Source: Chloroflexota bacterium (GTDB lineage Bacteria > Chloroflexota > Anaerolineae > Anaerolineales > Villigracilaceae). Taken from it: a DNA stretch of 64,000 bases. Both the position numbers and the translations under genes were made by a program. Each line of letters begins with the position of its first letter. Within the stretch, counting starts at the first letter, position 1. Below the pieces are notes generated by a model. The model was not told the origin of the DNA. It saw only the letters and a list, made by a program, of their open reading frames with translations, and did no database searches. Where the stretch lies: the NCBI GenBank assembly GCA_021787595.1, contig JAJYLQ010000003.1, positions 1 through 64,000 of the forward strand, in the 5' to 3' direction. Shown in pieces: positions 1 through 64,000 of the stretch.

Positions 1-54
1 GTTCAGCAATGTCTGTTCCTCTTCACTCAAGTCCACCATATATTTCTTCACCAT
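1..54 (-). CDS. IS630-type transposase, N-terminus only (partial)
   Basis: The minus strand reads MVKKYMVDLSEEEQTLLN from an ATG at 54 and runs off the window edge. This opening, a basic start followed by VDLSEEE, is typical of IS630-family transposases, whose first domain is a helix-turn-helix. The start is supported by an AAAGGAG ribosome site eight bases upstream. The rest of the element lies outside the window, so neither its completeness nor its terminal repeats can be judged. The call rests on 18 residues and family memory. Confidence 0.6.
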   Translation of the reverse strand, partial: MVKKYMVDLSEEEQTLLN

Positions 55-55
55 G

Positions 56-80
56 CCTGTCTCCTTTGTATGGAGACAGG
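56..80. repeat. Perfect 9-bp hairpin in the transposase leader
   Basis: CCTGTCTCC (56-64) and GGAGACAGG (72-80) are perfect inverted repeats around a 7-nt loop. The ribosome site of the transposase lies in the arm next to its start codon, so the hairpin would hide it in the mRNA. It may be a translational brake on the transposase or part of the element's subterminal structure; the other end of the element is not visible. Confidence 0.5.
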
Positions 81-126
81 ATAATCCGAATCGCACTTAT
101 CAAAGCATGCTTGACACAGTACTAGA

Positions 127-351
127 TTGGTATCGGGGAATATATCAACTCCCGCAAACAGAACGGTTAACTACATCGTTGATGGATTGTTTTGTCTCGG
201 TCCCCTTCTCGGCCTGGTTGGCATTGGATTAGGCATAACTGCCATCATTCAAAAAACGGACCGGCAGGTATTTGGCATGATCGGCCTAGTACTCAATGGG
301 CTAATCATTCTTCTGCCCCTCTGCTATTTGATTGTATTGTTCTTACTTTAA
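127..351 (+). CDS. Small membrane protein, DUF4190-like, possibly truncated
   Basis: This 74-residue frame has two hydrophobic segments (about residues 17-40 and 49-74) joined by a short polar loop containing QKTDRQVFGMIGL, as in DUF4190-type small membrane proteins. The only start is a TTG at 127 with no convincing ribosome site, and a stop lies in frame at 112. The gene begins within about 75 bp of the IS630 transposase start. Its original 5' end may therefore have been removed by the insertion. No function can be stated. Confidence 0.4.
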   Translation: MVSGNISTPANRTVNYIVDGLFCLGPLLGLVGIGLGITAIIQKTDRQVFGMIGLVLNGLIILLPLCYLIVLFLL

Positions 352-387
352 TCCCATTCGATTTAATCCATAGGGACGAGGCAACGC

Positions 388-419
388 ATCGCCCTGAGCG
401 GAGCTCTGCTCAGGGCGAT
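388..419. repeat. Palindromic CCCTGAGC/GCTCAGGG repeat
   Basis: ATCGCCCTGAGC (388-399) pairs perfectly with GCTCAGGGCGAT (408-419) around an 8-nt loop. It sits just after the small membrane protein gene and may act as its terminator, although no T-run follows. The CTCAGGGC core resembles the repeat found inside the acyl-AMP ligase gene near 54.9 kb. Confidence 0.5.
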
Positions 420-492
420 AGAGCATTTATCCAAATTCACGTTAGACTTTATTTTACTCGTATCTGTTTTTGACGATAGGTGTTTTGGGCTA

Positions 493-521
493 TTGTAATT
501 GTCTTGCAGAAATGCTATAAG
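493..521 (+). promoter_or_regulatory. Candidate sigma-70-type promoter for the Yip1 gene
   Basis: TTGTAA (493-498) and TATAAG (516-521) are separated by 17 bp and lie 32 bp upstream of the Yip1 gene start. Four of six -35 bases and five of six -10 bases match consensus. No other good candidate lies in this gap. Confidence 0.45.
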
Positions 522-552
522 CAGCAAAACCATTCTTTCAGAGGAGGCTCTT

Positions 553-1278
553 ATGAATCAAATGCCCGGCACCGGAGTGCCGCCTGCAATGTCCAGCGGC
601 CCCAAACCTTTCTTTCAAGTCTGGGTAGACGCGCTGACCAAACCCAGCGAATTGACATTCGCCGAGATGGCCGCATCGCCGAACGCAAAAGCGATGACAG
701 CATATTTGTGGGTTTTCATTACGCTGCTCATTGAACTTTTCTTTGTGTCCCTCCTGCGAGGCACGCTGGTGCGCGAGACCCTGCGAAGCCAGGGCCTGGG
801 CGGAGGCCTTCCAGGCGGCGGACTCGGGATCATACTCATCACCGCAGTCTGTGGCGCGCCGATCCTCGCAGTCATCGGCACGATCTTGTTTGCGATCGGC
901 GTGGCGGTCGTGCAATGGATCGCCAGAATGTTTGGCGGGCGCGGCACGTTCGATCAATTGGCCTACGCCCTTGCGGCCATCGGAGCACCCTACGCTTTGG
1001 TTGCTACAGTGTTCATCCTGCTGGGGGCCATCCCGTTCGTGGGCTTTTGCTTTAATATCATCCTTTGGCTGGCCGGCATTTATATTTTCGTGCTCGAGAT
1101 CATGGCGGTCAAAGGCGTCAACCAGTTTGGCTGGGGCGCGGCGATTGGTTCACTTCTGATCCCCGGCCTGGTGATCGGGTTCTTGTGCGCCTGCATCATC
1201 GGCGTTATGATCTTTGCTCTCGGTCCGGTCATCGGCAACGTGTTCAGTTCCATCAACCAAAGCCTGACCGCTCCGTAA
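553..1278 (+). CDS. Yip1 family integral membrane protein
   Basis: The product is 241 residues with a soluble N-terminal stretch followed by about five hydrophobic segments from residue 45 on. The arrangement '[16 protein letters not shown]...' followed by glycine-rich helices with [17 protein letters not shown] fits the Yip1/YIP1-like family of bacterial membrane proteins. The ATG at 553 is chosen because AGAGGAGG lies just upstream; upstream in-frame TTG codons lack a ribosome site. It has its own promoter candidate and a terminator right after its stop, so it is probably monocistronic. Bacterial Yip1 proteins have no settled function. Confidence 0.7.
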
Positions 1279-1303
1279 TATTCAACAATAGAGAACAACA
1301 TGC

Positions 1304-1333
1304 AAAACCTTCCGCATTTGCGGGAGGTTTTTT
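1304..1333 (+). terminator. Rho-independent terminator after the Yip1 gene
   Basis: AAAACCTTCCGCA and TGCGGGAGGTTTT form a 13-bp stem with one G-U pair around a 2-nt loop, followed by further T residues. It sits 26 bp after the Yip1 stop and directly before the pncC start, so it also separates the two transcription units. Confidence 0.7.
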
Positions 1334-1340
1334 GCTTATA

Positions 1341-1853
1341 ATGGCGGCTATGATAAAACCGGAAAATCAACTTGGAGATTTGCTGCGGTCGCAAGGATTA
1401 AAACTTGTCACCGCCGAATCCTGCACCGGAGGACTGATCGCCAGCCGCATCACCGATGTGCCAGGATCATCCGATTATTTTTTAGGCGGCGTTGTAGCTT
1501 ACGCGTATGAAGCCAAAGCCGCGCTGCTGAACGTTTCGTGGAACACATTGCACACGTACGGCGCGGTCAGCCGCGAGACAGTTTTGGAGATGGCGCGCGG
1601 CGCGCGCAAGGCCTTGAGCGCGGGACTAGCCATTTCAGTCAGCGGTATCGCGGGACCCGGAGGCGGCTTGCCGAACAAGCCGGTTGGGACGACGTGGTTT
1701 GGCTTGTCCGCTGAAGACGGCGAATGGGCGCGCATCTACTGCTTCGACGGCGACCGCCTGCAGAACAAATCCTCGTCCGCCGATGCAGCCCTGCAAATGG
1801 TGTTGGATTATCTCAGCGGCTCGCGCCAGCTTGACGGCGATCATCGAAAGTAA
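1341..1853 (+). CDS. pncC: Nicotinamide-nucleotide amidase, CinA C-terminal domain
   Basis: PncC hydrolyses nicotinamide mononucleotide to nicotinate mononucleotide and ammonia in cytoplasmic NAD recycling. The 170-residue protein shows the family hallmarks: [20 protein letters not shown] near residue 27, the VVAY segment, and SGIAGPGGG near residue 98. It is the stand-alone C-terminal domain; the MoaB-like N-terminal half of full CinA is absent. Starts at 1341 and 1350 are both possible. The stop is only 2 bp before the next gene, so the two are probably co-transcribed. Confidence 0.85.
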
Positions 1854-1855
1854 TC

Positions 1856-2596
1856 ATGAATATTGTCGTGGTTGTTTCCGCAAACGCAGAATGGAAGGTT
1901 ATAAAACCATTGTTTCCCGAAGCCAAAATCGAGCAATCCCCATTTGGCGAATTTGCTAACCTGACACCCTTCGATGGCGCCGCTGGCGCCACTCAGGGCA
2001 AGCTTGACACATGGCACTTGACACTCTTTCACGGCGGCTGGGGAAAAATATCCGCCGCGGCGACAACGCAATACGTGATTGATCATTTCAAGCCCGATCT
2101 GCTCATCAATCTTGGAACCTGCGGCGGCTTCGAAGGCCGCATCGAGCGCGGAACGATCATTTTGGTTGAGAAAACAATCGTTTACGACATCATCGAACAG
2201 ATGACCGACGGCGAAGAAGAGATCGCTTTTTATACAACCAAACTGGATTTATCCTGGCTGCCGCGAGTCTTGCCAAGCCCGGTCTGGCGCGGCTTGCTGA
2301 TCTCTGGTGACCGCGACATTATTGCGAGCGATATTCCGATGCTGATCAAAAAATACAACGCGGTCGCGGCGGATTGGGAATCCGGCGCAATTGCGTGGAC
2401 GGCAAAGAAGAACAACGTTCGCACGTTGATTCTGCGCGGCGTCAGCGATCTGGTAAGTCTGAACGGCGGCGAAGCCTACGGCGACTATGAATTGTTCATC
2501 CAGCGCACGCGCGAGATCATGAAGAAATTATTCGATCAACTGCCCGATTGGTTGAGCGCGATCGAAAAGGTCGAACAAGGTTATCGCGGCTATTGA
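1856..2596 (+). CDS. Nucleoside phosphorylase-superfamily nucleosidase (MTA/SAH nucleosidase-like)
   Basis: The 246-residue protein begins with the short beta strand NIVVVVSANAEW seen in methylthioadenosine/S-adenosylhomocysteine nucleosidases. It carries LINLGTCGGFEGRIERG near residue 83 and AADWESGAIAW near residue 171, where the family has its catalytic Glu-containing strand (usually EMEGAA). RGVSDL near residue 197 matches the catalytic Asp region. The substrate cannot be fixed because the W-E-S-G variant departs from the usual M-E-G. It follows pncC by 2 bp, which suggests a small purine or pyridine nucleotide salvage unit. Confidence 0.7.
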   Translation: MNIVVVVSANAEWKVIKPLFPEAKIEQSPFGEFANLTPFDGAAGATQGKLDTWHLTLFHGGWGKISAAATTQYVIDHFKPDLLINLGTCGGFEGRIERGTIILVEKTIVYDIIEQMTDGEEEIAFYTTKLDLSWLPRVLPSPVWRGLLISGDRDIIASDIPMLIKKYNAVAADWESGAIAWTAKKNNVRTLILRGVSDLVSLNGGEAYGDYELFIQRTREIMKKLFDQLPDWLSAIEKVEQGYRGY

Positions 2597-2611
2597 AACG
2601 TATACCCAATA

Positions 2612-2692
2612 ATGTCACTCTGAGCGCAGCGAAGAGTCTCGTTCTTTGAAAGCAACTGAGATTCTTCGTCGCTCCGCTCCTCAGAATGACAT
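2612..2692. repeat. Dispersed repeat with ATGTCACTCTGAG-type ends
   Basis: ATGTCACTCTGAG (2612) and CTCAGAATGACAT (ending 2692) form inverted ends with 12 of 13 bases matching, around GAAGAGTCTCG and GATTCTTCGTCGC segments. A second member of the family lies at 56856-56959. It fills the gap between the convergent nucleosidase and serpin genes. Confidence 0.65.
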
Positions 2693-2738
2693 ATTCGAAA
2701 AAAGACGGGGCGACTTTCATCCGTCGCCCTGATGGTTT

Positions 2739-4022
2739 CTATTGAGCGGGATTCACCACGCGTCCGATGAAGAGAATCTGTCCGCTCTTCAAATCTCGAA
2801 TGATGAAGATGAACGGACGATCCACAGTTAATTGCACAGGCGGAGGCAGGAGCGCGCTTGCGACTCGCATGATGACCACAGTCGCGGCCGCGGCTTCGGT
2901 TCCCTTTTCATCTACCGCGACGAAGGCTTTGTGAATCACATCGCCGATGAACAAATCACGCGCGCCGTCCATGCCGGAGAAATCCGCTTTGCTGCCATCG
3001 AAAGCATCGGCCATGCCCAATGACTTCAACGTATCCGCAAGCCCGAATTCGCTCGAATACGTGAACTTGGGCAGCCCCAAATCCACATCCGAAGGCTGTA
3101 ATTGGTTCAAGATTTCATCCAGCTTTTGTGAATCGAGCGATGATTCAAAGTCGTTGAACTTGCCTTCGTCCGGGACGATGATATCCATCGCCGCGTTTCC
3201 GCCTTGGTATGCAAGTTCAATTGCCTGATATCCGTTGCCGCTGGCGTAAGGCACGCCATGCAATGTATTGGACATCATCTTGACTTGCACTTGCGAGCCA
3301 TCCAGCAGATGGAACGGCGCATCGTGCGTGGAGTTGGGATCGAACGGTTCCTGCCAATCGGCCTTGAAATAAATGGCATTGGCCAGCACCATGCGCGTCA
3401 ACGCGTCCAACGCGCCCTGCGGAATCAGATTCTGGATTTTGTTATTCGTCCGGTCGCCGACCCAGCCATTGATCTCCTGTCGAATCGATTCGGCGTTTTT
3501 CACAAAATCCGCCAGATGAATCCCCGCGCCATAATTTTGGGCGATGAGATCAAGGTATGCCTGCTGAAATGGATGATCCTGCTGCGCCCAAATTCCGTTG
3601 GCAATATCGAGTTGCAGCGGCTGTTCCTCTTTGGATGCAGACTTTCCCTCCTGTTCCAGATTGAGATCAAGTTGATCGAAAGCCGGGTGCAGTTGATTTT
3701 GCGGCAATGCGAAGCGCAATGCGTTTGCCATCTGTGATTCAGTCTGGCCGCGGGCGCCGGCGTATGTCATGGCCAGAGCGAGGGAAATGCTATAAGGCGA
3801 ATAGACCAGGTTCCCGGTCCGGGTTCGAAGCGCCTAGTAAAGATCCAACGCAAACGCGTTGTTGCCATCCGCCAGAGTCGAAAGATCAGTCTGCGGCACG
3901 TTTGGGTTTGTCTCGCGCTGCAAATTGGATCGAGCGAGGTTCGCCGATGGCGCGGGTCCGCAAGCGGCAAACAACAGCGACGTTGCCGCCAGCATCATTA
4001 GAGTCTTGGTCAAGTTTCTCAT
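2739..4022 (-). pseudogene. Serpin-family lipoprotein with one in-frame amber codon
   Basis: Starting at 4022 (AAAGGAG ribosome site), the frame encodes a lipoprotein signal ending LLFAACGP. After DGNNAFALDLY comes a TAG codon at 3836-3834, then the same frame continues ALRTRTGNLVYSPYSISLAL into a complete serpin fold. The reactive-centre hinge GTEAAAATVVI near the C-terminus is of the inhibitory type, and VDRPFIFIIRD is the usual strand after the loop. No indel is present: TAG replaces what is most simply CAG (Gln) by one C-to-T change. It could be a young pseudogene, a sequencing or assembly error, or read through by a suppressor. If restarted at the internal ATG (3770) the product would lack the first helices and the export signal. 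Confidence 0.8.
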
Positions 4023-4051
4023 CGGGACTCCTTTCGTTTTTCGGTAGTTCA

Positions 4052-4107
4052 AAGTAAGTGATACGCTTCGTAGAGCAAGATGGCATCTTGCTCTACGTGA
4101 CTTACTT
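4052..4107. repeat. Nested palindrome (GTAGAGCAAGATG family)
   Basis: CGTAGAGCAAGATG (4069-4082) is followed after one base by its perfect complement CATCTTGCTCTACG (4084-4097). Outer arms AAGTAAGT (4052-4059) and ACTTACTT (4100-4107) also pair. A relative with GTAGAGCCGGAT arms lies at 53250-53276. It sits between the divergent serpin and MFS genes. The rest of this 289-bp gap (4108-4311) holds only a weak 47-codon minus frame that runs through the palindrome and is not called. Confidence 0.7.
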
Positions 4108-4311
4108 GTATACCATCTTGTTTTTCATAGACGAAAATCCAGATGACTTTGTTTCCCTTGTAGGCTCGCCGAAAGAAAATGCGAATATGAGTTGTCATAA
4201 AACCACTTGACCGGCTAAGATAATGTTTGTATGATTGCGGCTCATTCGTAATCTGTTCGGGAAATTTAGCTCTTTATTTCGCAACAGAATCAAGAGGAGA
4301 TCAAACAAATC

Positions 4312-5946
4312 ATGAGCGTTGAAATTGCCCCGATGCAAAAACGCGGCGGCCTGGAACAAAAATGGAAAGTGCTCATCTCGGTGATGTTCGGCATTTTCAT
4401 GGTCATTCTGGATTCCACCATTGTCAACATTGCCTTCCCAACATTGCGGCTCGAGTTCGGAGCAAGCCTGGCTGACGCGCAATGGGTCATCAGCGTTTAT
4501 GTGTTGGCGCTGGGCGTGACAACGCCTATATCCGGTTATCTTGCGGACCGCTTTGGAATCAAACGCGTTTATCTTCTGGGACTGGGCCTGTTTTCCCTCG
4601 GTTCATTTTTATGCGGCATCGCACCCTCTCTTGGACTTTTGGTGGCCGCGCGTGCCCTGCAGGGATTCGGCGGCGGGATCGCTCAACCGCTTGGCCCGGC
4701 CCAGCTTTATCGCGCCTTTCCGCCAAAGGAGCAAGGCACCGCGCTTGGCATCTTCGGAATCGCGCTGGTGGTCGCGCCTGCGCTCGGACCCATTCTCGGC
4801 GGCTGGCTCGTGGACATCGGCCTGTGGCGGGCGATCTTCTTCGTCAACGTTCCAATCGGAATCGTCGGCGTGTTTCTCGGCTCGCGCTTTTTGCCCGATT
4901 ATCGGACCGGCCAGCGGCCACTGTTTGATCCACTTGGATTGATCACAGCGATCATCGGCTTCGGCGCGGTGCTATACGCCGCGTCCATCGCGGAGAACTT
5001 TGGCTGGGGCGGAACATTCACGCTGCTTGCGCTGGCTTTTGGATTTGTGATCCTGATCGTTCATGCGCTGGTCGAACTTTATGCGGCTAAAGAGCCGATG
5101 ATGGATTTGCGTCTCTTTTCCAACCCAACCTTTCTCAACGCATCCATCGTTGGTTACATTGCGACGGTCGCGTTATTCGGCGCGGAATTTTTGATGCCGA
5201 TCTATCTGCAAACCTTCCGCGGGCGCACTGCGCTCGACGCGGGAATCATTCTGCTGGGCGTCGCGGCCACCTCCGCAATTGCGACGCCGCTGGCCGGGCG
5301 GCTCTATGACAAGATCGGGCCGCGCGCCATCATGGTGACCGGCTTCATCATCCTTTGCATCAACACCTGGCAACTGGCGGAAATTCGCGGCACAACGCCC
5401 ATTTCTTATATCGTTTTCCTGCTGGCTTTGCGCGGACTGGCCATCGGCCTGACGCTTCAAACATCGTATGTCACCGCGTTGAGCAGCATCCACCTTGATG
5501 TGCTGCCGCGCGGTTCATCATTATTGAACAGCACACGCTTTGTCGTCCAGGCTGTTGCGGTTGCGGCGCTGGCTACAATTTTGGTCAGCTATTATTCGCC
5601 GGATGTCAAAACGCAGGCGAATCAGATGCAGGACTCGCTGGTTGCAGTCACAACCCCGTTCGGCGTTTGCGAAACGCCGGGCGTCGCGGCGCAGGATAAT
5701 CTCCCACCGGGGACATCCGCCTCGCTGGCGTCACTGCCGGTGCAAGCCGCGCAAGCTGCCAAAGCAAAAATCCTGGCAGGACTCAAACTTGTCTGTGATC
5801 AAACGATGCAAGGCTTTGACGCGGCTTATCAATTGACCTTCTATGCTTCGATTGCCGCGCTCCTCATGGCCGCGTTCCTCCCCGGCTGGCCCGGCAAATG
5901 GGGCGGACGCGGTTCCACACAAACGCCGATGCCTGGCGGACATTAG
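4312..5946 (+). CDS. MFS drug exporter, DHA2 (EmrB/QacA) type
   Basis: A 544-residue integral membrane protein with about 14 hydrophobic segments, as expected for DHA2 proton-driven multidrug exporters. The first helix contains VILDSTIVNIAFPTL, and helix 2 is followed by LADRFGIKRVYLLG, the motif A loop. Motif C appears as GIALVVAPALGPILGGWLV near residue 150. The final inter-helix region before the last segment is long and carries two cysteines. Start 4312 follows AAGAGGAG closely. It is monocistronic, ending in a strong terminator. The substrate cannot be told from sequence. Confidence 0.85.
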   Translation: MSVEIAPMQKRGGLEQKWKVLISVMFGIFMVILDSTIVNIAFPTLRLEFGASLADAQWVISVYVLALGVTTPISGYLADRFGIKRVYLLGLGLFSLGSFLCGIAPSLGLLVAARALQGFGGGIAQPLGPAQLYRAFPPKEQGTALGIFGIALVVAPALGPILGGWLVDIGLWRAIFFVNVPIGIVGVFLGSRFLPDYRTGQRPLFDPLGLITAIIGFGAVLYAASIAENFGWGGTFTLLALAFGFVILIVHALVELYAAKEPMMDLRLFSNPTFLNASIVGYIATVALFGAEFLMPIYLQTFRGRTALDAGIILLGVAATSAIATPLAGRLYDKIGPRAIMVTGFIILCINTWQLAEIRGTTPISYIVFLLALRGLAIGLTLQTSYVTALSSIHLDVLPRGSSLLNSTRFVVQAVAVAALATILVSYYSPDVKTQANQMQDSLVAVTTPFGVCETPGVAAQDNLPPGTSASLASLPVQAAQAAKAKILAGLKLVCDQTMQGFDAAYQLTFYASIAALLMAAFLPGWPGKWGGRGSTQTPMPGGH

Positions 5947-5962
5947 CTCGGTAGAATCAAAT

Positions 5963-5996
5963 AAAAAGTGGACACGACATCGTGTCCACTTTTTTG
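5963..5996 (+). terminator. Strong rho-independent terminator after the MFS gene
   Basis: AAAAAGTGGACACGA (5963-5977) pairs perfectly with TCGTGTCCACTTTTT (5980-5994) around a 2-nt loop, ending in a T-run. The A-run on the other side means it could also work from the minus strand. Confidence 0.85.
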
Positions 5997-6075
5997 ATTC
6001 ATAATGCTCGCTCTGGGCGGATGCGAAGCAGAAATCGAAGAGCAGAAGCAAATTGTAACTACACGCTTCGACTTC

Positions 6076-6094
6076 GTGGCGCCAAAGGCGCCAC
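6076..6094. repeat. GTGGCGCC/GGCGCCAC palindrome
   Basis: GTGGCGCC and GGCGCCAC flank AAA as perfect 8-bp arms. Related TGGCGCC cores occur at 22737-22753, 33612-33618 and 49575-49592. It lies near the 3' end of the minus-strand oxidoreductase gene. Confidence 0.4.
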
Positions 6095-6119
6095 TCCGCT
6101 CAGCGCGCGAATGCATACG

Positions 6120-7640
6120 CTACGCAAGCCCAGCAAAATAATCCGTCTTGATTTGATGGTTCGCCACGCCCAGTCTCCGCAGCGTGTCTTTCAACGAATC
6201 CACCATGCCGCGCGAACCGGAAATATAGAATAAACAATTTCGATAATCAGGCGCCGCCGCGCGAATCATCTCCGGGTTGATGCGCCCGACTTTGCCCGTC
6301 CACGAAGACGGCAGGTTATGATTGTCGGTCACGGTGTAAGTCGTTTTGATGCCCAATTCCTGTCCAGCGCGGTCGAACACGTCTTTGAAAACAAAATCAT
6401 TGACCGTCGCGGCAGTATAAAAAACCGTGATCGGTCTTCGCTCATGATTATCCAGCAGATATTTGATCATGCTTCGGAACGGCGTGATACCAATGCCGCC
6501 CGCAATAAGAACCACTTTTTGCTGGGGATCGTCCGGCAGAACAAAATCACCGGCCAACTGCGATGCGACAATTTCCGTATTTTTATCCATTTCCAGCAGG
6601 GCCTTTTTGAACGTGCTGGACTTCTGGTAAAACTTGACTCCCAATCGCAGATTGCGTTCAGTCGGCGAGGAAGCAATCGTGAAATAACGCCGGTTGCCGC
6701 GGTCGTCGGTATCGGGATGAGCGAGAGTCCATTCCATGTATTGGCCGGGAGCAAAGGCAAACCGGCGCGGCGCGGGGAAGACGAATTCGTAGGTATCGGG
6801 CGCGATGCGATTCTTTTCTTTGAGACGGAGAACAAGTTTCTCCTTGGAGCTGACGATGTAAGAGAAAATATTCCCAAGCAAAATGGCAACTTCCGGCGTG
6901 ATGAACAACGCGCCCAAATGGAATTGCGGCGCGAACAGGAATCCGACCAGCGCGCCGTAATACATCCGCAGTTTGCGCGTCGGCGGGGTTGTCAGCGGTT
7001 CGGTCAGGATGATGAAGGCGAAAAAGAACAGCGGCGAATAGAGCGCGGCATTTTGCAGGGCGGGGGCGAAATTGTTTCCGGTGAACAGGCTGGAAACCCA
7101 AACGGTGGCGGCGCCCGCAAATAGAAAACTCAGCACCATGTCGAAGCGTCCCAGCTTGCGGACAACCAGCAATCCGCCCGCGACGACGAAGAACAGCATG
7201 GGGCCGGAACCCACCCACCAACTGGCGGACTGGTTGATCACGTAATAGGTCGCTGCAACGGCAAGGGCCGCGGGATTAAACAAATGTTTCCCCTTGATCG
7301 CGAGGATGTACTTGGAGGCCATGGATAAAACCGCGGCCCAAAACAAAAACCATAAATCATTGAATGACCGCAGCGGCGTGATGATGAGCGCCAGGATCAA
7401 AGCCGTGATGTAGACCGACTCCACGTTGGCCGGCACGCCAAAAGTCCGGGAAAAGATACGGTTCGCAATCGCCGAGACGATCAGCAGGAATGCAATCGTC
7501 AGCAGGAATGCGAACGGGTCAAATGAAAATACATTCGCAACGCTCAAAAGGAACGCGGCGACGACAAGAAAAATCAAATAATACAGCACCAGCCGGTACA
7601 TCGTGACGCGGTTGAGCAGGTTATCCATGGTCCTAAGCAT
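6120..7640 (-). CDS. Membrane oxidoreductase: NqrB/RnfD-like membrane domain fused to ferredoxin-NADP reductase domain
   Basis: Residues 1-270 form about nine membrane segments with GKHLFNPAALAVA near residue 115, a signature shared with NqrB/RnfD-type subunits. The SGAT-type flavinylation motif of NqrB/RnfD is not seen here. Residues 275-506 form a soluble flavoprotein domain: RYFTIASSPTE (FAD binding), LIAGGIGITPFRS (NAD(P)H binding) and LFYISGSRGMVDSL near the end. The protein probably takes electrons from NAD(P)H on the inside and passes them through the membrane. It overlaps the apbE-like gene by 8 bp and is the last gene of a three-gene operon with an exported FMN-binding protein. The terminal electron acceptor is unknown. 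Confidence 0.75.
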   Translation of the reverse strand: MLRTMDNLLNRVTMYRLVLYYLIFLVVAAFLLSVANVFSFDPFAFLLTIAFLLIVSAIANRIFSRTFGVPANVESVYITALILALIITPLRSFNDLWFLFWAAVLSMASKYILAIKGKHLFNPAALAVAATYYVINQSASWWVGSGPMLFFVVAGGLLVVRKLGRFDMVLSFLFAGAATVWVSSLFTGNNFAPALQNAALYSPLFFFAFIILTEPLTTPPTRKLRMYYGALVGFLFAPQFHLGALFITPEVAILLGNIFSYIVSSKEKLVLRLKEKNRIAPDTYEFVFPAPRRFAFAPGQYMEWTLAHPDTDDRGNRRYFTIASSPTERNLRLGVKFYQKSSTFKKALLEMDKNTEIVASQLAGDFVLPDDPQQKVVLIAGGIGITPFRSMIKYLLDNHERRPITVFYTAATVNDFVFKDVFDRAGQELGIKTTYTVTDNHNLPSSWTGKVGRINPEMIRAAAPDYRNCLFYISGSRGMVDSLKDTLRRLGVANHQIKTDYFAGLA

Positions 7641-8394
7641 TCAGAACATACCTCGCAAAGCCAGTGGTGTACGTTGCCTGTTTATCCTTGTCAATCATGT
7701 ACCCTTCGAAGCCGGGCAGGAATTCGATGAAGTCAATTCCGGCGCGGCCCATTGCGAACGCGGCGGTGGCGAAACGATCCGCTTCGTAAACGTCCGGCCC
7801 GATCACGGTCAGACTCAAAATATCGGTGATGTCCTCGCCGTCGTTCTTTGGATTGTAGATGTGCTGTCCGCGCGCGTACGTGCCGGAGGTGGCCACACCG
7901 CAATCCGTCACCGAAAGAATTTTGACGATCTCATCCATGTTGAACGGGCTGCGGATGCCGACGCGCCACTTCTCGCCCTGACTGTTTTTTCCGCTGGCCT
8001 GGATGTCGCCGCCCGCATCCACATAAAAATTCTCGAAACTCTTTTTACGCAAAATTTCTGCGGCGTTATAGATCGCCCAGCCTTTGACAATGCCGGACGG
8101 GTCAATGATTCCATTATGATGAACATCGAAATATCCGTTCGACTCTTGCCGGGTTTGTTCAGCCAGGCCGAAAATCATTTTCATATCTTCGCTGGCATCA
8201 TCGAACTTTATCTCGCCGCGGTTGATACGCGAGATTTCGGATTGATCTTTATATGTGCTGAACTTTTCGTCCACGTAAACGAAATAATCGAACACTTCAT
8301 CAATTACCAGGTTGCCAATTACCAAATCGTTTGCCACCGCATCAACGACTTCAACCGTCACCGGCATGCCCAACAAAATTCGCGTCTGCTTCAC
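7633..8394 (-). CDS. apbE: FAD:protein FMN transferase (ApbE family)
   Basis: ApbE attaches FMN from FAD to a Thr or Ser in FMN-binding proteins. Family features are EKFSTYKDQSEISRIN near residue 53, GIIDPSGIVKGWAIYNAA near residue 105, and YVDAGGDIQASG near residue 132. The 253-residue protein lacks a lipoprotein signal, so it may act inside the cell or be anchored otherwise. Start is a GTG at 8394. Residues 20-32 coincide with a GGTAATTGG-type repetitive DNA stretch (8304-8333) and may be an insertion. The gene lies 18 bp after the FMN-binding protein, its likely substrate. Confidence 0.85.
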   Translation of the reverse strand: MKQTRILLGMPVTVEVVDAVANDLVIGNLVIDEVFDYFVYVDEKFSTYKDQSEISRINRGEIKFDDASEDMKMIFGLAEQTRQESNGYFDVHHNGIIDPSGIVKGWAIYNAAEILRKKSFENFYVDAGGDIQASGKNSQGEKWRVGIRSPFNMDEIVKILSVTDCGVATSGTYARGQHIYNPKNDGEDITDILSLTVIGPDVYEADRFATAAFAMGRAGIDFIEFLPGFEGYMIDKDKQATYTTGFARYVLNA

Positions 8395-8412
8395 GAGATC
8401 AACGAGCGCTCG

Positions 8413-8943
8413 CTAATGAGCGCTCGCAAGTGCCGATTGCAGCGACATCTGGAATCCTTCGCTGGTCAGCGTGGCACCCGAAATAATGTCCACGTTGGAG
8501 GATTGCGCCTGTATCGCTTCCTGTTGAAGATACGGCATGGCAATCGAATTGATCTGCTGCGAGGTGCGGCGGTCGCTTGGATAATCCAGGAATTGAACGC
8601 TGGAAATCTTCCCATTCTGAATCGTTGCCTGCACTTTTACCAGTCCATAGAATACGTTGACATCCGGCCCGCTATACGTCCCGTTCTTGTAACTGACCTG
8701 ACTCGACGAGGATGAATTGGACGCGGGAGCCTGCTGCACCGATGAATTCGACGCCGGATCAGATGCGCTCTGTCCGGACCCCGAAGCGGGCGCGGCTGAA
8801 GCGGAGCTGGGATCGCCATTTGAACTGGTCAGCCGCTCATGGATGGCGTACGCGGCGAACGCGAACACCACGAACGCGGACAGGAAAAATTTCCTGATCC
8901 CCTGACTAAAATTAAATGTGGAATTTGATCTGCTTCTCGGCAT
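8413..8943 (-). CDS. Exported FMN-binding domain protein (RnfG/NqrC-like)
   Basis: The 176-residue protein has one N-terminal membrane helix (about residues 18-36), then a low-complexity Ser/Ala/Pro linker, then an FMN-bind domain. The flavinylation motif is clear: DIISGATLTSEGF, with Thr of SGAT as the expected FMN-phosphoester site. Topology implies the flavin domain lies outside the membrane. First gene of the operon with ApbE and the membrane reductase; AGAGGAAG supports the start. Together they resemble flavin-based extracytosolic electron transfer modules, here with only one carrier domain. Confidence 0.8.
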   Translation of the reverse strand: MPRSRSNSTFNFSQGIRKFFLSAFVVFAFAAYAIHERLTSSNGDPSSASAAPASGSGQSASDPASNSSVQQAPASNSSSSSQVSYKNGTYSGPDVNVFYGLVKVQATIQNGKISSVQFLDYPSDRRTSQQINSIAMPYLQQEAIQAQSSNVDIISGATLTSEGFQMSLQSALASAH

Positions 8944-9037
8944 AGGCTTCCTCTGGCTGATGGCAAAATGGTAGCACAGCCAGATGACAGGGAGATGAAA
9001 AGATGGTTTGCCCTCAATGCGATGGTAAAATCAAATT

Positions 9038-9406
9038 GTGAAGACTTCCATGCTCCCGATCAAAACCAAAGTTCATCCAACTGGTTTTCCGCCCGTATCG
9101 CGAACCTTGCCGCAGGCGATTAAGCGCATTGCGTCAGAACTCAAGCCTGAAAAAATTATCCTGTTTGGTTCGTACGCGTACGGAAATCCCACGCCGGACA
9201 GTGATGTGGATTTGCTTGTGGTCATGGAAACGAACGGAACATACCGTGAGCGGTATTTAGCCGTATCGCGGTTGCTAAGGCCGCGACAATTTCCTGTGGA
9301 CATTGTTGTCAAAACTCCAAAGGAAATTGAAAAAGCACTAAGAACCAACAGCTTCTTCACCCGCGAAATCTATGCAAAAGGAGTGATGCTGTATGAAAGA
9401 AGATGA
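9038..9406 (+). CDS. MNT-domain nucleotidyltransferase (antitoxin of HEPN/MNT pair)
   Basis: The protein of about 120 residues carries the minimal nucleotidyltransferase signature LFGSYAYGNPTPDSDVDLLV near residue 42, with both metal-binding Asp residues of the S-D-x-D pattern, and a third acidic position in FPVDIVV near residue 88. MNT antitoxins usually AMPylate and inactivate an adjacent HEPN toxin. It overlaps the HEPN gene by 14 bp. Start may be GTG 9038 or ATG 9050; no ribosome site is evident, and TAAAAT at 9026-9031 would make the transcript nearly leaderless. Confidence 0.8.
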   Translation: MKTSMLPIKTKVHPTGFPPVSRTLPQAIKRIASELKPEKIILFGSYAYGNPTPDSDVDLLVVMETNGTYRERYLAVSRLLRPRQFPVDIVVKTPKEIEKALRTNSFFTREIYAKGVMLYERR

Positions 9407-9779
9407 TCCACTCGCATGGGTCGCAAAAGCCGAGGAGGATTGGGATACTGCAAATACCTTGATGAAGCGAAAGAAGCCTTATAAAGGAATTATCTGCTTC
9501 CATTTCCAACAGTGCGCGGAGAAGTATTTGAAATCAATCCTTGTCCACAAAGGGTCTGCATTTCCAAAAACACATGATTTGACCGCCTTGAGCAAAATGT
9601 GCGAGGAAGTTGGCATTCTGGTCGGTATGGATGAAGATAATTTGGATACCCTGTCAGGGTATGCGGCAACAGCAAGATATCCTGGAGCAGAACCATTGTC
9701 GCAAGACGTACGCGAGGCGCTTCAAACCACCCGCGCTATCCGCAAATTTGCGCAGACGTTTTTGGGATTGAAGAAATAA
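9393..9779 (+). CDS. HEPN domain protein (toxin of HEPN/MNT pair)
   Basis: A 128-residue helical protein with the HEPN family layout: AWVAKAEEDWDTA at the start, CFHFQQCAEKYLKS near residue 35, and FPKTHDLTALSKMCEE near residue 58. HEPN partners of MNT proteins are often RNases; here the classic R-x4-6-H catalytic motif is not clear, so activity is uncertain. Translation is coupled to the MNT gene by overlap. The next gene, a TIR-STAND protein, begins 22 bp later with its own ribosome site, so all three may form one transcription unit. Confidence 0.75.
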   Translation: MKEDDPLAWVAKAEEDWDTANTLMKRKKPYKGIICFHFQQCAEKYLKSILVHKGSAFPKTHDLTALSKMCEEVGILVGMDEDNLDTLSGYAATARYPGAEPLSQDVREALQTTRAIRKFAQTFLGLKK

Positions 9780-9801
9780 ATTCTAAAACAGGAGGGACAC
9801 C

Positions 9802-12800
9802 ATGACTGACGGCCATTGTTTCATAAGCTACTCCACCGCAGACGCGCTGGAGTTTGCGCGCAGACTTGCCGACGAACTCGAAGGCGGCGAAGACAAGTTC
9901 ATTGATGTTTGGTTCGACAAACGCAATATTGATCCCGCCCGCGATTGGGACGATCAAATTGTCGAAGGGATTCGCTCGTGTAAGTGCATGGCTTTTGTGA
10001 TGACCAAAGACAGCACTTCTTCTGGCTCGATGTGCAAGAACGAATGGACATGGGCGCTGAAATATAAAAAGGTTGTCATTCCTTTGCGCTTGCAGAAAGA
10101 AGCCGAACAACCTTTTGGACTCGGCAATCGTCAATGGATTGATTTCACGGGAAATTTTGAACACGGCCTGGCAAAGTTACGCAAGTTCTTGCGCGAGATG
10201 GATTCGCCCGAAGGCATTTTGCAATCCATGAAAGACCGATTGGCAGATGCAGAACGCGACTTGCGCCGAGCAAAAAATGAAGAAGCAATTCGTATTCAAT
10301 CTGAAATTGACGAACTAAAAAAGCAAATCGAAATCCAACAAAAGATTGTTGATAATCCCAAAGCTGCGGAAAATCAAACCAAGAAAAATATCGAAGCGGG
10401 ATTGGAGCGCGAGCGCCAGCCAGAGAAACCTATTGCAGGTAAAACCGAAACCAAATTCATCAACCCACCGCCGGGGGTCGCGCCAAATTATTTCCAAGAT
10501 CGCTTGATCGAGAACAAACAGATCGTTGATTTTCTCAACAATGATTCACAGCGCTTGCTGACGATTGTGGGACGCGCGGGCGTTGGAAAAACTGCGATGA
10601 TCTGCCGCATGTTGAAGGGTCTGGAAAGAGGCGTGCTGCCCGATGATCTCGGCGAGATGAAGGCAGATGGCATCGTCTATTTGAGCGAAGCAGGCAGTCA
10701 TCGAGTCAATTTTGCAAACATCTTCGCCGATTTGAGCAAACTCCTGTCGAAAGAAACCGCCGAGCGACTGGAAAGTTTGTATAAAGAGCCGAAGACTTCC
10801 ACAGGCGATAAGATGCGCGCTTTGCTGGATGCCTTCCCGCACGGACGCATCGTTTTACTGCTGGATAACTTCGAGAACCTGATCGACTCCGAAGGCTTGA
10901 ATATCCGTGACAGCGAATTGAGCGATGCCTTGAGCGCGCTGCTCAGCGCGCCGCAACACGCGGTGAAAGTCATCCTGACCACGCGCATCGCGCCGAAAGA
11001 TTTGCCGATGGTCGAGCCGGGCAGGCAACATCCTTTGAGCCTTGATGAAGGACTCGAATCGCCCTACGCCGAAAACGTTTTGCGTGAAATGGATGCCGAT
11101 GGTCGCGTGGGACTCGAGACCGCATCAGATGAATTGCTCGGCAGAGCGCGCGTGAAGACGCGCGGCTACCCGCGCGCCTTGGAAGCCTTATTCATGATCC
11201 TTTCCGCTGACCGTTACACCACGCTGGAAGAAATCCTGAACACCAAATTGCCGGATGAAGTTGTCCATGCTCTGGTTGGACAAGCCTTCAGCCGCCTCGA
11301 CCCAACCGCGCAAAAGGTGATGCAGGCATTGGCAGTCTTCGACCGACCGGTTATTCCTGCTGCAATTGATTTCTTGTTACAGCCTTTTGTCCCAAGCATT
11401 GACAGCGCACTTGTGTTGAATCATTTGGCAAGTATGCACTTTGTGCGCCGCGAGGCTGGACGATATTATTTGCATCCTGCTGATCGCGAGTATGTTTATA
11501 GTCTGATACCGGAAGGCGAAAAGGAACTAGAAAAAGTAGAATCCAAATTGGTGCCAGGACAGTTTATACGCAAGCCACGCACAGATTTTTCACATTACGG
11601 ATTACTTGAACATGCCGCAGATTATTTTTGTGAAGCTCAAAAACCATTCGGTGAATGGAAAAAACTGGACGATATTGCCGCGAATTTGGCAGCATTTGAC
11701 TTGCGGTGTGCCGCAGAGGATTATGGCCGCGCAATGATGTGTTTAGATCCTATTCTTGAACCTTTGCTTTGGTGGGGACATTCCCGACTGCTGATCGGAA
11801 TACTTCCACAAGTACAGAGTAAATTTAAATCCGATTATGCGGGGGCTCCATATTACTTGGGGTTAGCATACATTTATACAGGCAGGTTAATGGAAGCCAT
11901 TGTCTTATATCAGAAATATTTGGATAATGCCAGTGAGGTTGTGAATAGTCAACATAGAAGCGCGTTCCTTAATAATCTAGGTCTTGCATATGCTGCTTTG
12001 GGTGACACCAAAAAAGCCATCGAATTCTATGAGCAGGCACTTGAGATTGAGCGTAAAGATGGATGGCATCGCGACGAAACAGTGACATTGGGTCATCTTG
12101 GAAATGCCCATGCTGGTTTTGGTGAGGTAATCAGAGCCATCGAATACAACGAACAGGCATTGGTCATTGCCCGCGGGAATGGAGAACGTAGGGGCGAGGG
12201 AAATGCCCTCAATAATCTTGGAAATCGATATGCAGAATTAGGAGATTTACAAAAAGCGCTCGAATTTCATAAAAAGGCATTATTGATTCGACGCCAAGTT
12301 AACAATAAATACGAAGAGGCATATACTCTTAGCAATATTGGCCTTGATTTATTAGGTTTAGAGGATTTTCAAAGAGCAAGAGATATATGCCTACGAGCAT
12401 TTCAGCTTGCCGTCGATATCTCAAATTATGCAGTGCAACTTGAAGCATATTTGGGGTTGACGCAAATCTATCTTTTCCAAAATGATTTAATCAATGCCCG
12501 CGCCACCATCGAAGCCGCGCTTCAATATGATGTGCCACAAATCAATCACAATGCAAGCACCCTGCACGGCATCATCGCCTTGCGGCAGGGAGATGGAAAC
12601 ACGGCACGTCAAGCCTTAACGCGTGCCAACGCTCAGGCAGATGAAATCCTTGCCAAAACGCCTGAGTATTATGATGCACTGGATGCGAAGGGGTTGGCGC
12701 TTTGTGGATTGTTGATTGTTGATTGGAGATTGAAGATTGACGATGAACAGAAAACCGCGGACGGTGTAGCGGATGACGGTCAACGGTCTACGGTCTATCG

Positions 12801-12951
12801 TCAACAAGCCATCGAAACCTTCCGCGCGGCGCGCAAGATCGCTCCACATGCGGGCATCGTCAAATCCGTGCTGCGGTTGTTCGATGAATTGGCAAAATGC
12901 GACGAAGACGGCGTGTTGAAAGACGTAAGAAACGCGGCGGAAGGAAAATAG
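9802..12951 (+). CDS. TIR-coiled coil-STAND NTPase-TPR protein, putative immune effector
   Basis: This 1049-residue protein has four parts. Residues 1-130 are a TIR-like domain ([18 protein letters not shown] at the start, [18 protein letters not shown]). Residues 135-200 are a charged coiled coil. Residues 230-520 are a STAND/NB-ARC NTPase with Walker [14 protein letters not shown], Walker [13 protein letters not shown], sensor strand VKVILTTRI and a GYPRALEAL motif. From about 640 on are TPR-type repeats ([20 protein letters not shown] and copies). Such proteins sense an invader with the repeats and oligomerise to activate the TIR, often an NAD-degrading enzyme. AGGAGG precedes the start. 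The C-terminal 80 residues contain repeat-derived sequence. Target and trigger are unknown. Confidence 0.8.
12712..12808. repeat. Repetitive DNA inside the TIR-STAND gene
   Basis: GATTGTTGATTGTTGATTGG-like tandem words are followed by GGACGGTGTAGCGGATGACGG and GTCAACGGTCTACGGTC words. These resemble the GGACGGT repeats inside the genes at 16.4 and 24.6 kb. The frame stays open and gives a polar, compositionally odd stretch between TPR-like helices. Confidence 0.5.
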
Positions 12952-13060
12952 CCCCCACCCTTCCTCCACCAAATACGACAATGAAAATTATGGATGCGCA
13001 TAAAACACTTTGCCTTGTCGGATTTGGGGGAGGTGTCACGTAGTGACGGAAGGGGCAAGA
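12951..13060. repeat. Imperfect palindromic repeat between TIR-STAND and phosphatase genes
   Basis: GCCCCCACCCTTCCTCCACC at the left and GGGGGAGGTG...GGAAGGGGC at the right form imperfect inverted ends, with ACGACAA/TTGTCGG inside. It is similar in style to the CCCTCACCC repeat at 59985-60057. It occupies most of the 175-bp gap and may serve as a terminator region. Confidence 0.4.
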
Positions 13061-13126
13061 AGTAAGAACCTATCGAGCTGGTCAGTCTAACATTTCTTCT
13101 AGTAATCTGATCAACAGGAGAATGCC

Positions 13127-14146
13127 ATGGCACTTGACCTTTATCCGCGCATTCAGAAGAGCCTGAATGAAAAACGCCAGAACTTGAAAGAATTCCTCGC
13201 TTCGGCTTCGAGCGAAGAGAAGGAAATCTGCTTGTGTGAAGAAGAGCAGACGGTCCAGCCGCATCTGGACGTGATCGATTCGAGTCTCGAGAAAATCAAC
13301 AATGAAACTCTCGGCATCTGCGAAGTCTGCCGTGAAGCAGTAGATACCAAATTGCTCGAGATGGATTACACCGCCTGCGTCTGTCTCGATCATTTCTCGG
13401 AGAACGAAATGCGCCGTCTCGAATCCGAACTGGAACTTTCGCAAGTCATCCAGCGCGCGCTTCTGCCCCAACACATTCCAAACTTAGCCGGAGTTGATCT
13501 GGCGGCGTTCAGCCGTCCATCCGATATTATCGGCGGCGATTATTTCGACTTCTTCCAATTCCGCGACGGCACGCAAGGCTTGGTCATTGCCGATGTCAGC
13601 GGACACGGCGTCTCCGCCGGAATGTTGATGACCAGCCTTCAAACTGTTTTACGCACGATGGCGCCCGAAACCGATTCGCTGTCCGAGTTGATGGAACGCA
13701 TCAATCGCTTCTACATCCACAACATCAATTTCACCACGTTCGTCACTGTTTTCTTAGCGCGCTTCGATCACAAAGAAGGAACTTTGGATTACATCAACGC
13801 CGGTCATAACCCGCCCATCCTTTATCACAAATACAGCGGTGAAACCGGCTGGCTCAAGCCCAATGTTCCCGCGGTTGGTTTGGCAGAAGACTTTCATCCA
13901 CGCGCCGCTTCGGTCACACTCAAGCAAGGCGACGTTCTATTGCTTTATACGGATGGCATCACCGAGTCGTTCAATCTGAACCAGGAACAATTTGGACACA
14001 ACCGATTGAGCGATCTTGTCCGACAGAATGCGCATCTCTCCGCGCCGGAAATGGTTCAGGCCGTCCGGGAGCGAGTCAGCGCCTTTGGCGGAAACCAACC
14101 TTTCGCCGATGACATCACCCTCGTCACGTTGAAGATGACAGGATAA
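13127..14146 (+). CDS. PP2C (SpoIIE-type) Ser/Thr phosphatase with DksA/TraR-like zinc-finger N-terminus
   Basis: Residues 1-100 resemble a DksA/TraR protein: a helical hairpin rich in Glu and Lys, then LGICEVCREAVDTKLLEMDY and a downstream ACVCLDH, giving cysteines able to bind zinc. Residues 105-339 are a PP2C/SpoIIE phosphatase: IIGGDYFDFF, VIADVSGHGVSAGML, YINAGHNPPIL, LLLYTDGITESF and FADDITLVTL supply the metal-binding acidic residues. Such phosphatases dephosphorylate STAS antagonists in partner-switching control of sigma factors. The join of a DksA-like finger to a phosphatase is unusual. ACAGGAGAA precedes the start and a terminator follows. Confidence 0.8.
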   Translation: MALDLYPRIQKSLNEKRQNLKEFLASASSEEKEICLCEEEQTVQPHLDVIDSSLEKINNETLGICEVCREAVDTKLLEMDYTACVCLDHFSENEMRRLESELELSQVIQRALLPQHIPNLAGVDLAAFSRPSDIIGGDYFDFFQFRDGTQGLVIADVSGHGVSAGMLMTSLQTVLRTMAPETDSLSELMERINRFYIHNINFTTFVTVFLARFDHKEGTLDYINAGHNPPILYHKYSGETGWLKPNVPAVGLAEDFHPRAASVTLKQGDVLLLYTDGITESFNLNQEQFGHNRLSDLVRQNAHLSAPEMVQAVRERVSAFGGNQPFADDITLVTLKMTG

Positions 14147-14170
14147 ATTTTCCAAAAAGATTTCACATCG

Positions 14171-14203
14171 CCGTCTTGGATTTTTGATTCAAGACGGTTT
14201 TTT
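14171..14203 (+). terminator. Rho-independent terminator after the phosphatase gene
   Basis: CCGTCTTG (14171-14178) and CAAGACGG (14190-14197) form an 8-bp stem, followed by six T residues. Confidence 0.75.
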
Positions 14204-14291
14204 GTGACTTTCATCCATGTTTATCTAAGCGCAGTTGTGGTTTAATCCCATATATGAATTCATCCATCGCCTCATTTCTCACACTTGGCCA

Positions 14292-14325
14292 AACGTTGCG
14301 CAGGTTATGAAACCTTTGTAACGTT
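14292..14325. repeat. Degenerate REP-like hairpin upstream of the RAYT gene
   Basis: AACGTT ends (14292-14297 and 14320-14325) enclose GCGCAGGTT and AACCTTTGT, an imperfect palindrome. It resembles a diverged copy of the REP at 14900-14930 (TTGCGAAGGTT...AACCTTCGCAA). It lies 9 bp before the transposase start. Confidence 0.45.
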
Positions 14326-14334
14326 AGGACAATC

Positions 14335-14895
14335 ATGAAGCACATCTCGGGACAGTATTACCATATCTACAACCGCGGCGTTGAAAAACGCAAGATCTTT
14401 ACATGCGATGAAAATTATCTTTTCCTCCTGCGCCGCATCAAGGAATTTTTGCCAAATTATCCCGTAACTTTCATTGCTTACTGCTTGATGCCAAATCATT
14501 ATCATTTCCTTGTTCGCGCAGAGAAAGACAATGGCATCGGACCGTTCCTTCAGCGGCTTTTCAATAGTTATACCCAAGCATTTAATCAACAGGAAAAACG
14601 TTCGGGCACGCTTTTCGAAACCCGCGCCAAAAGTGTGCTGATTGACCAGAACAGTCATCTCCTTCACATCGCGCGCTATATACATTTGAATCCGGTTCGC
14701 GCGGGATTGACCCAACACCCCAAAGATTGGGCGTACAGCAATTATCTCGAATTCATTGGCTGCCGCAAAGGAACTTTATATGAGTCCGCATTCGTGCAGG
14801 AACAATTCGGCACACCAGAGGAATATCGTAGATTTGTGGAGGCTGAAATCCCTGATGAAATCGAACGCAAACTTGAAAACTATAAATTTGATTGA
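14335..14895 (+). CDS. REP-associated tyrosine transposase (RAYT, Y1/HUH family)
   Basis: A 186-residue single-strand DNA transposase of the IS200/RAYT kind. It begins GQYYHIYNRGVEKRKIF, has the HUH pair in MPNHYHFLVR near residue 59, and continues with FNSYTQAFNQ, the helix that carries the catalytic Tyr, near residue 79. ARYIHLNPVRAGL near residue 120 is also typical. RAYTs are domesticated relatives of IS200 transposases thought to move REP hairpins. A perfect REP hairpin begins 4 bp after the stop and another copy lies in the PLP enzyme gene at 23221, consistent with activity in this lineage. Confidence 0.85.
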   Translation: MKHISGQYYHIYNRGVEKRKIFTCDENYLFLLRRIKEFLPNYPVTFIAYCLMPNHYHFLVRAEKDNGIGPFLQRLFNSYTQAFNQQEKRSGTLFETRAKSVLIDQNSHLLHIARYIHLNPVRAGLTQHPKDWAYSNYLEFIGCRKGTLYESAFVQEQFGTPEEYRRFVEAEIPDEIERKLENYKFD

Positions 14896-14899
14896 ACCA

Positions 14900-14930
14900 G
14901 CCTTGCGAAGGTTTTGAACCTTCGCAAGGC
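14900..14930. repeat. REP hairpin downstream of the RAYT gene
   Basis: GCCTTGCGAAGGTT (14900-14913) and AACCTTCGCAAGGC (14917-14930) are perfect 14-bp arms around TTG. The same 31-bp unit, with one arm mismatch, lies inside the minus-strand gene at 23221-23251. Confidence 0.8.
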
Positions 14931-14952
14931 TTCAGCTTCAACTTTGACACGT

Positions 14953-17040
14953 ATGAACTCCTCCCTCGACTCGTTTTTCAAACCTAATGGCATTGTCATT
15001 GTCGGCGCGTCCACCTCGCCTGAAAAACTCGGCTATGGCGTGGCGCGCAATTTGATTCAAAGCGGATATCAAGGCGCGATCCATTTCGTCAGCCAGAAAC
15101 AAGGTGAATTGTTTGGACGTCCGCTTTACACCGATCTCATGCAAGTTCCCAGTCCGGTTGATCTTGCGGTACTCGTCGTTCCAAATACAGCCATGCCCGG
15201 AGCAATTGAATCATGCGCCAAGCGCGGCATCCATGCGGCGATCGTTGTCTCAGCGGGATTCCGCGAGGCAGGCGCGGAAGGCGCGGCTTTAGAAAAGAAA
15301 TGTACCGAGATAGCGCACGCGCAAGGCGTGCGCCTGCTCGGCCCAAATTGCATCGGTACGATTGACACCCACCTTCCGCTCGATACGACTTTTTTGCAAC
15401 CGCCCATGCCAACAAAAGGTGGCATCGCCTTTGCGTCTCATTCCGGTGCGTTCGCGGCGGCCATCATTGACTGGGCGCGCCGTCAGGGTTTTGGATTTTC
15501 GCAAATCGTCAGCCTCGGCAATCAGGCCGATGTCAACGAAACGGATGTGCTTCCGCTTCTCGCCGATAACGAACACACACGCGTTATTGTTTTATATATG
15601 GAAAGTGTTTCGGATGGGATTCGATTCGTCGAAACCGCGCGCAGGGTGACTCAGCGCAAGCCGGTCATTGCACTGAAAGTCGGACGCTTCGAATCCGCAC
15701 AGAAAGCGGCCGCCTCGCACACCGGAGCCTTGGCCGCGTCTGACACTGCCTTCGACGCGGCCTTTGCCAAAGCGGGTATCTTCCGCGCCGACACCGCCGA
15801 GCAAATGTTCGATTGGGCGCGTGCGTTGGAACATTGTCCATTGCCGCGCGTGTCTCGATATGCTCGCGAAGAGCGCTCGCTACTCGACCCGCGCGGAACT
15901 GCGATTCTCACCAACGCGGGTGGTCCCGGCGTCATCGCCGCGGACGCGTTGGAAGTCAATGGATTGCATCTTGCCCAATTGAGTGATGCAACACTAAAAG
16001 CATTATCTGCAAATCTGCCGCCCGCAGCCGGGATTCATAATCCGGTTGACATGCTGGCGTCCGCTTCGCCGCAAAATTATGCCGATTGCTTGAAATTATT
16101 ATTAGATGATTCCAATGTTGATTCCGTGATGGTCATCCTGCCTCCGCCGCCGATGTTTACAACTGAATCCGTTGCAGATGCGATTATTCCAATCATTCGA
16201 TCTTCGCAGAAGCCAATTGTCGTTGCGCTGCTCGGATCAGAATTAACTGCAAACGCGTTCGAACGATTCAATAAAGCAAATGTCGTGACATATCCATTTC
16301 CCGAACGCGCCGCGTCTGCTTTGGGAATTCTTGCTCGCCGCGCAAAATATCTTGACCGTGGACGGCGGACCGAAGACCAAACCGTCCACGGTCTACCGTC
16401 CACCGTCTTTTCATCAACAGATGAATTGCTCTCCGCATACAATATTCCAATTGCCTCAATCAAACTCGCGCGCAGCGAATCCGAAGCTGCGAGGATTGCC
16501 AAAGAACTTGGCTTCCCGGTTGTGATGAAAATTGCCTCGCCGGACATTTTGCATAAGTCAGATATTGGCGGTGTGTTGTTGAACGTCAAATCAGAAGCAG
16601 ATGTCCAGGGTGGCTACACGCTCCTTGTCGAGCGCGCGATAAAAACAAAACCAAACGCAAAGATCGAAGGCGTTCACATCCAGCGCCAAATCGAAAGCGG
16701 ACAGGAAGTCATCGTGGGCGCGGTGCGCGATCCAACGTTCGGGCCGCTGGTCATGTTCGGTTCGGGCGGCGTCGAAGCGGAAGGACTCAAGGATGTGGCG
16801 TTCGCCCTTGGGCCGCTGAGTCCGCTCGAGGCGGAGGAAATGATCCGTAAAACCTGGGCCGGGAAAAAGCTCGACGGGTTCAGAAACATCCCAGCCGCCG
16901 ATAAGTCCGCGGTGCAGGACATCCTGATAAAACTTTCGCGGCTTGCACATGAGCATCCAGAGATTCAAGAAATCGAAATCAATCCCCTGCGCGCTCTATC
17001 GAAAGGCGCAATCGCAGTGGACGTGCGAATAAAATTTTAG
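14953..17040 (+). CDS. ADP-forming acyl-CoA synthetase (acetate-CoA ligase, fused alpha-beta)
   Basis: The 695-residue protein couples acyl-CoA cleavage to ATP formation, or the reverse. Residues 5-130 are a CoA-binding Rossmann domain (IVIVGASTSPEKLGYGV). The next two subdomains are succinyl-CoA-synthetase-like, with FASHSGAFAAAI near residue 160 and the catalytic His in AASHTGALAASD near residue 255. From about 490 is an ATP-grasp domain (GFPVVMKIASPDILHKSDIG, then MFGSGGVEAEGLKDV). The linker near residues 467-485 is encoded by a GGACGGT-type repeat. ATG 14953 is the natural start; an upstream in-frame ATG at 14914 lies in the REP hairpin. No acetyltransferase domain is attached. Confidence 0.85.
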   Translation: MNSSLDSFFKPNGIVIVGASTSPEKLGYGVARNLIQSGYQGAIHFVSQKQGELFGRPLYTDLMQVPSPVDLAVLVVPNTAMPGAIESCAKRGIHAAIVVSAGFREAGAEGAALEKKCTEIAHAQGVRLLGPNCIGTIDTHLPLDTTFLQPPMPTKGGIAFASHSGAFAAAIIDWARRQGFGFSQIVSLGNQADVNETDVLPLLADNEHTRVIVLYMESVSDGIRFVETARRVTQRKPVIALKVGRFESAQKAAASHTGALAASDTAFDAAFAKAGIFRADTAEQMFDWARALEHCPLPRVSRYAREERSLLDPRGTAILTNAGGPGVIAADALEVNGLHLAQLSDATLKALSANLPPAAGIHNPVDMLASASPQNYADCLKLLLDDSNVDSVMVILPPPPMFTTESVADAIIPIIRSSQKPIVVALLGSELTANAFERFNKANVVTYPFPERAASALGILARRAKYLDRGRRTEDQTVHGLPSTVFSSTDELLSAYNIPIASIKLARSESEAARIAKELGFPVVMKIASPDILHKSDIGGVLLNVKSEADVQGGYTLLVERAIKTKPNAKIEGVHIQRQIESGQEVIVGAVRDPTFGPLVMFGSGGVEAEGLKDVAFALGPLSPLEAEEMIRKTWAGKKLDGFRNIPAADKSAVQDILIKLSRLAHEHPEIQEIEINPLRALSKGAIAVDVRIKF
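16353..16408. repeat. GGACGGT-type inverted repeat inside the acyl-CoA synthetase gene
   Basis: ACCGTGGACGG near the left and CCGTCCACGGT plus CCGTCCACCGTC near the right form an inverted arrangement of about 56 bp. It encodes a polar stretch between the second SCS-like subdomain and the ATP-grasp domain and keeps the frame open. Similar words occur in the genes at 12.7 and 24.6 kb. Confidence 0.6.
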
Positions 17041-17053
17041 CAGACAGACAGTG

Positions 17054-17059
17054 TATAAT
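17054..17059 (+). promoter_or_regulatory. Candidate -10 element for the dlt operon
   Basis: TATAAT lies 34 bp before the dltC start in the 53-bp gap after the acyl-CoA synthetase stop. No good -35 hexamer is found at 16-18 bp upstream, so this is a weak call. Confidence 0.35.
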
Positions 17060-17093
17060 CGGGCGTTGTTATTTTCAGGAAAGATTTTTAACC

Positions 17094-17339
17094 ATGCCTG
17101 TCGAAGAAACTGTTCTCAAAGAGTTGGAAAATATTACCGGCACGGATGAAGTGCGAAAAAATCCCGACCTCGATCTCTTCGGCGAGAAAGTTTTGGATTC
17201 GCTCGGAACCGTCGAATTGATTCTCGCGTTATCGGAAGATTTCAGCATCGAGGTCACGCCGGGACAAATTGACCGCGAACTTTGGGCGACGCCGCGCAAG
17301 ATCATTGATTATTTCCAAGAGCGAGTCAAACAGCCGTGA
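17094..17339 (+). CDS. dltC: D-alanyl carrier protein DltC
   Basis: An 81-residue acyl-carrier protein. The phosphopantetheine site is Ser in KVLDSLGTVELILALSEDF near residue 38, and the IEVTPGQIDRELWATPRKI stretch matches DltC rather than fatty-acid ACP. DltC is charged with D-alanine by DltA and delivers it to the membrane machinery. It is first in the operon; its stop overlaps the GTG start of dltD by 4 bp. In most Firmicutes dltC is third or fourth, so its leading place is notable. Confidence 0.85.
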   Translation: MPVEETVLKELENITGTDEVRKNPDLDLFGEKVLDSLGTVELILALSEDFSIEVTPGQIDRELWATPRKIIDYFQERVKQP

Positions 17340-18553
17340 AGCGGTCGCCGCATCTGGTCTCAGCCGCCGCGGCGTTTTTGTTTTGCGCCATCGCCGCTGC
17401 GGGATTTAATCTCTACGCACAACATCTCGAACAACAGTACATCAACACCTTGAACACACTTGACCTTTCGCAGTTTGCAAACGGAAGCGCTTTGCAGCGC
17501 GCCGCCATCGAACAACCTGACCTGCTGACGCTTTACGGAAGTTCCGAAATTACGATGCTGAACACCAAGTACGAGGCTTCGGCATTCTTCGCAAAATATC
17601 CAACCGGCTTCGCGGTGTTCGACGTTGCCAACATGGGCGCCTCCGATCTGTCCATCGCCCAATCGCTGGCCGCGCTCGGACCCGATCTGCGCGGCAAAAA
17701 AATCGTCGTCTCGTTCACGCCTTCCACGGTCACGATGGGACCCGGCGGCGGAGTCAACGCCGACAATTACAACGCCAACTTTTCGGACCTGCACGCGAAC
17801 GAACTGGCATTCAGCTCTTATCTCAGCATGAAGACCAAACATCAGGCTGCGCTGCGAATGTTGAATTTCCCCGACTCATTGAAGAACGATCCGCTTCTGA
17901 ATTTTGCCTTGAACAATCTTGCAGATGATTCCACGGCAAATCAAATTTTTTATTATCTTGCATGGCCGCTTGGCAGACTGCAGATCGCGATGATTCGATT
18001 ACAGGATCACCGCGCGGTTGTCTCGTTCATGGCGCACCGCTCGCTCAAACCGGACGTGAAGCGGACTCCGTCAAACATTGACTGGACTTCGCTGATCGCG
18101 ACCGCGCGCGCTGAGCAGATCAAACAATCCGACAGCAATCCCTACGGCATTGACAACAGCCGCTGGCCGCAATACAGGAATTTGATGAAAGATCCATTGC
18201 CCACTGGATCGAGGGACGCAGCATTCATTCAACACGTTGACGAAGCCGCGGATTGGCAGGACCTCGATATCATGCTTCAAGTTTTGCAGGAACTCGGCGC
18301 AAAACCTTTGATTCTGGCCCGCCCGATGAACGTCCAGATTTGGGAAACGCTGGGCGTCTCGGAGCAAGCGCAAAATTTCTATTACCAGAAACTGCGTTCG
18401 GTTGCAGGACCGTATCACGTGCCGCTGGTTGATTTTCAGCAATACGGCACGGACAAATATTTCAGCATTGACATGGCTTCGCACACCAGCCGGGAAGGAT
18501 GGATTTATGTGGATCAAACGCTCGATGCGTTTTTTCATGGGCGTATACAATAA
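17336..18553 (+). CDS. dltD: D-alanine transfer protein DltD
   Basis: The 405-residue protein has an N-terminal membrane anchor (about residues 8-28) and an outward SGNH-hydrolase-like domain. LLTLYGSSEITMLNTKYEAS near residue 64 holds the nucleophile Ser of the G-S-S motif, and NMGASDLSIAQSLAALG follows as in DltD. Near the C-terminus, MASHTSREGW supplies the catalytic Asp/His region. DltD moves D-alanine onto the surface polymer. GTG start overlaps dltC; the 3' end overlaps dltX by 17 bp. Confidence 0.85.
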   Translation: MKRSPHLVSAAAAFLFCAIAAAGFNLYAQHLEQQYINTLNTLDLSQFANGSALQRAAIEQPDLLTLYGSSEITMLNTKYEASAFFAKYPTGFAVFDVANMGASDLSIAQSLAALGPDLRGKKIVVSFTPSTVTMGPGGGVNADNYNANFSDLHANELAFSSYLSMKTKHQAALRMLNFPDSLKNDPLLNFALNNLADDSTANQIFYYLAWPLGRLQIAMIRLQDHRAVVSFMAHRSLKPDVKRTPSNIDWTSLIATARAEQIKQSDSNPYGIDNSRWPQYRNLMKDPLPTGSRDAAFIQHVDEAADWQDLDIMLQVLQELGAKPLILARPMNVQIWETLGVSEQAQNFYYQKLRSVAGPYHVPLVDFQQYGTDKYFSIDMASHTSREGWIYVDQTLDAFFHGRIQ

Positions 18554-18671
18554 TCCCACCGGGCGCGTGGTTTTCCTCACGCTCTATTACCTTGCCATCA
18601 TCGCGGGATTGATCATCATGTACGGACGAGGTAATTTCTCCACGCCGAAGTTCATCTATCAGGGTTTCTAA
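18537..18671 (+). CDS. dltX: DltX-like membrane microprotein
   Basis: A 44-residue frame (48 if started at ATG 18525) with one membrane helix (VVFLTLYYLAIIAGLIIMYG) and the C-terminal end PKFIYQGF. DltX proteins are about 50 residues, have F-R-T-L-Y-Y-type helices and end in FIYNEF-like sequences, so the match in size, layout and tail is good. The C-terminal Tyr of DltX is reported to carry D-alanine between DltC/DltB and DltD. It overlaps the end of dltD. In Firmicutes the gene usually stands first; here it is third. Confidence 0.75.
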   Translation: MGVYNNPTGRVVFLTLYYLAIIAGLIIMYGRGNFSTPKFIYQGF

Positions 18672-18787
18672 AAAATTTGTGCTCATGCCGCCGTCTCAGC
18701 GGCGAGACGTGGCTCTCTTCCATGGCGCGCCATGCGACACCACCGAGAGCATAAACTTGTAAATCGATTTTGGATAAACGTGATTGT

Positions 18788-20251
18788 ATGGATTTGATCG
18801 AACGCATTGACCGCTGGAGTCGGCTCGCGCCGGATCGCATCGCGCATATCAGCGGAGGCCAATTACTCGATTACCGGGAACTCATCGCGCGTTCCAACGC
18901 GCTGGCCGCGCATTTAATTCAGACTCTCCCCGACGATCACTCGCCGGTTGCCGTGCTTGGACACAAAGAGCCGGAAATGTTGATCGGCTTCCTCGGCACG
19001 GTCAAATCCGGGCATCCTTACATCCCGCTGGATACTTCCCTGCCCTCGCAGCGCGTCGAGACGATCATCGAAACCGCAAAAGCGTCATTGCTATTAACGC
19101 CAGAAAAAATTCAATCAGCGATAAAAGAAACAACTACACCACCCATTACTATTTACCATCCAACGCTGGACGATGCCTGGTACATCATTTTCACGTCGGG
19201 AAGCACAGGCGAGCCAAAAGGCGTTGTCATCACACGCGGTTGTTTAGAGAGCTTCGTCGATTGGATTCTCGACGAACAAAATTTTATCGAAGCCAAAGAA
19301 ACATTTCTCAACCAGGCCCCGTTTTCTTTCGATCTCTCGGTGATGGATTTATATTCGAGCCTTGCCACAGGCGGAACGCTTTTCAGCCTGACGAAAGATC
19401 AGATCGCAGAACCAAAGTTGTTATATCAAACTCTGGCGAAGTCCAATGTCAGCGTTTGGGTTTCGACTCCGTCATTTGCAAGACTTTGTCTTGCGGAACC
19501 AACCTTCGCAGAAAGGATGATTCCAACGGCGCGCAAATTCTGGTTTTGCGGCGAGACGCTCGCGCCCGAAATCGCATCCGGTTTGCTCAATCGTTTTCCG
19601 AAGGCCGAAGTGTGGAATACGTACGGCCCGACAGAAGCGACGGTCGCGACGACGTCCATTCGAATCGATCAGGATATTTTGTCGCTCCATAATCCGCTGC
19701 CGGTGGGCCGCGCCAAGCCCGATAGCGAAGTCCAAATTCTGGTTGACGGGAATCCAGCCCCGGTCGGAGAACGAGGCGAGATCGTCATCGCCGGGAAAAA
19801 CGTCAGCATCGGTTATATCCATCGTCCTGATTTGACGTCGCGCGCGTTTTATGAAATCAATGGGATGCGCGCCTATCGCACCGGCGACGCGGGGCATTAT
19901 CAGGACGGCCTCTTGTTTTTCGATGGCCGCATGGATTTTCAAATCAAACTGCATGGTTATCGAATCGAAATTGGCGATGTGGAAGCCAACTTGCAGGCGC
20001 TGACCATCGTGCAGGATGCAATGGTTATCCCCGCCATGAAAAATGGTCAAGCCGATCATCTGGCCGCGTTCGTGATTTTGAAGACGCGTCCCAACGGATC
20101 AGACTTTGAAATCACGCGCGGACTCAAACGCGAGTTGAGCGAACGCCTGCCCGACTACATGATCCCGCGCAAATTTGTTTTTCTCGAAGGATTTCCGATG
20201 ACGACCAACGGCAAAGCCGACCGACGCAAATTAGCTGAGATGCTTCGATGA
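18788..20251 (+). CDS. dltA: D-alanine--D-alanyl carrier protein ligase DltA
   Basis: The 487-residue adenylating enzyme activates D-alanine with ATP and loads it on DltC. It shows IIFTSGSTGEPKGVVITRG (phosphate loop) near residue 136, VWNTYGPTEATVATT near residue 276, the YRTGDAG motif near residue 362 and TTNGKADRRKLAEML at the C-terminus with the catalytic Lys. DRIAHISGGQLLDYREL and the overall length match DltA. ATG 18788 is preferred over TTG 18770, but neither has a strong ribosome site. The 116-bp gap before it is the largest in the operon. Confidence 0.85.
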   Translation: MDLIERIDRWSRLAPDRIAHISGGQLLDYRELIARSNALAAHLIQTLPDDHSPVAVLGHKEPEMLIGFLGTVKSGHPYIPLDTSLPSQRVETIIETAKASLLLTPEKIQSAIKETTTPPITIYHPTLDDAWYIIFTSGSTGEPKGVVITRGCLESFVDWILDEQNFIEAKETFLNQAPFSFDLSVMDLYSSLATGGTLFSLTKDQIAEPKLLYQTLAKSNVSVWVSTPSFARLCLAEPTFAERMIPTARKFWFCGETLAPEIASGLLNRFPKAEVWNTYGPTEATVATTSIRIDQDILSLHNPLPVGRAKPDSEVQILVDGNPAPVGERGEIVIAGKNVSIGYIHRPDLTSRAFYEINGMRAYRTGDAGHYQDGLLFFDGRMDFQIKLHGYRIEIGDVEANLQALTIVQDAMVIPAMKNGQADHLAAFVILKTRPNGSDFEITRGLKRELSERLPDYMIPRKFVFLEGFPMTTNGKADRRKLAEMLR

Positions 20252-21420
20252 TTCCATACACCAGCTTTCTCTATTTTGGAGTTTCTCTCTACGTTCTCAT
20301 TCCGGCGTTGATCGCAGGTCTCTTCAAACGCGTTTGGAAAATTTGGCTTGTGCTGGCGACCATCGTGATGCTGGTCATCCAGTATTTCACCACACAAAAT
20401 ATCCTGCCAAATTTCGCGGTCAATGAACTTCTGCTGCTCATTGCGTACGCGGTCTTTCAGTGGCTGCTTGCCATCGTCTTTTTATTCATCCGCCGGCGCG
20501 GCAAAAGCCAGCCTGTGTTCTATGTGGCCGTCTTTTTGAGTCTATTGCCGTTGCTCGGCGCGAAGTTCATTCCGCTGTTCCAAGCCGATTATCAAATTTT
20601 CTTTTTGGGATTGTCGTACGTGAGCTTCCGCAGCCTGGACGTCATCATCGGCATCCACGACGAGATGATCCAGTCCGTGCCGCCGGTTCAATATCTCACC
20701 TATTTGCTGCTCTTCACGACGATCTCCTCCGGCCCGATTGACCGCTTCCGCCGCTTCAACGAAGACTGGAAGCGTGAGCGGACGCGCGACGAATTTCTGC
20801 TCGACCTCGACGGCGGCATCCACCGCATCTTCACCGGATTTCTCTACAAGTTCATCCTCGCCGCGCTGATCAAGCAATACTGGCTCGATCCCATGTCGCA
20901 AGGCACGAACATTTTACACATCGCGTCCTACATGTACGCGTACACATTCTACCTATTCTTCGACTTCGCCGGTTACAGCGCGTTCGCCATCGGGTTCAGC
21001 TACATCTTTGGAATCCACACGCCGGAGAATTTCAACCGTCCATTCCTTTCGCGCGACATCCGCGACTTCTGGAATCGCTGGCACATGACGCTGTCCTTCT
21101 GGTTCCGTGATCACATTTACAACCGCTTCGTTTTCACCGCACTCAAAAACAAATGGTTCAAGAATCGCTACACCGCGTCCTACATCGGCTACATCATCAC
21201 GATGGGATTGATGGGCGTTTGGCACGGTACGGCATTGCATTACATTGTTTACGGTTTATATCATGGAGTTTTATTGGCCGCCACCGCCTGGCTGAACCAA
21301 CGCTACAAAGGCAATCGTCTGCTCAATGACAAAGGTTTCGGCTGGCAGGCCGCGTCCATTTTCATCACGTTCCATTTGATCGCATTTAGTTTCTTGATCT
21401 TCTCTGGACGATTGTTCTGA
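20248..21420 (+). CDS. dltB: MBOAT acyltransferase DltB
   Basis: A 390-residue membrane-bound O-acyltransferase with about ten membrane segments. The MBOAT core is visible as FFDFAGYSAFAIGFSYIFGI near residue 236, RDFWNRWHMTLSFWFRDHIY near residue 272, and the catalytic His in GLMGVWHGTALHYIVYGLYHG near residue 315. DltB passes D-alanine from DltC across the membrane. It overlaps dltA by 4 bp (ATGA) and ends the operon. Confidence 0.88.
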   Translation: MIPYTSFLYFGVSLYVLIPALIAGLFKRVWKIWLVLATIVMLVIQYFTTQNILPNFAVNELLLLIAYAVFQWLLAIVFLFIRRRGKSQPVFYVAVFLSLLPLLGAKFIPLFQADYQIFFLGLSYVSFRSLDVIIGIHDEMIQSVPPVQYLTYLLLFTTISSGPIDRFRRFNEDWKRERTRDEFLLDLDGGIHRIFTGFLYKFILAALIKQYWLDPMSQGTNILHIASYMYAYTFYLFFDFAGYSAFAIGFSYIFGIHTPENFNRPFLSRDIRDFWNRWHMTLSFWFRDHIYNRFVFTALKNKWFKNRYTASYIGYIITMGLMGVWHGTALHYIVYGLYHGVLLAATAWLNQRYKGNRLLNDKGFGWQAASIFITFHLIAFSFLIFSGRLF

Positions 21421-21440
21421 AAAACTTTACAGAAGATTCG

Positions 21441-21589
21441 TGTCATTGCGAGCGGCGCTGGCGGTTGAGTAGTGGCGCTAAACCCGGCGCCGCGAAGCAA
21501 TCCCTTGTTTGCATACGGCAACAGTTGGAATCCTATGCGAGATTGCCACAGCGTCTTGCTGCGCTCGAAAACACCGCCTCGCAATGACA
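21441..21589. repeat. Dispersed repeat with TGTCATTGCGAG ends
   Basis: TGTCATTGCGAG (21441-21452) and CTCGCAATGACA (21578-21589) are perfect 12-bp inverted ends; GCGAAGCAATC and GAGATTGC words lie between. It fills nearly the whole gap after dltB and overlaps a possible ATG of the next gene. A partial copy lies at 22726-22765. Confidence 0.7.
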
Positions 21590-21607
21590 TCGCAAGAGGT
21601 ATCTTTC

Positions 21608-21856
21608 TTGGAAAAAATCATCGTTGACAGCCTTGGCTGGATTGGCGCGGTTTTCTATCTTCTGGCTTATTATCTCGTCTCGACCAAAAAGCTGGCGGGC
21701 GATGCGACTGTCTATCAGATCATGAATCTCATCGGCGGCATCACGCTGACGATCAACACGTTCTACTATCACACACTGCCTGCCATGACCGTGAACCTCG
21801 CATGGATTGGCATTTCGATCTTCACGCTTGGCCGCGTTTGGCTGGCAAAGAGATAA
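21608..21856 (+). CDS. Small membrane protein of the CBU_0592 kind
   Basis: The product is about 82 residues with three membrane segments: LGWIGAVFYLLAYYLVS, YQIMNLIGGITLTINTFYYH and VNLAWIGISIFTLGRVWL. The pattern, including the Asn-Leu-Gly and polar residues within helices, matches the CBU_0592-like family, for which no function is known. TTG 21608 follows AAGAGG at a good distance; ATG 21584 is an alternative but lies inside the TGTCATTGCGAG repeat. The start is therefore uncertain. Confidence 0.6.
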   Translation: MEKIIVDSLGWIGAVFYLLAYYLVSTKKLAGDATVYQIMNLIGGITLTINTFYYHTLPAMTVNLAWIGISIFTLGRVWLAKR

Positions 21857-21933
21857 GACAATCTGCGCAATCTGTGAAATCTGCGGATGAATTCGCTTTG
21901 CAAAATCTCATCTTCCTGTGATTAAATTCAGCC

Positions 21934-22725
21934 ATGCTTTCCCGACGTGATTTTCTCAAACTTGGCGGCGCGGCATTATTGACGACCGCGTTTGGCCGAT
22001 TGAATTTGGTTCAATTGGACGCATCGCCCGCGCCGGTCATTTATCACGGCAGCCGGAACTATCCGACCATCGCGGTCACTTTCGACGACGACTGGCATCC
22101 CGAAGTTTTGGACCAGTTGATCGAGATGGTCAAACCCTATCCGAATTTTCGGCTGACGTTCTTTGCGATCGGTGACGCCATCTTGATTGACGAAGCGCTC
22201 AGCCCCGGCGTCTGGAAGCGCATTGCACAAAATGGACACGAGATCGGCTATCACACGTTTCATCACGTGGACCCGGCGGTGATGTCGCCCAAAGCATTGA
22301 TCGCCGATTTCGATCAATGGATGAATACGTTACAGCAGGTGCTTGGATTTCGGCCAACGGTCCATTTTGCCAAACCGCCCTACGATGACCTCAGCCCGTC
22401 ATTTCTGACTTTATGCAAGGAGCGGAATTTGGTTGCCACGTTGTATTCGCTTGGATACGAAGCAACGACCGTTGATGAAGGTCTCAATCTCGCGGCCAAA
22501 ACGCAGAACGGCGACATCGTCCAGATGCATACCTACCAAGATCCGAATCAAGGACGCTTCGACGTCGCGATCACCGAAAAAGTTTTGCCGTATCTCGCGG
22601 GACAAGGCTTTACGCTGGTGACCTTGTCGACGCTTTACGATCAGCTTTTACAGGATCAATACAATTCCCCCGGCTGCAATGCTGGCACCGGCGCGTCGCT
22701 TACTCGTACATGCATTGAACCATAA
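21934..22725 (+). CDS. Exported polysaccharide deacetylase (NodB domain)
   Basis: The 263-residue protein opens with a twin-arginine-like signal (SRRDFLKLGGAALLTTAFG). The NodB domain shows TIAVTFDDDWHPEV near residue 46 (metal-binding Asp pair), NGHEIGYHTFHHVDP near residue 105 (two metal His), KPPYDD near residue 148 and VQMHTYQD near residue 191. These enzymes remove acetyl groups from peptidoglycan or other polysaccharides. It is downstream of the dlt operon but separated by a repeat, so is probably its own unit. Substrate is not evident. Confidence 0.8.
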   Translation: MLSRRDFLKLGGAALLTTAFGRLNLVQLDASPAPVIYHGSRNYPTIAVTFDDDWHPEVLDQLIEMVKPYPNFRLTFFAIGDAILIDEALSPGVWKRIAQNGHEIGYHTFHHVDPAVMSPKALIADFDQWMNTLQQVLGFRPTVHFAKPPYDDLSPSFLTLCKERNLVATLYSLGYEATTVDEGLNLAAKTQNGDIVQMHTYQDPNQGRFDVAITEKVLPYLAGQGFTLVTLSTLYDQLLQDQYNSPGCNAGTGASLTRTCIEP

Positions 22726-22765
22726 CGTCGTTGCGAGTGGCGCCTTGGCGCCAGGAAGCAATCCC
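22726..22765. repeat. Partial copy of the TGTCATTGCGAG repeat
   Basis: CGTCGTTGCGAG, then a TGGCGCC/GGCGCCA palindrome, then GGAAGCAATCCC. It fills the gap between the convergent deacetylase and PLP enzyme genes and lacks the right-hand end. Confidence 0.5.
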
Positions 22766-23757
22766 TATTTCAACAAGTCGAATTGATATTTTTCCGCAAA
22801 CATGGCAGGCTGTCCGCCAGTATGCCAGAATAAAATGGTTTCATCCTTTTTGAAGAATCCTTTGCGGATCAAATCAATCAGACCCGCGGCGGCGCGTCCC
22901 GTATAAACCGGATCGAGCAACAAGCCTTCCCTGCTCGCAAACAATTTGACCGCTTCGCGCTCCGCATCGGTCAAGACCCCATAACCGGCGCGGCAGTAAT
23001 CGGCATTTGCCAACACGTCAGCCGGAGTGAGCTCAATCCGCTTCCCGAATTTTTCACTGGCATCCGAAGCCAGCTTGGAAACATGCTCTTTCAACCAATC
23101 TTCTGATTCATCGATGCTGATTCCCAACACCCTGCCTTTGAATCCAAACACGCGTTGACCCAGCACCAAGCCTGCGTGCGTCCCGCCGGATGATGTTCCA
23201 AATACAATCCAATCGGGGCAACCTTGCGAAGATTTTGAACCTTCGCAAGGTAATTGTTTCATCAACTCTTCCATCGCAAAGGCATAGCCCAAAGCGCCGG
23301 TCGGACTCGATCCGCCATACGGAACAAGATATGGTTTCTTTCCGTCTGCGGTGGCTTTATCGAATGTTTCTTTTAGAATGCGGTCGCGATCCGCGCGATC
23401 AAACACATTGACGATCTTCGCACCGAACAATTCATCCATCAACAAATTGGCGGAAGCCTTTTCCGGCATCTGACCTGTCAACACCAGCACACACTCAAAT
23501 CCAAATTTGGCTGCCGCGGCTGCAGTCTGGCGGCAGTGATTCGACTGGATCGCGCCCGCCGAGATCAGCATCTTCGCGCCCTGCTCCTGCGCCTCAGCAA
23601 CGAGAAATTCCAGCTTGCGCGTCTTGTTGCCGCCGAAGGCAAGCCCGGTCTGGTCGTCGCGCTTGACCATTAAACGAGGTCCGCCTAACATCGAAGAAAG
23701 ACGCGGCAGTTCTTCAATCGGTGTTGGTAAATGCGCAAAATGCAATCTAGGTATCAT
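22765..23757 (-). CDS. PLP-dependent D-cysteine desulfhydrase / ACC deaminase family enzyme
   Basis: A 330-residue fold-type II PLP enzyme. It starts IPRLHFAHLPTPIEELPRLS, has the PLP Lys in FGGNKTRKLEFL near residue 44, ISAGAIQSNHCRQTAAAAA near residue 65, and a phosphate-binding VFGTSSGGTHAGLV near residue 185. These features fit the D-cysteine desulfhydrase/ACC deaminase-like group, which cannot be split by eye. Residues about 170-179 (PCEGSKSSQG) are encoded by a REP hairpin (23221-23251), which would add a surface loop if the enzyme is active. GGAGG precedes the start. Confidence 0.8.
   Translation of the reverse strand: MIPRLHFAHLPTPIEELPRLSSMLGGPRLMVKRDDQTGLAFGGNKTRKLEFLVAEAQEQGAKMLISAGAIQSNHCRQTAAAAAKFGFECVLVLTGQMPEKASANLLMDELFGAKIVNVFDRADRDRILKETFDKATADGKKPYLVPYGGSSPTGALGYAFAMEELMKQLPCEGSKSSQGCPDWIVFGTSSGGTHAGLVLGQRVFGFKGRVLGISIDESEDWLKEHVSKLASDASEKFGKRIELTPADVLANADYCRAGYGVLTDAEREAVKLFASREGLLLDPVYTGRAAAGLIDLIRKGFFKKDETILFWHTGGQPAMFAEKYQFDLLK
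23221..23251. repeat. REP hairpin inserted in the PLP enzyme coding region
   Basis: ACCTTGCGAAGATT (23221-23234) and AACCTTCGCAAGGT (23238-23251) flank TTG, with one arm mismatch. It is the same 31-bp unit as the REP beside the RAYT gene at 14900-14930. The frame stays open. Confidence 0.75.
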
Positions 23758-23764
23758 TTTTCCT

Positions 23765-23790
23765 CCACGAAGAACACGAAATTCACGAAG
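23765..23790. repeat. CACGAAG-type repeat, left flank of GxxExxY gene
   Basis: CCACGAAGAACACGAAATTC followed by ACGAAG. It is the inverted partner of 24183-24208 (21 of 26 positions match), and the two enclose the GxxExxY gene tightly. Confidence 0.6.
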
Positions 23791-24168
23791 TTAAAAAACA
23801 AGTCGTCGCCATTCAAGTTTTGGATGACTGCCAAAATTTATCAACACGCCAACCTTCATCCCGGTGACTTTTAAATAATTCAACAACTGAGCTTCTTCCT
23901 TTCCACTTAAATTATCTAAAGCCTTCAACTCAACAATAACCTGATCATAGTAAATCAAATCTGGAATATATTCTTTCTTCAGGAGATGTTCCTTATAATG
24001 AATCTGCAAAGCTCTTTGAGACACATAAGGCAAACCGCGATCGGTTGACTCTATTTCCATAGCTTCTTGATAAACCGGTTCAAGAAAGCCGGAACCCAAA
24101 ACACCATGAACTTCCATCGCGGCCCCGACAATGGCATATACCTCTTCTTTCAAAATTAACTCAACCAT
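23791..24168 (-). CDS. GxxExxY family protein
   Basis: A 125-residue protein named after the motif seen here as GSGFLEPVYQEAM near residue 24. PDLIYYDQVIVELKAL near residue 69 and LLNYLKVTGMKVGVLINFG near residue 93 are the other conserved parts, with acidic and Lys residues that recall PD-(D/E)XK nuclease folds. The family has no proven function. ATG 24168 fits the GGAGGG ribosome site; an upstream TTG would consume that site. It is flanked on both sides by CACGAAG-type inverted repeats, suggesting it moves as a cassette. Confidence 0.75.
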   Translation of the reverse strand: MVELILKEEVYAIVGAAMEVHGVLGSGFLEPVYQEAMEIESTDRGLPYVSQRALQIHYKEHLLKKEYIPDLIYYDQVIVELKALDNLSGKEEAQLLNYLKVTGMKVGVLINFGSHPKLEWRRLVF

Positions 24169-24182
24169 CTTTCCCTCCAAAA

Positions 24183-24208
24183 TTCGTGCTCTTCGTGAAC
24201 TTCGTGGA
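24183..24208. repeat. CTTCGTG-type repeat, right flank of GxxExxY gene
   Basis: TTCGTGCTCTTCGTGAACTT followed by CGTGGA, the inverted partner of 23765-23790. It separates the GxxExxY gene from the FemAB-like gene. Confidence 0.6.
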
Positions 24209-24210
24209 TT

Positions 24211-25398
24211 CTAATCCAACATTTGTTTCGTTTTTTGTTTACCGCGCGAGCGCATCACATCCAACAAACGCGGGATGATTTCCGAATACATCTTATACCA
24301 AAACGGATTGGGCGCATAATCCCACGCGCCGAGCGTGCGGACGACCTGCCCGCCCAGCCCTTCCTTGAAGCGGAACACGCCCCACATCGAATCAGACTCA
24401 TTGAATTCATCCGGCGCGCCCCAAAGATCATAGACTGAACAGCCATGCGCTTTTGCGCGTTTCATCGCTTCCCATTGCAAAAGATAATTCGGCATTTTCT
24501 CGCGGTGCGCTTCACGCGACATGCCGTAAACATAATAGGCGCGCCCGGCAAAATAAAAGAGAAAGATTGCGGCGACGGGTTCACCATCAACTTGAGCAAT
24601 CAGCGGTTCAGCAAATGGCGGACGGTGGACGGTGGACGATTGACGGTCTCCGGTCAACGGTCTATTGTCCATAAATTGATTCCAAACCGTTTGGTAGTAA
24701 TCTTCATTGCGAATCACAAATCCATCACGCACGGATGTTTCTGCGTACATTTGGTAAAGCATCGGCAAATCATCTTTCGTTCCGATGCGAACTGTCACGC
24801 CCTTTTTCTCGGCGAGGCGGACGTTATACCGCGTCTTCTGTTTCATGCGCGCTAACATTTCATCTTCGGATGAAGACAAATCGATCAAAACTGTATTCTT
24901 GAATTGGATTTGATCCGACGAGAATCGCCAGCCTCTGCGTTTCAATTCGGACATCACGGCCTGGCCGCCGTTATCTTCGCGCGAATCTTCGCTTTCAGGG
25001 ACTCCCGTTCCCAGCGCAACATCGGGATCAAGTTTCAAAAAGATCGCGCCCTGCTTTTTCGCGAAGGATTGCAGATCGTCCAGAACACGATTACGAAGCG
25101 CCTCATTTGTCCAATCGAGCAGCGGCCCTTTCGGCGCGTACAAGATGCAAAGCCGCGCGGCGAATCCGCGCGAAAGGACGGTGCGCTTCAAGATTAGGCA
25201 AGTGGCAATACAGTGATCAGTAATCAGTGACCAGTGATCAGTGACTGGTGACTGGTCACTGATTACTACAAACTGATCCTCCGTCCACACGGCGTAGAAC
25301 GGCTTCCATCCATACTTCGCTTTGACTTGTGCCCATTCATACGTTTGGAGGAAATGAGGATGGGGCAATTCAGAAATAATTTCATCCCAGGAACTCAT
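24211..25398 (-). CDS. FemAB-like peptidoglycan bridge aminoacyltransferase (first copy)
   Basis: The 395-residue protein resembles FemX/FemAB enzymes, which add amino acids from aminoacyl-tRNA to the lipid II side chain. It has HFLQTYEWAQVKAKYGWKPF near residue 15, MKQKTRYNVRLAEKKGVTVR near residue 186, a central GNAT-like fold, and LLQWEAMKRAKAHGCSVYDL with LWGAPDE near residue 310. Two polar stretches look like repeat insertions: residues about 44-64 (ATCAGTG repeat at 25206-25268) and 243-260 (GGACGGT repeat at 24618-24670). It abuts its paralogue with no gap (TAA then ATG). Substrate amino acid unknown. Confidence 0.8.
   Translation of the reverse strand: MSSWDEIISELPHPHFLQTYEWAQVKAKYGWKPFYAVWTEDQFVVISDQSPVTDHWSLITDHCIATCLILKRTVLSRGFAARLCILYAPKGPLLDWTNEALRNRVLDDLQSFAKKQGAIFLKLDPDVALGTGVPESEDSREDNGGQAVMSELKRRGWRFSSDQIQFKNTVLIDLSSSEDEMLARMKQKTRYNVRLAEKKGVTVRIGTKDDLPMLYQMYAETSVRDGFVIRNEDYYQTVWNQFMDNRPLTGDRQSSTVHRPPFAEPLIAQVDGEPVAAIFLFYFAGRAYYVYGMSREAHREKMPNYLLQWEAMKRAKAHGCSVYDLWGAPDEFNESDSMWGVFRFKEGLGGQVVRTLGAWDYAPNPFWYKMYSEIIPRLLDVMRSRGKQKTKQMLD
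24618..24670. repeat. GGACGGT-type repeat inside first FemAB-like gene
   Basis: GCGGACGGTGGACGGTGGAC is followed by GATTGACGGTCTCCGGTCAA and CGGTCTATTGTCC. The encoded polar stretch (RPLTGDRQSSTVHRPP) interrupts the usual sequence between two conserved helices, and the frame stays open. Confidence 0.6.
25206..25268. repeat. ATCAGTG-type repeat inside first FemAB-like gene
   Basis: AGTGATCAGTAATCAGTGAC and CAGTGATCAGTGACTGGTG are followed by the inverted words TGGTCACTGATTAC. It encodes VVISDQSPVTDHWSLITDHC, not typical of FemAB proteins. Related copies lie at 26158-26193 and 34344-34378. Confidence 0.6.
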
Positions 25399-26391
25399 TT
25401 ATCCGCCCTCGCGTCCTGCCAGACGCCGCAAGTAAAATTTATAAAGCAGCGGGCTATATACTTTATCCAGCGCTTGCGCGGCGCGCTTCAACTCGCCGCC
25501 AAAGCCGCGCTTGAAGCGATAGACTCCCCACAAACCATCGCTGCGTTTTTCGAATTGCGCTTCGAGAATCGATTCGTCTTCATCAGGCACGCCCCACAGA
25601 TCGTATTCTTCGCAGCCGCGCGCTTTTGCCCAGCGCATCGCTTCCCACTGAAGCAAATACGTCGGCATGCGATTGCGTTCTTCATCATTGGACGCACCGT
25701 AGACATACCAGGCGCGCCGTCCGCGTGCGAAGACCATCAAAGCTGCCAGCGGTCTGTTTTCAAATTCGGCAACAAGCAATTCGCATATCCCGGCTGGATG
25801 AAATAATTCATAGGCGCGGCGATAATATTCGAGGGAATGAACGCCAAAACCATCGCGTCCGCCAGTAATAAGCATCATTTTATGAAAGGTATCAATATCA
25901 TTCCATGAGCGGACGGTCACGCCCTTCTTTTCCGCGAGCCGAACGTTGTAGCGGCATTTCTGTTTCATACGCGCAAGGATTTCGTCTTCGCTCCCGCAAA
26001 TGTCAACAATAATCGTACGAGGAGGTTGAATGTTGTGCTTTGAAAGGATGAAAGATGAAAGATGAAGGATGAAATTATCCTGCCAAGCATCAGGCTCGAT
26101 CTTCAAGAATATAGCATGACGCTTTTTGCAGGCTAAATCCACTTCCGTCCAAAACTGCCCACTACTCACTGATAACTGATCACCGAACACTGGCTTCGGC
26201 ATGTATCCGATTGTAAAACCCAGCGGCAGTTTGCGGAAAAGAATCTGTGCGCCGGCATCGCCGTTGATCACGCGAACGGCTTCCCATCCAAACGCGGATT
26301 TCAATTCGCCCCATTCGCCGGTCTGCAAAAGATGGGCGTTGGGATGATGTCGAAGAAATTGATTCCAATCGGCGAGGGAAACTTCGGGCAT
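25399..26391 (-). CDS. FemAB-like peptidoglycan bridge aminoacyltransferase (second copy)
   Basis: A 330-residue paralogue of the next gene, sharing HLLQTGEWGELKSAFGWEAV near residue 20, MKQKCRYNVRLAEKKGVTVR near residue 140, and YLLQWEAMRWAKARGCEEYD near residue 255. Start 26391 gives a sensible N-terminus; the longer open frame upstream runs through a MITE copy. Two repeat-derived stretches appear: one near residues 66-78 (GDQLSVSSGQF) and one near 105-118 (FILHLSSFILSKHN). Two adjacent Fem-type enzymes suggest a bridge of at least two residues added in order. Confidence 0.78.
   Translation of the reverse strand: MPEVSLADWNQFLRHHPNAHLLQTGEWGELKSAFGWEAVRVINGDAGAQILFRKLPLGFTIGYMPKPVFGDQLSVSSGQFWTEVDLACKKRHAIFLKIEPDAWQDNFILHLSSFILSKHNIQPPRTIIVDICGSEDEILARMKQKCRYNVRLAEKKGVTVRSWNDIDTFHKMMLITGGRDGFGVHSLEYYRRAYELFHPAGICELLVAEFENRPLAALMVFARGRRAWYVYGASNDEERNRMPTYLLQWEAMRWAKARGCEEYDLWGVPDEDESILEAQFEKRSDGLWGVYRFKRGFGGELKRAAQALDKVYSPLLYKFYLRRLAGREGG
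26041..26075. repeat. GATGAAAGATGAAAGATGAA repeat inside second FemAB-like gene
   Basis: Near-tandem GATGAAA/GATGAAG words over about 35 bp. It encodes FILHLSSFILS on the minus strand, an odd hydrophobic insert between conserved elements. Confidence 0.5.
26158..26193. repeat. ATCAGTG-type repeat inside second FemAB-like gene
   Basis: CCACTACTCACTGATAACTG followed by ATCACCGAACACTGG, the same word family as 25206-25268. The frame stays open. Confidence 0.45.
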
Positions 26392-26445
26392 AAGCAATGT
26401 TGGCAAGTTTACAAGTTGAAAAGTTTGAAGGGGTGCACTAAAAGG

Positions 26446-26538
26446 TTGATACTGTTGGCGAAATCGGGAATTGCGCCTGCTTACCCGTTTAGCAGGCACA
26501 CATTTACGGATGGAAAATGAATTCGCCAACAGTATCAA
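26446..26538. mobile_element. 93-bp MITE, copy 1
   Basis: Terminal inverted repeats TTGATACTGTTGGCGAA and TTCGCCAACAGTATCAA are 17 bp and perfect. AGG directly precedes and follows, a possible 3-bp target duplication. No coding capacity. It is the same length as copy 2 at 26690 and appears identical to it. It lies in the 448-bp gap upstream of the second FemAB-like gene and extends that gene's open frame. Confidence 0.8.
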
Positions 26539-26545
26539 AGGTTGT

Positions 26546-26685
26546 AAGCGTATTTTGATGCGCGGGGCTAAAGCCGCCTGCTCAATACGTGGAAATCCTT
26601 CGGATTAGCCTCCTGAGTCGGCTTGTAGCCGACTTCCATGGGCTGAGGCAGGATTTCAATCCGCCGGAATAGTTGCAGGCTAACA
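26546..26685. repeat. Composite dispersed repeat between the two MITE copies
   Basis: Contains GGGGCTAAAGCCGCCTGCTC, GTCGGCTTGTAGCCGAC (a 7-bp palindrome) and GGGCTGAGGCAGG words, a type of non-coding palindromic sequence common in this kind of genome. No credible gene is seen. Confidence 0.5.
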
Positions 26686-26689
26686 AACT

Positions 26690-26782
26690 TTGATACTGTT
26701 GGCGAAATCGGGAATTGCGCCTGCTTACCCGTTTAGCAGGCACACATTTACGGATGGAAAATGAATTCGCCAACAGTATCAA
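26690..26782. mobile_element. 93-bp MITE, copy 2
   Basis: Same 93-bp sequence and orientation as copy 1, 244 bp start to start. ACT precedes and follows as a possible 3-bp target duplication. Different flanking triplets in the two copies argue for two insertions rather than a tandem duplication. The remaining bases to 26839 are TTTGAAGGTTC/CTTTCAAACC-type low-complexity words. Confidence 0.8.
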
Positions 26783-26839
26783 ACTTTGAGCGCTCCCAGT
26801 TTGAAGGTTCAACTTTCAAACCTTCAAACTTTCAAACCT

Positions 26840-28729
26840 TTAAACCACCGACGTGATTTCCGGCGCAGGCGTCTCGCGGATCGCGGCGCCGGGGATGGAC
26901 TCGTCGAGCAGGGAAATGATTTCGTCGGCGCGCCCGCTCCGGGTCAGAGATTCGAGGCGGGACAATGTCGAATGCAGATCGCCATTCACAACGGTATCTT
27001 CATTGTCCGAGCGGAAGATATCGGGATGCGGAGTCTTCTCGTATGTTTTATCCTTCTCCCAAAGCTCCTCGCGCAGTTTTTCGCCGGGACGAATGCCGGT
27101 GAATTCGATCTCGATGTCGCGTCCGGGTTCGAGGCCGGAGAGACGAATCAAATCCTCGGCAAGATCGAGGATGCGAACCTGCTGACCCATGTCGAGCAGA
27201 AACGCCTCGCCGCCCTGCCCCATCGAGGCGGCCTGCAAAACAAGATGCACGGCCTCGGGGATGGTCATGAAATAACGCTCCATGTCGGGATGCGTGACCT
27301 TGACCGGCCCGCCACTGGCGATCTGATGCTTGAAGATCGGAATGACGCTGCCGCGCGAACCCAGCACGTTTCCAAAACGCACAACGGAATAGGCGCGCTT
27401 CGTGCGCCGCGCCGCGTCGAGGACGATCATTTCGGCGAGGCGTTTGGTTGCGCCATAAACACTCGCAGGACGAATCGCTTTATCAGTCGAAATCAATACC
27501 AGCCGCTCAACATTTGATTCGAGGGCGGCCTCGGCCACGTTGCGCGTGCCGATGACGTTGTTCAGAATCGCTTCCTGGACGTTGGCTTGCATCAACGGAA
27601 CATGTTTATGTGCCGCGGCATGAAACAGGACTTCGATTTGATGTTCGCGAAACACTTCGAGCAAACGTGATTTATCTTTGACGTCCGCGATGACCGGCTC
27701 GAGTTTCAACAAGGGATAATCTTCTTTGAGTTCGAGCAATGTTTCAAAGATGCTGTTCTCGCCGTGACCGAGAATGACCAACTCCGCCGGATTCCAACGT
27801 GCGATCTGGCGCGATAACTCGCGGCCAATCGAACCGCCCGCGCCGGTGACCAGCACGCGCTTTCCATTCAGCGCGGCTCCAATCATTTCCTCGTGAATGC
27901 GGCGCGGTTCGCGGCGAAGCAGGTCTGTGATGTCCACTTCGCGCAAACGGCTGACGCTGATCCGACCGCCGATGAGTTCATAAATGCCCGGCATCGTGCG
28001 CGAGGGAATGCCTTTGACGCGGCACGCGTCATTGACAAGCCGCACCACGCGTCCGGGCGCGGACGGAATGGCAAAGATCACTTCATCAACGTTTTGGCTG
28101 TCGAGAACATCGGCAATGTCGCCGACAAGTCCGATCACCGGAATGCCGTAGATTTCCTGTCGCTGTTTGACCGGATCATCGTCGAGGAAGCCGATCGGCG
28201 TCAAATTAAGCTGCGACGATTTTTGAAGTTCGCGCACCACCAGCGCGCCCGCGTCGCCCGCGCCGATGATCAGCGCGCGGCGCGTCTTTCCATTTTTCGG
28301 CGCAGCGGTTTGTTCCGCCAGAATGCGAAGAGCAAAGCGCGAGCCGCCGATCAAAACGAGAGACAATAACCAATCAATGCCCAACGCAGAACGCGGCATA
28401 CCGGGCAATACAATATGCAATGCTAAAAAGATCAGCATCACGCCGGACGTAATGACCGATCCTGTTGTCACCGCGGCGGTGATCAAACGAAGTTCATGCG
28501 TGCTGGCATAAATCCAAATGCGGCGATACAAACCAAAAAAATAAAAGGTCGGGATTTTGACGATCAATGCCACAACGCACATGAAAAGAATCGCCGGAAA
28601 ATAAAAGGGCAATTGGCCCACATCGAGCCGCAGCGCGAAACTGCCCATCACCGAAACGACGATGAGCGCCAGGTCGCCGATCAAAACGTAACGATTGCGA
28701 AAATGCGGCCTTCGTTTTATTGCATCCAT
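26840..28729 (-). CDS. CapD/WbpM-like nucleotide-sugar 4,6-dehydratase, membrane-bound
   Basis: The 629-residue protein has four N-terminal membrane segments (residues 15-125), a first Rossmann domain (ALIIGAGDAGALVVRELQ near residue 152) and a catalytic SDR domain from about 285 (VLVTGAGGSIGRELSRQI). LISTDKAIRPASVYGATKRL near residue 410 is the active-site region; it has Tyr where many configuration-retaining members have Met. Such enzymes make UDP-4-keto-6-deoxy sugars for surface glycans. It overlaps the epimerase gene by 13 bp and ends the polysaccharide operon. Confidence 0.82.
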   Translation of the reverse strand: MDAIKRRPHFRNRYVLIGDLALIVVSVMGSFALRLDVGQLPFYFPAILFMCVVALIVKIPTFYFFGLYRRIWIYASTHELRLITAAVTTGSVITSGVMLIFLALHIVLPGMPRSALGIDWLLSLVLIGGSRFALRILAEQTAAPKNGKTRRALIIGAGDAGALVVRELQKSSQLNLTPIGFLDDDPVKQRQEIYGIPVIGLVGDIADVLDSQNVDEVIFAIPSAPGRVVRLVNDACRVKGIPSRTMPGIYELIGGRISVSRLREVDITDLLRREPRRIHEEMIGAALNGKRVLVTGAGGSIGRELSRQIARWNPAELVILGHGENSIFETLLELKEDYPLLKLEPVIADVKDKSRLLEVFREHQIEVLFHAAAHKHVPLMQANVQEAILNNVIGTRNVAEAALESNVERLVLISTDKAIRPASVYGATKRLAEMIVLDAARRTKRAYSVVRFGNVLGSRGSVIPIFKHQIASGGPVKVTHPDMERYFMTIPEAVHLVLQAASMGQGGEAFLLDMGQQVRILDLAEDLIRLSGLEPGRDIEIEFTGIRPGEKLREELWEKDKTYEKTPHPDIFRSDNEDTVVNGDLHSTLSRLESLTRSGRADEIISLLDESIPGAAIRETPAPEITSVV

Positions 28730-29679
28730 TCGACCATTTCTTTCAATCCATCCGTCAGCGAAGTCTGCGCCTTGAAGCCAATCACTTTTTCGGCTTTGCT
28801 CGGAGAACCAAGCGATTTGTAAATATCACCGGCGCGCGGCGCATCGAAGACGGGCTTCGGCGTTTTGGGGAAAAGTTCATGCAGCACATTGACCAAGTCC
28901 AAAATGCGCGTCTCCGCGCCGGTGCAAATGTTGAAGATTTGTCCGGCCGCGGCGGGATGTTCGGACGCAATCAAATTGGCGCGTACCACATCACCGACAA
29001 AGATCAGATCGCGCGTCTGTCCGCCATCGCCAAAGATCGTGACCGGCTTGCCGTCGCGCAGGCGGCGGATAAAAATCGGGACGGCTGCGGCATACATCGA
29101 GTCCGGGCGCTGGCGCGGGCCATACACATTGAAGTATCGCAGCGCGGCTACTTCGAGTCCAAACGACAACGTATAAAGTTCAGCATACATTTCGTCCACG
29201 CGCTTCGACACACCATAAGGCGACAGTGGTCGAAACGGTGTGTCTTCCAATAGCGGCAGCGCGTCCGCGTCGCCGTACACGGCCGCGCTGGATGCAATCA
29301 CCGCGCGGCGCACTCCGGCTTTGCGCGCGGCCTCGAACAGAGTCGAAGTGCCGCTGATGTTGACATCGAAACACTCCTGCGGCTTCTCCATCGATTCGGG
29401 CGCAGAGACAAACGCAGCTTCGTGAAAAATGATCTCGACATCGTGCACGGCTTCCGCGACTTTGGCCGCGTCGCGCACGTCTCCTTCCAGGATTTCAAGT
29501 CGGCGGCGCGGCGCCGCGGCGACACTTCCGTTTTTTGAGTCGGTCAGCCCTTCGAGGTTTTCGCGCGTGCCGCTCGAAAAATCATCCAGCACGCGGACGA
29601 ACGCGCCCTGCTCGAGCAGCGTCCGCACAATATGCGATCCAATGAATCCAGCCCCGCCAGTGACAAGATAACGCTTCAT
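28717..29679 (-). CDS. NAD-dependent nucleotide-sugar epimerase/dehydratase (SDR)
   Basis: A 320-residue extended SDR. It begins YLVTGGAGFIGSHIVRTLLE (NAD binding), has the catalytic Tyr/Lys in LSPYGVSKRVDEMYAEL near residue 150, and RYFNVYGPRQRPDSMYAAAV near residue 177, a UDP-glucose/UDP-glucuronate 4-epimerase-like stretch. It likely interconverts sugars for the same glycan as its neighbours. Its ATG follows the sugar transferase stop without a gap. The exact substrate is not evident. Confidence 0.82.
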   Translation of the reverse strand: MKRYLVTGGAGFIGSHIVRTLLEQGAFVRVLDDFSSGTRENLEGLTDSKNGSVAAAPRRRLEILEGDVRDAAKVAEAVHDVEIIFHEAAFVSAPESMEKPQECFDVNISGTSTLFEAARKAGVRRAVIASSAAVYGDADALPLLEDTPFRPLSPYGVSKRVDEMYAELYTLSFGLEVAALRYFNVYGPRQRPDSMYAAAVPIFIRRLRDGKPVTIFGDGGQTRDLIFVGDVVRANLIASEHPAAAGQIFNICTGAETRILDLVNVLHELFPKTPKPVFDAPRAGDIYKSLGSPSKAEKVIGFKAQTSLTDGLKEMVEWMQ

Positions 29680-31122
29680 CTATCTTCCCTTCATGCTCAA
29701 GGCTGTGCCGACTGTGCGAAGCACGATCATCAAATCCATCATAAAGGAGCGATGCTTGATGTAATAAAGATCATATTCCAATTTGACAGCCGTTTCGGTG
29801 ACATTGGCAACATAACCATAATTGATCTGTGCCCAGCCCGCCAGTCCCGGCTTGACCAATAATCGGGCGCGATAAAATGGAATCTCCTTTTGAAATTGCT
29901 TGACCAGCGAAGGACGTTCGGGGCGTGGTCCAACCAGGCTCATTTCCCCGTGTACGACATTCCAGAACTGCGGCAGTTCATCGAGGCGCGTGCGCCGCAG
30001 AAAATTTCCAACGCGCGTCACGCGAGGATCGTTTTCCTCGGCAAGTTTAGCCTCACCGTCAGGTTCGGCATTCTGACACATCGTGCGGTATTTGTAGATG
30101 CGGAAGACGCGTCCGCCCTTGCCAAGGCGCGTCTGGGCATAGATGATCGGCGCACCACTGTCAATGGCTGTTGCAATGGCGACAAACGGGAAGGTCAGAA
30201 TAAACACGGCGAGGCCAGCTAATCCGCCAATGATATCAATCAGGCGCTTGAATACTTCATACGCCATGCTGATCCGCAGTTGATCCACAAACGAACGGAT
30301 CAACCAATCCGATTCGAGGTGATGGATTGGAACGCGTTGAGCAATCTCTTCGTAAAGGATTGGCATGCGTGTCACTTCCACGCCCTGCTCCTGCGCGTCG
30401 AGGATGGTTTGGAATGTGGCGCCCTGCACCTCGCCGGTAATGGACATCACCAAATCAGATACGCGGTAGCGATCCACGATCTCGAGCAAATGCCTGCTGG
30501 AGCCGAGCACCTGGAAACCTTCAAAGTAATGTTTTGATTTTTTGGGATCATCGTCAATGAATCCGATGATGCTGAACGGCGGCGGGTTTAATTTTCGATA
30601 CACGCGCGCCAGAGTCAAACCTGCCTTGCCGGCGCCGACGATCAGCATGCGCCGCTGGAGTCCGGATGAAGTGTAGAGTCGGATGTAGGCCGCGCGCCAG
30701 ATCAAAGTCAGGAAGGAGGCGAGCAGGAGAAACGCGCCGACGACGATGCGCGGAAGATATCCCGGATCCTGATTGAGAATGAACACCAGGGCATAGATCG
30801 CAAACCCCACAAACGCCGCAGCCGCAATGCCGCGCAGGGTCCTGCGCCAGTTGCTCGCGGTATGCGGCTCATAAAGTTCGACCATCAACAGGAGCCAGCC
30901 AAGCGGCAGCAGGTAAAACCAAAACGGCACGCTGATCTTTACCAGCAGTTCGGCACGTTCGGTCCGCATCCCCAATTCGATCAAACGATAAATGGAGTAT
31001 TCCTTCCAAACGTATAATGCCAGGAAAGCCGCCGAGATGGAAGCCGCCAAATCTCCCAGCAAAAGGAGGAAGCGATGCTCATTGGGCCGCAATCGCAGGC
31101 CGGGACGCAATGGTTCAGCCAT
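29680..31122 (-). CDS. Exopolysaccharide polyprenyl glycosylphosphotransferase (WbaP/WcaJ-like)
   Basis: The 480-residue protein transfers a sugar phosphate to undecaprenyl phosphate, the first step of glycan assembly. Five membrane segments lie in about residues 20-320, with a CoA-binding-like Rossmann part ([20 protein letters not shown]). The bacterial sugar transferase domain fills the C-terminus: YKYRTM near residue 365, [20 protein letters not shown] near residue 390, and [10 protein letters not shown] near residue 420. Start 31122 (MAEPLRPG) overlaps the glycosyltransferase stop by 8 bp; a longer frame upstream is antisense-like. Confidence 0.85.
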
Positions 31123-32131
31123 GATCGGCAAAGGGTGTCGAAACCAGACTCCATAAAAATCCGCTCCCCCACGAAAGATGCATGGTGGTAATCGCAAGCA
31201 TCAGACCTGGAATGAGGAGCGGTTTGCGCTGACGGAGAAAAAGGTAAATGCCTGCCGCCATCAGCGTGAAAAGATAAATGATGATTTCAAAGAACAGAAT
31301 CCATCCTGCCACGACCAGGAAAAAAGAAAACAAAACAAGGAAGATCAGGCTCGCCGCAAACAACGGCGGCAATGCCTGGCGCCAGCGCAGCGTGCCGGGA
31401 TAACGCCTGAGCATTTTGAACTTCCAAAAGCCATAACGCCAGTATTGCTTTGCAAGTTCGATCAGCGAAGCGCGCGCAAAATAGGCGGAGCGGATCTGCG
31501 GATCGAGCCAGACGATGCCGCCCGACCTGCGGATGCGCACGTTGAATTCGTAATCTTCATTCGTCAACAGCGTTTCGTCGAAGCCGCCGATTTGTTGGAT
31601 CAGCTCACGGCGGAACGCGCCGAACGGCACTGTGTCCACCGAACCGGCGCGGGCGGCAAAACGATACATCGCGTCGCCCACACCCAGCGGATGCGCGGCC
31701 GCGGCCGCGATGGATTCCGCCATCCAGCCTTCGCCGCCGGGTCGGATCATCCACACGCCGCCAACGTTGCTGCCGCGCCCAGCTTCCAGCGCGGAGACGC
31801 ATCGCTCCACATAATCCGGGATCGGCATCGAATGCGCGTCGAGGCGGAGGAGGATCTCGCCGCGTGCCGCGGCAATCGCCAGATTCAACCCGGATGGGAT
31901 CGTGCGCCGCGCATTATCCACAACGCGCAATAAGAAGTCCGGGCGTTCCTGTTGGAATGCCGCAACAACCTGACGCGTGGCATCCTGTGAAAGTGCATCC
32001 GCGATCACGATTTCCATCTGCGCCCGCGGATACGTCTGCGCGAGGAGCGCATCCAGAAGGAAACGAATGGTCGCCTGTTCATTGTAACATGGGACGATAA
32101 CCGACACGAAAGGGGGCATGGAAGCGGGCAT
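31115..32131 (-). CDS. Glycosyltransferase family 2 (ExoA-like)
   Basis: A 338-residue GT2 enzyme: FVSVIVPCYNEQATIRFLLD at the start, EIVIADALSQDATRQ (nucleotide-binding Asp) near residue 40, LLRLDAHSMPIPDYVERCVS (D-x-H/D-x-D site) near residue 94, and NEDYEFNVRIRRSGG near residue 190. Two or three membrane helices follow from residue 255, as in succinoglycan ExoA-like proteins. It probably extends the lipid-linked glycan begun by the next gene. It starts 24 bp after the histidine kinase stop, so may be co-transcribed with the regulators. Confidence 0.8.
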   Translation of the reverse strand: MPASMPPFVSVIVPCYNEQATIRFLLDALLAQTYPRAQMEIVIADALSQDATRQVVAAFQQERPDFLLRVVDNARRTIPSGLNLAIAAARGEILLRLDAHSMPIPDYVERCVSALEAGRGSNVGGVWMIRPGGEGWMAESIAAAAAHPLGVGDAMYRFAARAGSVDTVPFGAFRRELIQQIGGFDETLLTNEDYEFNVRIRRSGGIVWLDPQIRSAYFARASLIELAKQYWRYGFWKFKMLRRYPGTLRWRQALPPLFAASLIFLVLFSFFLVVAGWILFFEIIIYLFTLMAAGIYLFLRQRKPLLIPGLMLAITTMHLSWGSGFLWSLVSTPFADHG

Positions 32132-32154
32132 TCTCCAGATCCTCCAACCGGGAG

Positions 32155-33531
32155 TTAATTTCGATTCAGCGGCAAGTGAACAATGAAGGCTGTTCCCCGC
32201 CCGGGGGCGCTGCGGACGCTGATTCTACCACCGTGCGCCGCCACGAAATCATGAACGATGGCCAGTCCCAATCCCGCGCCATGTTTTTCTCCGCCAGCAC
32301 GCGCGGAGTCGGCTTGATAGAAGCGGTCGAAGATATGCGGGATGGCATCAGCAGGGATTCCCTCGCCCGTGTCGCTGACGGAAACCTGCACCTCGCCGCG
32401 ATCCTGCACAGCGCGGATGGAGACCGTGCCGCCGCGCGGCGTGAACTTCAACGCGTTATCCACAAGATTTGTGAAAACCTGCGCCAGCCGATCGCCATCG
32501 CCATTCAATATCGGCAGGTCGTTCGCCAAATCCACATTCAAGTTGACGCCAGCATCGGACGCCATCGGCGAAAATTTTTCCGCGATGCCGTTCAATAAAG
32601 CGGTCATATTTACCGGGGCAACGTTCAAATCCGCGGTGCCGGAATCGAGCCGCGCCAAATCAAGGAGATCGAGCGCCATGCGATGCATCCGTCCGGCTTC
32701 GTTGTAAATCACCTGCGCGGCTTGCTGGCGCGCTTCCGGCGTATCAGCAGTTCCATCCAGAATGGCTTGAGCGAATCCCTGAACCGATGTCAGCGGCGTT
32801 TTCAATTCGTGCGAGACATTGGCGACGAAATCGCGCTGTGAATTTTGAGTGGATAACACGCGCACCAGCATGGCATTGAAAGACCGCGTCAACTCCCGGA
32901 CTTCGTGCGGACCGCCCTCCGAAACAACCCGGACGCCATCTGACGGCATCGTCCGCGAAACCGCGATGATCTGCTGCAAAGGATCCGCAACCCACCGCGC
33001 GATCGCGTAGGCGAGGATCAACGACAGCAGCAAAGCGATCAGCCCGCCTTCGGCCAAAGGCACAAGCAGTTCATCGGTCAGCACCGCCAGCGCGGCGACT
33101 TTTGGCCGGGCTGCCGCCACCATCAGCCAGTCCCCATCCGGCAGACGCTTCAAGGAGTACAACCAGACCTTTCCGGAAAAATCGCGAATGGACGGAGCGG
33201 CTCGAGGAAGGATCGGCGCGATCGGGAGGGAAAGCGCTGCCTCACTGCTGGAACTATCCCGCAGCAGCGCGCCATTTTTCGCGAAGACCAGGGCGCGAAC
33301 GTTAAAAGCCTGAGCGATCACCGCCAGGCGGTCCACCGGCTGGGTCTGCGTCAGAAGCGCCGGTTGAGCGGCCAAAATTTCCTGCGCGGCCCGAAGCCGC
33401 GTCTCCGTCTGACGATACAGCACCGGATTGCTGGCAATATAAAGAATCAAAACAATCGCCACAACCACGAGAGCTGTGACGATCAGGAAAGCATAGCTAA
33501 GCCAGAGACGAGAACGGAGGGAGGAAAACAT
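32155..33531 (-). CDS. Membrane sensor histidine kinase
   Basis: The 458-residue kinase has two membrane helices (residues 8-30 and 165-187) around an extracytoplasmic sensor, then a HAMP segment (AIARWVADPLQQIIAVSRTM), the H box NVSHELKTPLTSVQGFAQAI near residue 244, N box LVDNALKFTPRGG near residue 366, and G boxes DTGEGIPADAIPHIFDRFYQ and GAGLGLAI. Partner is the OmpR-type regulator encoded 131 bp upstream. Signal unknown; the position suggests control of the exopolysaccharide genes. Confidence 0.85.
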   Translation of the reverse strand: MFSSLRSRLWLSYAFLIVTALVVVAIVLILYIASNPVLYRQTETRLRAAQEILAAQPALLTQTQPVDRLAVIAQAFNVRALVFAKNGALLRDSSSSEAALSLPIAPILPRAAPSIRDFSGKVWLYSLKRLPDGDWLMVAAARPKVAALAVLTDELLVPLAEGGLIALLLSLILAYAIARWVADPLQQIIAVSRTMPSDGVRVVSEGGPHEVRELTRSFNAMLVRVLSTQNSQRDFVANVSHELKTPLTSVQGFAQAILDGTADTPEARQQAAQVIYNEAGRMHRMALDLLDLARLDSGTADLNVAPVNMTALLNGIAEKFSPMASDAGVNLNVDLANDLPILNGDGDRLAQVFTNLVDNALKFTPRGGTVSIRAVQDRGEVQVSVSDTGEGIPADAIPHIFDRFYQADSARAGGEKHGAGLGLAIVHDFVAAHGGRISVRSAPGRGTAFIVHLPLNRN

Positions 33532-33557
33532 GAATCTTCTTTACAGATTCCGCGGAT

Positions 33558-33575
33558 CGCAGACTTTAGTCTGCG
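33558..33575. repeat. CGCAGACT/AGTCTGCG hairpin
   Basis: A perfect 8-bp inverted repeat around TT in the 131-bp gap between regulator and kinase. A C-T rich stretch and a TGGCGCCA palindrome also lie in this gap. It could reduce read-through but has no clear T-run on the minus strand. Confidence 0.35.
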
Positions 33576-33662
33576 TACATCAAAAAGCGGACCGACCTGC
33601 AGGGTGTGCCGCCATGGCGCCATCCGCGTTCCGTTTTTTTTCGCGGCTTACCCGATACAGAA

Positions 33663-34343
33663 TCAAACTACCAGCTTGTACCCAACTCCTGTGACCGTTT
33701 CGATCTTCACCGCGCCGCCTTCCAGTTTTTTGCGAAGATGCGCGATGTGAACGTCCACCGTGCGCGTCTGGCCGTAGAAGTCAAAGCCCCAGGCAAGCTG
33801 GAGCAATTGCTCGCGCGTAAATACGCGTCCGGGCTGGCTGGCGAGGGTGAAGAGCAAATCGAATTCCTGCGTACGCAGGTCAAGGGTCCGCGAACCGAGG
33901 CGGACTTCGCGGCTGGCCGGATCAATGGTCAGATTATCGAGATGAACCGGCTTGTCATTCGTTTCCGGTTTGGCGTCGGCGCGGCGCAAAATCGCCTTGA
34001 CGCGCGCCACCAGTTCACGCGGATTGAACGGCTTGGTCAGGTAATCGTCGGCGCCCAACTCGAGGCCGAGGATCTTATCAATGTCTTCGTCACGCGCGGT
34101 GAGCATCAAAATGGCAACATTATTATTTGCAGAACGCAAACGGCGGCATACTTCGAAGCCATCCAGTTTGGGCAGCATCACATCCAGCACGACGAGCGCG
34201 GGCCGCAGGCGCGCGACCGCGTCGAGTGCGGCCTCCCCATCTTTTGCCTCCTGCACGTGAAATCCGTCGCGTTCGAGATACATGCGCGCCAGTTGCAGGA
34301 TGGACGGCTCATCGTCAACGAGAAGCACAAGTTCAGAAGTCAT
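33663..34343 (-). CDS. OmpR/PhoB-type response regulator
   Basis: A 226-residue regulator. The receiver domain has LLVDDEPSILQLARMYLER at the start, the phospho-acceptor Asp in ALVVLDVMLPKLDGFEV near residue 52, and YLTKPFNPRELVARVKAILR near residue 100. The winged-helix DNA-binding domain (residues 130-226) contains LDLRTQEFDLLFTLASQPG, FTREQLLQLAWG and VDVHIAHLRKKLEG. First gene of the regulator-kinase pair. Its targets are not known, but adjacency suggests the downstream glycan genes. Confidence 0.88.
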   Translation of the reverse strand: MTSELVLLVDDEPSILQLARMYLERDGFHVQEAKDGEAALDAVARLRPALVVLDVMLPKLDGFEVCRRLRSANNNVAILMLTARDEDIDKILGLELGADDYLTKPFNPRELVARVKAILRRADAKPETNDKPVHLDNLTIDPASREVRLGSRTLDLRTQEFDLLFTLASQPGRVFTREQLLQLAWGFDFYGQTRTVDVHIAHLRKKLEGGAVKIETVTGVGYKLVV

Positions 34344-34378
34344 GTGAGTGATCAGTAGTCAGTGATCAGTGATCAGTC
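34344..34378. repeat. ATCAGTG-type repeat between ridA and the regulator
   Basis: GTGAGTGATCAGTAGTCAGT is followed by GATCAGTGATCAGTC, of the same family as the insertions in the FemAB-like genes. It covers the ridA stop codon and the short spacer. Confidence 0.5.
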
Positions 34379-34783
34379 GCCGCGCGGGGGCCGCAGCATG
34401 GCCATCGCTTCGATCTCGACCAATGCGCCTTTCGGCAAAGCAACCACCGCAATGGTGCTGCGCGCCGGCGGATTCTCCGCGAAGAATTCGCCATAGATGG
34501 CATTCATCTTTGCGAAGTCATTCATGTCCTTCAGAAAGACGGTCGTTTTCACAACGTAATTCATACCTGAGTCGGCAGCTTCCAAAACGTTTTTGAGATT
34601 CGCCAAAACCCGGCGCGTCTGCGCTTCGATTCCGCCTTCGACAAGTTCGCCGCTCGCTGGATCCAATCCAACCTGACCAGCCGCGAACACCAAATGCTCC
34701 GAGCGGATGGCTTGAGAATACGGGCCAATCGCCTTCGGCGCCTTTTCGGTTTGAATGATCTTTTTGCCTTCAGTCGTGAACAT
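34373..34783 (-). CDS. ridA: RidA family enamine/imine deaminase
   Basis: RidA hydrolyses reactive enamine/imine intermediates made by PLP enzymes. The 136-residue protein has AIGPYSQAIRSEHLVFAAGQ near residue 18, VLEAADSGMNYVVKTTVFL near residue 66 and NPPARSTIAVVALPKGALVE near residue 103 (Arg and Glu of the active site). Ends RPPRGD, with the stop inside the ATCAGTG repeat, so its last residues may be altered. Probably an independent gene. Confidence 0.85.
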   Translation of the reverse strand: MFTTEGKKIIQTEKAPKAIGPYSQAIRSEHLVFAAGQVGLDPASGELVEGGIEAQTRRVLANLKNVLEAADSGMNYVVKTTVFLKDMNDFAKMNAIYGEFFAENPPARSTIAVVALPKGALVEIEAMAMLRPPRGD

Positions 34784-34872
34784 GGCAGCTCCTTATCGCG
34801 AAATCCTCAATCGAAATTTTCAGCCAGTATACAACCGAGAAGCACGTCAGGCAAGACGCGCAGCAGAACGCG

Positions 34873-34901
34873 CAGAGACACGGCATTCCGCCGTGTCTCT
34901 G
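34873..34901. terminator. Stem-loop after the small secreted protein gene
   Basis: CAGAGACACGGC (34873-34884) and GCCGTGTCTCTG (34890-34901) form a perfect 12-bp stem with a 5-nt loop just after the stop of the minus-strand gene at 34920. A T-run is missing, so its strength is unclear. Confidence 0.5.
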
Positions 34902-34919
34902 ACTCGGATGAGTGGAAAA

Positions 34920-35498
34920 TCATCCGCCGCTTTGGGTCGGAGCCGGCGTCACATTGTTCGGGGAGTTTGCTTCGCGGTAAGCCCGGATCGCCTGGCGCAA
35001 TGCCCTGAACGGAGGCAATACCGTTTGGCGGATTTCCCGCAATTTGCCGCGCAAGTCCCTGACCGTCTGCAGCGCAGCAGTTTGGTCGGTGACATTGCCC
35101 GAGGCATCGAAACCGGAATGGGAATTGATCAGGCTTTGCGCGTCATTGTAGATGGATTGCGCCTGGCTGACGGCGCTGCTGAGCGCGTCCAACGCGGACT
35201 GCAAACCGGAAACGTCCTTGCCATTGGCCTTGGCCTTGTTGATCAAATCCTGGAATTTCGAGATGCGCGTACCGGCATTATCGAACAGCTTGCCAAGCTT
35301 GCCGTAAATAGTTTGCTCCCGCGAAAAAGCCCATTGAAGCCGGCCAGTGGGTGTGGTTGTCTGGGTCGGTGCGGTGGGTGTTCCCGGGTCGAATTGTCCC
35401 AGCGCGTATGCATTCGCAAGCGGAACGGAAACCAGTCCCAGTGCGGCGACAAGCCCTGCCAATAAAGTCCTTCTAAACCACATTGTGATCGTTGACAT
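34920..35498 (-). CDS. Secreted protein of unknown function, helical
   Basis: The 192-residue product has a cleavable-looking signal (LLAGLVAALGLVSVPLANAYA), a Thr/Pro-rich linker, then a helical domain from about residue 52 (WAFSREQTIYGKLGKLFDNA, LQSALDALSSAVSQAQSIYN). It ends in another Pro/Thr/Ser-rich tail. An excellent AAAGGAGG site supports the start. The helical part recalls small surface proteins in this phylum that I cannot name. Its role is unknown. Confidence 0.6.
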   Translation of the reverse strand: MSTITMWFRRTLLAGLVAALGLVSVPLANAYALGQFDPGTPTAPTQTTTPTGRLQWAFSREQTIYGKLGKLFDNAGTRISKFQDLINKAKANGKDVSGLQSALDALSSAVSQAQSIYNDAQSLINSHSGFDASGNVTDQTAALQTVRDLRGKLREIRQTVLPPFRALRQAIRAYREANSPNNVTPAPTQSGG

Positions 35499-35726
35499 TC
35501 GAACCTCCTTTGTTCGATTTACAACGACGATTTTAGGATGGGCCGGTTATAACAATGTGGTGAGGATGTAAAAATTTTGTAAATTCAAAAACCATCCGCA
35601 GATTTCGCGGATTCCACCGATCGGAAGAAAAAATCGGCAGCGGGCGAATTGCAAGTGACGCCCATGGGCCGTTTTCAATCTTGGAACGCGAATGGCACGA
35701 ATTGGCGAATCCGGGAAATCTGCGGG

Positions 35727-38700
35727 TTATTTTCGGCGAACAACGAGCATGGTCAAATCATCGGAGGCCGGCTCCGTGCCGACGAATTCGTTCACGCGCG
35801 CCTCGATGTCATCGAGCAGCGCTTCGGCTGATGAAGCCTCGCATTGAAGCGCCGCAAGCAGGCGCTCTTCGCCAAACATATCGCCATTCGACGAGAAGGC
35901 TTCGGTCAATCCATCTGTATAGAGGAGGAGGCTTTCTCCCGGCGCAATCTGGATGGTTCTTTGCGAAATGGCATCCACTTCGACAACGCCAAGAGCAATG
36001 CCCGTCCGGGTCAATTTCTCGATCCGTCCATCGGCCCGAACCCATAGCGGCGGATTATGCCCGGCGTTGGCGTACGTCAGTTCGCCGGTATTTTCGTTCA
36101 GCACCGCGTAGACAGCCGTGACGAACATGCCCTGGCGCGTATCAGGAATCAGCAGCTCGTTGACGCGGCGCAAGGCGTCAGCGGGAGACGGATTCTCGAT
36201 AACGGCGGCCCGCACCAGGGTCCGCGTGAGCGCCATGAACAACGCGGCAGGCATGCCTTTGTCGGCCACATCCGCGATGAAAACTCCCAGTTTGTGATTC
36301 GGCAATTCGATCACATCATAGAAATCGCCGCCGACCTGACGCGCAGTCTTCCAACGCGCGGCCAATTCCCATTCGGGATGTTCAGGTAACGCATCCGGGA
36401 TGAACGTTTGCTGGATTTGCCGCGCCAGTCGAACTTCAGTTTCGAGATGTTCGCGCTCCACCATTTCCTGCTGCAAGCGATCATTTTGAATCGCGAGCGC
36501 GGCCTGCTGTGCGATGCCGTTGATGATCTCGAGCCGCCGCGAACGGAAACGCCGCCCGCCTTCCGCTTCCTCCACCAGCAGGACGCCGAACAGGTCGGAT
36601 TTGATCAGGAGCGGAACCGCAAACAATAAGCGCCGGCCAGCGCGTAAGGCTTCATCGGTTTGGACGGCGGGATGGAATCGCAGCCACTTTTCGGGCGTAT
36701 CCCTGGCTTTGAGAACGCGCACAACGGTCTGGCCCTGCCTGCGCGCGGCGCCGAGCATGCGGAATTCATCGGGCGCAAACTCGCGATTCCAAATCAATCC
36801 TTTCGCCGCGTCATCCAAGCCAAATTCTTCCTTTGGAAGGAACACTTCGCGATTCGAATCCCAAAGATACAGCGCAGCGCGGCCCACGCCCACCAAAATT
36901 GGCATGATGCGGATGATCGTGCCGAGGATTTCATCCAGGTCGCTGAGACTCACCACCGCTTGCGCGACCTGCAACAACGCGGCGGATGCGTATGCCTGTT
37001 CCTGCGCCGAATCGTAAAGCCGCGCGTTTTCGATGGCGACCGCCGCATAACTTGCAAACGTGGCCGCCATGGCTTGCGCTTCGTGACCGTAACGCCCCGG
37101 CTGGTGGTGCGCCAGTGAGATCACACCCACCGGCTGATCGCTGACGCGCAGCGGCGCGGCCAGCGCGGAATACGATTTATCGAACCCCGCAGCCAAGGCA
37201 GAAGGCCAGATGGGATCCGAGGATTTGCGAATCACAGGTTCCTTCGCAAACATAACCTGGGTCAACGCGATATCCGCCTCAGGCGAGGACAGGCGCACCT
37301 GTTCGATGATTTCTGCGTCACCGCCATGCACCGCGGCCAGGTAAATCTCGCCATCGTCCAACAGCCAGATGGCAGAAACATCCACTGGCAGATTTCGTTC
37401 AAGCTCAGTCAAAATCATTTCAAGCGCTTCGTCCACGCCGACATATTCCGAAAGCAAACCAGCCACTTCGCGCAGGCTGTCCGCCACCTGGCGCCGCCAT
37501 TGCTCGGAACCGTACAAGTCGGCATTGCGGATCGCGGCGGCAATCGTCCCACCGACGGCCTCGAACAAAAGCAGGTCGTCCTCCGTGAACGCGTTCAAAC
37601 GATCGGACTGAATATCCAACACGCCGAGGACGCGCTCGCCAAAGAACAGCGGAACGGCCAGTTCGGAGCGTGTGTTCTTCGGCGGCAATTGCGACGGGTG
37701 ATAACGCGGATCGCTGCCCACGTCATTTGCAAGCACAGCCTTGCCTTCGCGCGCCACCCACGGAATGATGCCTTCCGAATTATCCAGTGGAATCGAATAG
37801 CCTTCGAGCGACCGGCTTTTTTTGCCGCTGCCCGCTTCGTATTCGATCAACCGGCGGTTTGGGTGAACTGTAAACAAATGAACGTACGGATAATTGAATC
37901 TCTCGCGGATCAGTTCCGCCGCTTCGCGCATCAACTGGTTCAAGTCGAGCGTGGACGTAACGCTCCTGCTGACCTCGGCCACCAGCGCCATTTGTTCCGC
38001 ACGGCGGCGGACGTCGTTATATAACCGCGCGCTTTCGACCGCGCGGGCGATGTTATCGGCCAATGCCTGCAGCAGCAACAAATCGTTGGGATGAAACGCG
38101 TCGAGACGATCGGATTGAATATCGAGAACACCCAGCACGCGGTCTTCGAGCTTCAACGGGATGGCAACCTCGGAGCGGGTTTCGGGCAGGCGCTCGATGT
38201 AGCGGTAACGCGGATCCGCCCGAACGTCCGCGGCCGCGATGCGCTCGCCGGTTGACGCGACCTCGCCGATCAATCCCTGCCCCACTTCGACTTCGAATCC
38301 CAGGATATTATCCCTGCGTCCTCTATGCGGCACGCTCGAACTGGCGCGGAACCGCAGGCGCGTGGAGCCGGGTCTCAGTGTAAAAATGCCGACATAATAA
38401 TAATGAAACGTTTTTTGAATAAGTTCGGCGACACGGCGCGCAAGTTCGTCCACGTTGAGAACGTTGGCGATCTGAGCGCTGACCTCGCGGACGAGATTCA
38501 ATTGTCCAAGCCGGAAGCGTTCCACCTCGACGCGATGCGAAGCATAAAGTCCAACTGCGACAACGCTGGCAATGCTTTCGAGCAGTTCGAGTTCTTCTTT
38601 TTCGAAATTGGGACCTCTCGAACGCGTGACCTGCAGCGCGCCCAGCACAAATCCCTGGTCTTCGATGGGCACCGCGGCGAAGGTCCTTTTCGATCTCGAT

Positions 38701-38981
38701 TTTTTCCCCGCACGGCGATTGAGCGGTTTGCGCGTTTTGATGACTCGCTGCAACCCTTCGAGCGGGGGCCGGAGCGGGAACTGGCGTTTCGAATCCCAGT
38801 CGGGCAGGCGGAACAAATTCTCGTGAAGCCAGACCTCCACACGGCCAGGCATCAAGCGGCTGGTGATCGAAACGATCCGGTCGCGCTGCATAAGCAGCGA
38901 AGTGGTGTTGACCAATTGTTCCCCCAGGCTGGCTATTTCCCGCCAGTCAGCAAAATCGGGAGAACGATTTGCGGCGCTCAT
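35727..38981 (-). CDS. Multi-GAF PP2C (SpoIIE/RsbU-type) phosphatase
   Basis: A 1084-residue soluble signalling protein. Residues 1-830 hold about five GAF-like domains; two show the repeated VLGVLDIQSDRLDAFHPNDL type ending, and a third ends VGVISLAHHQPGRYG. Residues 845-1084 are a PP2C/SpoIIE phosphatase with LARQIQQTFIPDALPEHP, QVGGDFYDVIEL, VFIADVADKGMPAALFM, YANAGHNPPLWV, LLLYTDGLTEAF and SDDLTMLVV. It should dephosphorylate the STAS antagonist in the same operon when its GAF domains sense a ligand. It begins 2 bp after the RsbW-like gene. Confidence 0.85.
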   Translation of the reverse strand: MSAANRSPDFADWREIASLGEQLVNTTSLLMQRDRIVSITSRLMPGRVEVWLHENLFRLPDWDSKRQFPLRPPLEGLQRVIKTRKPLNRRAGKKSRSKRTFAAVPIEDQGFVLGALQVTRSRGPNFEKEELELLESIASVVAVGLYASHRVEVERFRLGQLNLVREVSAQIANVLNVDELARRVAELIQKTFHYYYVGIFTLRPGSTRLRFRASSSVPHRGRRDNILGFEVEVGQGLIGEVASTGERIAAADVRADPRYRYIERLPETRSEVAIPLKLEDRVLGVLDIQSDRLDAFHPNDLLLLQALADNIARAVESARLYNDVRRRAEQMALVAEVSRSVTSTLDLNQLMREAAELIRERFNYPYVHLFTVHPNRRLIEYEAGSGKKSRSLEGYSIPLDNSEGIIPWVAREGKAVLANDVGSDPRYHPSQLPPKNTRSELAVPLFFGERVLGVLDIQSDRLNAFTEDDLLLFEAVGGTIAAAIRNADLYGSEQWRRQVADSLREVAGLLSEYVGVDEALEMILTELERNLPVDVSAIWLLDDGEIYLAAVHGGDAEIIEQVRLSSPEADIALTQVMFAKEPVIRKSSDPIWPSALAAGFDKSYSALAAPLRVSDQPVGVISLAHHQPGRYGHEAQAMAATFASYAAVAIENARLYDSAQEQAYASAALLQVAQAVVSLSDLDEILGTIIRIMPILVGVGRAALYLWDSNREVFLPKEEFGLDDAAKGLIWNREFAPDEFRMLGAARRQGQTVVRVLKARDTPEKWLRFHPAVQTDEALRAGRRLLFAVPLLIKSDLFGVLLVEEAEGGRRFRSRRLEIINGIAQQAALAIQNDRLQQEMVEREHLETEVRLARQIQQTFIPDALPEHPEWELAARWKTARQVGGDFYDVIELPNHKLGVFIADVADKGMPAALFMALTRTLVRAAVIENPSPADALRRVNELLIPDTRQGMFVTAVYAVLNENTGELTYANAGHNPPLWVRADGRIEKLTRTGIALGVVEVDAISQRTIQIAPGESLLLYTDGLTEAFSSNGDMFGEERLLAALQCEASSAEALLDDIEARVNEFVGTEPASDDLTMLVVRRK

Positions 38982-38983
38982 GT

Positions 38984-39397
38984 CTACGCCTTTCGCTTGA
39001 CCAGTGTCAGGAGATTCCCCGCACCGGTAATCTCGTAACGAACTTCATCCATCAATTTCCGCATCAGGTAAATGCCCAACCCGCCGATCTTGCGATCTGA
39101 AAGATCCGCTTTCAAATCAGGTTGAGGCACTTTGGACGGATCGAATTGTTTTCCATGATCGAGCAGCGTGACAACGAGCCGGTCATTCCTGAATGCGCAG
39201 CTCAATTCGAAGGTTGCTTTGGAATTGCCCGCATAAGCATGCTCGATCACGTTCGACGCGGCTTCGTCGGCGGCAAGCTGGATGGAGTAAACGTCCTGAT
39301 CCGAGAAACCGGCATCACGCGCTATCTTTCCGACGTATTCCCGAATCTCATCGAGAGAATCGAAACTGGCAGGAAACGTTAGTGCAGGCATTGGCAA
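38984..39397 (-). CDS. RsbW-like anti-sigma factor / serine kinase
   Basis: A 137-residue GHKL ATPase of the RsbW/SpoIIAB type. IQLAADEAASNVIEHAYAG near residue 42 is the N box, VTLLDHGKQFDPSKV near residue 76 the G1 region, and GGLGIYLMRKLMDEVRYE near residue 105 the G2 region. Such proteins phosphorylate a STAS antagonist and bind a sigma factor or other target. Lies between the STAS gene and the phosphatase gene. No sigma factor gene is seen nearby. Confidence 0.85.
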   Translation of the reverse strand: MPMPALTFPASFDSLDEIREYVGKIARDAGFSDQDVYSIQLAADEAASNVIEHAYAGNSKATFELSCAFRNDRLVVTLLDHGKQFDPSKVPQPDLKADLSDRKIGGLGIYLMRKLMDEVRYEITGAGNLLTLVKRKA

Positions 39398-39401
39398 TCG
39401 A

Positions 39402-39432
39402 AGGCCGCCTCACTCCTGACCGGAGGCGGCCT
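39402..39432. terminator. Stem-loop between STAS and kinase genes
   Basis: AGGCCGCCTC (39402-39411) and GAGGCGGCCT (39423-39432) form a perfect 10-bp stem. It lies in the 68-bp gap between the two genes and lacks a T-run on the minus strand, so it may attenuate or protect the mRNA rather than end it. Confidence 0.4.
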
Positions 39433-39465
39433 CCCTTTAAATAGGTCAACCCGGGCTGAGGCAGA

Positions 39466-39801
39466 CTATAAACTGCCAACCGCCTCAAGCGGCTCCTTGT
39501 ACGTTTTGAACAGTTCCGTAAAGCCTGCCAGATCGAGCGCTTCCTGAATCCGTACCGGCACAGCAGCCAGCAAAACCTCGCCGCGGTTATAGCGCTTGCA
39601 ATTGCGCTGCGCTGCCAGCAAAGCGCGGAATCCCGCGCTGGACATATACTCGAGATCGCTCATATCAATGACCAACTTATAAACGCCCCTGTCGAAATTG
39701 GCCTCCAGGGCCTGGCTGAACTTTGTCGCCGTTGAACTATCAACCCGGCCGCTGACTTTAATCAGGTTGCAATGTTTGAATTCCTTGGTGCTGGTATCCA
39801 T
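39466..39801 (-). CDS. STAS-domain anti-sigma factor antagonist (RsbV-like)
   Basis: The 111-residue protein is a single STAS domain: LIKVSGRVDSSTATKFSQAL near residue 12 and LVIDMSDLEYMSSAGFRALL near residue 42, where the Ser of MSSAG is the phosphorylation site. Dephosphorylated antagonist binds the RsbW-like kinase and frees its target. Start 39801 is preferred because AGGAGG lies 6 bp upstream; a second ATG sits only 6 bp before it. First gene of the RsbV-RsbW-phosphatase operon. Confidence 0.85.
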   Translation of the reverse strand: MDTSTKEFKHCNLIKVSGRVDSSTATKFSQALEANFDRGVYKLVIDMSDLEYMSSAGFRALLAAQRNCKRYNRGEVLLAAVPVRIQEALDLAGFTELFKTYKEPLEAVGSL

Positions 39802-39864
39802 GCTCATCCTCCTGCTGAAGACTAGGCGTGTCTGGCAGGGCGAAATTATATCATGAGACCATAA

Positions 39865-39946
39865 CAATACCTTCGCCAATGCGGTATCGAGAGCGGCGAA
39901 CGTAGGAACAATTTGGCAAATTGTCCCACAAATGGCGAAGGTATTG
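39865..39946. mobile_element. 82-bp MITE, copy 1 (between divergent signalling genes)
   Basis: Ends CAATACCTTCGCCA and TGGCGAAGGTATTG are perfect 14-bp inverted repeats; a central ACAATTTGGCAAATTGT palindrome is inside. A copy of the same length lies inverted at 53127-53208. No clean target duplication is seen here. It lies in the divergent region between the STAS gene and the histidine kinase gene and may affect both promoters. Confidence 0.75.
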
Positions 39947-40001
39947 AATAAATGAACCGCAAAATGCTATATACTTGCCTCATGAAACGCAGAGGCGTGC
40001 C

Positions 40002-41366
40002 GTGAAATTCAGGGAAGTGAATGCCTGGGCTGGGAAATGGACCCAGCGACAGGTCGGAGCAATCGTCAGGCCGCTGGTCCCCGCCCGGGAGCCAATCGTC
40101 CGCCGCAAGATGCAACTGCTGGCATCGCTTACATTGCTGGTTATGCTCTTTTCATTGATTGGTCTGGCGTGCGGGCCGCTGTTCGCCCCTGGGATCACAC
40201 CGGCCTTCTATGGGTCGTTGGGCGGCCTGCTTCTCATTTCACTTTGCCTGTATTTCCTTAGCCGGACACGCGGGTATCGTTTGGCGATGTTTCTGGCGGT
40301 TGCCATGACAGTCATCCTCCCTTTTGCCGCGCTGCTGAGCGAGAAGGAGAAAAAACCGGAACAGATCTTCGCCACCTTGACGTGGCTCGTGTTGAGTTTC
40401 CTCCTGGCGATATCACTGCTCACTTTGCAATCGGCCATCCTCCTGATCGTTTGTGTTACCGGGGGAATCCTTCTCCTGCCTTTCCTGGTCCCGGCCATCA
40501 GGTACGTCAGTTTGCTGCCCCTGTTGGGATTCCTTTCGGCATCTGCCGCCCTGATCATCATCAACATCGTTTACCGCGAAAAAGTGGAGGCCGACCGGCA
40601 GCGCCAAATCCTTGCCGAAAAAGAATCGCTGGAAATAATGGAAACCGTGCAGACGCGTCTGATCCGCGAACTCGAGAAGAAGAACGAAGAGTTGGAAAGA
40701 TTCACCTATACAGTCTCGCACGATTTGAAGTCGCCGCTCATCACGATCCGCGGATTTCTGGGTTTTCTGGAACGCGATGTGATGGCGAATAACAAAGCGC
40801 GCATCACGGCGGATTTGCAGCGCATCACCGATGCAACCGAGAAAATGCAGCATTTGCTGGAGGACCTGCTAAATCTGTCGCGCGTTGGGCGCAGCGTCCA
40901 TCCGCCGGAGAATGTCCCGTTCGATGTAATCGTCAGCGAAGCCGCCGAACGCGCCGGCGGGCAAATCCGCCAGCGAGGCGCGTACGTCAAAATAGCGGAG
41001 GGCCTGCCCATCGTGCGGGTTGACCGTGAGCGCTTGATCGAGGTGGTCCAAAACCTGCTGGATAACGCCGTCAAATTCATGGGCGATCAGGCGAATCCAG
41101 CCATCGAGATCGGCACGCGCGGCTTCGACGAAGCAGACATGGCCGTTTTATATGTATGGGATAACGGCATCGGGATCGCCCCGCAATACCACGAGCGCAT
41201 CTTCGGCCTTTTCGACCAACTCGATCCTTCCAGCGAAGGAACGGGCATCGGGCTGGCATTGGTCAAACGCATCATCGAAATCCACGGCGGAAAAATCTGG
41301 GTCGAGTCAGAAGGCAACAGGGAGGGGTCAGCATTCGTGTTTACATTACCGGCGGTGAAAGCATAA
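40002..41366 (+). CDS. Membrane histidine kinase (phytochrome-like kinase core)
   Basis: A kinase of about 454 residues with six membrane segments (residues 35-195), a short coiled coil (KVEADRQRQILAEKESLEIM), and the H box ERFTYTVSHDLKSPLITIRG near residue 232. LLDNAVKFMGDQ near residue 352, VWDNGIGIAPQYHERIFGLF and GIGLALVKRIIEIHGGKIW complete the ATPase domain. GTG 40002 has AGAGG upstream; TTG 39975 is an alternative. It shares its kinase core closely with the next gene, from which it is 20 bp away. Confidence 0.82.
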   Translation: MKFREVNAWAGKWTQRQVGAIVRPLVPAREPIVRRKMQLLASLTLLVMLFSLIGLACGPLFAPGITPAFYGSLGGLLLISLCLYFLSRTRGYRLAMFLAVAMTVILPFAALLSEKEKKPEQIFATLTWLVLSFLLAISLLTLQSAILLIVCVTGGILLLPFLVPAIRYVSLLPLLGFLSASAALIIINIVYREKVEADRQRQILAEKESLEIMETVQTRLIRELEKKNEELERFTYTVSHDLKSPLITIRGFLGFLERDVMANNKARITADLQRITDATEKMQHLLEDLLNLSRVGRSVHPPENVPFDVIVSEAAERAGGQIRQRGAYVKIAEGLPIVRVDRERLIEVVQNLLDNAVKFMGDQANPAIEIGTRGFDEADMAVLYVWDNGIGIAPQYHERIFGLFDQLDPSSEGTGIGLALVKRIIEIHGGKIWVESEGNREGSAFVFTLPAVKA

Positions 41367-41386
41367 AAAGAAAAGGGAAAAGCCAA

Positions 41387-43615
41387 ATGTTCCAATCCAT
41401 CCGCAGATTCCTTTCTGCTCCGGTATTCGAAAATAACACCGAAGAGACCTTGAGGGCCAGGCATTTGATCATCATTATTCATGCGGTATTCCTGTCCACC
41501 CTCACCTATACAATATTGATACCCATCTTTGCCCCGCAGTTGATGCCGCACATGGGATTGATCATCCCGATGTACCCGGTCATCGTCACACTGTACTGGC
41601 TGGTTCACATAAGGAAAATACGGGCAGCCAGTTGGGTGATGGTAACGGGTGTATGGCTGGTCTTGTTCATATCAGCGGCTTTGAGTGGAGGCACGCAGGC
41701 GCCTGCCTTTGCCGGCAATGTAATCGTCATCCTGTCTGCGGCAGTGTTGATTGATTATTCATGCGCTGTATGGTTCGCCGTCCTGAGCGCAGCGGGCGGC
41801 CTCCTGATGATCCTGGGGGAATCCGCCGGTTATTTACCATACGCCTCGCAGCAACTCAACACACCCTTCTCCAATTGGCTGGTAGAAATCATCTATTTTA
41901 CAGTTGGCATCGCGCTGGTATACATGGCGACCGAGAACATTCGTTTTGCGCTTCAGCGGGCGCAAAACGAATTAAGCAGGCGGCAGCAGATGGAATTGAA
42001 CATAAAGGAACAGGGGGATTTTGCCATCCAGGTGATGAATGAACTTGGTCAGGGAGTAACGGTGATTGGCAGGGATGCAAAATATCAATACGTGAATTCC
42101 GCCTTTGCCCGGATGATTGATTACGACCCATTGCACCTGATCGGCAAATCGCCCTACGACATCGTCTTGCCCGATGATTATCCTGTCGTTGGGCAGGCCT
42201 TGAACGAGCGGAGGCAGGGGAAAACATCCACGCATGAGGCGCGATTAAAGAAATCAACCGGCGAAGTCGTCCACGCGCTGATCACAGGCGTGCCGCGCAT
42301 CCAGAACGGAAAATATGAAGGAGCCATAACCGTTATTACCGATTTAACCAGGCAGAAGCAAATCGAAAACGAACAGGGCGAACTGCTGGCGAAAATGAAC
42401 CTGCGAAACCTGCAGCTCTTTACCGCCGCCGAAGTTTCGCGCGCTGCATCATCCATGCTGGACCTGGATACCCTCATGCCCAAAGTGGTCGAACTGATCC
42501 GGGATCACTTCAATTATTATTACGTTGGCTTATTCCTGGTGGATGGCGAACAGGATCTTGCCGTCCTGCGGGCAGCTACTGGCGACATGGGAATAAAGAT
42601 GCTGGAAGCGGGCCACGCGCTCGAACTCAACGAATTTTCCATGATCGGATGGTGCATCGTCCACAAGGAACCCCGCATCGCTCTCGACGTTGGGAAGGAT
42701 GCCGTTCGATTCAAGAATCCAATTCTTCCGCTGACGCGTTCCGAAGTGGCCCTGCCGTTGATCTCACGCGGCAATGTCATCGGCGCCATGACGATTCAGT
42801 CTTCGGAACCGGCGGCCTTTTCGGGGGAAGATATCACCAACCTGCAAACCATGGTCGAGCAGGTTGCCAATGCCATCGAGAATGCGCGCCTCCTCACCGA
42901 ACGCGCCATCCTGATCAAGGAGCTCGAGTCCCGAAACCTGGAACTCGAACGGTTCACGTATACCGTTTCACATGATCTGCGCTCGCCGCTGATCACCATG
43001 CGCGGCTTCGTAAGTTTTCTCATGGAAGACGCAGCGTCCGGCGACATGGAACGGCTTCAAAAAGATGTGAACCGCATCGTCAACGCCACCGAAAAGATGC
43101 AGCAGCTTCTCAATGAACTGTTGGAATTATCGCGCGTGGGACGCGTTATGAATCCAACCCAGGATGTTCCATTCGGTTCCATCGTCGAGGAAGCGCTCGA
43201 ACGCGTACGCGGACAATTGGAAAACCGCCGCGTCAAGGTCATCGTGCAGGAGAACCTGCCCATCGTCCGCGGCGACCCGACGCGTTTGATCGAGGTCGTT
43301 CAAAACCTGGCCGACAACGCCGCAAAATTCATGGGCGACCAATCGCAGCCTTTGGTCGAGATCGGGGGATCCGGCATCGGATCGGACGGATACGCCACGT
43401 TCTTTGTCCGTGACAACGGGGTCGGCATCGAGCCGAAATTCCACGAACGCATATTCGGCCTGTTCGACAAATTGGACACACAAAGCGCGGGCACCGGTGT
43501 GGGACTGGCGCTGGTGAAAAGAATCATCGAAGTACACGGCGGAAAGATCTGGGTCGAGTCCGCCGGCAAAGGCGGCTCGACTTTTTATTTTTCCCTGCCG
43601 GCCAAAACCGCATGA
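41387..43615 (+). CDS. Membrane PAS-GAF histidine kinase
   Basis: The 742-residue kinase has about six membrane segments (residues 25-190), a PAS domain (VMNELGQGVTVIGRDAKYQY near residue 217), a GAF domain (residues about 350-500), the H box ERFTYTVSHDLRSPLITMRG near residue 525, LADNAAKFMGDQ near residue 642, and FVRDNGVGIEPKFHERIFGL plus GVGLALVKRI. The catalytic half is a close paralogue of the preceding kinase, implying a duplication. Two single-domain or multi-domain receivers follow. Confidence 0.85.
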   Translation: MFQSIRRFLSAPVFENNTEETLRARHLIIIIHAVFLSTLTYTILIPIFAPQLMPHMGLIIPMYPVIVTLYWLVHIRKIRAASWVMVTGVWLVLFISAALSGGTQAPAFAGNVIVILSAAVLIDYSCAVWFAVLSAAGGLLMILGESAGYLPYASQQLNTPFSNWLVEIIYFTVGIALVYMATENIRFALQRAQNELSRRQQMELNIKEQGDFAIQVMNELGQGVTVIGRDAKYQYVNSAFARMIDYDPLHLIGKSPYDIVLPDDYPVVGQALNERRQGKTSTHEARLKKSTGEVVHALITGVPRIQNGKYEGAITVITDLTRQKQIENEQGELLAKMNLRNLQLFTAAEVSRAASSMLDLDTLMPKVVELIRDHFNYYYVGLFLVDGEQDLAVLRAATGDMGIKMLEAGHALELNEFSMIGWCIVHKEPRIALDVGKDAVRFKNPILPLTRSEVALPLISRGNVIGAMTIQSSEPAAFSGEDITNLQTMVEQVANAIENARLLTERAILIKELESRNLELERFTYTVSHDLRSPLITMRGFVSFLMEDAASGDMERLQKDVNRIVNATEKMQQLLNELLELSRVGRVMNPTQDVPFGSIVEEALERVRGQLENRRVKVIVQENLPIVRGDPTRLIEVVQNLADNAAKFMGDQSQPLVEIGGSGIGSDGYATFFVRDNGVGIEPKFHERIFGLFDKLDTQSAGTGVGLALVKRIIEVHGGKIWVESAGKGGSTFYFSLPAKTA

Positions 43616-43681
43616 AACATCGTATCACCCGAAAAGTTTAAGGATTACAATAAGCGCATGACATTAACGAGGGAACGGCGT

Positions 43682-44125
43682 ATGAATGGCGAACCAGTTC
43701 TTGTAATGCTGATTGAAGACAACCTGGATCATGCCGAATTGGTCATGCGCACGCTCCAGGATCATCGCATCGCCAATCGAATCAGGCATTTTACGGATGG
43801 ACAGACCGCGCTGGATTACCTTTTCCGAAGAGGCGAATTTGCTTTGCCAGAATCCAACCCTCTGCCTCATGTGATTCTGCTGGATTTGCGGCTGCCGCGC
43901 GTGGACGGCCTCGAGGTCCTGAAGACGATCAAAGAAGAAGATACGCTCAAGAGCATCCCGGTTGTCGTTCTGACAACCTCCGAGGCTGAAAAAGATGTGG
44001 CTCGTGCCTATTACTATCATGCCAATAGTTATCTCGTAAAGCCGTTAGGCTATGAAGAATTTCGCAAATTAATGGAAGACCTGGGATTTTACTGGCTCGG
44101 ATGGAACATTCAGCCTCAAATTTGA
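43682..44125 (+). CDS. Single-domain response regulator (Rcp1-like)
   Basis: A receiver of about 147 residues. LVMLIEDNLDHAELVMRTL at the start holds the acidic pair, VILLDLRLPRVDGLEVLKTI near residue 62 the phospho-acceptor Asp, VVLTTSEAEKDV the Thr, and YLVKPLGYEEFRKLM the Lys. The long insertion before the Asp (FRRGEFALPESNPLPH) is typical of Rcp1-type partners of phytochrome-like kinases, which fits the two kinases just upstream. ATG 43682 has GAGGG upstream; ATG 43658 is the alternative. Confidence 0.85.
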   Translation: MNGEPVLVMLIEDNLDHAELVMRTLQDHRIANRIRHFTDGQTALDYLFRRGEFALPESNPLPHVILLDLRLPRVDGLEVLKTIKEEDTLKSIPVVVLTTSEAEKDVARAYYYHANSYLVKPLGYEEFRKLMEDLGFYWLGWNIQPQI

Positions 44126-44146
44126 GTATGCCTTTTTCCATTGCGC

Positions 44147-45535
44147 ATGGCAGATAAATCCGTTTTAGTGCTTCTGATCGAAGATGAAGTTGCCCATGCA
44201 GAACTGATTCAGCGCGCGTTCGAAGGCCGGGGCGCAGAGATCCAATTACACCATGTCCAAACACTGGCTGAAGCCAGGAATTTCCTCGGCTCGGATCGGC
44301 CTGACCTGATCATCGCGGACTGGCGGCTGCCCGACGGCAACAGCATGGAATTGCTTCCAGACGTTGCAGACTCGAAAGATATCCCGGTGATCTTCATGAC
44401 CAGCTATGGCAACGAGCGCATTGCGGTCGAGGCACTCAAACAGGGCGCGTTGGATTATGTCGTGAAATCTTCCGAATCCATGCTGGATATGCCGCACATT
44501 GCCGAACGTGCCATTCAACAGGGCAGAGCGCGCGCGTCACAGATCAGGATGCAAAAAGCCCTTGCCGAGAGCGAGGCACAATTTCGTTTGCTCGCCGAAA
44601 ATTCGAGCGATATGATTTCAAGAAATGACACCCACGGCGATTTCCTCTATGTGTCGCCTGCCGTGCAGCCTATTCTCGGCTACACCCAAAAGGAAATGGC
44701 GGGCAAACATGCCTTTGATTTCGTTCATACCGAGGATCTTCCAAAGATCAAAGCCATGTTGACGGTCAGGCCCAGAAAGAATGCGGTCTACACAGTTTCA
44801 TATCGCGCCCGGCGCAAGGACGACCTGTATGTCTGGCTGGAGACATCCGCCCGCGCCGTTCTGGACGAGAAAACGGACGCCGTCATCGAAATCCAATCCG
44901 CGTCCCGCGACATCACCGAGCGAAAGCGCGCCGAAGAAGCGCTGCAGGTCGCGCATCGTGAATTGCAGGATGCTTATGATCGGACCATCGAAGGCTGGAT
45001 TCGCGCCCTCGACCTGCGTGATCACGAAATCGAAGGGCACACGAAACGCGTTACCGAGATGACGGTGAGATTGGCGCTCGTCCTCGGCCTGCCCGAATCC
45101 GAGATCGTTCATATTCGCCGCGGCGCTCTGCTGCATGACATTGGCAAAATCGCCATTCCAGACGAAATCACCAGGAAAACCGGGCCGCTCAATGAAAAGG
45201 AATGGGATGAGATGCGCAAGCATCCCGAATACGCATACACAATGCTTGCGCCCATCGAATATCTAAGTAAAGCCATAGACATCCCTCATTATCACCACGA
45301 ACGCTGGGATGGCAGCGGTTATCCCGAAGGTTTGAAAGGCACCCGTATCCCTCGCAATGCGCGCATGTTCGCAATCATAGATGTGTGGGATGCATTGACA
45401 ACGGACCGCCCGTATCGCAAGGCCCTGTCGAAGGAAGACGTCGTTGCCTATCTCAGAGAAGAAGCAGGAAGGCATTTCGATCCAAATTTGGTCGAACTGT
45501 TTTTGGATGTGCTCGAAAGGGAGGAAAAAAAATAG
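44147..45535 (+). CDS. Response regulator with PAS and HD-GYP domains
   Basis: The 462-residue protein has a receiver (residues 5-125: LLIEDEVAHAELIQRAF, DLIIADWRLPDGNSMELLP), a PAS/PAC segment (FRLLAENSSDMISRNDTHGD near 144), and a C-terminal HD-GYP domain (GHTKRVTEMTVRLALVLGLP near 300, LLHDIGKIAIPDEITRKTG, HHERWDGSGYPEGLKGTRIP). HD-GYP domains hydrolyse cyclic-di-GMP. It follows the Rcp1-like regulator by 21 bp and is probably in one unit with both kinases. Confidence 0.87.
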   Translation: MADKSVLVLLIEDEVAHAELIQRAFEGRGAEIQLHHVQTLAEARNFLGSDRPDLIIADWRLPDGNSMELLPDVADSKDIPVIFMTSYGNERIAVEALKQGALDYVVKSSESMLDMPHIAERAIQQGRARASQIRMQKALAESEAQFRLLAENSSDMISRNDTHGDFLYVSPAVQPILGYTQKEMAGKHAFDFVHTEDLPKIKAMLTVRPRKNAVYTVSYRARRKDDLYVWLETSARAVLDEKTDAVIEIQSASRDITERKRAEEALQVAHRELQDAYDRTIEGWIRALDLRDHEIEGHTKRVTEMTVRLALVLGLPESEIVHIRRGALLHDIGKIAIPDEITRKTGPLNEKEWDEMRKHPEYAYTMLAPIEYLSKAIDIPHYHHERWDGSGYPEGLKGTRIPRNARMFAIIDVWDALTTDRPYRKALSKEDVVAYLREEAGRHFDPNLVELFLDVLEREEKK

Positions 45536-45642
45536 GCGGCGCGCAACATCAATTGACAGAACCCGGCATTGGACGTCACAAACCCGGGGACCCGAATCTC
45601 GTGCGCCTTCGAGACCCGATCCACTTCGAATCGAATGCTTGA

Positions 45643-45671
45643 TTGACATCTCCTGCCAAGTCGTGTATGCT
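45643..45671 (+). promoter_or_regulatory. Sigma-70-type promoter of the SRP RNA gene
   Basis: TTGACA (45643-45648) and TATGCT (45666-45671) are exactly 17 bp apart. Transcription would start near 45678, a few bases before the terminal stem of the RNA. Confidence 0.8.
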
Positions 45672-45677
45672 GTGAGC

Positions 45678-45783
45678 CGTCCGGGCAGGCCCGGCGCGGC
45701 AGAACCTTTCGAATCCCGCCAGGATCGAAAGATAGCAACGGTAAGAAAGTGTTTCTGGGTGCCGCCGGTCTCCTGCCCGGATA
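45678..45783 (+). ncRNA. ffs: Signal recognition particle RNA (small bacterial 4.5S type)
   Basis: CCGGGCAGG (45681-45689) pairs perfectly with CCTGCCCGG (45772-45780), and CCGGCGCGGCA pairs with TGCCGCCGG inside. The apical part has the universal domain IV: GCCAGG, then ATC-GAAA-GAT hairpin, then AGCAACGG, matching the GUCAGG/GNRA/AGCAGC arrangement that binds Ffh. About 100 nt, the size of the short bacterial form without an Alu domain. Flanked by its own promoter and terminator. The receptor gene ftsY lies 12 kb away in this window. Confidence 0.85.
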
Positions 45784-45799
45784 TTTTTGTGGGCCGTCC

Positions 45800-45850
45800 G
45801 GAATCCGAAGCGTCGCCGTGGCGACATCTTGAGGCTTCGGATTCCTTTTT
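45800..45850 (+). terminator. Terminator of the SRP RNA gene
   Basis: GGAATCCGAAGC (45800-45811) and GCTTCGGATTCC (45834-45845) are perfect 12-bp arms, with a GTCGCC/GGCGAC hairpin inside, followed by a T-run. It lies about 20 bp after the end of the RNA fold. The upstream part of the gap, 45536-45640, shows nothing further. Confidence 0.8.
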
Positions 45851-45895
45851 CTTTGCGCCCTGTCGAGAATTTCATTCCTATGGCAAAATAAATCC

Positions 45896-46258
45896 ATGCC
45901 GCGCTGGATCCCGCCTCTCATCGCAATGACCCTCGGCATTGCGCTTGGATTATTTTACGGATGGGTCATCAGTCCCGTTCAATTCGTTGACACCACGCCC
46001 GCTTCATTGCGCGCAGACTATCGCGCCGATTATGTCTTGATGGTGGCTGAGGCTTATCATGCGGACCAGAACGCACAGCTGGCCGCGCAGCGACTGGCGA
46101 TCTTCGGCAGCGACCCGCCGGACTCCATCGCGTCACAAGCGCTTCAAACCGGACGATCAGCCGGATACGCCCCAAATGACATTGCCCTCCTCCAGGATTT
46201 GACGCGTGCCATGCAGGCTTACCAGCCTGTTCCAACAGCCGCGGGGAACGCGCCCTGA
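45896..46258 (+). CDS. Membrane-anchored protein of unknown function (paralogue 1)
   Basis: The 120-residue protein has one N-terminal helix (PPLIAMTLGIALGLFYGWVI), then an outward helical domain: VQFVDTTPASLRADYRADYV and NAQLAAQRLAIFGSDPPD. The next gene begins with the same layout (G-L-x-Y-x-W-x-x-x-P-V then L-R-x-D), so the pair arose by duplication. Its stop overlaps the next start by 1 bp. I do not recognise the family. Confidence 0.65.
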   Translation: MPRWIPPLIAMTLGIALGLFYGWVISPVQFVDTTPASLRADYRADYVLMVAEAYHADQNAQLAAQRLAIFGSDPPDSIASQALQTGRSAGYAPNDIALLQDLTRAMQAYQPVPTAAGNAP

Positions 46259-47139
46259 TGAAACGCGATGGGTGGATGTGGCTGCTGGCTTTGTTAGCCG
46301 GCTTCGGACTCGGCCTGGTATACGCGTGGATGGTTGCGCCGGTCCGTTACGTGAACACTGTTCCAACAACATTGCGTTCAGATTTCAAAGATCAATTTCG
46401 CGCTGCGATTGCCGCATCTTATTCTGCCACGCATAACCTTGACCGCGCCAAAGCGCGTCTCGCCCTGCTCGGCGACGCGGATCCCGTTCAGGCGTTGACG
46501 GCTCAAGCCCAACGAATGCTGGCATCCGGCGCATCCTTCGATTCGATTCGACAAGTTGCCGCGCTTGCCAGCGATTTGAAATCGGGAGTGGCCAGCGCGC
46601 TGCCAACGGCCACCGGCACACCCACAGCCATCGCACCCGCCATCAGCCCCGCGGCAGCTATTGAAACGGCAACCGCTCCAACGTCCGCGAGCGAAACGCC
46701 AACCGCTGTGAACGGGTCCCCCACAGCGGTCGCGTCCACCAGCGCGCCGCAAATCTTCGATACGCCCACACCACGTCCAACGTACACACCAACTTCGACG
46801 CCCGGCGCGCCGTTCAAGCTGGTCAGCCAGGAATCGATCTGCAATCCCGACCTGACCGACGGATTGATGCAAATCACAACATTGGACAGCACTCGTCATC
46901 AGATGGCGGGTGTGGAAATCATCATCACATGGAGCGGCGGCGAAGAACACATCTTTACCGGCCTCAAGCCGGAGATCGCCAACGGTTATGCGGATTACAT
47001 CATGCAATCGGGCGTGAGCTACACAGTACGCATTGATGATTCGGGTTCGCCGGTTCCAAACCTTGCGGCTCCAACCTGCCCCGGCGCAAACAACCAAACC
47101 TATTTGGGCGGTTTGCATCTAACCTTCCAGGAACAATAA
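46258..47139 (+). CDS. Membrane-anchored protein with Thr/Pro-rich linker (paralogue 2)
   Basis: The 293-residue protein repeats the layout of the preceding gene (LAGFGLGLVYAWMVAPVRYV, LRSDFKDQFRAAIAASY, RAKARLALLGDADPVQAL). It then adds a long Thr/Ala/Pro linker (residues about 115-185) and a C-terminal beta domain (ITTLDSTRHQMAGVEIIITW, YLGGLHLTFQEQ) that may fold outside the cell. No known function. It is followed by a strong terminator. Confidence 0.65.
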   Translation: MKRDGWMWLLALLAGFGLGLVYAWMVAPVRYVNTVPTTLRSDFKDQFRAAIAASYSATHNLDRAKARLALLGDADPVQALTAQAQRMLASGASFDSIRQVAALASDLKSGVASALPTATGTPTAIAPAISPAAAIETATAPTSASETPTAVNGSPTAVASTSAPQIFDTPTPRPTYTPTSTPGAPFKLVSQESICNPDLTDGLMQITTLDSTRHQMAGVEIIITWSGGEEHIFTGLKPEIANGYADYIMQSGVSYTVRIDDSGSPVPNLAAPTCPGANNQTYLGGLHLTFQEQ

Positions 47140-47141
47140 TA

Positions 47142-47176
47142 GAAACGCCGCGACGCTATTGGCGTCGCGGCGTTTC
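47142..47176. terminator. Bidirectional stem-loop between convergent genes
   Basis: GAAACGCCGCGACGC (47142-47156) and GCGTCGCGGCGTTTC (47162-47176) are perfect 15-bp arms with a 5-nt loop, lying between the end of paralogue 2 and the end of the LCP gene. Suits termination in both directions, though T-runs are short. Confidence 0.65.
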
Positions 47177-47192
47177 CCACCGGGCAGTTCTG

Positions 47193-48680
47193 CTAATATC
47201 CCGCTGGCAATTTGCCGATCCAATTGCTTCCCAACATCACAGCGATGTCCACTGTGGAGGATGGATCATTCTTGAAGACAATTTGATTGCTGCTGCTGAC
47301 GCCGAATGTGGTGATCAGGTAACGCAGCGTATAGAGCTTCGGTTTGTAAACCACGAGGGTCGTTTGTCCATAACCCGTCGGAGCATTTCCAACCGCGACC
47401 ACCGGCACGCCCAACGTGAGCAGATAATTGGCCGTATGCTTGTCAAGTTGGGCAGTATAAGTTCCATTCAATACGGCCACGCGCGCATTGTCTGCCTTCA
47501 TCAGGGCAACCGGATCGCCCTGCGCCAGCGGGCTGATCGCCCCGCCCGTTTGAAATAGATCATCCACCATGGCGCGGATTTTATCGGGGAGGGGAATCAG
47601 CACAGAGGCGGGCTGTCCGGCCAATGTCACACCGGCGGGGATGGTCATGGTCTGGTCAATCACGCCATTCTTGATTTGATTGATTGGAATATCCTTCAGC
47701 AAATAAGCCAGTTTGATGCCTTCATCCAAAGTCAGATTGGTGTGAATACCTGCTGCGAATTCCCGGTATAACTCCGGCGCCTTGGTAATGAACGTTGGAA
47801 AATACTCAGGACTGAAAACCTTGTTGCGTACGGCAAGGATAATTTGCTGCTGTCGCTGCGAACGGCCAAAATCGCCATTGACCGCGCCCTGGCTGGCATC
47901 ACGCGTGCGCGCGTAGGCAAGCGCAACCTGTCCCGTAAGGTGGCGCATCCCGCAGCAAGTGACCACAACATGATCCAAACCGGTCCCTTGAGGGTCGAGA
48001 ATTAACTTGTGACTGACGTATACATCCACACCGCCAAGCGTGTTGATCGCTGAAATGAAAGTATTGAAGTCAACGTTGACGTAGTATTGAATTGGAACAC
48101 CCACCACTTGAGACACTGTCTTCATCGCCAGGCCTGGACCGCCACCCGGCAGTTTCGCGGCTTCGCCGCTCGTCCAGGCTGTATTGATTCGGCTGTAACC
48201 AAAGCCCGGAATGTTTACATATAGATCGCGCGGGACGGAAAGCATGGCCGCGGTCTTCGTGACCGGATCCACCGTGAACACGATGATCGTATCCGTGCAG
48301 GCCGGGCAATCCGGGTTACTGATCGGCTCCCCGCCGCTGCGCAGACCGAAAAACGCGATGTTGATACGGCTGCCGCCATCCCAGGTTGGGGCCTGGACAA
48401 CTGGCGCAGATGTGTCTGGCGTGGGCGGCAGATTCGCTTCCGGCGTTCCCTGCTGGTTGACCGTCAGTGTGGGCAGCGCATTCGTTTTTGCATTTGCGCA
48501 ACTTGACGGCGGAATGCCAGGGAGTGAGGTCACGTCCCAGCAGGCTGTGAATCCGCGCATGAAGGAAAAAAGAAATACAGCCGCGACGACAATAACAGCC
48601 CAGAAAATAATCTGCGCCACAGGCAATTTCTTTATTTTTGGAAATTTGATGTTTTTCAGAAAATCGAGAATGTTGTTCAT
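47193..48680 (-). CDS. LytR-CpsA-Psr (LCP) family glycopolymer ligase
   Basis: A 495-residue protein with an N-terminal membrane helix (IIFWAVIVVAAVFLFSFMRG), a linker, and an LCP domain: INIAFFGLRSGGE near residue 107, CTDTIIVFTVDPVTKTAAML, SVPRDLYVNIPGFGYSRINT near residue 149 and YARTRDASQGAVNGDFGRSQ near residue 255. LCP enzymes attach glycopolymers from lipid carriers to peptidoglycan. A LytR_C-like domain follows (residues 395-490). It starts 3 bp after the HEAT-repeat gene stop. It may attach the polymers made or modified by the other envelope genes here. Confidence 0.85.
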   Translation of the reverse strand: MNNILDFLKNIKFPKIKKLPVAQIIFWAVIVVAAVFLFSFMRGFTACWDVTSLPGIPPSSCANAKTNALPTLTVNQQGTPEANLPPTPDTSAPVVQAPTWDGGSRINIAFFGLRSGGEPISNPDCPACTDTIIVFTVDPVTKTAAMLSVPRDLYVNIPGFGYSRINTAWTSGEAAKLPGGGPGLAMKTVSQVVGVPIQYYVNVDFNTFISAINTLGGVDVYVSHKLILDPQGTGLDHVVVTCCGMRHLTGQVALAYARTRDASQGAVNGDFGRSQRQQQIILAVRNKVFSPEYFPTFITKAPELYREFAAGIHTNLTLDEGIKLAYLLKDIPINQIKNGVIDQTMTIPAGVTLAGQPASVLIPLPDKIRAMVDDLFQTGGAISPLAQGDPVALMKADNARVAVLNGTYTAQLDKHTANYLLTLGVPVVAVGNAPTGYGQTTLVVYKPKLYTLRYLITTFGVSSSNQIVFKNDPSSTVDIAVMLGSNWIGKLPAGY

Positions 48681-48683
48681 AGG

Positions 48684-49259
48684 CTAATCAGGTTTAATAT
48701 ATACCATATTCATTCCGAGTCTTTCGAGCCCCTCTTTGGCCCAATAATTCAACATGGCCGAATCGGAGTCCATCGCCTTCATCATCAATTGGATGGCGCG
48801 ATGATCGCGGATTTCCGCCAGAGCGCGCAGGATGTGGATTTGCGCGTTCAATGGCGCGCCCTCATACGCGTCCAGCAATGGCGGAACCGACGCATTGCCG
48901 ATCAAACCCAGCGCGTTGGCAGCCAATGTTCCCACCATGCTATCGCTGTCACTTAAGGCGCGAATGAGAGCCGAGACGGATTTTTCATCCGGATGAGATG
49001 ACAGCGCAAGCGCCGCGGCTTCCCGGACTTCGGACGCGGGATCGTTTAATGAGCTTGTCAGCCATTCAACCGGCAGCGCGGCAAACTGCGCCAGCGTCCT
49101 GACGGCCCACCAGCGATGATCCGCAACAGGCGATTCAAGCAAGGACTTCAACCGCGGCAGCGCCGACTCGCCCGTTTGCGCGAGCGCGCCGGAGGCGGCC
49201 TCAGCCAAAGTTTCGTCTCCGCTGGTCAGGTCGGCCAGCAGATCGTCCAGGGAAGTCAC
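48684..49259 (-). CDS. HEAT-repeat protein
   Basis: The 191-residue protein consists of about five PBS-lyase-type HEAT repeats: LPRLKSLLESPVADHRWWAV, NDPASEVREAAALALSSHPD, ALSDSDSMVGTLAANALGLI, and so on. These form a helical solenoid for protein binding. No enzyme motif is seen. It is translated in line with the Trm112-like gene above and the LCP gene below. Confidence 0.75.
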   Translation of the reverse strand: MTSLDDLLADLTSGDETLAEAASGALAQTGESALPRLKSLLESPVADHRWWAVRTLAQFAALPVEWLTSSLNDPASEVREAAALALSSHPDEKSVSALIRALSDSDSMVGTLAANALGLIGNASVPPLLDAYEGAPLNAQIHILRALAEIRDHRAIQLMMKAMDSDSAMLNYWAKEGLERLGMNMVYIKPD

Positions 49260-49268
49260 GCCGCCTCT

Positions 49269-49487
49269 TTATTTTGATGGAGGCGGAACGGGAAGTTTAT
49301 CCTCAGCGGTCTGGATCCACTTGTCCCCTTCATCAATCAGCATCACCGGGATTTCATCCACAATCGGATACTTGCGTCCGCAATCCTGGCAGACCAGCCA
49401 GGCATCTTTGTACAATTTGAGCATTCCATCTTTTTCACGAACGCAGTTCGGGCAACGCAGAATTTCGAGCAATTCCTGACTGACCAT
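49269..49487 (-). CDS. Trm112-like zinc-ribbon protein
   Basis: A 72-residue protein with ILRCPNC near residue 8 and VCQDCGRKYPIVDEIPVMLI near residue 32, the two Cys pairs and Ile-Pro-hydrophobic end of the Trm112/YcaR family. These bind partner methyltransferases or act in small complexes. GGAGAG upstream of 49487 decides the start. It is the first of three genes with HEAT and LCP. The partner is unknown. Confidence 0.75.
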   Translation of the reverse strand: MVSQELLEILRCPNCVREKDGMLKLYKDAWLVCQDCGRKYPIVDEIPVMLIDEGDKWIQTAEDKLPVPPPSK

Positions 49488-49574
49488 TTTCTCTCCAATC
49501 AAGCCAAAATTTTACCATGCAAGCAGCAGCTCCAGCCGCCGTCTTGAAGATCCCGCGCAGCGGGACCGGCGGCG

Positions 49575-49592
49575 TGGCGCTAAAGGCGCCAT
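49575..49592. repeat. TGGCGC/GCGCCA palindrome
   Basis: GCGTGGCGCTAAAGGCGCCA pairs imperfectly around AAA, like the repeat at 6076-6094. It lies in the 143-bp gap between the Trm112-like and VanW genes, which also holds a CCCGC/GCGGG hairpin. Confidence 0.35.
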
Positions 49593-49630
49593 GCTTCGCG
49601 AAGGACACCGCCGAGCTCCAACCTTAAGAG

Positions 49631-51523
49631 CTAGGAAGAAGCAGGCGGCTGGCACATATTCCGGTTCCTGGCAATCTGCTGGGGATTCGGCATACCCTGC
49701 GCGTACTCACAAACTGCCTGCCACGCTTCGTAATGCGTTTTGAATTCATCCTGGAAATAAACTGCTCCATTTTTCATCACCGTGCGCGTCACATCTACAT
49801 CCGCGCCGTTGGCGGCCCAATCTGTCTGTTTCATCTGGCCGGCTTTCAAATCGGGATTCATGACAAATTTGGCATCCGGCGCGGGCACAACATTCTGCGG
49901 ACCCGTAGTATTCCACTGCACGGAGCGCCCATCCAGCGTCGAATAGAAAGTCCACGTCAGGGAGCGGGACCCAACGTCAACGTTGGTCTCCATCAAGATC
50001 CAATATGGCGAGTCGTTCTTGAATTGGAAGTCCACCAGAGGAAAATAAACCGTCGCGTCGAGGCCAGCCATTTGCACATTATCGGAGCCGCTGGATGTTT
50101 CTTCATAATATGAGACACGGTAGGCGTGAGGAATACGCTCGACAACCGGAAACCCGCCAAAGAACACTGTTCGGAACAGCGTGGTGCTGACCTGGCAAAC
50201 CCCGCCGCCCACGCCTTTGATCGTCTGGTTGCCATAGATGATCAGCGCCTCCGCATATCCGTTATTGAGACTTATGTCGCCCAGCGTCTGCCCCATCGAA
50301 AAGGTTTCGCCCGGCGCGACCAGCACGCCGTCGAAGCGCGCCGCAGCCGTCGTGATATTCTGAATGCGCGCGGGATCCGAACCCCAGAAATAAGTCGTCT
50401 GCTGGGAGACAACCTGTGTGATTCCCAACTGCTGCGCCGTGGCAGAATCAGTCAAGGCAGGCCGGACTTCCTTCACCACCAGCGGAACTGTGTGCTGGCC
50501 CTGCATCAACGCGTCGGTGATGGCTTTGATACTGGCATCCACATCCAGCGACCTGCCAGTCACCGATGGAGAAAGAAGAACCAATTGTTGGGCTGCCTCA
50601 TTGAAATGGAACGAGGGATTCGAGGCAGCGCGGTCTATCTGCGGTTCGATGCCGGTCAGGATCTGGCGCAGGGCATTTGGATCGAGCGTCAATTGCACAT
50701 CCACTTTATTTCCATTTTGGACGGGCTGCGCGCCGATCATGTTCGCCAAGACCTGCGGGTCATACACCCACGGCCCCGCGTCGCCCGCCTGGGCATTCGG
50801 AATGACCAATTCCAAAGGCGCGCTCAATATCTGCCGGGCAAGATTCGCCTGCGATGTCAGGTCGGCAACTGTCGGAGGAGTTTCATCCACAACGAGCGGA
50901 ACCTCCCCGTCGCGGAACGTCTGCAATTGCGCGCTGAGAACCAGCAGCGTTCCTTCCACATTCAAAGTTCGCCCCGGTTGTCCCGGCTGCGCGGTGACGT
51001 TCGTTCCATTCAAATTGATCCGTGCCTGGACAACCGGCTGGTTGACCTGCTGCGAAAGTCCCTGAAGATATTGATAAGCCACGCGTTGATCGAACAGAAT
51101 GACAGGCGCGACATCGTAACCGGAACCGCGGGCGCGGATTTGACCCTCCAGCGCCGCGAACAATCCGCCGCTTCGTCCCAGACGGTAAGCGGCCCGCGCG
51201 CTGGACGACGCGTCGAAAGCCATACCCAATTGCGCCGGAGACGCCACCCAAGCCTTGTCTCCGTACTGGAATAGAACTTTGCCGCTGATCGGATACGAAA
51301 GAGTCTGATTCAATTTCAAGGCTGCTGCTTCCGGCGACAGACCCGAAAGGTCAACGCCGGCCACGGAAACGCCGGGGAAGATGCGTCCGGCATAAACCAG
51401 TTGATATCCCAGCGTCCAAGTGAGGATGACGCCGAGGAACAGCATCAGCCCGCCGATCGCGGCGGCCAAAATTTGTGCCACCAGGGGGAAACGTCGAGGG
51501 AACGGGTAAGATAATGCGCTCAT
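49631..51523 (-). CDS. VanW family protein with peptidoglycan-binding-like domains
   Basis: The 630-residue protein has one membrane helix (residues 13-38), a tandem of two PG_binding_4-like domains (residues 48-360) and a C-terminal VanW domain. The VanW core is clear: FSMGQTLGDISLNNGYAEAL near residue 405, KGVGGGVCQVSTTLFRTVFF near residue 433 and ERIPHAYRVSYYE near residue 458. VanW proteins are found with vancomycin resistance genes but are widespread in the phylum; their role in the wall is not settled. Nothing suggests a resistance operon here. Confidence 0.82.
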   Translation of the reverse strand: MSALSYPFPRRFPLVAQILAAAIGGLMLFLGVILTWTLGYQLVYAGRIFPGVSVAGVDLSGLSPEAAALKLNQTLSYPISGKVLFQYGDKAWVASPAQLGMAFDASSSARAAYRLGRSGGLFAALEGQIRARGSGYDVAPVILFDQRVAYQYLQGLSQQVNQPVVQARINLNGTNVTAQPGQPGRTLNVEGTLLVLSAQLQTFRDGEVPLVVDETPPTVADLTSQANLARQILSAPLELVIPNAQAGDAGPWVYDPQVLANMIGAQPVQNGNKVDVQLTLDPNALRQILTGIEPQIDRAASNPSFHFNEAAQQLVLLSPSVTGRSLDVDASIKAITDALMQGQHTVPLVVKEVRPALTDSATAQQLGITQVVSQQTTYFWGSDPARIQNITTAAARFDGVLVAPGETFSMGQTLGDISLNNGYAEALIIYGNQTIKGVGGGVCQVSTTLFRTVFFGGFPVVERIPHAYRVSYYEETSSGSDNVQMAGLDATVYFPLVDFQFKNDSPYWILMETNVDVGSRSLTWTFYSTLDGRSVQWNTTGPQNVVPAPDAKFVMNPDLKAGQMKQTDWAANGADVDVTRTVMKNGAVYFQDEFKTHYEAWQAVCEYAQGMPNPQQIARNRNMCQPPASS

Positions 51524-51572
51524 AGGGTTTCAATTATATCCGGCTGGCTAAATTTCATCTTAACGCTGATGA

Positions 51573-52172
51573 CTATTTGCTGCGGCGAAAGATCAAGCCC
51601 GGAATCATCATCGGTGTGTGCGATTTGTATTCCGCGTAGGCCTGGCCGAATTCGCGCAATAGTTTGCGTTCTTCGAAATATGCGCCGACAAAGATATAGA
51701 TCGTCAGCGAAATATACACGACCAGCAAATTCACGGTCATGACCGGTGTCAGCCAGATGAAGAGCAGGCCGAAAAGATAAAGCGGGTGGCGGACGAGGCG
51801 GTAGAGTCCGCTTGTGGTAAGCGCGCCCGCTTTTTCGTCCGGCTCGAACAGTTGACGCAGTCCCGCAAAAGAAAGCGCGTCCGTCTGCAAGACTCCGATA
51901 AGCAAAAGAATCGCAGAGAGTCCCTGCCCTGCCAACATCAAGAACAACCACGGCGCAGGAATGCTGTAAAGATTTTGATCCGGCAGGAAGCGCGCCAGCA
52001 AAAGGATCGGCCCAAAGCTCAAAACGGAAAAGATATTATAGGCAAGCCGATAGGCGCGCATCCTGCTTTTTCCGACAACACGCGCCAAAAAATTTTTTGC
52101 GCCCAGCGAAGCCAGCCACGAATGAACACCGCCCCATAATGCAATCGAGCCGATCAGGACTGCGAAATTCAT
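51573..52172 (-). CDS. Membrane methyltransferase-like protein (ICMT/NnrU type)
   Basis: The 199-residue product has about five membrane segments. TTSGLYRLVRHPLYLFGLLF near residue 120 (with the R-H-P-x-Y motif) and FEERKLLREFGQAYAEYKSH near residue 165 match isoprenylcysteine methyltransferase and NnrU-like enzymes that use S-adenosylmethionine. The start at 52172 is preferred; the frame is open further upstream but without a ribosome site. Substrate unknown. Confidence 0.72.
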   Translation of the reverse strand: MNFAVLIGSIALWGGVHSWLASLGAKNFLARVVGKSRMRAYRLAYNIFSVLSFGPILLLARFLPDQNLYSIPAPWLFLMLAGQGLSAILLLIGVLQTDALSFAGLRQLFEPDEKAGALTTSGLYRLVRHPLYLFGLLFIWLTPVMTVNLLVVYISLTIYIFVGAYFEERKLLREFGQAYAEYKSHTPMMIPGLIFRRSK

Positions 52173-52269
52173 CAACACAACCTTCCCGAAGGATTTGACG
52201 TACCCGCTTGAATCTAATCGAGAACAGATAAAATGACAACTGACTGTAAGGACTGAACCAAATTTCACA

Positions 52270-52298
52270 TTGACGCATGGATGTCTGACAGGTATAAT
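52270..52298 (+). promoter_or_regulatory. Sigma-70-type promoter of the S1-domain gene
   Basis: TTGACG (52270-52275) and TATAAT (52293-52298) lie 17 bp apart, 39 bp before the start codon. Confidence 0.75.
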
Positions 52299-52337
52299 CG
52301 TCCGTCGGCATTATCCCTGTTTCGTAGGAGTAAAAAT

Positions 52338-53105
52338 ATGGTTACAACTGATGCAACTACAACGCCTGTCGCCATCGAACTGAAAACAAAATTGACAGGT
52401 AAAGTTCTAAAGACTACACTGGCGGGCGCTTTGATTGATGTAGGACAACCCATTCCCGGCGTGCTGCACATCTCACAGCTTCAAAAAGATCCGGTCAACA
52501 AAGTGGAAGATGTCATAAAAGAGGGACAGACGGTGGATGTTTGGGTTCGCAAAGTCCGCAAAGATAGAATCGAACTCACCATGATCGAACCCTTGAAATA
52601 TGATTGGAAGGACCTCAATCCCGAAACGGTCGTCAAAGGCAAAGTGGTGCGGCTCGAATCGTACGGCGCCTTCGTTGACATCGGCGCAGAGCGTCCGGGT
52701 ATGATTCACGTCAGCGAACTCGCGCGCGGCTTCGTCAAGAGCGCCAGCGAAGTCGTGAAGGAAGGCGATGAAGTCGAAGCGGTCATTCTCAATGTGGATC
52801 GCAAGAAGCGGCAGATCCGCCTGAGCATGAAAGCCCTCCAGCCCGAAGTCGTCGAAGAACCCAAACCCGAACGCGAGAACAAACGCCGCAAGCGCGGCAG
52901 GAAGCACGAAGAGGCTGAAGTCGAGGCCAATGCAGAGCAGATGGAACCAGAGCTGACCGCCATGCAGATTGCCTGGCAAATGGCGCAGGAACGCGCAAAC
53001 AGCAAAGAGAAGAATCGGAGAGCCAAGCGATTTAAATCCGCTTCTTCCGAACAGGAAGATATTCTCAGCCGCACGCTCGAAAAGCGGCTCCCCACCGGCG
53101 CATAA
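52338..53105 (+). CDS. S1 RNA-binding domain protein (two S1 domains)
   Basis: The 255-residue protein has two S1 domains: residues 18-90 (LTGKVLKTTLAGALIDVGQP, GVLHISQL) and 100-180 (VKGKVVRLESYGAFVDIGAE, GMIHVSELARGF). A basic and acidic C-terminal tail follows (RENKRRKRGRKHEEAEVEA), likely unstructured. Such proteins bind mRNA or the ribosome; it is shorter than ribosomal protein S1. TAGGAG 7 bp before ATG 52338 fixes the start. It is monocistronic with a clear promoter. Confidence 0.82.
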   Translation: MVTTDATTTPVAIELKTKLTGKVLKTTLAGALIDVGQPIPGVLHISQLQKDPVNKVEDVIKEGQTVDVWVRKVRKDRIELTMIEPLKYDWKDLNPETVVKGKVVRLESYGAFVDIGAERPGMIHVSELARGFVKSASEVVKEGDEVEAVILNVDRKKRQIRLSMKALQPEVVEEPKPERENKRRKRGRKHEEAEVEANAEQMEPELTAMQIAWQMAQERANSKEKNRRAKRFKSASSEQEDILSRTLEKRLPTGA

Positions 53106-53109
53106 AACG

Positions 53110-53229
53110 AAATCCCTCGCAATCAACAATACCTTTACCATTTGCGGGACAATTTGGCAAATTGTCCCTACGCTCGCCGCTCCCGATACCGCATTGGCGA
53201 AGGTATTGAATCAAGCGAGGGATTTTTTT
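53110..53229 (+). terminator. S1 gene terminator split by a MITE
   Basis: AAATCCCTCGC (53110-53120) pairs perfectly with GCGAGGGATTT (53215-53225), and a T-run follows. Without the 82-bp MITE and one copy of its target duplication the loop would be just AATCAA, a standard rho-independent terminator. Confidence 0.75.
53127..53208. mobile_element. 82-bp MITE, copy 2, inside the terminator loop
   Basis: Inverted copy of the element at 39865-39946 and equal in length. One end is CAATACCTTTACCA, slightly diverged; the other is TGGCGAAGGTATTG. AATCAA directly precedes (53121-53126) and follows (53209-53214), a perfect 6-bp target duplication. Confidence 0.85.
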
Positions 53230-53249
53230 ATTGGAGGCAATTAACCGCG

Positions 53250-53276
53250 GTAGAGCCGGATGCTATCCGGCTCTAC
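53250..53276. repeat. GTAGAGCCGGAT palindrome
   Basis: GTAGAGCCGGAT (53250-53261) and ATCCGGCTCTAC (53265-53276) are perfect 12-bp arms. Same family as the palindrome at 4069-4097, with the inner bases changed in step on both arms. It lies directly before the stop of the minus-strand acyl-AMP ligase gene and may terminate it. Confidence 0.65.
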
Positions 53277-53287
53277 ATTTGAATCTG

Positions 53288-54997
53288 TTATTTGTTTTCC
53301 GCTTCCAATTCTTTTAAAAATTTTTCTTTATTGGCTGAACGCGCCGTCTTCCCACTGGACGTTTTCAAAATCCACTTCGGCCCGACGACTTTTACATAAC
53401 GCAAAGCGATGGCGGAATTCTTCGTGACGTGACGGCGAATTGCATCGGCAATTTCCTCCTGCTGCGCGGCATCTTCCGAATCGACTTCAGCGATGATGAC
53501 CACATCTTCCGTCCCGGCGGCTTCGTCAAAAATGCCGAAAGCCACCGACCGTCCCGCGTGAACGCCCGGCACTTCATACGTCAGCGATTCCAAATCCTGC
53601 GGATAAATATTTTTTCCGCCGACGATGATCATATCCTTCTTGCGTCCCGTGACAAACACTTCGCCGTTTGCAACATAACCAAAATCGCCGGTCAAATACC
53701 AGCCGTCGAGAAATACCTTCTTCGCAGCATCGGCGCGATGGTAATAACCGGTCAACATGCAATCGCTCTGTAACGCGATTTCGCCAACGATTCGCTCGGC
53801 GACATCCCTGCCATGTTCATCCAAAATGCGGACGCGCGTATTCGACAGCGGCCTGCCGGACGACAACATCTTCATCGCGGGACGATTATCTGCTGCCGGA
53901 CGCGCCGCGCGTTCGGACATGAACGCTTCCCGGTCAATTTCCTCGACTTGTGGCGGGCGTGACAGATCAGACTGCGTCACCCCGAAGACGTTTTCCGCCA
54001 TCGCGTACGATGTTTGCAGCGCGTTCAATTTCAGGCCGTACGATTTAAATCGCTCATAGAATGCATGATGACTTTCCCATCGCACCGGCTCCGAGCAATT
54101 GATGACCGCCCGCCACGTGGATAAATCCACGCCTTCCAGCGAACGGTCGCGGATTTTTTGCGCGCAAAAGTTGTAAGCAAAATTGGGAAGCCACGAAAGC
54201 GTGCCTTTGTATTCCGAAACCGATTGCAGCAAACGATACGGCGCGCGCACCCAATCGAACGGCGAACTCAGAACCAGCGGCACACCCGAAAGAATCGGCA
54301 TGAGAAATCCGGCGATCAAGCCCATATCGTGATAAAGCGGCAGCCACGAAACGATCACATCGTTATCATTCAAATTCAGGGCGCGGCCGTACGCATCCAA
54401 TTGATTGAACACAGCCTGATGCGACAGCGCCACGCCTTTTTGCAAACCGGTCGTGCCGGAAGAATGCTGCAATAAAACGATATCATCCGGCGAACGTTTC
54501 ATTCCCGATAAATTTCCGAAATCGGGATCGGATTGCGGCGCAAGTTGATTCGTGACGATCACGGCTCGGACGAAATCGTTTTTTTTCAACGCCTCGCGGA
54601 CATCCTGTTCAAATTCGGGATACGTCACGACCGCGGCTGGCTTTGTCACCGAAATCAAAGCAGAAAGATCGGCGCGATAGCGTTCCGGCGAAAGTTTTTC
54701 CGTCAGGAACGGCATGATGGACGGAATCGCACCATGCAGAATCGCGCCCCAGAATGAATGGATCAAATCTTCGCCATGCTGAAGAATCAAAATGACAACT
54801 TCGCCCGCTTGAATTCTTTCGCGTTCGTATGTACGCGCGTACGCGTTCGCTCCGCGTAATAATTGGCGATAGGTAATTGGCAAATCGGGTTTGCCCGAAT
54901 GCTGGAGATAAACCGCGGCCCGCTCCAAAGCTTGCCCTGAGCGAAGTCGAAGGGTCCGCGCGTGAAGCGACTGAAGCCGCTCCGAAAGAGTCGTCAT
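53288..54997 (-). CDS. Fatty-acyl-AMP ligase-like adenylating enzyme (FAAL)
   Basis: A 569-residue adenylate-forming enzyme. It has LLQHSSGTTGLQKGVALSHQ near residue 175, SWLPLYHDMGLIAGFLMPIL near residue 218, ALQTSYAMAENVFGVTQSDL near residue 315, WYLTGDFGYVANGEV near residue 422 and LKTSSGKTARS near residue 550. The W-L-P-x-Y-H-D-M-G-L stretch is characteristic of fatty-acyl-AMP ligases, which load acyl chains on an ACP. Residues 15-24 (TLRLRSGQAL) come from a dispersed repeat (54931-54953). It overlaps the ACP gene by 4 bp. In this cluster it takes the place of DltA. Confidence 0.8.
   Translation of the reverse strand: MTTLSERLQSLHARTLRLRSGQALERAAVYLQHSGKPDLPITYRQLLRGANAYARTYERERIQAGEVVILILQHGEDLIHSFWGAILHGAIPSIMPFLTEKLSPERYRADLSALISVTKPAAVVTYPEFEQDVREALKKNDFVRAVIVTNQLAPQSDPDFGNLSGMKRSPDDIVLLQHSSGTTGLQKGVALSHQAVFNQLDAYGRALNLNDNDVIVSWLPLYHDMGLIAGFLMPILSGVPLVLSSPFDWVRAPYRLLQSVSEYKGTLSWLPNFAYNFCAQKIRDRSLEGVDLSTWRAVINCSEPVRWESHHAFYERFKSYGLKLNALQTSYAMAENVFGVTQSDLSRPPQVEEIDREAFMSERAARPAADNRPAMKMLSSGRPLSNTRVRILDEHGRDVAERIVGEIALQSDCMLTGYYHRADAAKKVFLDGWYLTGDFGYVANGEVFVTGRKKDMIIVGGKNIYPQDLESLTYEVPGVHAGRSVAFGIFDEAAGTEDVVIIAEVDSEDAAQQEEIADAIRRHVTKNSAIALRYVKVVGPKWILKTSSGKTARSANKEKFLKELEAENK
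54931..54953. repeat. CTTCGACTTCGCTCAGG-type repeat in the FAAL gene
   Basis: TTGCCCTGAGCGAAGTCGAA followed by GGG on the plus strand encodes the peptide LRLRSGQA on the minus strand. The repeat is short, in frame, and near the N-terminus. A related word lies in ftsY at 58556-58583. Confidence 0.55.
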
Positions 54998-55242
54998 TTG
55001 GATTGTCTGCCCTGGATCAGGTTTGCCAATTGATCGAGCGTATCGAACGTCTGCGCATTCAATTCCGTGTCATCGAGATGAACGCCGAATTGATCTTCGA
55101 CGAACAAAGCCAGGTCCACCAGACTGAACGAATCAACGAGCCCGCTGGAGATCAGCGGCTCATCGAAACGGATCTGGCGTTTGGGTTGTTTCAATACAGA
55201 TGACGAAATGTATTCGCCAATGGTGGTTTGAAACTCATTCAT
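54994..55242 (-). CDS. Acyl carrier protein
   Basis: An 82-residue ACP. The phosphopantetheine Ser is in LISSGLVDSFSLVDLALFVE near residue 38; the helix after it and FDTLDQLANLI near the end fit the fold. It overlaps the FAAL gene start by 4 bp (ATGA), so the two are translationally coupled, and it follows the MBOAT gene by 30 bp. It corresponds in role to DltC. Confidence 0.82.
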   Translation of the reverse strand: MNEFQTTIGEYISSSVLKQPKRQIRFDEPLISSGLVDSFSLVDLALFVEDQFGVHLDDTELNAQTFDTLDQLANLIQGRQSK

Positions 55243-55272
55243 AAGAAATTTCCTTCTTGAGTAAATCTTGTG

Positions 55273-56688
55273 TTACGCCATCCCAAATAATTTTTGCATC
55301 GCCTGCCATGCAATCGCGGGCGTGGACAACGTAAAGAACAACCAGCCGAGGGCCACAAAATTGAACGTCAGGAAAATACCAGCAAGATTCAAAATTGTTT
55401 GACCACTTCGCGTCCGCGTCCACGCGGGCAGGCGCGGACGAATGAAGTCGCTCCAACGGTTTTGGATGAACAACCCAGCGCCGTGCCACAATCCCCATGC
55501 CACAAAACCGGCCGCGATCCCGTGCCAGAGGCCGATCAAGACCATCGTGCTGATTTGCGTCACAAGGATGATGATCCAAACCGGCATGGAAATTTTGCCG
55601 GAGCGCAGCACGCGCGTCAGCGGATTAAAGAAATACGCGCGAAACCATTGCGTCAGCGTGATGTGCCACGAATTCCAGAATTGGGTCAGGTTGGGCTTGA
55701 GATACGGCGAAAGAAAATTCTCCGGCAGGCGGATTCCCATCAGCCGCCCGATGCCGATGGCGATATCGGTGTAACCGCTAAAGTCAAAATAGATACGGAA
55801 CGTGTACGCGTAAAGGAACAGCCACAACCATCCCGCGTGATTGACCCGCGCCACCAGCACATCGCTGATCGAGATGACCGCCAGCAAATCCGCGACCACG
55901 AATTTCTTGAAGAGGCCGATGAGGAGCCGCGTCCCGGCATCCAGCCAATCTTCGCTTGCGAGCGGAAGCGGCAGGCGCAGCTCTTTGATAAATCGCTCGA
56001 GGCGGTCAATCGGGCCGGCTGTGAAGGACGGGAAGAAAAGAACATAGTTGACATATTCCGCCAGCGTCACGGATGGGAGGCGGCCCGTCTGGCGATCCCG
56101 AATCGTGTGAAGCAGGCGGAAGGCCAGATAGGAAAATCCAAGCCACGCAAATGGAATCGATGTGTCTCCGGTGTTGCCTGCCCGAAGCGCCGCGACAGCG
56201 TCCCTTGCCTTTTGCAGTAAAACAGGCGATTTCAAAAATACGAAAATCAGAACGATTCCAATAAATGCAATGAACTGCCAAAAACGATTCGCCCTCTGCC
56301 AACGCGCCAAGCTAAAAGCGACCGCCGCAATTGCGATGATTACGATTAATGTGTAGCGAAGGTTCGGCGTGTCGGCTGTGAAAACCTGCGTCAGCCTGAA
56401 GGAATGATTCAGATCCATCAGCAGAGCAGCGCCAACCATCACTGCCAGCGCGGGCCAGTTTTGTTTCCAGCCGCGTGTTTCTGGAATGGAAGTCAATGCC
56501 CAGGAAAAGACCACGATTGCCAGCGTTGCAAGCGGAAGCCAATAAACAAGCGTACGATAAGGCTCCGCCGGTTGGAGCCAAAATACTGCAAACGTGCTGA
56601 CCGCGAGCAAAGCCAGCGAGCGGCCTTTATGCAATTGACCAATCATGATTGCAGCGATCGTTAAGATTGCAATTTGCAGGATCGTCAT
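55273..56688 (-). CDS. MBOAT family membrane O-acyltransferase
   Basis: A 471-residue membrane protein with about 12 segments. MBOAT features: FPSFTAGPIDRLERFIKEL near residue 213, YFDFSGYTDIAIGIGRLMGI near residue 298, FWNSWHITLTQWFRAYFFNP near residue 336 and the catalytic His in MVLIGLWHGIAAGFVAWGLW near residue 380. Its length and first segments are closer to AlgI/DltB-like enzymes that acylate surface polymers than to eukaryotic members. Its start overlaps the microprotein stop by 1 bp. It would move the acyl group of the ACP to a surface acceptor. Confidence 0.83.
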   Translation of the reverse strand: MTILQIAILTIAAIMIGQLHKGRSLALLAVSTFAVFWLQPAEPYRTLVYWLPLATLAIVVFSWALTSIPETRGWKQNWPALAVMVGAALLMDLNHSFRLTQVFTADTPNLRYTLIVIIAIAAVAFSLARWQRANRFWQFIAFIGIVLIFVFLKSPVLLQKARDAVAALRAGNTGDTSIPFAWLGFSYLAFRLLHTIRDRQTGRLPSVTLAEYVNYVLFFPSFTAGPIDRLERFIKELRLPLPLASEDWLDAGTRLLIGLFKKFVVADLLAVISISDVLVARVNHAGWLWLFLYAYTFRIYFDFSGYTDIAIGIGRLMGIRLPENFLSPYLKPNLTQFWNSWHITLTQWFRAYFFNPLTRVLRSGKISMPVWIIILVTQISTMVLIGLWHGIAAGFVAWGLWHGAGLFIQNRWSDFIRPRLPAWTRTRSGQTILNLAGIFLTFNFVALGWLFFTLSTPAIAWQAMQKLFGMA

Positions 56689-56819
56689 TAAAAGCCCTGA
56701 TAGATCCAGGTCGGCGATGTATCAATGGTGAAGACGACCAGCGCAATCAAAATCAGCGCCAGCATCAAAGCCAGAAGATTTTCGCGGTTGAAAATGGCGT
56801 GATGGATTTTCTTCCACAT
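56688..56819 (-). CDS. DltX-like membrane microprotein before the MBOAT gene
   Basis: A 43-residue frame too short for routine calling. It has a basic start (MWKKIHHAIFNREN), one membrane helix (LLALMLALILIALVVF) and ends TSPTWIYQGF. The tail IYQGF is identical to that of the dltX product at 18537-18671. AGGAAG lies 7 bp before ATG 56819; ATG 56843 would add 8 residues but has no ribosome site. TAATG overlap with the MBOAT start indicates coupled translation. By analogy its Tyr may carry the acyl group. This protein and role are inferred from layout, not from any search. Confidence 0.7.
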   Translation of the reverse strand: MWKKIHHAIFNRENLLALMLALILIALVVFTIDTSPTWIYQGF

Positions 56820-56855
56820 CAGCAGCTTCCTATTGACATTCATATAAATTGGTTT

Positions 56856-56959
56856 ATGTCACCCTGAGCGAAGGGTCTCTAGTCCGAAATACGAGACTCT
56901 TCGGTCGCACACTTGCCCTGCGTGCAAGTGCAGGGAAGTGCGCTCCCTCAGAGTGACAT
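56856..56959. repeat. Dispersed repeat with ATGTCACCCTGAG-type ends
   Basis: ATGTCACCCTGAG (56856-56868) and CTCAGAGTGACAT (56947-56959) are inverted ends with 12 of 13 matches, enclosing GAGACTCTTCGGTCGC and a TTGCCCTGC/GCAGGGAA part. Family member of 2612-2692. It fills the gap between prfB and the microprotein gene. Confidence 0.65.
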
Positions 56960-56982
56960 CACTTAACTAACTTTTGTAAACA

Positions 56983-58075
56983 TCAATAATTCACGTTCTG
57001 ACGCAGATAGGCTTCCATGAAACCATCCAGGTCGCCATCCAGGATGGCCTGCGTATTGCCGGTTTCGAATTCGGTGCGATGATCCTTTACCATTTGGTAT
57101 GGATGCAAAACGTACGAGCGAATCTGGCTGCCCCATTCCGCTTTGGTGTATTCGCCGCGCAGTACTGCGATTTCCTGTTCTTTCTCGGCGTGTTTGATTT
57201 CCAACAAACGGGCGCGCAAAACCCGCAAAGCATTTTCGCGGTTCTGAAGCTGCGAGCGTTCGTTCTGGCAAGTCACCACGATGCCGGTCGGAATGTGAGT
57301 CAAGCGCACCGCGGTCGCGTTCTTCTGGACGTTTTGTCCGCCCGCGCCGGACGAACGAAAAACATCCACCTTCAAATCGCCGGGATTGATCTCGATCTCC
57401 GCGTCGTCCATCGCGACCTGCGGCAGGACTTCCACCAAAGCGAACGATGTGTGCCGGCGATGCGCGGCGTCGAACGGCGAAAGCCGAACGAGACGATGCA
57501 CACCTTTTTCCGAACGCAGATAACCGTACGCGTATTTTCCATCAATTGCGATGGTCACGCTTTTCAAACCGGCCTCTTCGCCCTCGGTGCGGTCAAGGAT
57601 TTCCGTTTTGAAACCCTGCGCGTCGGCCCAACGCAGATACATGCGTTCGATCATCGCGGCCCAATCCTGCGAATCGGTTCCGCCCGCGCCGGCGTGGATG
57701 GCAAGCAGCGCGTCGTCCGCATCGTACGGTCCCGAAAGCATCGCTGCGAAGGAGCGTTTGTCCAAGTCGGCTTCCAGCCCGGCGATCTCTTTCTCCAGAT
57801 CGGGACGCAGCGACTCATCCTCGAGATTCGCCAATTCGATCAGGTCATGCAAATGCTGGTGAAACGTCCGCCACGATTCCACTTCCTCGCGCAAAGACGA
57901 AACGACTTTCATCGTACGCTGCGCGGCGGTGGAATCGTCCCAGAAATTCGGTTTTTCGATTTCCCTTTCCAATTTGGCTAACTTTGCTTCTTTTCCCGCG
58001 AAGTCAAAGACGCTCCAAAAGTTGAGAAGTCAATTCCTGTGCGCGAGTCAAACGATCAATCAGGTCCTGCATCAT
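56983..58075 (-). CDS. prfB: Peptide chain release factor 2, with programmed +1 frameshift
   Basis: RF2 reads UAA and UGA. The N-terminal piece (ATG 58075 or 58072: MQDLIDRLTRAQELTSQLLE) ends at TGA 58006-58004; the main frame continues DFAGKEAKLAKLEREIEKPN to 56983. It contains AGAGGTDSQDWAAMIERMYL (about residue 115 of the main frame) and SSGAGGQNVQKNATAVRLTH with the GGQ motif near residue 210. QLASP-like SPF recognition is seen in VRLSPFDAAHRRHTSFALVE. The frameshift makes the gene self-regulating: scarce RF2 favours the shift. Confidence 0.92.
58004..58016 (-). promoter_or_regulatory. prfB +1 frameshift site (CTTTGAC)
   Basis: Coding strand reads GGAG-CGT-CTT-TGA-C. The in-frame TGA follows CTT, on which the tRNA can slip to TTT, and GGAG just upstream acts as the internal Shine-Dalgarno. 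This is the canonical bacterial RF2 arrangement. Confidence 0.9.
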
Positions 58076-58091
58076 TCCTCCGATGTACTGC

Positions 58092-58116
58092 AGGGGCGGA
58101 GCGGCGCTCCGCCCCT
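58092..58116. repeat. AGGGGCGGAGCG palindrome at the ftsY stop
   Basis: AGGGGCGGAGCG (58092-58103) and CGCTCCGCCCCT (58105-58116) are perfect 12-bp arms with a 1-nt loop. It includes the last bases of the ftsY stop codon and may serve as its terminator, although no T-run follows. Confidence 0.55.
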
Positions 58117-59047
58117 ACGAATTCAAAATTCCATCTACAAATGCGTCCGCATCGAACGGCTGCAAATCTTCGGGCTTTTCACCGAGACCGGCAAATAAAA
58201 TCGGCAGGCCAAGTTCGCGCTGGATGGCGAACGCCATGCCGCCGCGCGCCGATGAATCGAGTTTCGACAAAATCACGCCGCTGACTTTCACCGCGTCTTT
58301 GAATGCGCGCGCCTGCTGCAAAGCATTCTGTCCGGTCGTTGCATCCAGCACAAGCCAGACGGCGTGCGGCGCGCCGTCCAGCGCTTTGCCAACCACGCGA
58401 TGGACTTTTTTCAACTCTTCCATCAAATTGAATCGCGTGTGCAGGCGCCCGGCGGTATCAATCAGGATGACGTCCACTTTGCGGGCGACTCCAGCCTGGA
58501 TGGCATTGAATGCCACCGCGCCCGGATCGCTTTCGGGAGCGCCCGCAATCACCTCGATGCTTCGACTTCGCTCAGCACGGGCGTTTAACCGGTCGCCCCA
58601 AACCTGGAGTTGATCCACCGCCGCGGCGCGGAATGTGTCTGCTGCGCCGAACAAGACAGATTTTCCTTCCGCCACAAAACGCTGGCCAAGCTTCGCAATC
58701 GTGGTGGTCTTGCCCGAACCGTTCACGCCGACAACCAGGATCACGAACGGCTTCGCGGAGAATTCCAGAAGCGGCGGCGTCATCAGCCGTGAACGAAGAT
58801 CCGCTTTCAGCGGCGCGCCAAGTTGATCGGAGCGAGTCAGGCCGCGGTCCCGGACGAGGCGCTGCAGCGTCGAGATCACATCGGACGTGGTTTCGATTCC
58901 GAGATCGGCTTGAATCAGAAGCGCCTCCAATTCATCCCATGTATCCTGCTTGATCTCGGTCGCGCCCAGCAATCCGGCCAATCGTCCAAATGCGCTTCGG
59001 CTGGTTCTTGAAAGCCCATCGCGCCAGCGCGCTAAAAGTTCAGCCAT
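58115..59047 (-). CDS. ftsY: Signal recognition particle receptor FtsY
   Basis: FtsY is the GTPase that receives SRP-ribosome complexes at the membrane. The 310-residue protein has ILVVGVNGSGKTTTIAKLGQ (G1) near residue 106, the insertion box region LLFGAADTFRAAAVDQLQVW near residue 134, VILIDTAGRLHTRFNLMEEL (G3) near residue 193, and ILSKLDSSARGGMAF (TKLD-type) near residue 258. It lacks the long acidic A domain of E. coli FtsY. Residues about 157-166 (RAERSRSIE) derive from a dispersed repeat. A TATAAT 8 bp before the ATG suggests a nearly leaderless mRNA. Confidence 0.9.
   Translation of the reverse strand: MAELLARWRDGLSRTSRSAFGRLAGLLGATEIKQDTWDELEALLIQADLGIETTSDVISTLQRLVRDRGLTRSDQLGAPLKADLRSRLMTPPLLEFSAKPFVILVVGVNGSGKTTTIAKLGQRFVAEGKSVLFGAADTFRAAAVDQLQVWGDRLNARAERSRSIEVIAGAPESDPGAVAFNAIQAGVARKVDVILIDTAGRLHTRFNLMEELKKVHRVVGKALDGAPHAVWLVLDATTGQNALQQARAFKDAVKVSGVILSKLDSSARGGMAFAIQRELGLPILFAGLGEKPEDLQPFDADAFVDGILNS
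58556..58583. repeat. CTTCGACTTCGCTCAGC-type repeat in ftsY
   Basis: CGATGCTTCGACTTCGCTCA followed by GCACGGG. It is in frame and sits in a surface region between GTPase motifs, adding about eight residues to what the family usually shows. Confidence 0.5.
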
Positions 59048-59230
59048 GAGGCGGCATTATATCATGCGGGTTTTATGATATACTGCCTCAGCTTTCAGAA
59101 CAACCTATAGCATTACTCCGCGAAAACTATATCAATCGCGAAGATTTTGTGGCGCGATATTCACACCGCTTTTGGTTGCGGAATGAATTCCGCGCTGCGG
59201 AATTGGAACTCAAAAGGATATAATAAAAGT

Positions 59231-59575
59231 ATGATCGAAGAACCTGTTCATGTGACCGATGCTGCTTTCGAACAAACTGTGCTTAAATCAACTGTCCCGG
59301 TGATCGTTGATTTTTGGGCGCCATGGTGCGGGCCGTGCAAGATGGTCGCGCCCATTCTCGAAAAACTTGCCAGGGAGTTGGCCGGCAAGGTGGTGATTGC
59401 CAAAGTCAACACCGATGAGAATCCGGAATGGGCCAGCAAGTATGGCGTGCAGGGCATCCCAACCATGTTGTTCGTTGCGGGCGGCAAGGTTGTGCATCGC
59501 CAGGTGGGCGCGCTCCCTGAACGTATGTTACGCGATGTGGTCTCGCAGTTCATGGAGGTCGTCACGCAAAATTAG
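59231..59575 (+). CDS. trxA: Thioredoxin
   Basis: The 114-residue protein has the redox site VDFWAPWCGPCKMVAPILEK near residue 24 (WCGPC) and the cis-Pro loop YGVQGIPTMLFVAGGKVV near residue 73. It is a normal cytoplasmic thioredoxin reducing disulphides. ATG 59231 is the right start; the frame is open upstream but would add a nonstandard N-terminus. The next gene begins 7 bp after its stop. Confidence 0.9.
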   Translation: MIEEPVHVTDAAFEQTVLKSTVPVIVDFWAPWCGPCKMVAPILEKLARELAGKVVIAKVNTDENPEWASKYGVQGIPTMLFVAGGKVVHRQVGALPERMLRDVVSQFMEVVTQN

Positions 59576-59582
59576 GAGAGGC

Positions 59583-60353
59583 ATGAAGAGCCTTGCCAGA
59601 TACGGCATCGTGCTCGTCCTCGTCTTGTTGCTTAGTTCCTGTCTGCCAGCATTACCGGGCCAAACAGCGATTGAATCCCCTGCATCGACTCCAACGTTTA
59701 GTTCGCCATCTGCAATCGCGGCAACCGCGACTTTGACCGTCACGCCATCCCCTGCGCCTTCCTCAACGCCGACAATCAGCCCGTCTTCGACATTTACGCC
59801 CATCCCAACCTTCACACCCACAGGCGGTCTTGTAGTCGCTGGAACACTATCAATCAATGCGGCCGTCAGCGCCACGTTTGTTCCCGGTGAATCGGTCAGC
59901 CTTGATAAATTGCCGCCCGGCACGATTTATGAAACCATCCTAACATTACAGCGCAAGGTCGAGCAATCGTTCCCTGCCAATTCTCCCTCACCCTTTCCCT
60001 CTCCCAAAGGGAGAGGAGACTCCCTTCCCCATTCGGGGGAAGGGTTGGGGATGAGGGCGAAAACGGTAGAAAAGCCATGAGCAGAACCCTCAAAACTCTA
60101 ACTTTGCGCTGTAATACTAATCAACAACAATTCCGAAACCGAGGCCGATATTTCCCTGCACTGCACAACCATCCATGGATTGCAAACAGTGTTTGAATAC
60201 AATCACGTTAAGCATCTCACGATTCAGGCTCCGCAAGGAAACTATGTGTACGTTGTGTATGTCGGCAGCAGGATGTTATCGGGAGGTTTCCCGCTTTTGA
60301 CTCAGTTCAAAAAGATCATCACGATTTACAGGGACCGAGTCGTAATTCAATAG
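59583..60353 (+). pseudogene. Lipoprotein gene interrupted by a dispersed repeat
   Basis: The first part encodes a lipoprotein signal (VLVLLLSSCLP), a Thr/Pro/Ser-rich linker and GESVSLDKLPPGTIYETILT. At 59985 a CCCTCACCC-type repeat begins, and the frame stops at 60078. After a second stop (60099) the same frame continues AVILINNNSETEADISLHC to a natural stop at 60353 (RDRVVIQ). This C-terminal part resembles the NNSGAQANGSIYL domain of the next two genes. It is therefore the same kind of lipoprotein, split by the repeat; the truncated product may still be made. Confidence 0.7.
59985..60057. repeat. CCCTCACCC...GATGAGGG repeat that broke the lipoprotein gene
   Basis: CCCTCACCCTTTCCCTCTCC starts it, AAAGGGAGAGG follows, then CTTCCCC, GGGGGAAGGG and TTGGGGATGAGGG. 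It consists of nested palindromes (CCTCTCCC/GGGAGAGG; CTTCCCC/GGGGGAAG). It is similar in type to the repeat at 12951-13060. Confidence 0.65.
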
Positions 60354-60373
60354 TCGAAATGGAGAGATTAAAA

Positions 60374-61018
60374 ATGAAACGCATCTTGTTCGTGGCCGCC
60401 ATCCTGGCTTTTCTTCTAAGCGCCTGTGGCGCCAAAGCGACGCCCACCATTGACCCCGCTCAATTGCAGGCTTCTGCGGTCGCAGCAGCAAACACCATGG
60501 TGGCTCTGACACAGGCGGCAGTGCCGCCAACGTCCGTTCCAACGGATACCCCTCAGCCCAGCCCAACCCCGCTTCCCAGCCCAACCTCGGCGCCGCTGCC
60601 CACGCTTTCAGGCTTTCCAACCGCTGTGAATCCCACGCTGTCAGTGCCAACGCTCGCGGCTCCTACCAGCTCCGGATCCACCGGTAACACGGGCGATCCA
60701 TGCAATGCGCCCTTGGGACCCAACCCGGATGGACCGAAGGTAAAAGCGATATTGGTTGTAAATAATTCCGGCGCTCAAGCCAACGGTTCGATCTATCTGA
60801 GCAAGACAAAATTCGGTCAGTGCGGCTATCGCGGTTTTTCGCTGGCAAAGGGCGGTTCCATCAGTTACACGGACCTGACCCTTGGCTGTTATTCAGTCTA
60901 TGCGTGGATCAATGATCCCAAGAAGCCGACAACCGTATTCGGCAGTGGCTGCATCAACAGCGCCGACAAAGTAACATTCGTTATCAACACCACCACGGTC
61001 ACGGTACATGGGCCGTAA
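60374..61018 (+). CDS. Lipoprotein with Thr/Pro linker and NNSG domain (copy 2)
   Basis: The 214-residue lipoprotein has signal LFVAAILAFLLSACGAKATP, a helical QLQASAVAAANTMVALTQAA part, a Pro/Thr/Ser linker (residues 52-105), and a beta domain from residue 115 with VNNSGAQANGSIYLSKTKFG, QCGYRGFSLAKGGSISY and CYSVYAWINDPKKP. Three Cys in this domain may form disulphides. A near copy follows. GGAGAG supports ATG 60374. Function unknown; surface-exposed by inference. Confidence 0.7.
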   Translation: MKRILFVAAILAFLLSACGAKATPTIDPAQLQASAVAAANTMVALTQAAVPPTSVPTDTPQPSPTPLPSPTSAPLPTLSGFPTAVNPTLSVPTLAAPTSSGSTGNTGDPCNAPLGPNPDGPKVKAILVVNNSGAQANGSIYLSKTKFGQCGYRGFSLAKGGSISYTDLTLGCYSVYAWINDPKKPTTVFGSGCINSADKVTFVINTTTVTVHGP

Positions 61019-61036
61019 GCCAAAATCCCAATTCGG

Positions 61037-61067
61037 AAAAAGGCGAGTCTCTTCGACTCGCCTTTTT
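61037..61067 (+). terminator. Terminator after lipoprotein copy 2
   Basis: AAAAAGGCGAGTC (61037-61049) and GACTCGCCTTTTT (61055-61067) form a perfect stem with a 5-nt loop and T-run. Confidence 0.85.
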
Positions 61068-61348
61068 TCATTCACAATTAAATCCAATTCGGACCAGCCG
61101 TGTGGAAAGAGTTCCTTCGAGGTTTCTCATTTCTCTCCATACAAAAACAGTTAACCTTGTCCATAAGGAAAAACAAAAATCAAGTAGAATTTACATGGAT
61201 CAGGATCATCATTACGGCCATTCCACCCATCGCATCTACCGCAATCTCTGCAAACATCCTGAAAGACGATACAAATCCATGCCGACCCGTTTTCAGAGAA
61301 CCCGCGGTTCTATTTTACCCAACCTGTCCAAAGAAATGGAGAAAGAAA

Positions 61349-61939
61349 ATGAAACGTCTCATTTTTATTTCGGCGCTACTGGCTCTGCTACTTAGTGCCT
61401 GCGGCGCGCAAGCCACTCCCACGATTGACCCGGCACAAGTGCAGGCGTCAGCGATGGCGGCAGCCAGCACAATGATCGCCCAGACGCAGCAAGCGATCCC
61501 GCCCACGCCGGTTCCGACCGATACCCCTCAAGCCACGCCCACTCCATTTTACACGCCGACTCCTTTTGTGCTTCCGACCTCGGTTCTCGCCTCCCCCACT
61601 ACATCCAGCGCAAGCGGCGATCCATGCAATGCGCCGCTCCCAGCCAACCCTCCCGGCCAGAAGACGATCATCATGATCCAGAATAATTCCGGCGCGCAGG
61701 CCAACGTGTCGATATACCTGGAGAAGACAAAATTCGGTCAGTGCGGCTATCGCGGCTACCAGTTATCGAAAGGCGGTTCTGTCACCATTACAGATTTAAC
61801 GTACGGTCAATACTATCTATACGTTTGGATCAATAACCCTCAAAAGCCAAAAACATTGACCGGCGGCGGCTATATAAGCAGTCCCACGAAATGGACGTTC
61901 GTCATCACGCCAACGAATATCCAGTTCATAGTTCCATAA
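61349..61939 (+). CDS. Lipoprotein with Thr/Pro linker and NNSG domain (copy 3)
   Basis: The 196-residue protein closely repeats copy 2: LLALLLSACGAQATPTIDPA signal, VQASAMAAASTMIAQTQQ, a linker with TPTPFYTPTPF, then IQNNSGAQANVSIYLEKTKF, GQCGYRGYQLSKGGSVTI and YYLYVWINNPQKPK. GGAGAAAG supports ATG 61349; the frame is open upstream without a better start. It differs in lacking the final Cys. The 280-bp gap before it has no other gene. Role unknown. Confidence 0.7.
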   Translation: MKRLIFISALLALLLSACGAQATPTIDPAQVQASAMAAASTMIAQTQQAIPPTPVPTDTPQATPTPFYTPTPFVLPTSVLASPTTSSASGDPCNAPLPANPPGQKTIIMIQNNSGAQANVSIYLEKTKFGQCGYRGYQLSKGGSVTITDLTYGQYYLYVWINNPQKPKTLTGGGYISSPTKWTFVITPTNIQFIVP

Positions 61940-61949
61940 TTTCCAGCGG

Positions 61950-61993
61950 CCAATATGAAAAGGCGGGTCGTACGACCCGCCTTTTCATATTGG
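61950..61993. terminator. Perfect 44-bp palindrome, bidirectional terminator
   Basis: Two perfect 22-bp arms meet with no spacer at 61971/61972 (inner bases AGGCGGGTCGT and ACGACCCGCCT). It lies between convergent lipoprotein and murA genes. GAAAAGGCGGG/CCCGCCTTTTC gives the usual stem and U-tract in both directions. Confidence 0.8.
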
Positions 61994-62003
61994 AGGAATA
62001 ATA

Positions 62004-63284
62004 TCATTCCCTGACCCTTTCGATCTTCGCTCCCAGAGCCAGTAACTTGCCTTCCACGTTTTCGTAGCCGCGATCTATCTGGCTGATGTTGCGGATGGTG
62101 GATGAACCTTTGGCAGCCAGCGCGGCCAGGAGCAAAGCCATGCCGGCTCGAATGTCCGGACTTTCGAGTTTCTCCCCGTACAAACGATTCGGGCCTTGCA
62201 CGAGGCAGCGATACGGATCGCATAAGATGATCCTCGCTCCCATGCCGACCAGTTTATCGGTGAAATACATGCGGCCCGAATACATCCAATCGTGGAATAA
62301 AACCGAACCGCTTGCCTGCGTTGCAACGGTGATGGCAATGCTGATCAAATCGGTTGGAAACGCCGGCCAGATGTTGGTTTTTATTTCCGGGATCGCGCCG
62401 TCCAAATCGGGAACAATCGTCAAAGTTTGATCTGGAGCAACAATGATATCATCGCCTTCCACTTTCCAATTCAAACCCAAACGTTGGAAAGCAGGAGCGA
62501 TCATTTCCAGATATCTAATACCAGCGTTCCGAATGCGAACTTCGCCATGCGTTACCGCGGCTGCTCCGGCAAAGCTGACCACTTCAAGATAATCCGGGCC
62601 AATCGTGTACTCGCCTCCGTGCAATTTGGGCACGCCCGTGATGTGGAGTGTGTTCGAGCCGATGTGTTTGATTTTTGCGCCCAGTCCGTTCAGGAAATGA
62701 CATAGTTCCTGAACGTGCGGCTCGGATGCCGCGTTGTGAACGAACGTATCGCCTGCGGCAATGACAGCCGCCATGACCGCATTTTCCGTTGCGGTGACGC
62801 TGGCTTCATCGAGCAATACATCCGCGCCTTTCAAGCCGGATGAATGAAAATCGAAGACGCGGTCATAAGTGACTTCCGCGCCGAGCGCCTGCAGGGCGAG
62901 GATGTGCGTATCGAGACGACGACGCCCGATCACGTCGCCGCCGGGCGGGGGCAAACGCAATTCGCCAGCGCGCGCAGTGACCGGTCCGGCCAAAAGAATC
63001 GAAGCCCGAATGCGGCGGCAAAGGTCCGGGTTGAGGTCCGCCGGCCGCAGGGTCCGGGTGACGATGCGCCACGTGTTTGCGTCCAAATCCTCGACTTCGG
63101 CACCGAGGCTTTCCACCAGCAATCGCATGTCGAGGACATCCCGAATCCGAGGCACATTCCGCAAAACGACCGGCTCGTCCGTCAAAAGGCAGGCCGCCAA
63201 AAGCGGTAAAGCCGCGTTCTTGTTTCCGGCGGGGTTCACTTCTCCGCGTAATGGCACCCCCCCATCAATGACAAATTCTTCCAT
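62004..63284 (-). CDS. murA: UDP-N-acetylglucosamine 1-carboxyvinyltransferase MurA
   Basis: MurA starts peptidoglycan precursor synthesis by joining enolpyruvate to UDP-GlcNAc. The 426-residue protein has GEVNPAGNKNAALPLLAACL near residue 13 (catalytic Lys/Asn), RIRASILLAGPVTARAGELR near residue 88, and GGDVIGRRRLDTH near residue 112. In E. coli the matching loop is GGC-x-IG-x-R-P-V-D-x-H; here Asp replaces the Cys that fosfomycin attacks. SGRMYFTDKLVGMGA near residue 330 and IRAGMALLLAALAAKGSSTI near residue 380 complete the fold. ATG 63284 has AGGAGA at a good distance. Confidence 0.92.
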   Translation of the reverse strand: MEEFVIDGGVPLRGEVNPAGNKNAALPLLAACLLTDEPVVLRNVPRIRDVLDMRLLVESLGAEVEDLDANTWRIVTRTLRPADLNPDLCRRIRASILLAGPVTARAGELRLPPPGGDVIGRRRLDTHILALQALGAEVTYDRVFDFHSSGLKGADVLLDEASVTATENAVMAAVIAAGDTFVHNAASEPHVQELCHFLNGLGAKIKHIGSNTLHITGVPKLHGGEYTIGPDYLEVVSFAGAAAVTHGEVRIRNAGIRYLEMIAPAFQRLGLNWKVEGDDIIVAPDQTLTIVPDLDGAIPEIKTNIWPAFPTDLISIAITVATQASGSVLFHDWMYSGRMYFTDKLVGMGARIILCDPYRCLVQGPNRLYGEKLESPDIRAGMALLLAALAAKGSSTIRNISQIDRGYENVEGKLLALGAKIERVRE

Positions 63285-63312
63285 TTTTTCGTCTCCTGGG
63301 GAATCTATTGGC

Positions 63313-63341
63313 ATTGTAAGGCAGTTTAAAAGAATCGCCAA
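63313..63341 (-). promoter_or_regulatory. Sigma-70-type promoter of murA
   Basis: On the minus strand TTGGCG (63341-63336) and TACAAT (63318-63313) are 17 bp apart, 29 bp upstream of the murA start. Confidence 0.6.
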
Positions 63342-63403
63342 GCACATTACAATTGGCTTACACGGGTAAAAATGAGGGCAGTTTAATATATAATCAAATT
63401 GAG

Positions 63404-64000
63404 ATGACACCTGTCCTTAGCGTCCCAATTCTGGCCGGATGGATTAGCGGCTGGGTGATTAATTATTTGGCAGATGCACTGCCTATCACCCGGCGACTCT
63501 CGCGTCCGACATGCAGGCAGTGCAACCAGGAATATCCGATTCCTGCTTATTTGTCTTTTGGCCGCTGTCCGAAATGCGGACACGCGCGCGGCCTGCGGCC
63601 CTGGATCGTTCAGGCGGCGATGATGATTCTCAGCCTGTATACGTGGTTCAGACCACACGCGATGGGATACGCGCTGGGCATGCTTTTGTTGACTTATTTC
63701 GCGGTTGTGATCGTGATTGATCTGGAACACCGCCTGATCCTGCATCCCACCAGCATGGCCGGCACCCTTCTCGGACTGGGGATCGGCATCTACGTAAATC
63801 GAATCATCCCAACGCTGTTAGGCGGCCTCGGCGGACTCGCCATCATGTTTGTCTTGTATTATTTGGGTGTGCTCTTCTCGAAACTTCGCGCCCGGCGACT
63901 AAAGGCAACCGGACAGGAAGCCGATGATGAAGAAGCGCTCGGAGCCGGGGATGTCATCCTGGCTTGTGTGCTGGGTTTTGTCCTCGGATGGCCGCTCATC
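63404..64000 (+). CDS. Prepilin peptidase, A24 family (partial, runs off window)
   Basis: The frame from ATG 63404 stays open to the window end (199 codons). It starts with a membrane helix (ILAGWISGWVINYLADALPI), has the zinc-binding CRQCNQEYPIPAYLSFGRCP and CPKCGH, then DLEHRLILHPTSMAGTLLGL with the first catalytic Asp, and ALGAGDVILACVLGFVLGWP with the GxGD Asp. Such enzymes cleave and methylate type IV prepilin-like proteins at the membrane. TATAAT lies 10 bp before the start. It is divergent from murA, 119 bp apart. The C-terminus is missing only because the window ends. Confidence 0.85.
   Translation, partial: MTPVLSVPILAGWISGWVINYLADALPITRRLSRPTCRQCNQEYPIPAYLSFGRCPKCGHARGLRPWIVQAAMMILSLYTWFRPHAMGYALGMLLLTYFAVVIVIDLEHRLILHPTSMAGTLLGLGIGIYVNRIIPTLLGGLGGLAIMFVLYYLGVLFSKLRARRLKATGQEADDEEALGAGDVILACVLGFVLGWPLI

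Follow-up and report, generated by a model that had tools for sequence, protein, structure and literature searches.

Four genes lie end to end on the minus strand of the 64,000-nucleotide stretch of DNA analysed here (the window), and their coordinates agree with a preliminary description that had them overlapping or nearly touching. Read along that strand, they are as follows.

56688..56819, minus strand: DltX-like microprotein, 43 aa (open reading frame from ATG)
55273..56688, minus strand: DltB-like MBOAT, 471 aa, with no shuttle tail at its C-terminus (Pfam, NCBIfam, PDB, tree)
54994..55242, minus strand: acyl carrier protein (ACP), 82 aa (PF00550, D-S-F phosphopantetheine site)
53288..54997, minus strand: fatty-acyl-AMP ligase (FAAL), 569 aa (NCBIfam, nearest solved structure, pocket residues)

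The microprotein and MBOAT genes share one nucleotide (TAATG), 30 bp separate MBOAT from ACP, and the ACP and FAAL genes overlap by 4 nt. AGGAAG stands upstream of the ATG chosen for the microprotein; an in-frame ATG farther out would extend the gene to 56843. Pfam identifies an AMP-binding domain in the ligase (6.2e-47), a PP-binding domain in the ACP (PF00550, 1.8e-6) and an MBOAT domain (PF03062, 2.1e-19), while the window's microprotein matches no Pfam family above cut-off, nor PF12459 (DltX) at all.

The ligase had been described as FAAL-like, a reading upheld by its best model and its pocket residues, and as the partner of the ACP, whose gene it overlaps by 4 nt. That best NCBIfam model is FAAL PRK09192 / NF006624, a subfamily model which the ligase matches at 357.7 bits, under the cut-off of 600, and the DltA model does not appear among the best 25 of 107 NCBIfam matches listed. 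The FAAL hallmarks given in PMC8460268 are a tryptophan, a methionine and a phenylalanine that block the CoA pocket, together with a conserved proline. Residues W218, P220, M225 and F273 of the ligase align with W224, P226, M231 and F279 of EcFAAL and are invariant in 22 sequences. Alignment is continuous with 3pbk and 3kxw, and breaks near profile positions 331-370 for 4-coumarate-CoA ligases, which is about where we take the FAAL-specific insertion to lie. The ACP scores under the cut-off of both DltC models (23.8 against 68 and 21.3 against 52.35 bits).

For the MBOAT, the DltB model TIGR04091 is the sole NCBIfam match (214.9 bits, under the cut-off of 375), a PDB search to E 0.001 brings up DltB alone, and in a tree the family groups with DltB, away from other MBOATs. 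H389 aligns with the histidine of the DltB WHG motif; it and H342, the other WH histidine, are invariant in 29 sequences. Family membership was cut in score gaps, between 279.9 and 164.4 bits in the locus set and between 490 and 261 bits in a set of 151 genomes, and the MBOAT of G011, split into two pieces, was counted as a member. We also examined 22 other MBOATs, from 20 stretches picked out of about 60 non-family places: 19 have a tail of their own with the tyrosine motif, and none showed a motif-bearing microprotein within 700 bp. Of 72 family MBOATs, 25 do match a loose version of the tail pattern, invariably as Fx-Y-xx-L and never at the chain end, and the window's MBOAT reads FNFVAL at that position, with no tyrosine; we therefore reject a motif-bearing tail on the family MBOATs themselves. 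The separate microprotein is, as judged from sequence, a trait of this MBOAT family and of DltB, set against the fused tail of 19/22 other MBOATs.

The microprotein has a single hydrophobic stretch, positive on its N side, and a C-terminal S-P-T-W-I-Y-Q-G-F. The expectation that it would be conserved beside the MBOAT in relatives was borne out: a microprotein ending P-x-W-[ILV]-Y-Q-[GAS]-F lies directly 5' of the MBOAT at every one of the 70 order-level loci for which upstream sequence is available. A second set, comprising the best 80 of 345 relatives and sharing species with the 72-locus set, so that it is not independent of it, gave the strict pattern at 74 loci, with one variant, one masked and four loci without a microprotein (L207, L234, L235 and L240). 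The search pattern made P and Y obligatory and permitted W, F, Y or L at the first motif residue; W stands there in all 127 distinct microproteins, where FXYXXF has F, with the tyrosine and final aromatic residue retained. Across these 127, W and Y are invariant and the other motif positions nearly so (I 125, Q 125, G 124, F 126), as is an R-E-N-x-x-A stretch outside the search pattern (E 125, N 123, A 124). The 2,100,488 six-frame codons from 72 related loci contain 72 instances of the pattern, and 70 of these are the microprotein, a background rate that rules out a chance open reading frame. In a profile comparison using only two DltX sequences, just the last 10 residues of the microprotein and DltX align, so common descent of the two is conjectural. 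By analogy, the microprotein is presumed to act as an acyl-tyrosine shuttle.

The preliminary description found no DltD-like partner in the cluster. That is true for the window, but a candidate DltD counterpart lies elsewhere in the genome, on contig C34. Profile searches place a membrane-anchored SGNH protein after the MBOAT at 68 of 72 loci; for the remaining four and for the window's own genome the gene lies elsewhere, and in the window's genus it stands away from the MBOAT. An AF2 model of the protein (pLDDT 92.6) points to a possibly DltD-like fold: its longest alignments are to DltD chains (274-283 residues, Z 13.2-14.1), CgnD reaches Z 14.7 over 215 residues, and further SGNH enzymes score equally over 165-226. 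Foldseek gave weak matches with the same model (best E 1.8e-4; DltD chain 3bma_F, TM 0.40), searching PDB sequences for the SGNH family returned chance matches only, and an SGNH2 profile, run without a positive control, found nothing in the window genome. The GDS motif and the histidine are invariant in 53 sequences, while the position three before the histidine is S in 37, T in 11 and D in three, and thus mostly lacks Asp.

In 151 genomes, in many of which only part of the first-look candidates was scored, the MBOAT and the SGNH protein occur together in 73, the MBOAT alone in none, the SGNH protein alone in two and neither in 76. With the SGNH gene present in 73/73 MBOAT genomes, a shorter scheme that dispenses with a DltD counterpart is rejected.

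Taken together, we think it likely that the genes encode a Dlt-like relay whose cargo is a fatty acyl group or a similar non-amino one. The FAAL, its CoA pocket blocked by its own residues, would adenylate a free acid and load it onto the holo-ACP of the cluster; acyl-ACP would then dock on the MBOAT at its cytoplasmic face, and the conserved histidine of this DltB-like enzyme would shift the acyl group, at the outer face, to the tyrosine in the C-terminal W-I-Y-Q-G-F of the separate microprotein. From there the serine of the SGNH protein's GDS motif would receive it and hand it to an extracytoplasmic hydroxyl, the likeliest acceptor being a glycan or other envelope polymer. We infer the acyl-tyrosine and acyl-serine intermediates from the parallel with DltX/DltD and PatA/PatB, an acyl-tyrosine mechanism being described for MBOAT-SGNH systems in PMC12148441, and the topology, the surface acceptor and the identity of the acid are proposed in the same conditional sense. 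Since the first enzyme would activate fatty acids, fatty chains are probably carried through the membrane to the cell surface.

The identity of the cargo is where a different reading fares best. The same relay could carry a short, branched, aromatic or hydroxylated acid, the FAAL fold reporting only that an acid is activated without CoA. FAALs accept broad substrates, and chain length is not confidently predictable (PMC11837247); the MBOAT-SGNH systems that PMC12148441 describes carry acetyl or D-alanyl groups; and the solved relatives of the ligase include McyG and polyketide/NRPS loading domains. On the other hand, its nearest solved structure, 3pbk, is a fatty acyl-adenylate ligase, and its ten best NCBIfam models (among the best 25 of 107 matches listed) are FAAL or long-chain ligases with one NRPS/PKS exception. 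We consider a non-fatty cargo unlikely, if the most credible of the alternatives.

Less probable still is that FAAL and ACP belong to an aminolipid or lipopeptide pathway and are mere neighbours of an MBOAT that uses another acyl donor. Among NCBIfam models, the ACP is indeed matched best by one for making ornithine lipids (40.1 bits against a cut-off of 130), and linkage is incomplete: the 72 fetched stretches contain the FAAL in 46 and the ACP in 54, and where 5.5 kb or more follow downstream, as at 59 named loci, a plus-strand FAAL is present in 40 and an ACP in 40. The FAAL can also lie 14 kb (G125) or 33 kb (G038) from the MBOAT, or on another contig. Yet the detached FAALs of G125 and G038 keep their ACP, and that of G038 the SGNH protein too. 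Moreover, with the FAAL family taken as scores of at least 700 bits (next best, 401.5), MBOAT and FAAL co-occur in 69 of the 151 genomes, with four having the MBOAT only, six the FAAL only (G040 and G118, among these ten exceptions, are 99% complete) and 72 neither; Fisher P values for co-occurrence over these genomes ignore kinship. In one genome the FAAL adjoins a tailed MBOAT, so it may serve other acceptor systems. This case, the ten exceptions and the stretches without FAAL or ACP count against the proposed relay, as do the four loci without a microprotein, W for F in the motif, the ten-residue alignment with DltX, the Asp mostly missing from the SGNH protein, and the polyketide/NRPS loading domains among the ligase's solved relatives.

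A complete dlt cluster does lie 33 kb away, as first described, at 17094-21420 on the plus strand in the order C-D-X-A-B, with all five products above cut-off (DltA 570.9 against 559.85 bits, DltB 446.3 against 375, DltC 79.2 against 68, DltD 170.8 against 150, DltX 31.2 or 32.1 against 25). The DltD Pfam model PF04914 scores 174.7 bits on this true DltD and finds no match up to E 1 in four SGNH proteins, the window genome's own included. PF12459, a model that may miss some DltX, is above cut-off in 3 of the 151 genomes (in G000, for the true DltX only) against 73 with the MBOAT family; as measured here, the gene set is commoner in the order than Dlt. Of 14 control genomes, just two have PF12459 above cut-off. 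A diverged dlt system still carrying D-alanine, for which the DltB-like MBOAT, the one-to-one roles and the I-Y-Q-G-F end common to the microprotein and the window's own DltX might speak, is highly improbable and is rejected, in line with the earlier judgement, given the FAAL-like ligase, the true dlt cluster in the same window and scores short of the Dlt models.

Like Dlt, the proposed fatty-acyl relay has an adenylating ligase with a carrier protein, a DltB-like MBOAT, a separate microprotein with an aromatic-x-Tyr-x-x-Phe end, and a membrane-anchored SGNH protein whose predicted fold may be DltD-like. It departs from Dlt in its FAAL-like ligase and in an ACP, a microprotein and an SGNH protein that the DltC, DltX and DltD models do not capture. 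The first motif residue is W instead of F, the microprotein gene comes immediately 5' of the MBOAT, and the SGNH protein lacks Asp at the position three before its histidine. PatA/PatB-type systems likewise combine an MBOAT, an SGNH partner and a tyrosine hexapeptide, but PatA takes acetyl-CoA (PMC12148441) and bears the motif on its own C-terminal helices, where here there are a carrier protein and a separate microprotein. In lipopeptide and polyketide FAAL-ACP loading pairs, a fatty acyl group is similarly passed from FAAL to ACP; here, however, the neighbours are an MBOAT, a microprotein and an SGNH protein. According to PMC12148441, other bacterial MBOAT pathways have neither a DltX-like microprotein nor a carrier protein. 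The MBOAT family studied here has both. We did not find the gene set described in the literature searched, and it has so far turned up in just one class of Chloroflexota, the Anaerolineae, where it is common. Leptolinea sp. HRD-7 is a named strain that carries both microprotein and MBOAT (BCY19582.1, BCY19583.1).

If confirmed, the relay would extend acyl-tyrosine transfer to fatty acids, and would suggest that the shuttle is detached where a carrier protein donates the acyl group, as in Dlt and this system, and forms a fused tail where acyl-CoA does, as in PatA. We are evenly balanced on the fullest version, a fatty-acid counterpart of Dlt in which long acyl chains would cross as acyl-tyrosine on a 43-residue protein and a DltD-like enzyme would set them on an envelope polymer, giving a second system with a separate shuttle microprotein and a lipidated surface in many Anaerolineae. 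To our knowledge, the surface chemistry of the Anaerolineae has been little studied; confirmation of the relay would predict lipid modification of their envelope.

The four genes of the cluster lie on the minus strand, closely packed as the preliminary description had it, with two overlaps of 1 and 4 nt and a single gap of 30 bp:

53288-54997, minus strand, ligase resembling fatty-acyl-AMP ligases (FAAL)
54994-55242, minus strand, acyl carrier protein (ACP)
55273-56688, minus strand, MBOAT
56688-56819, minus strand, microprotein (DltX-like candidate)

By sequence the ligase is FAAL-like, as was first proposed. Its top NCBIfam model is a fatty-acyl-AMP ligase, with a score below that model's cut-off, and its nearest solved relative is the fatty acyl-adenylate ligase 3pbk; next come 3kxw and then loading domains of the polyketide and NRPS kinds. 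The entry 3kxw, itself a FAAL, is titled saframycin Mx1 synthetase B. According to one study, W224, M231 and F279 of EcFAAL block the CoA pocket and P226 is a conserved proline (PMC8460268). Their counterparts in the window ligase (W218, M225, F273 and P220) are invariant in 22 sequences, and the W-L-P-x-Y-H-D-M-G-L motif covers three of the four. At its start the window gene carries an in-frame insertion, LRLRSGQA (54931-54953), which is absent from 21 aligned relatives; its DNA resembles an intergenic repeat and occurs once in the window.

The claim of a separate and complete dlt operon was also correct, all five components scoring over cut-off:

17094-17339, DltC
17336-18553, DltD
18537-18671, DltX
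18770-20251, DltA
20248-21420, DltB

Elsewhere in the window are a tandem pair of FemAB-family proteins (24211-26538) and a nucleotidyltransferase and HEPN gene pair (9038-9779), likely an MNT/HEPN toxin-antitoxin module, which adjoins a 1049-aa protein with TIR, NTPase and TPR domains (9802-12951), possibly a defence gene.

DltB is the sole match of the window MBOAT among NCBIfam models and solved structures. In a search of 151 genomes of the order (Anaerolineales), members of its family scored at least 279.9 bits and other MBOATs at most 164.4. The family is present in 73 genomes, some members being partial at contig ends, and all of these places but the window's own, 72 in number, were fetched. 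The microprotein proved to be conserved beside the MBOAT, a point on which the preliminary proposal depended: one ending P-x-W-[ILV]-Y-Q-[GAS]-F immediately precedes the MBOAT in 70 of these 72 loci, and the other two loci begin at a contig end. Counting the search pattern in all 2,100,488 six-frame codons of the loci gives 72 occurrences; 70 are the microprotein, and of the other two one belongs to the tail of a different MBOAT. Of 80 named loci, a second set that overlaps the first, 74 contain the pattern, one has a variant end (FLYEGF), one is masked by N and four are without (L207, L234, L235 and L240); L234 and L235 are second copies, and the other copy in the same assemblies (L173 and L174) has the microprotein. 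Across 127 distinct microproteins the W and Y are invariant (the Y being demanded by the pattern), and near-invariance extends to the E, N and A within R-E-N-x-x-A, a stretch outside the pattern's selection. The core has a mean hydropathy of 3.0. Because the mean net charge is +1 on its N side and -1 on its C side, the tyrosine would face outside by the positive-inside rule. A lipoprotein of 125-165 aa, usually some 600 to 150 bp ahead of the microprotein, is seen in 57/72 order loci and 56/80 named loci; it was not found in three stretches from the window's genus (L032-L034), and the one member tested matched no Pfam family over cut-off.

Family MBOATs are without a tyrosine-motif tail. Among 22 non-family MBOATs of the order, in 20 stretches picked from about 60 such places, 19 have tails of their own that end in an aromatic-x-Tyr-x-x-Phe motif; the other three are a protein ending NIYKNF, one without any motif and, in L283, a dlt cluster's DltB, with the DltX further off and recognised by PF12459. 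The surroundings of all 22, out to 700 bp, showed no small ORF ending in the tyrosine motif. Read as unrooted, a tree of 39 MBOATs splits the family (16) and DltB (2) from the other 21 by a branch with support of 100/97. In this sample, then, a detached shuttle marks the two kinds of MBOAT that stand beside a carrier protein.

The preliminary description had noted no DltD-like partner. This holds for the window's cluster itself, but a candidate is encoded on another contig of the same genome, and beside the MBOAT in most relatives:

C34:83438-84529, SGNH gene of the window's genome, followed by a 212-aa lipoprotein

The gene, of about 370 codons, lies downstream of the MBOAT; its product has a single N-terminal helix and the motif GDS-S/A-x-W. 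It is present in 68 of the 72 order stretches. The exceptions are G038 and three members of the window's genus, and in all four the gene sits elsewhere in the genome (in G125, one of the four, split across two contig ends). All 53 sequences compared share Ser92 and His345, but conservation does not extend to an Asp at the third position before the His. Both the GDS serine and the histidine are retained in the copy of the window's genome. The AF2 model (from L182, with 53 sequences) has a mean pLDDT of 92.6. Foldseek places a DltD chain in second position, at a low TM-score (0.40). In VIA four DltD entries (Z 13.2-14.1) give the longest alignments shown, at 274-283 residues; for CgnD the alignment covers 215 residues at Z 14.7, and other SGNH enzymes are equal on Z over 165-226 residues. 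Pfam DltD gave no sequence match. Often the first SGNH gene is followed by one for a second protein of this fold, a lipoprotein (L182:9706-10632, L036:10760-11686 and others), to which the window's genome gave no match. Its nucleophile may be a cysteine, since the motif reads G-D-C in 38/38 sequences; in its DxxH the D and the H are each kept in 35. Its AF2 model (pLDDT 83.6) has TesA-like SGNH hydrolases as top Foldseek matches.

Over the 151 genomes, in counts uncorrected for kinship, MBOAT and SGNH protein occur together in 73, MBOAT only in 0, SGNH only in 2 (75% and 68% complete) and neither in 76; for MBOAT and FAAL the figures are 69, 4, 6 (FAAL only) and 72. All three are present in 69. 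The ACP lies downstream on the same strand in 54/72 fetched stretches and the FAAL is found in 46/72, with three copies on the opposite strand and two truncated where a contig ends. Scattering of the cluster is seen in G125, where ACP and FAAL form a pair on the opposite strand, some 14 kb away from the MBOAT, flanked by the outer neighbours that they also have in the window.

Across the phylum, the MBOAT family (at least 490 bits; next score 261) is present in 33 of 400 genomes, each belonging to the window's class or a closer group. The 80 best named loci, kept from 345 relatives, are all titled as Chloroflexi, Anaerolineae or a taxon inside the latter. Of 72,556 plasmid records, 91 gave a match to the MBOAT at 1e-20, and just one covers 80% or more of its length: a 212-kb plasmid of Leptolinea sp. 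HRD-7 (Anaerolineae; L292), with upstream lipoprotein, microprotein (ending PLWIYQGF) and MBOAT, all annotated hypothetical. The SGNH gene was not found in the fetched stretch. Searches of open-access literature, with few subscription papers, brought up no description of such a system, the combination of FAAL, MBOAT and ACP being judged on 20 of 96 matches.

Our best reading is a five-part relay that would resemble Dlt, with FAAL replacing DltA. The MBOAT family and DltB share one side of the tree's branch, and both systems have a detached shuttle and a carrier protein; the present system differs in having a FAAL in DltA's place and an SGNH protein that falls outside Pfam DltD by sequence. Acyl-tyrosine has been reported in PatA and described for DltX, and other MBOAT pathways are said to be without microprotein and carrier (PMC12148441). 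By analogy the relay would pass through acyl-Tyr and acyl-Ser intermediates, and from the ligase family we infer that its cargo is a fatty acid. In G145 the sole family FAAL stands next to a tailed MBOAT (ending FIYQGF) and to a protein judged SGNH-like by eye (L276 1-4026), with no ACP seen between FAAL and tailed MBOAT, while the ACP remains with the microprotein cluster. Given this arrangement, one FAAL may feed two acceptor systems, the tailed MBOAT perhaps being a second client.
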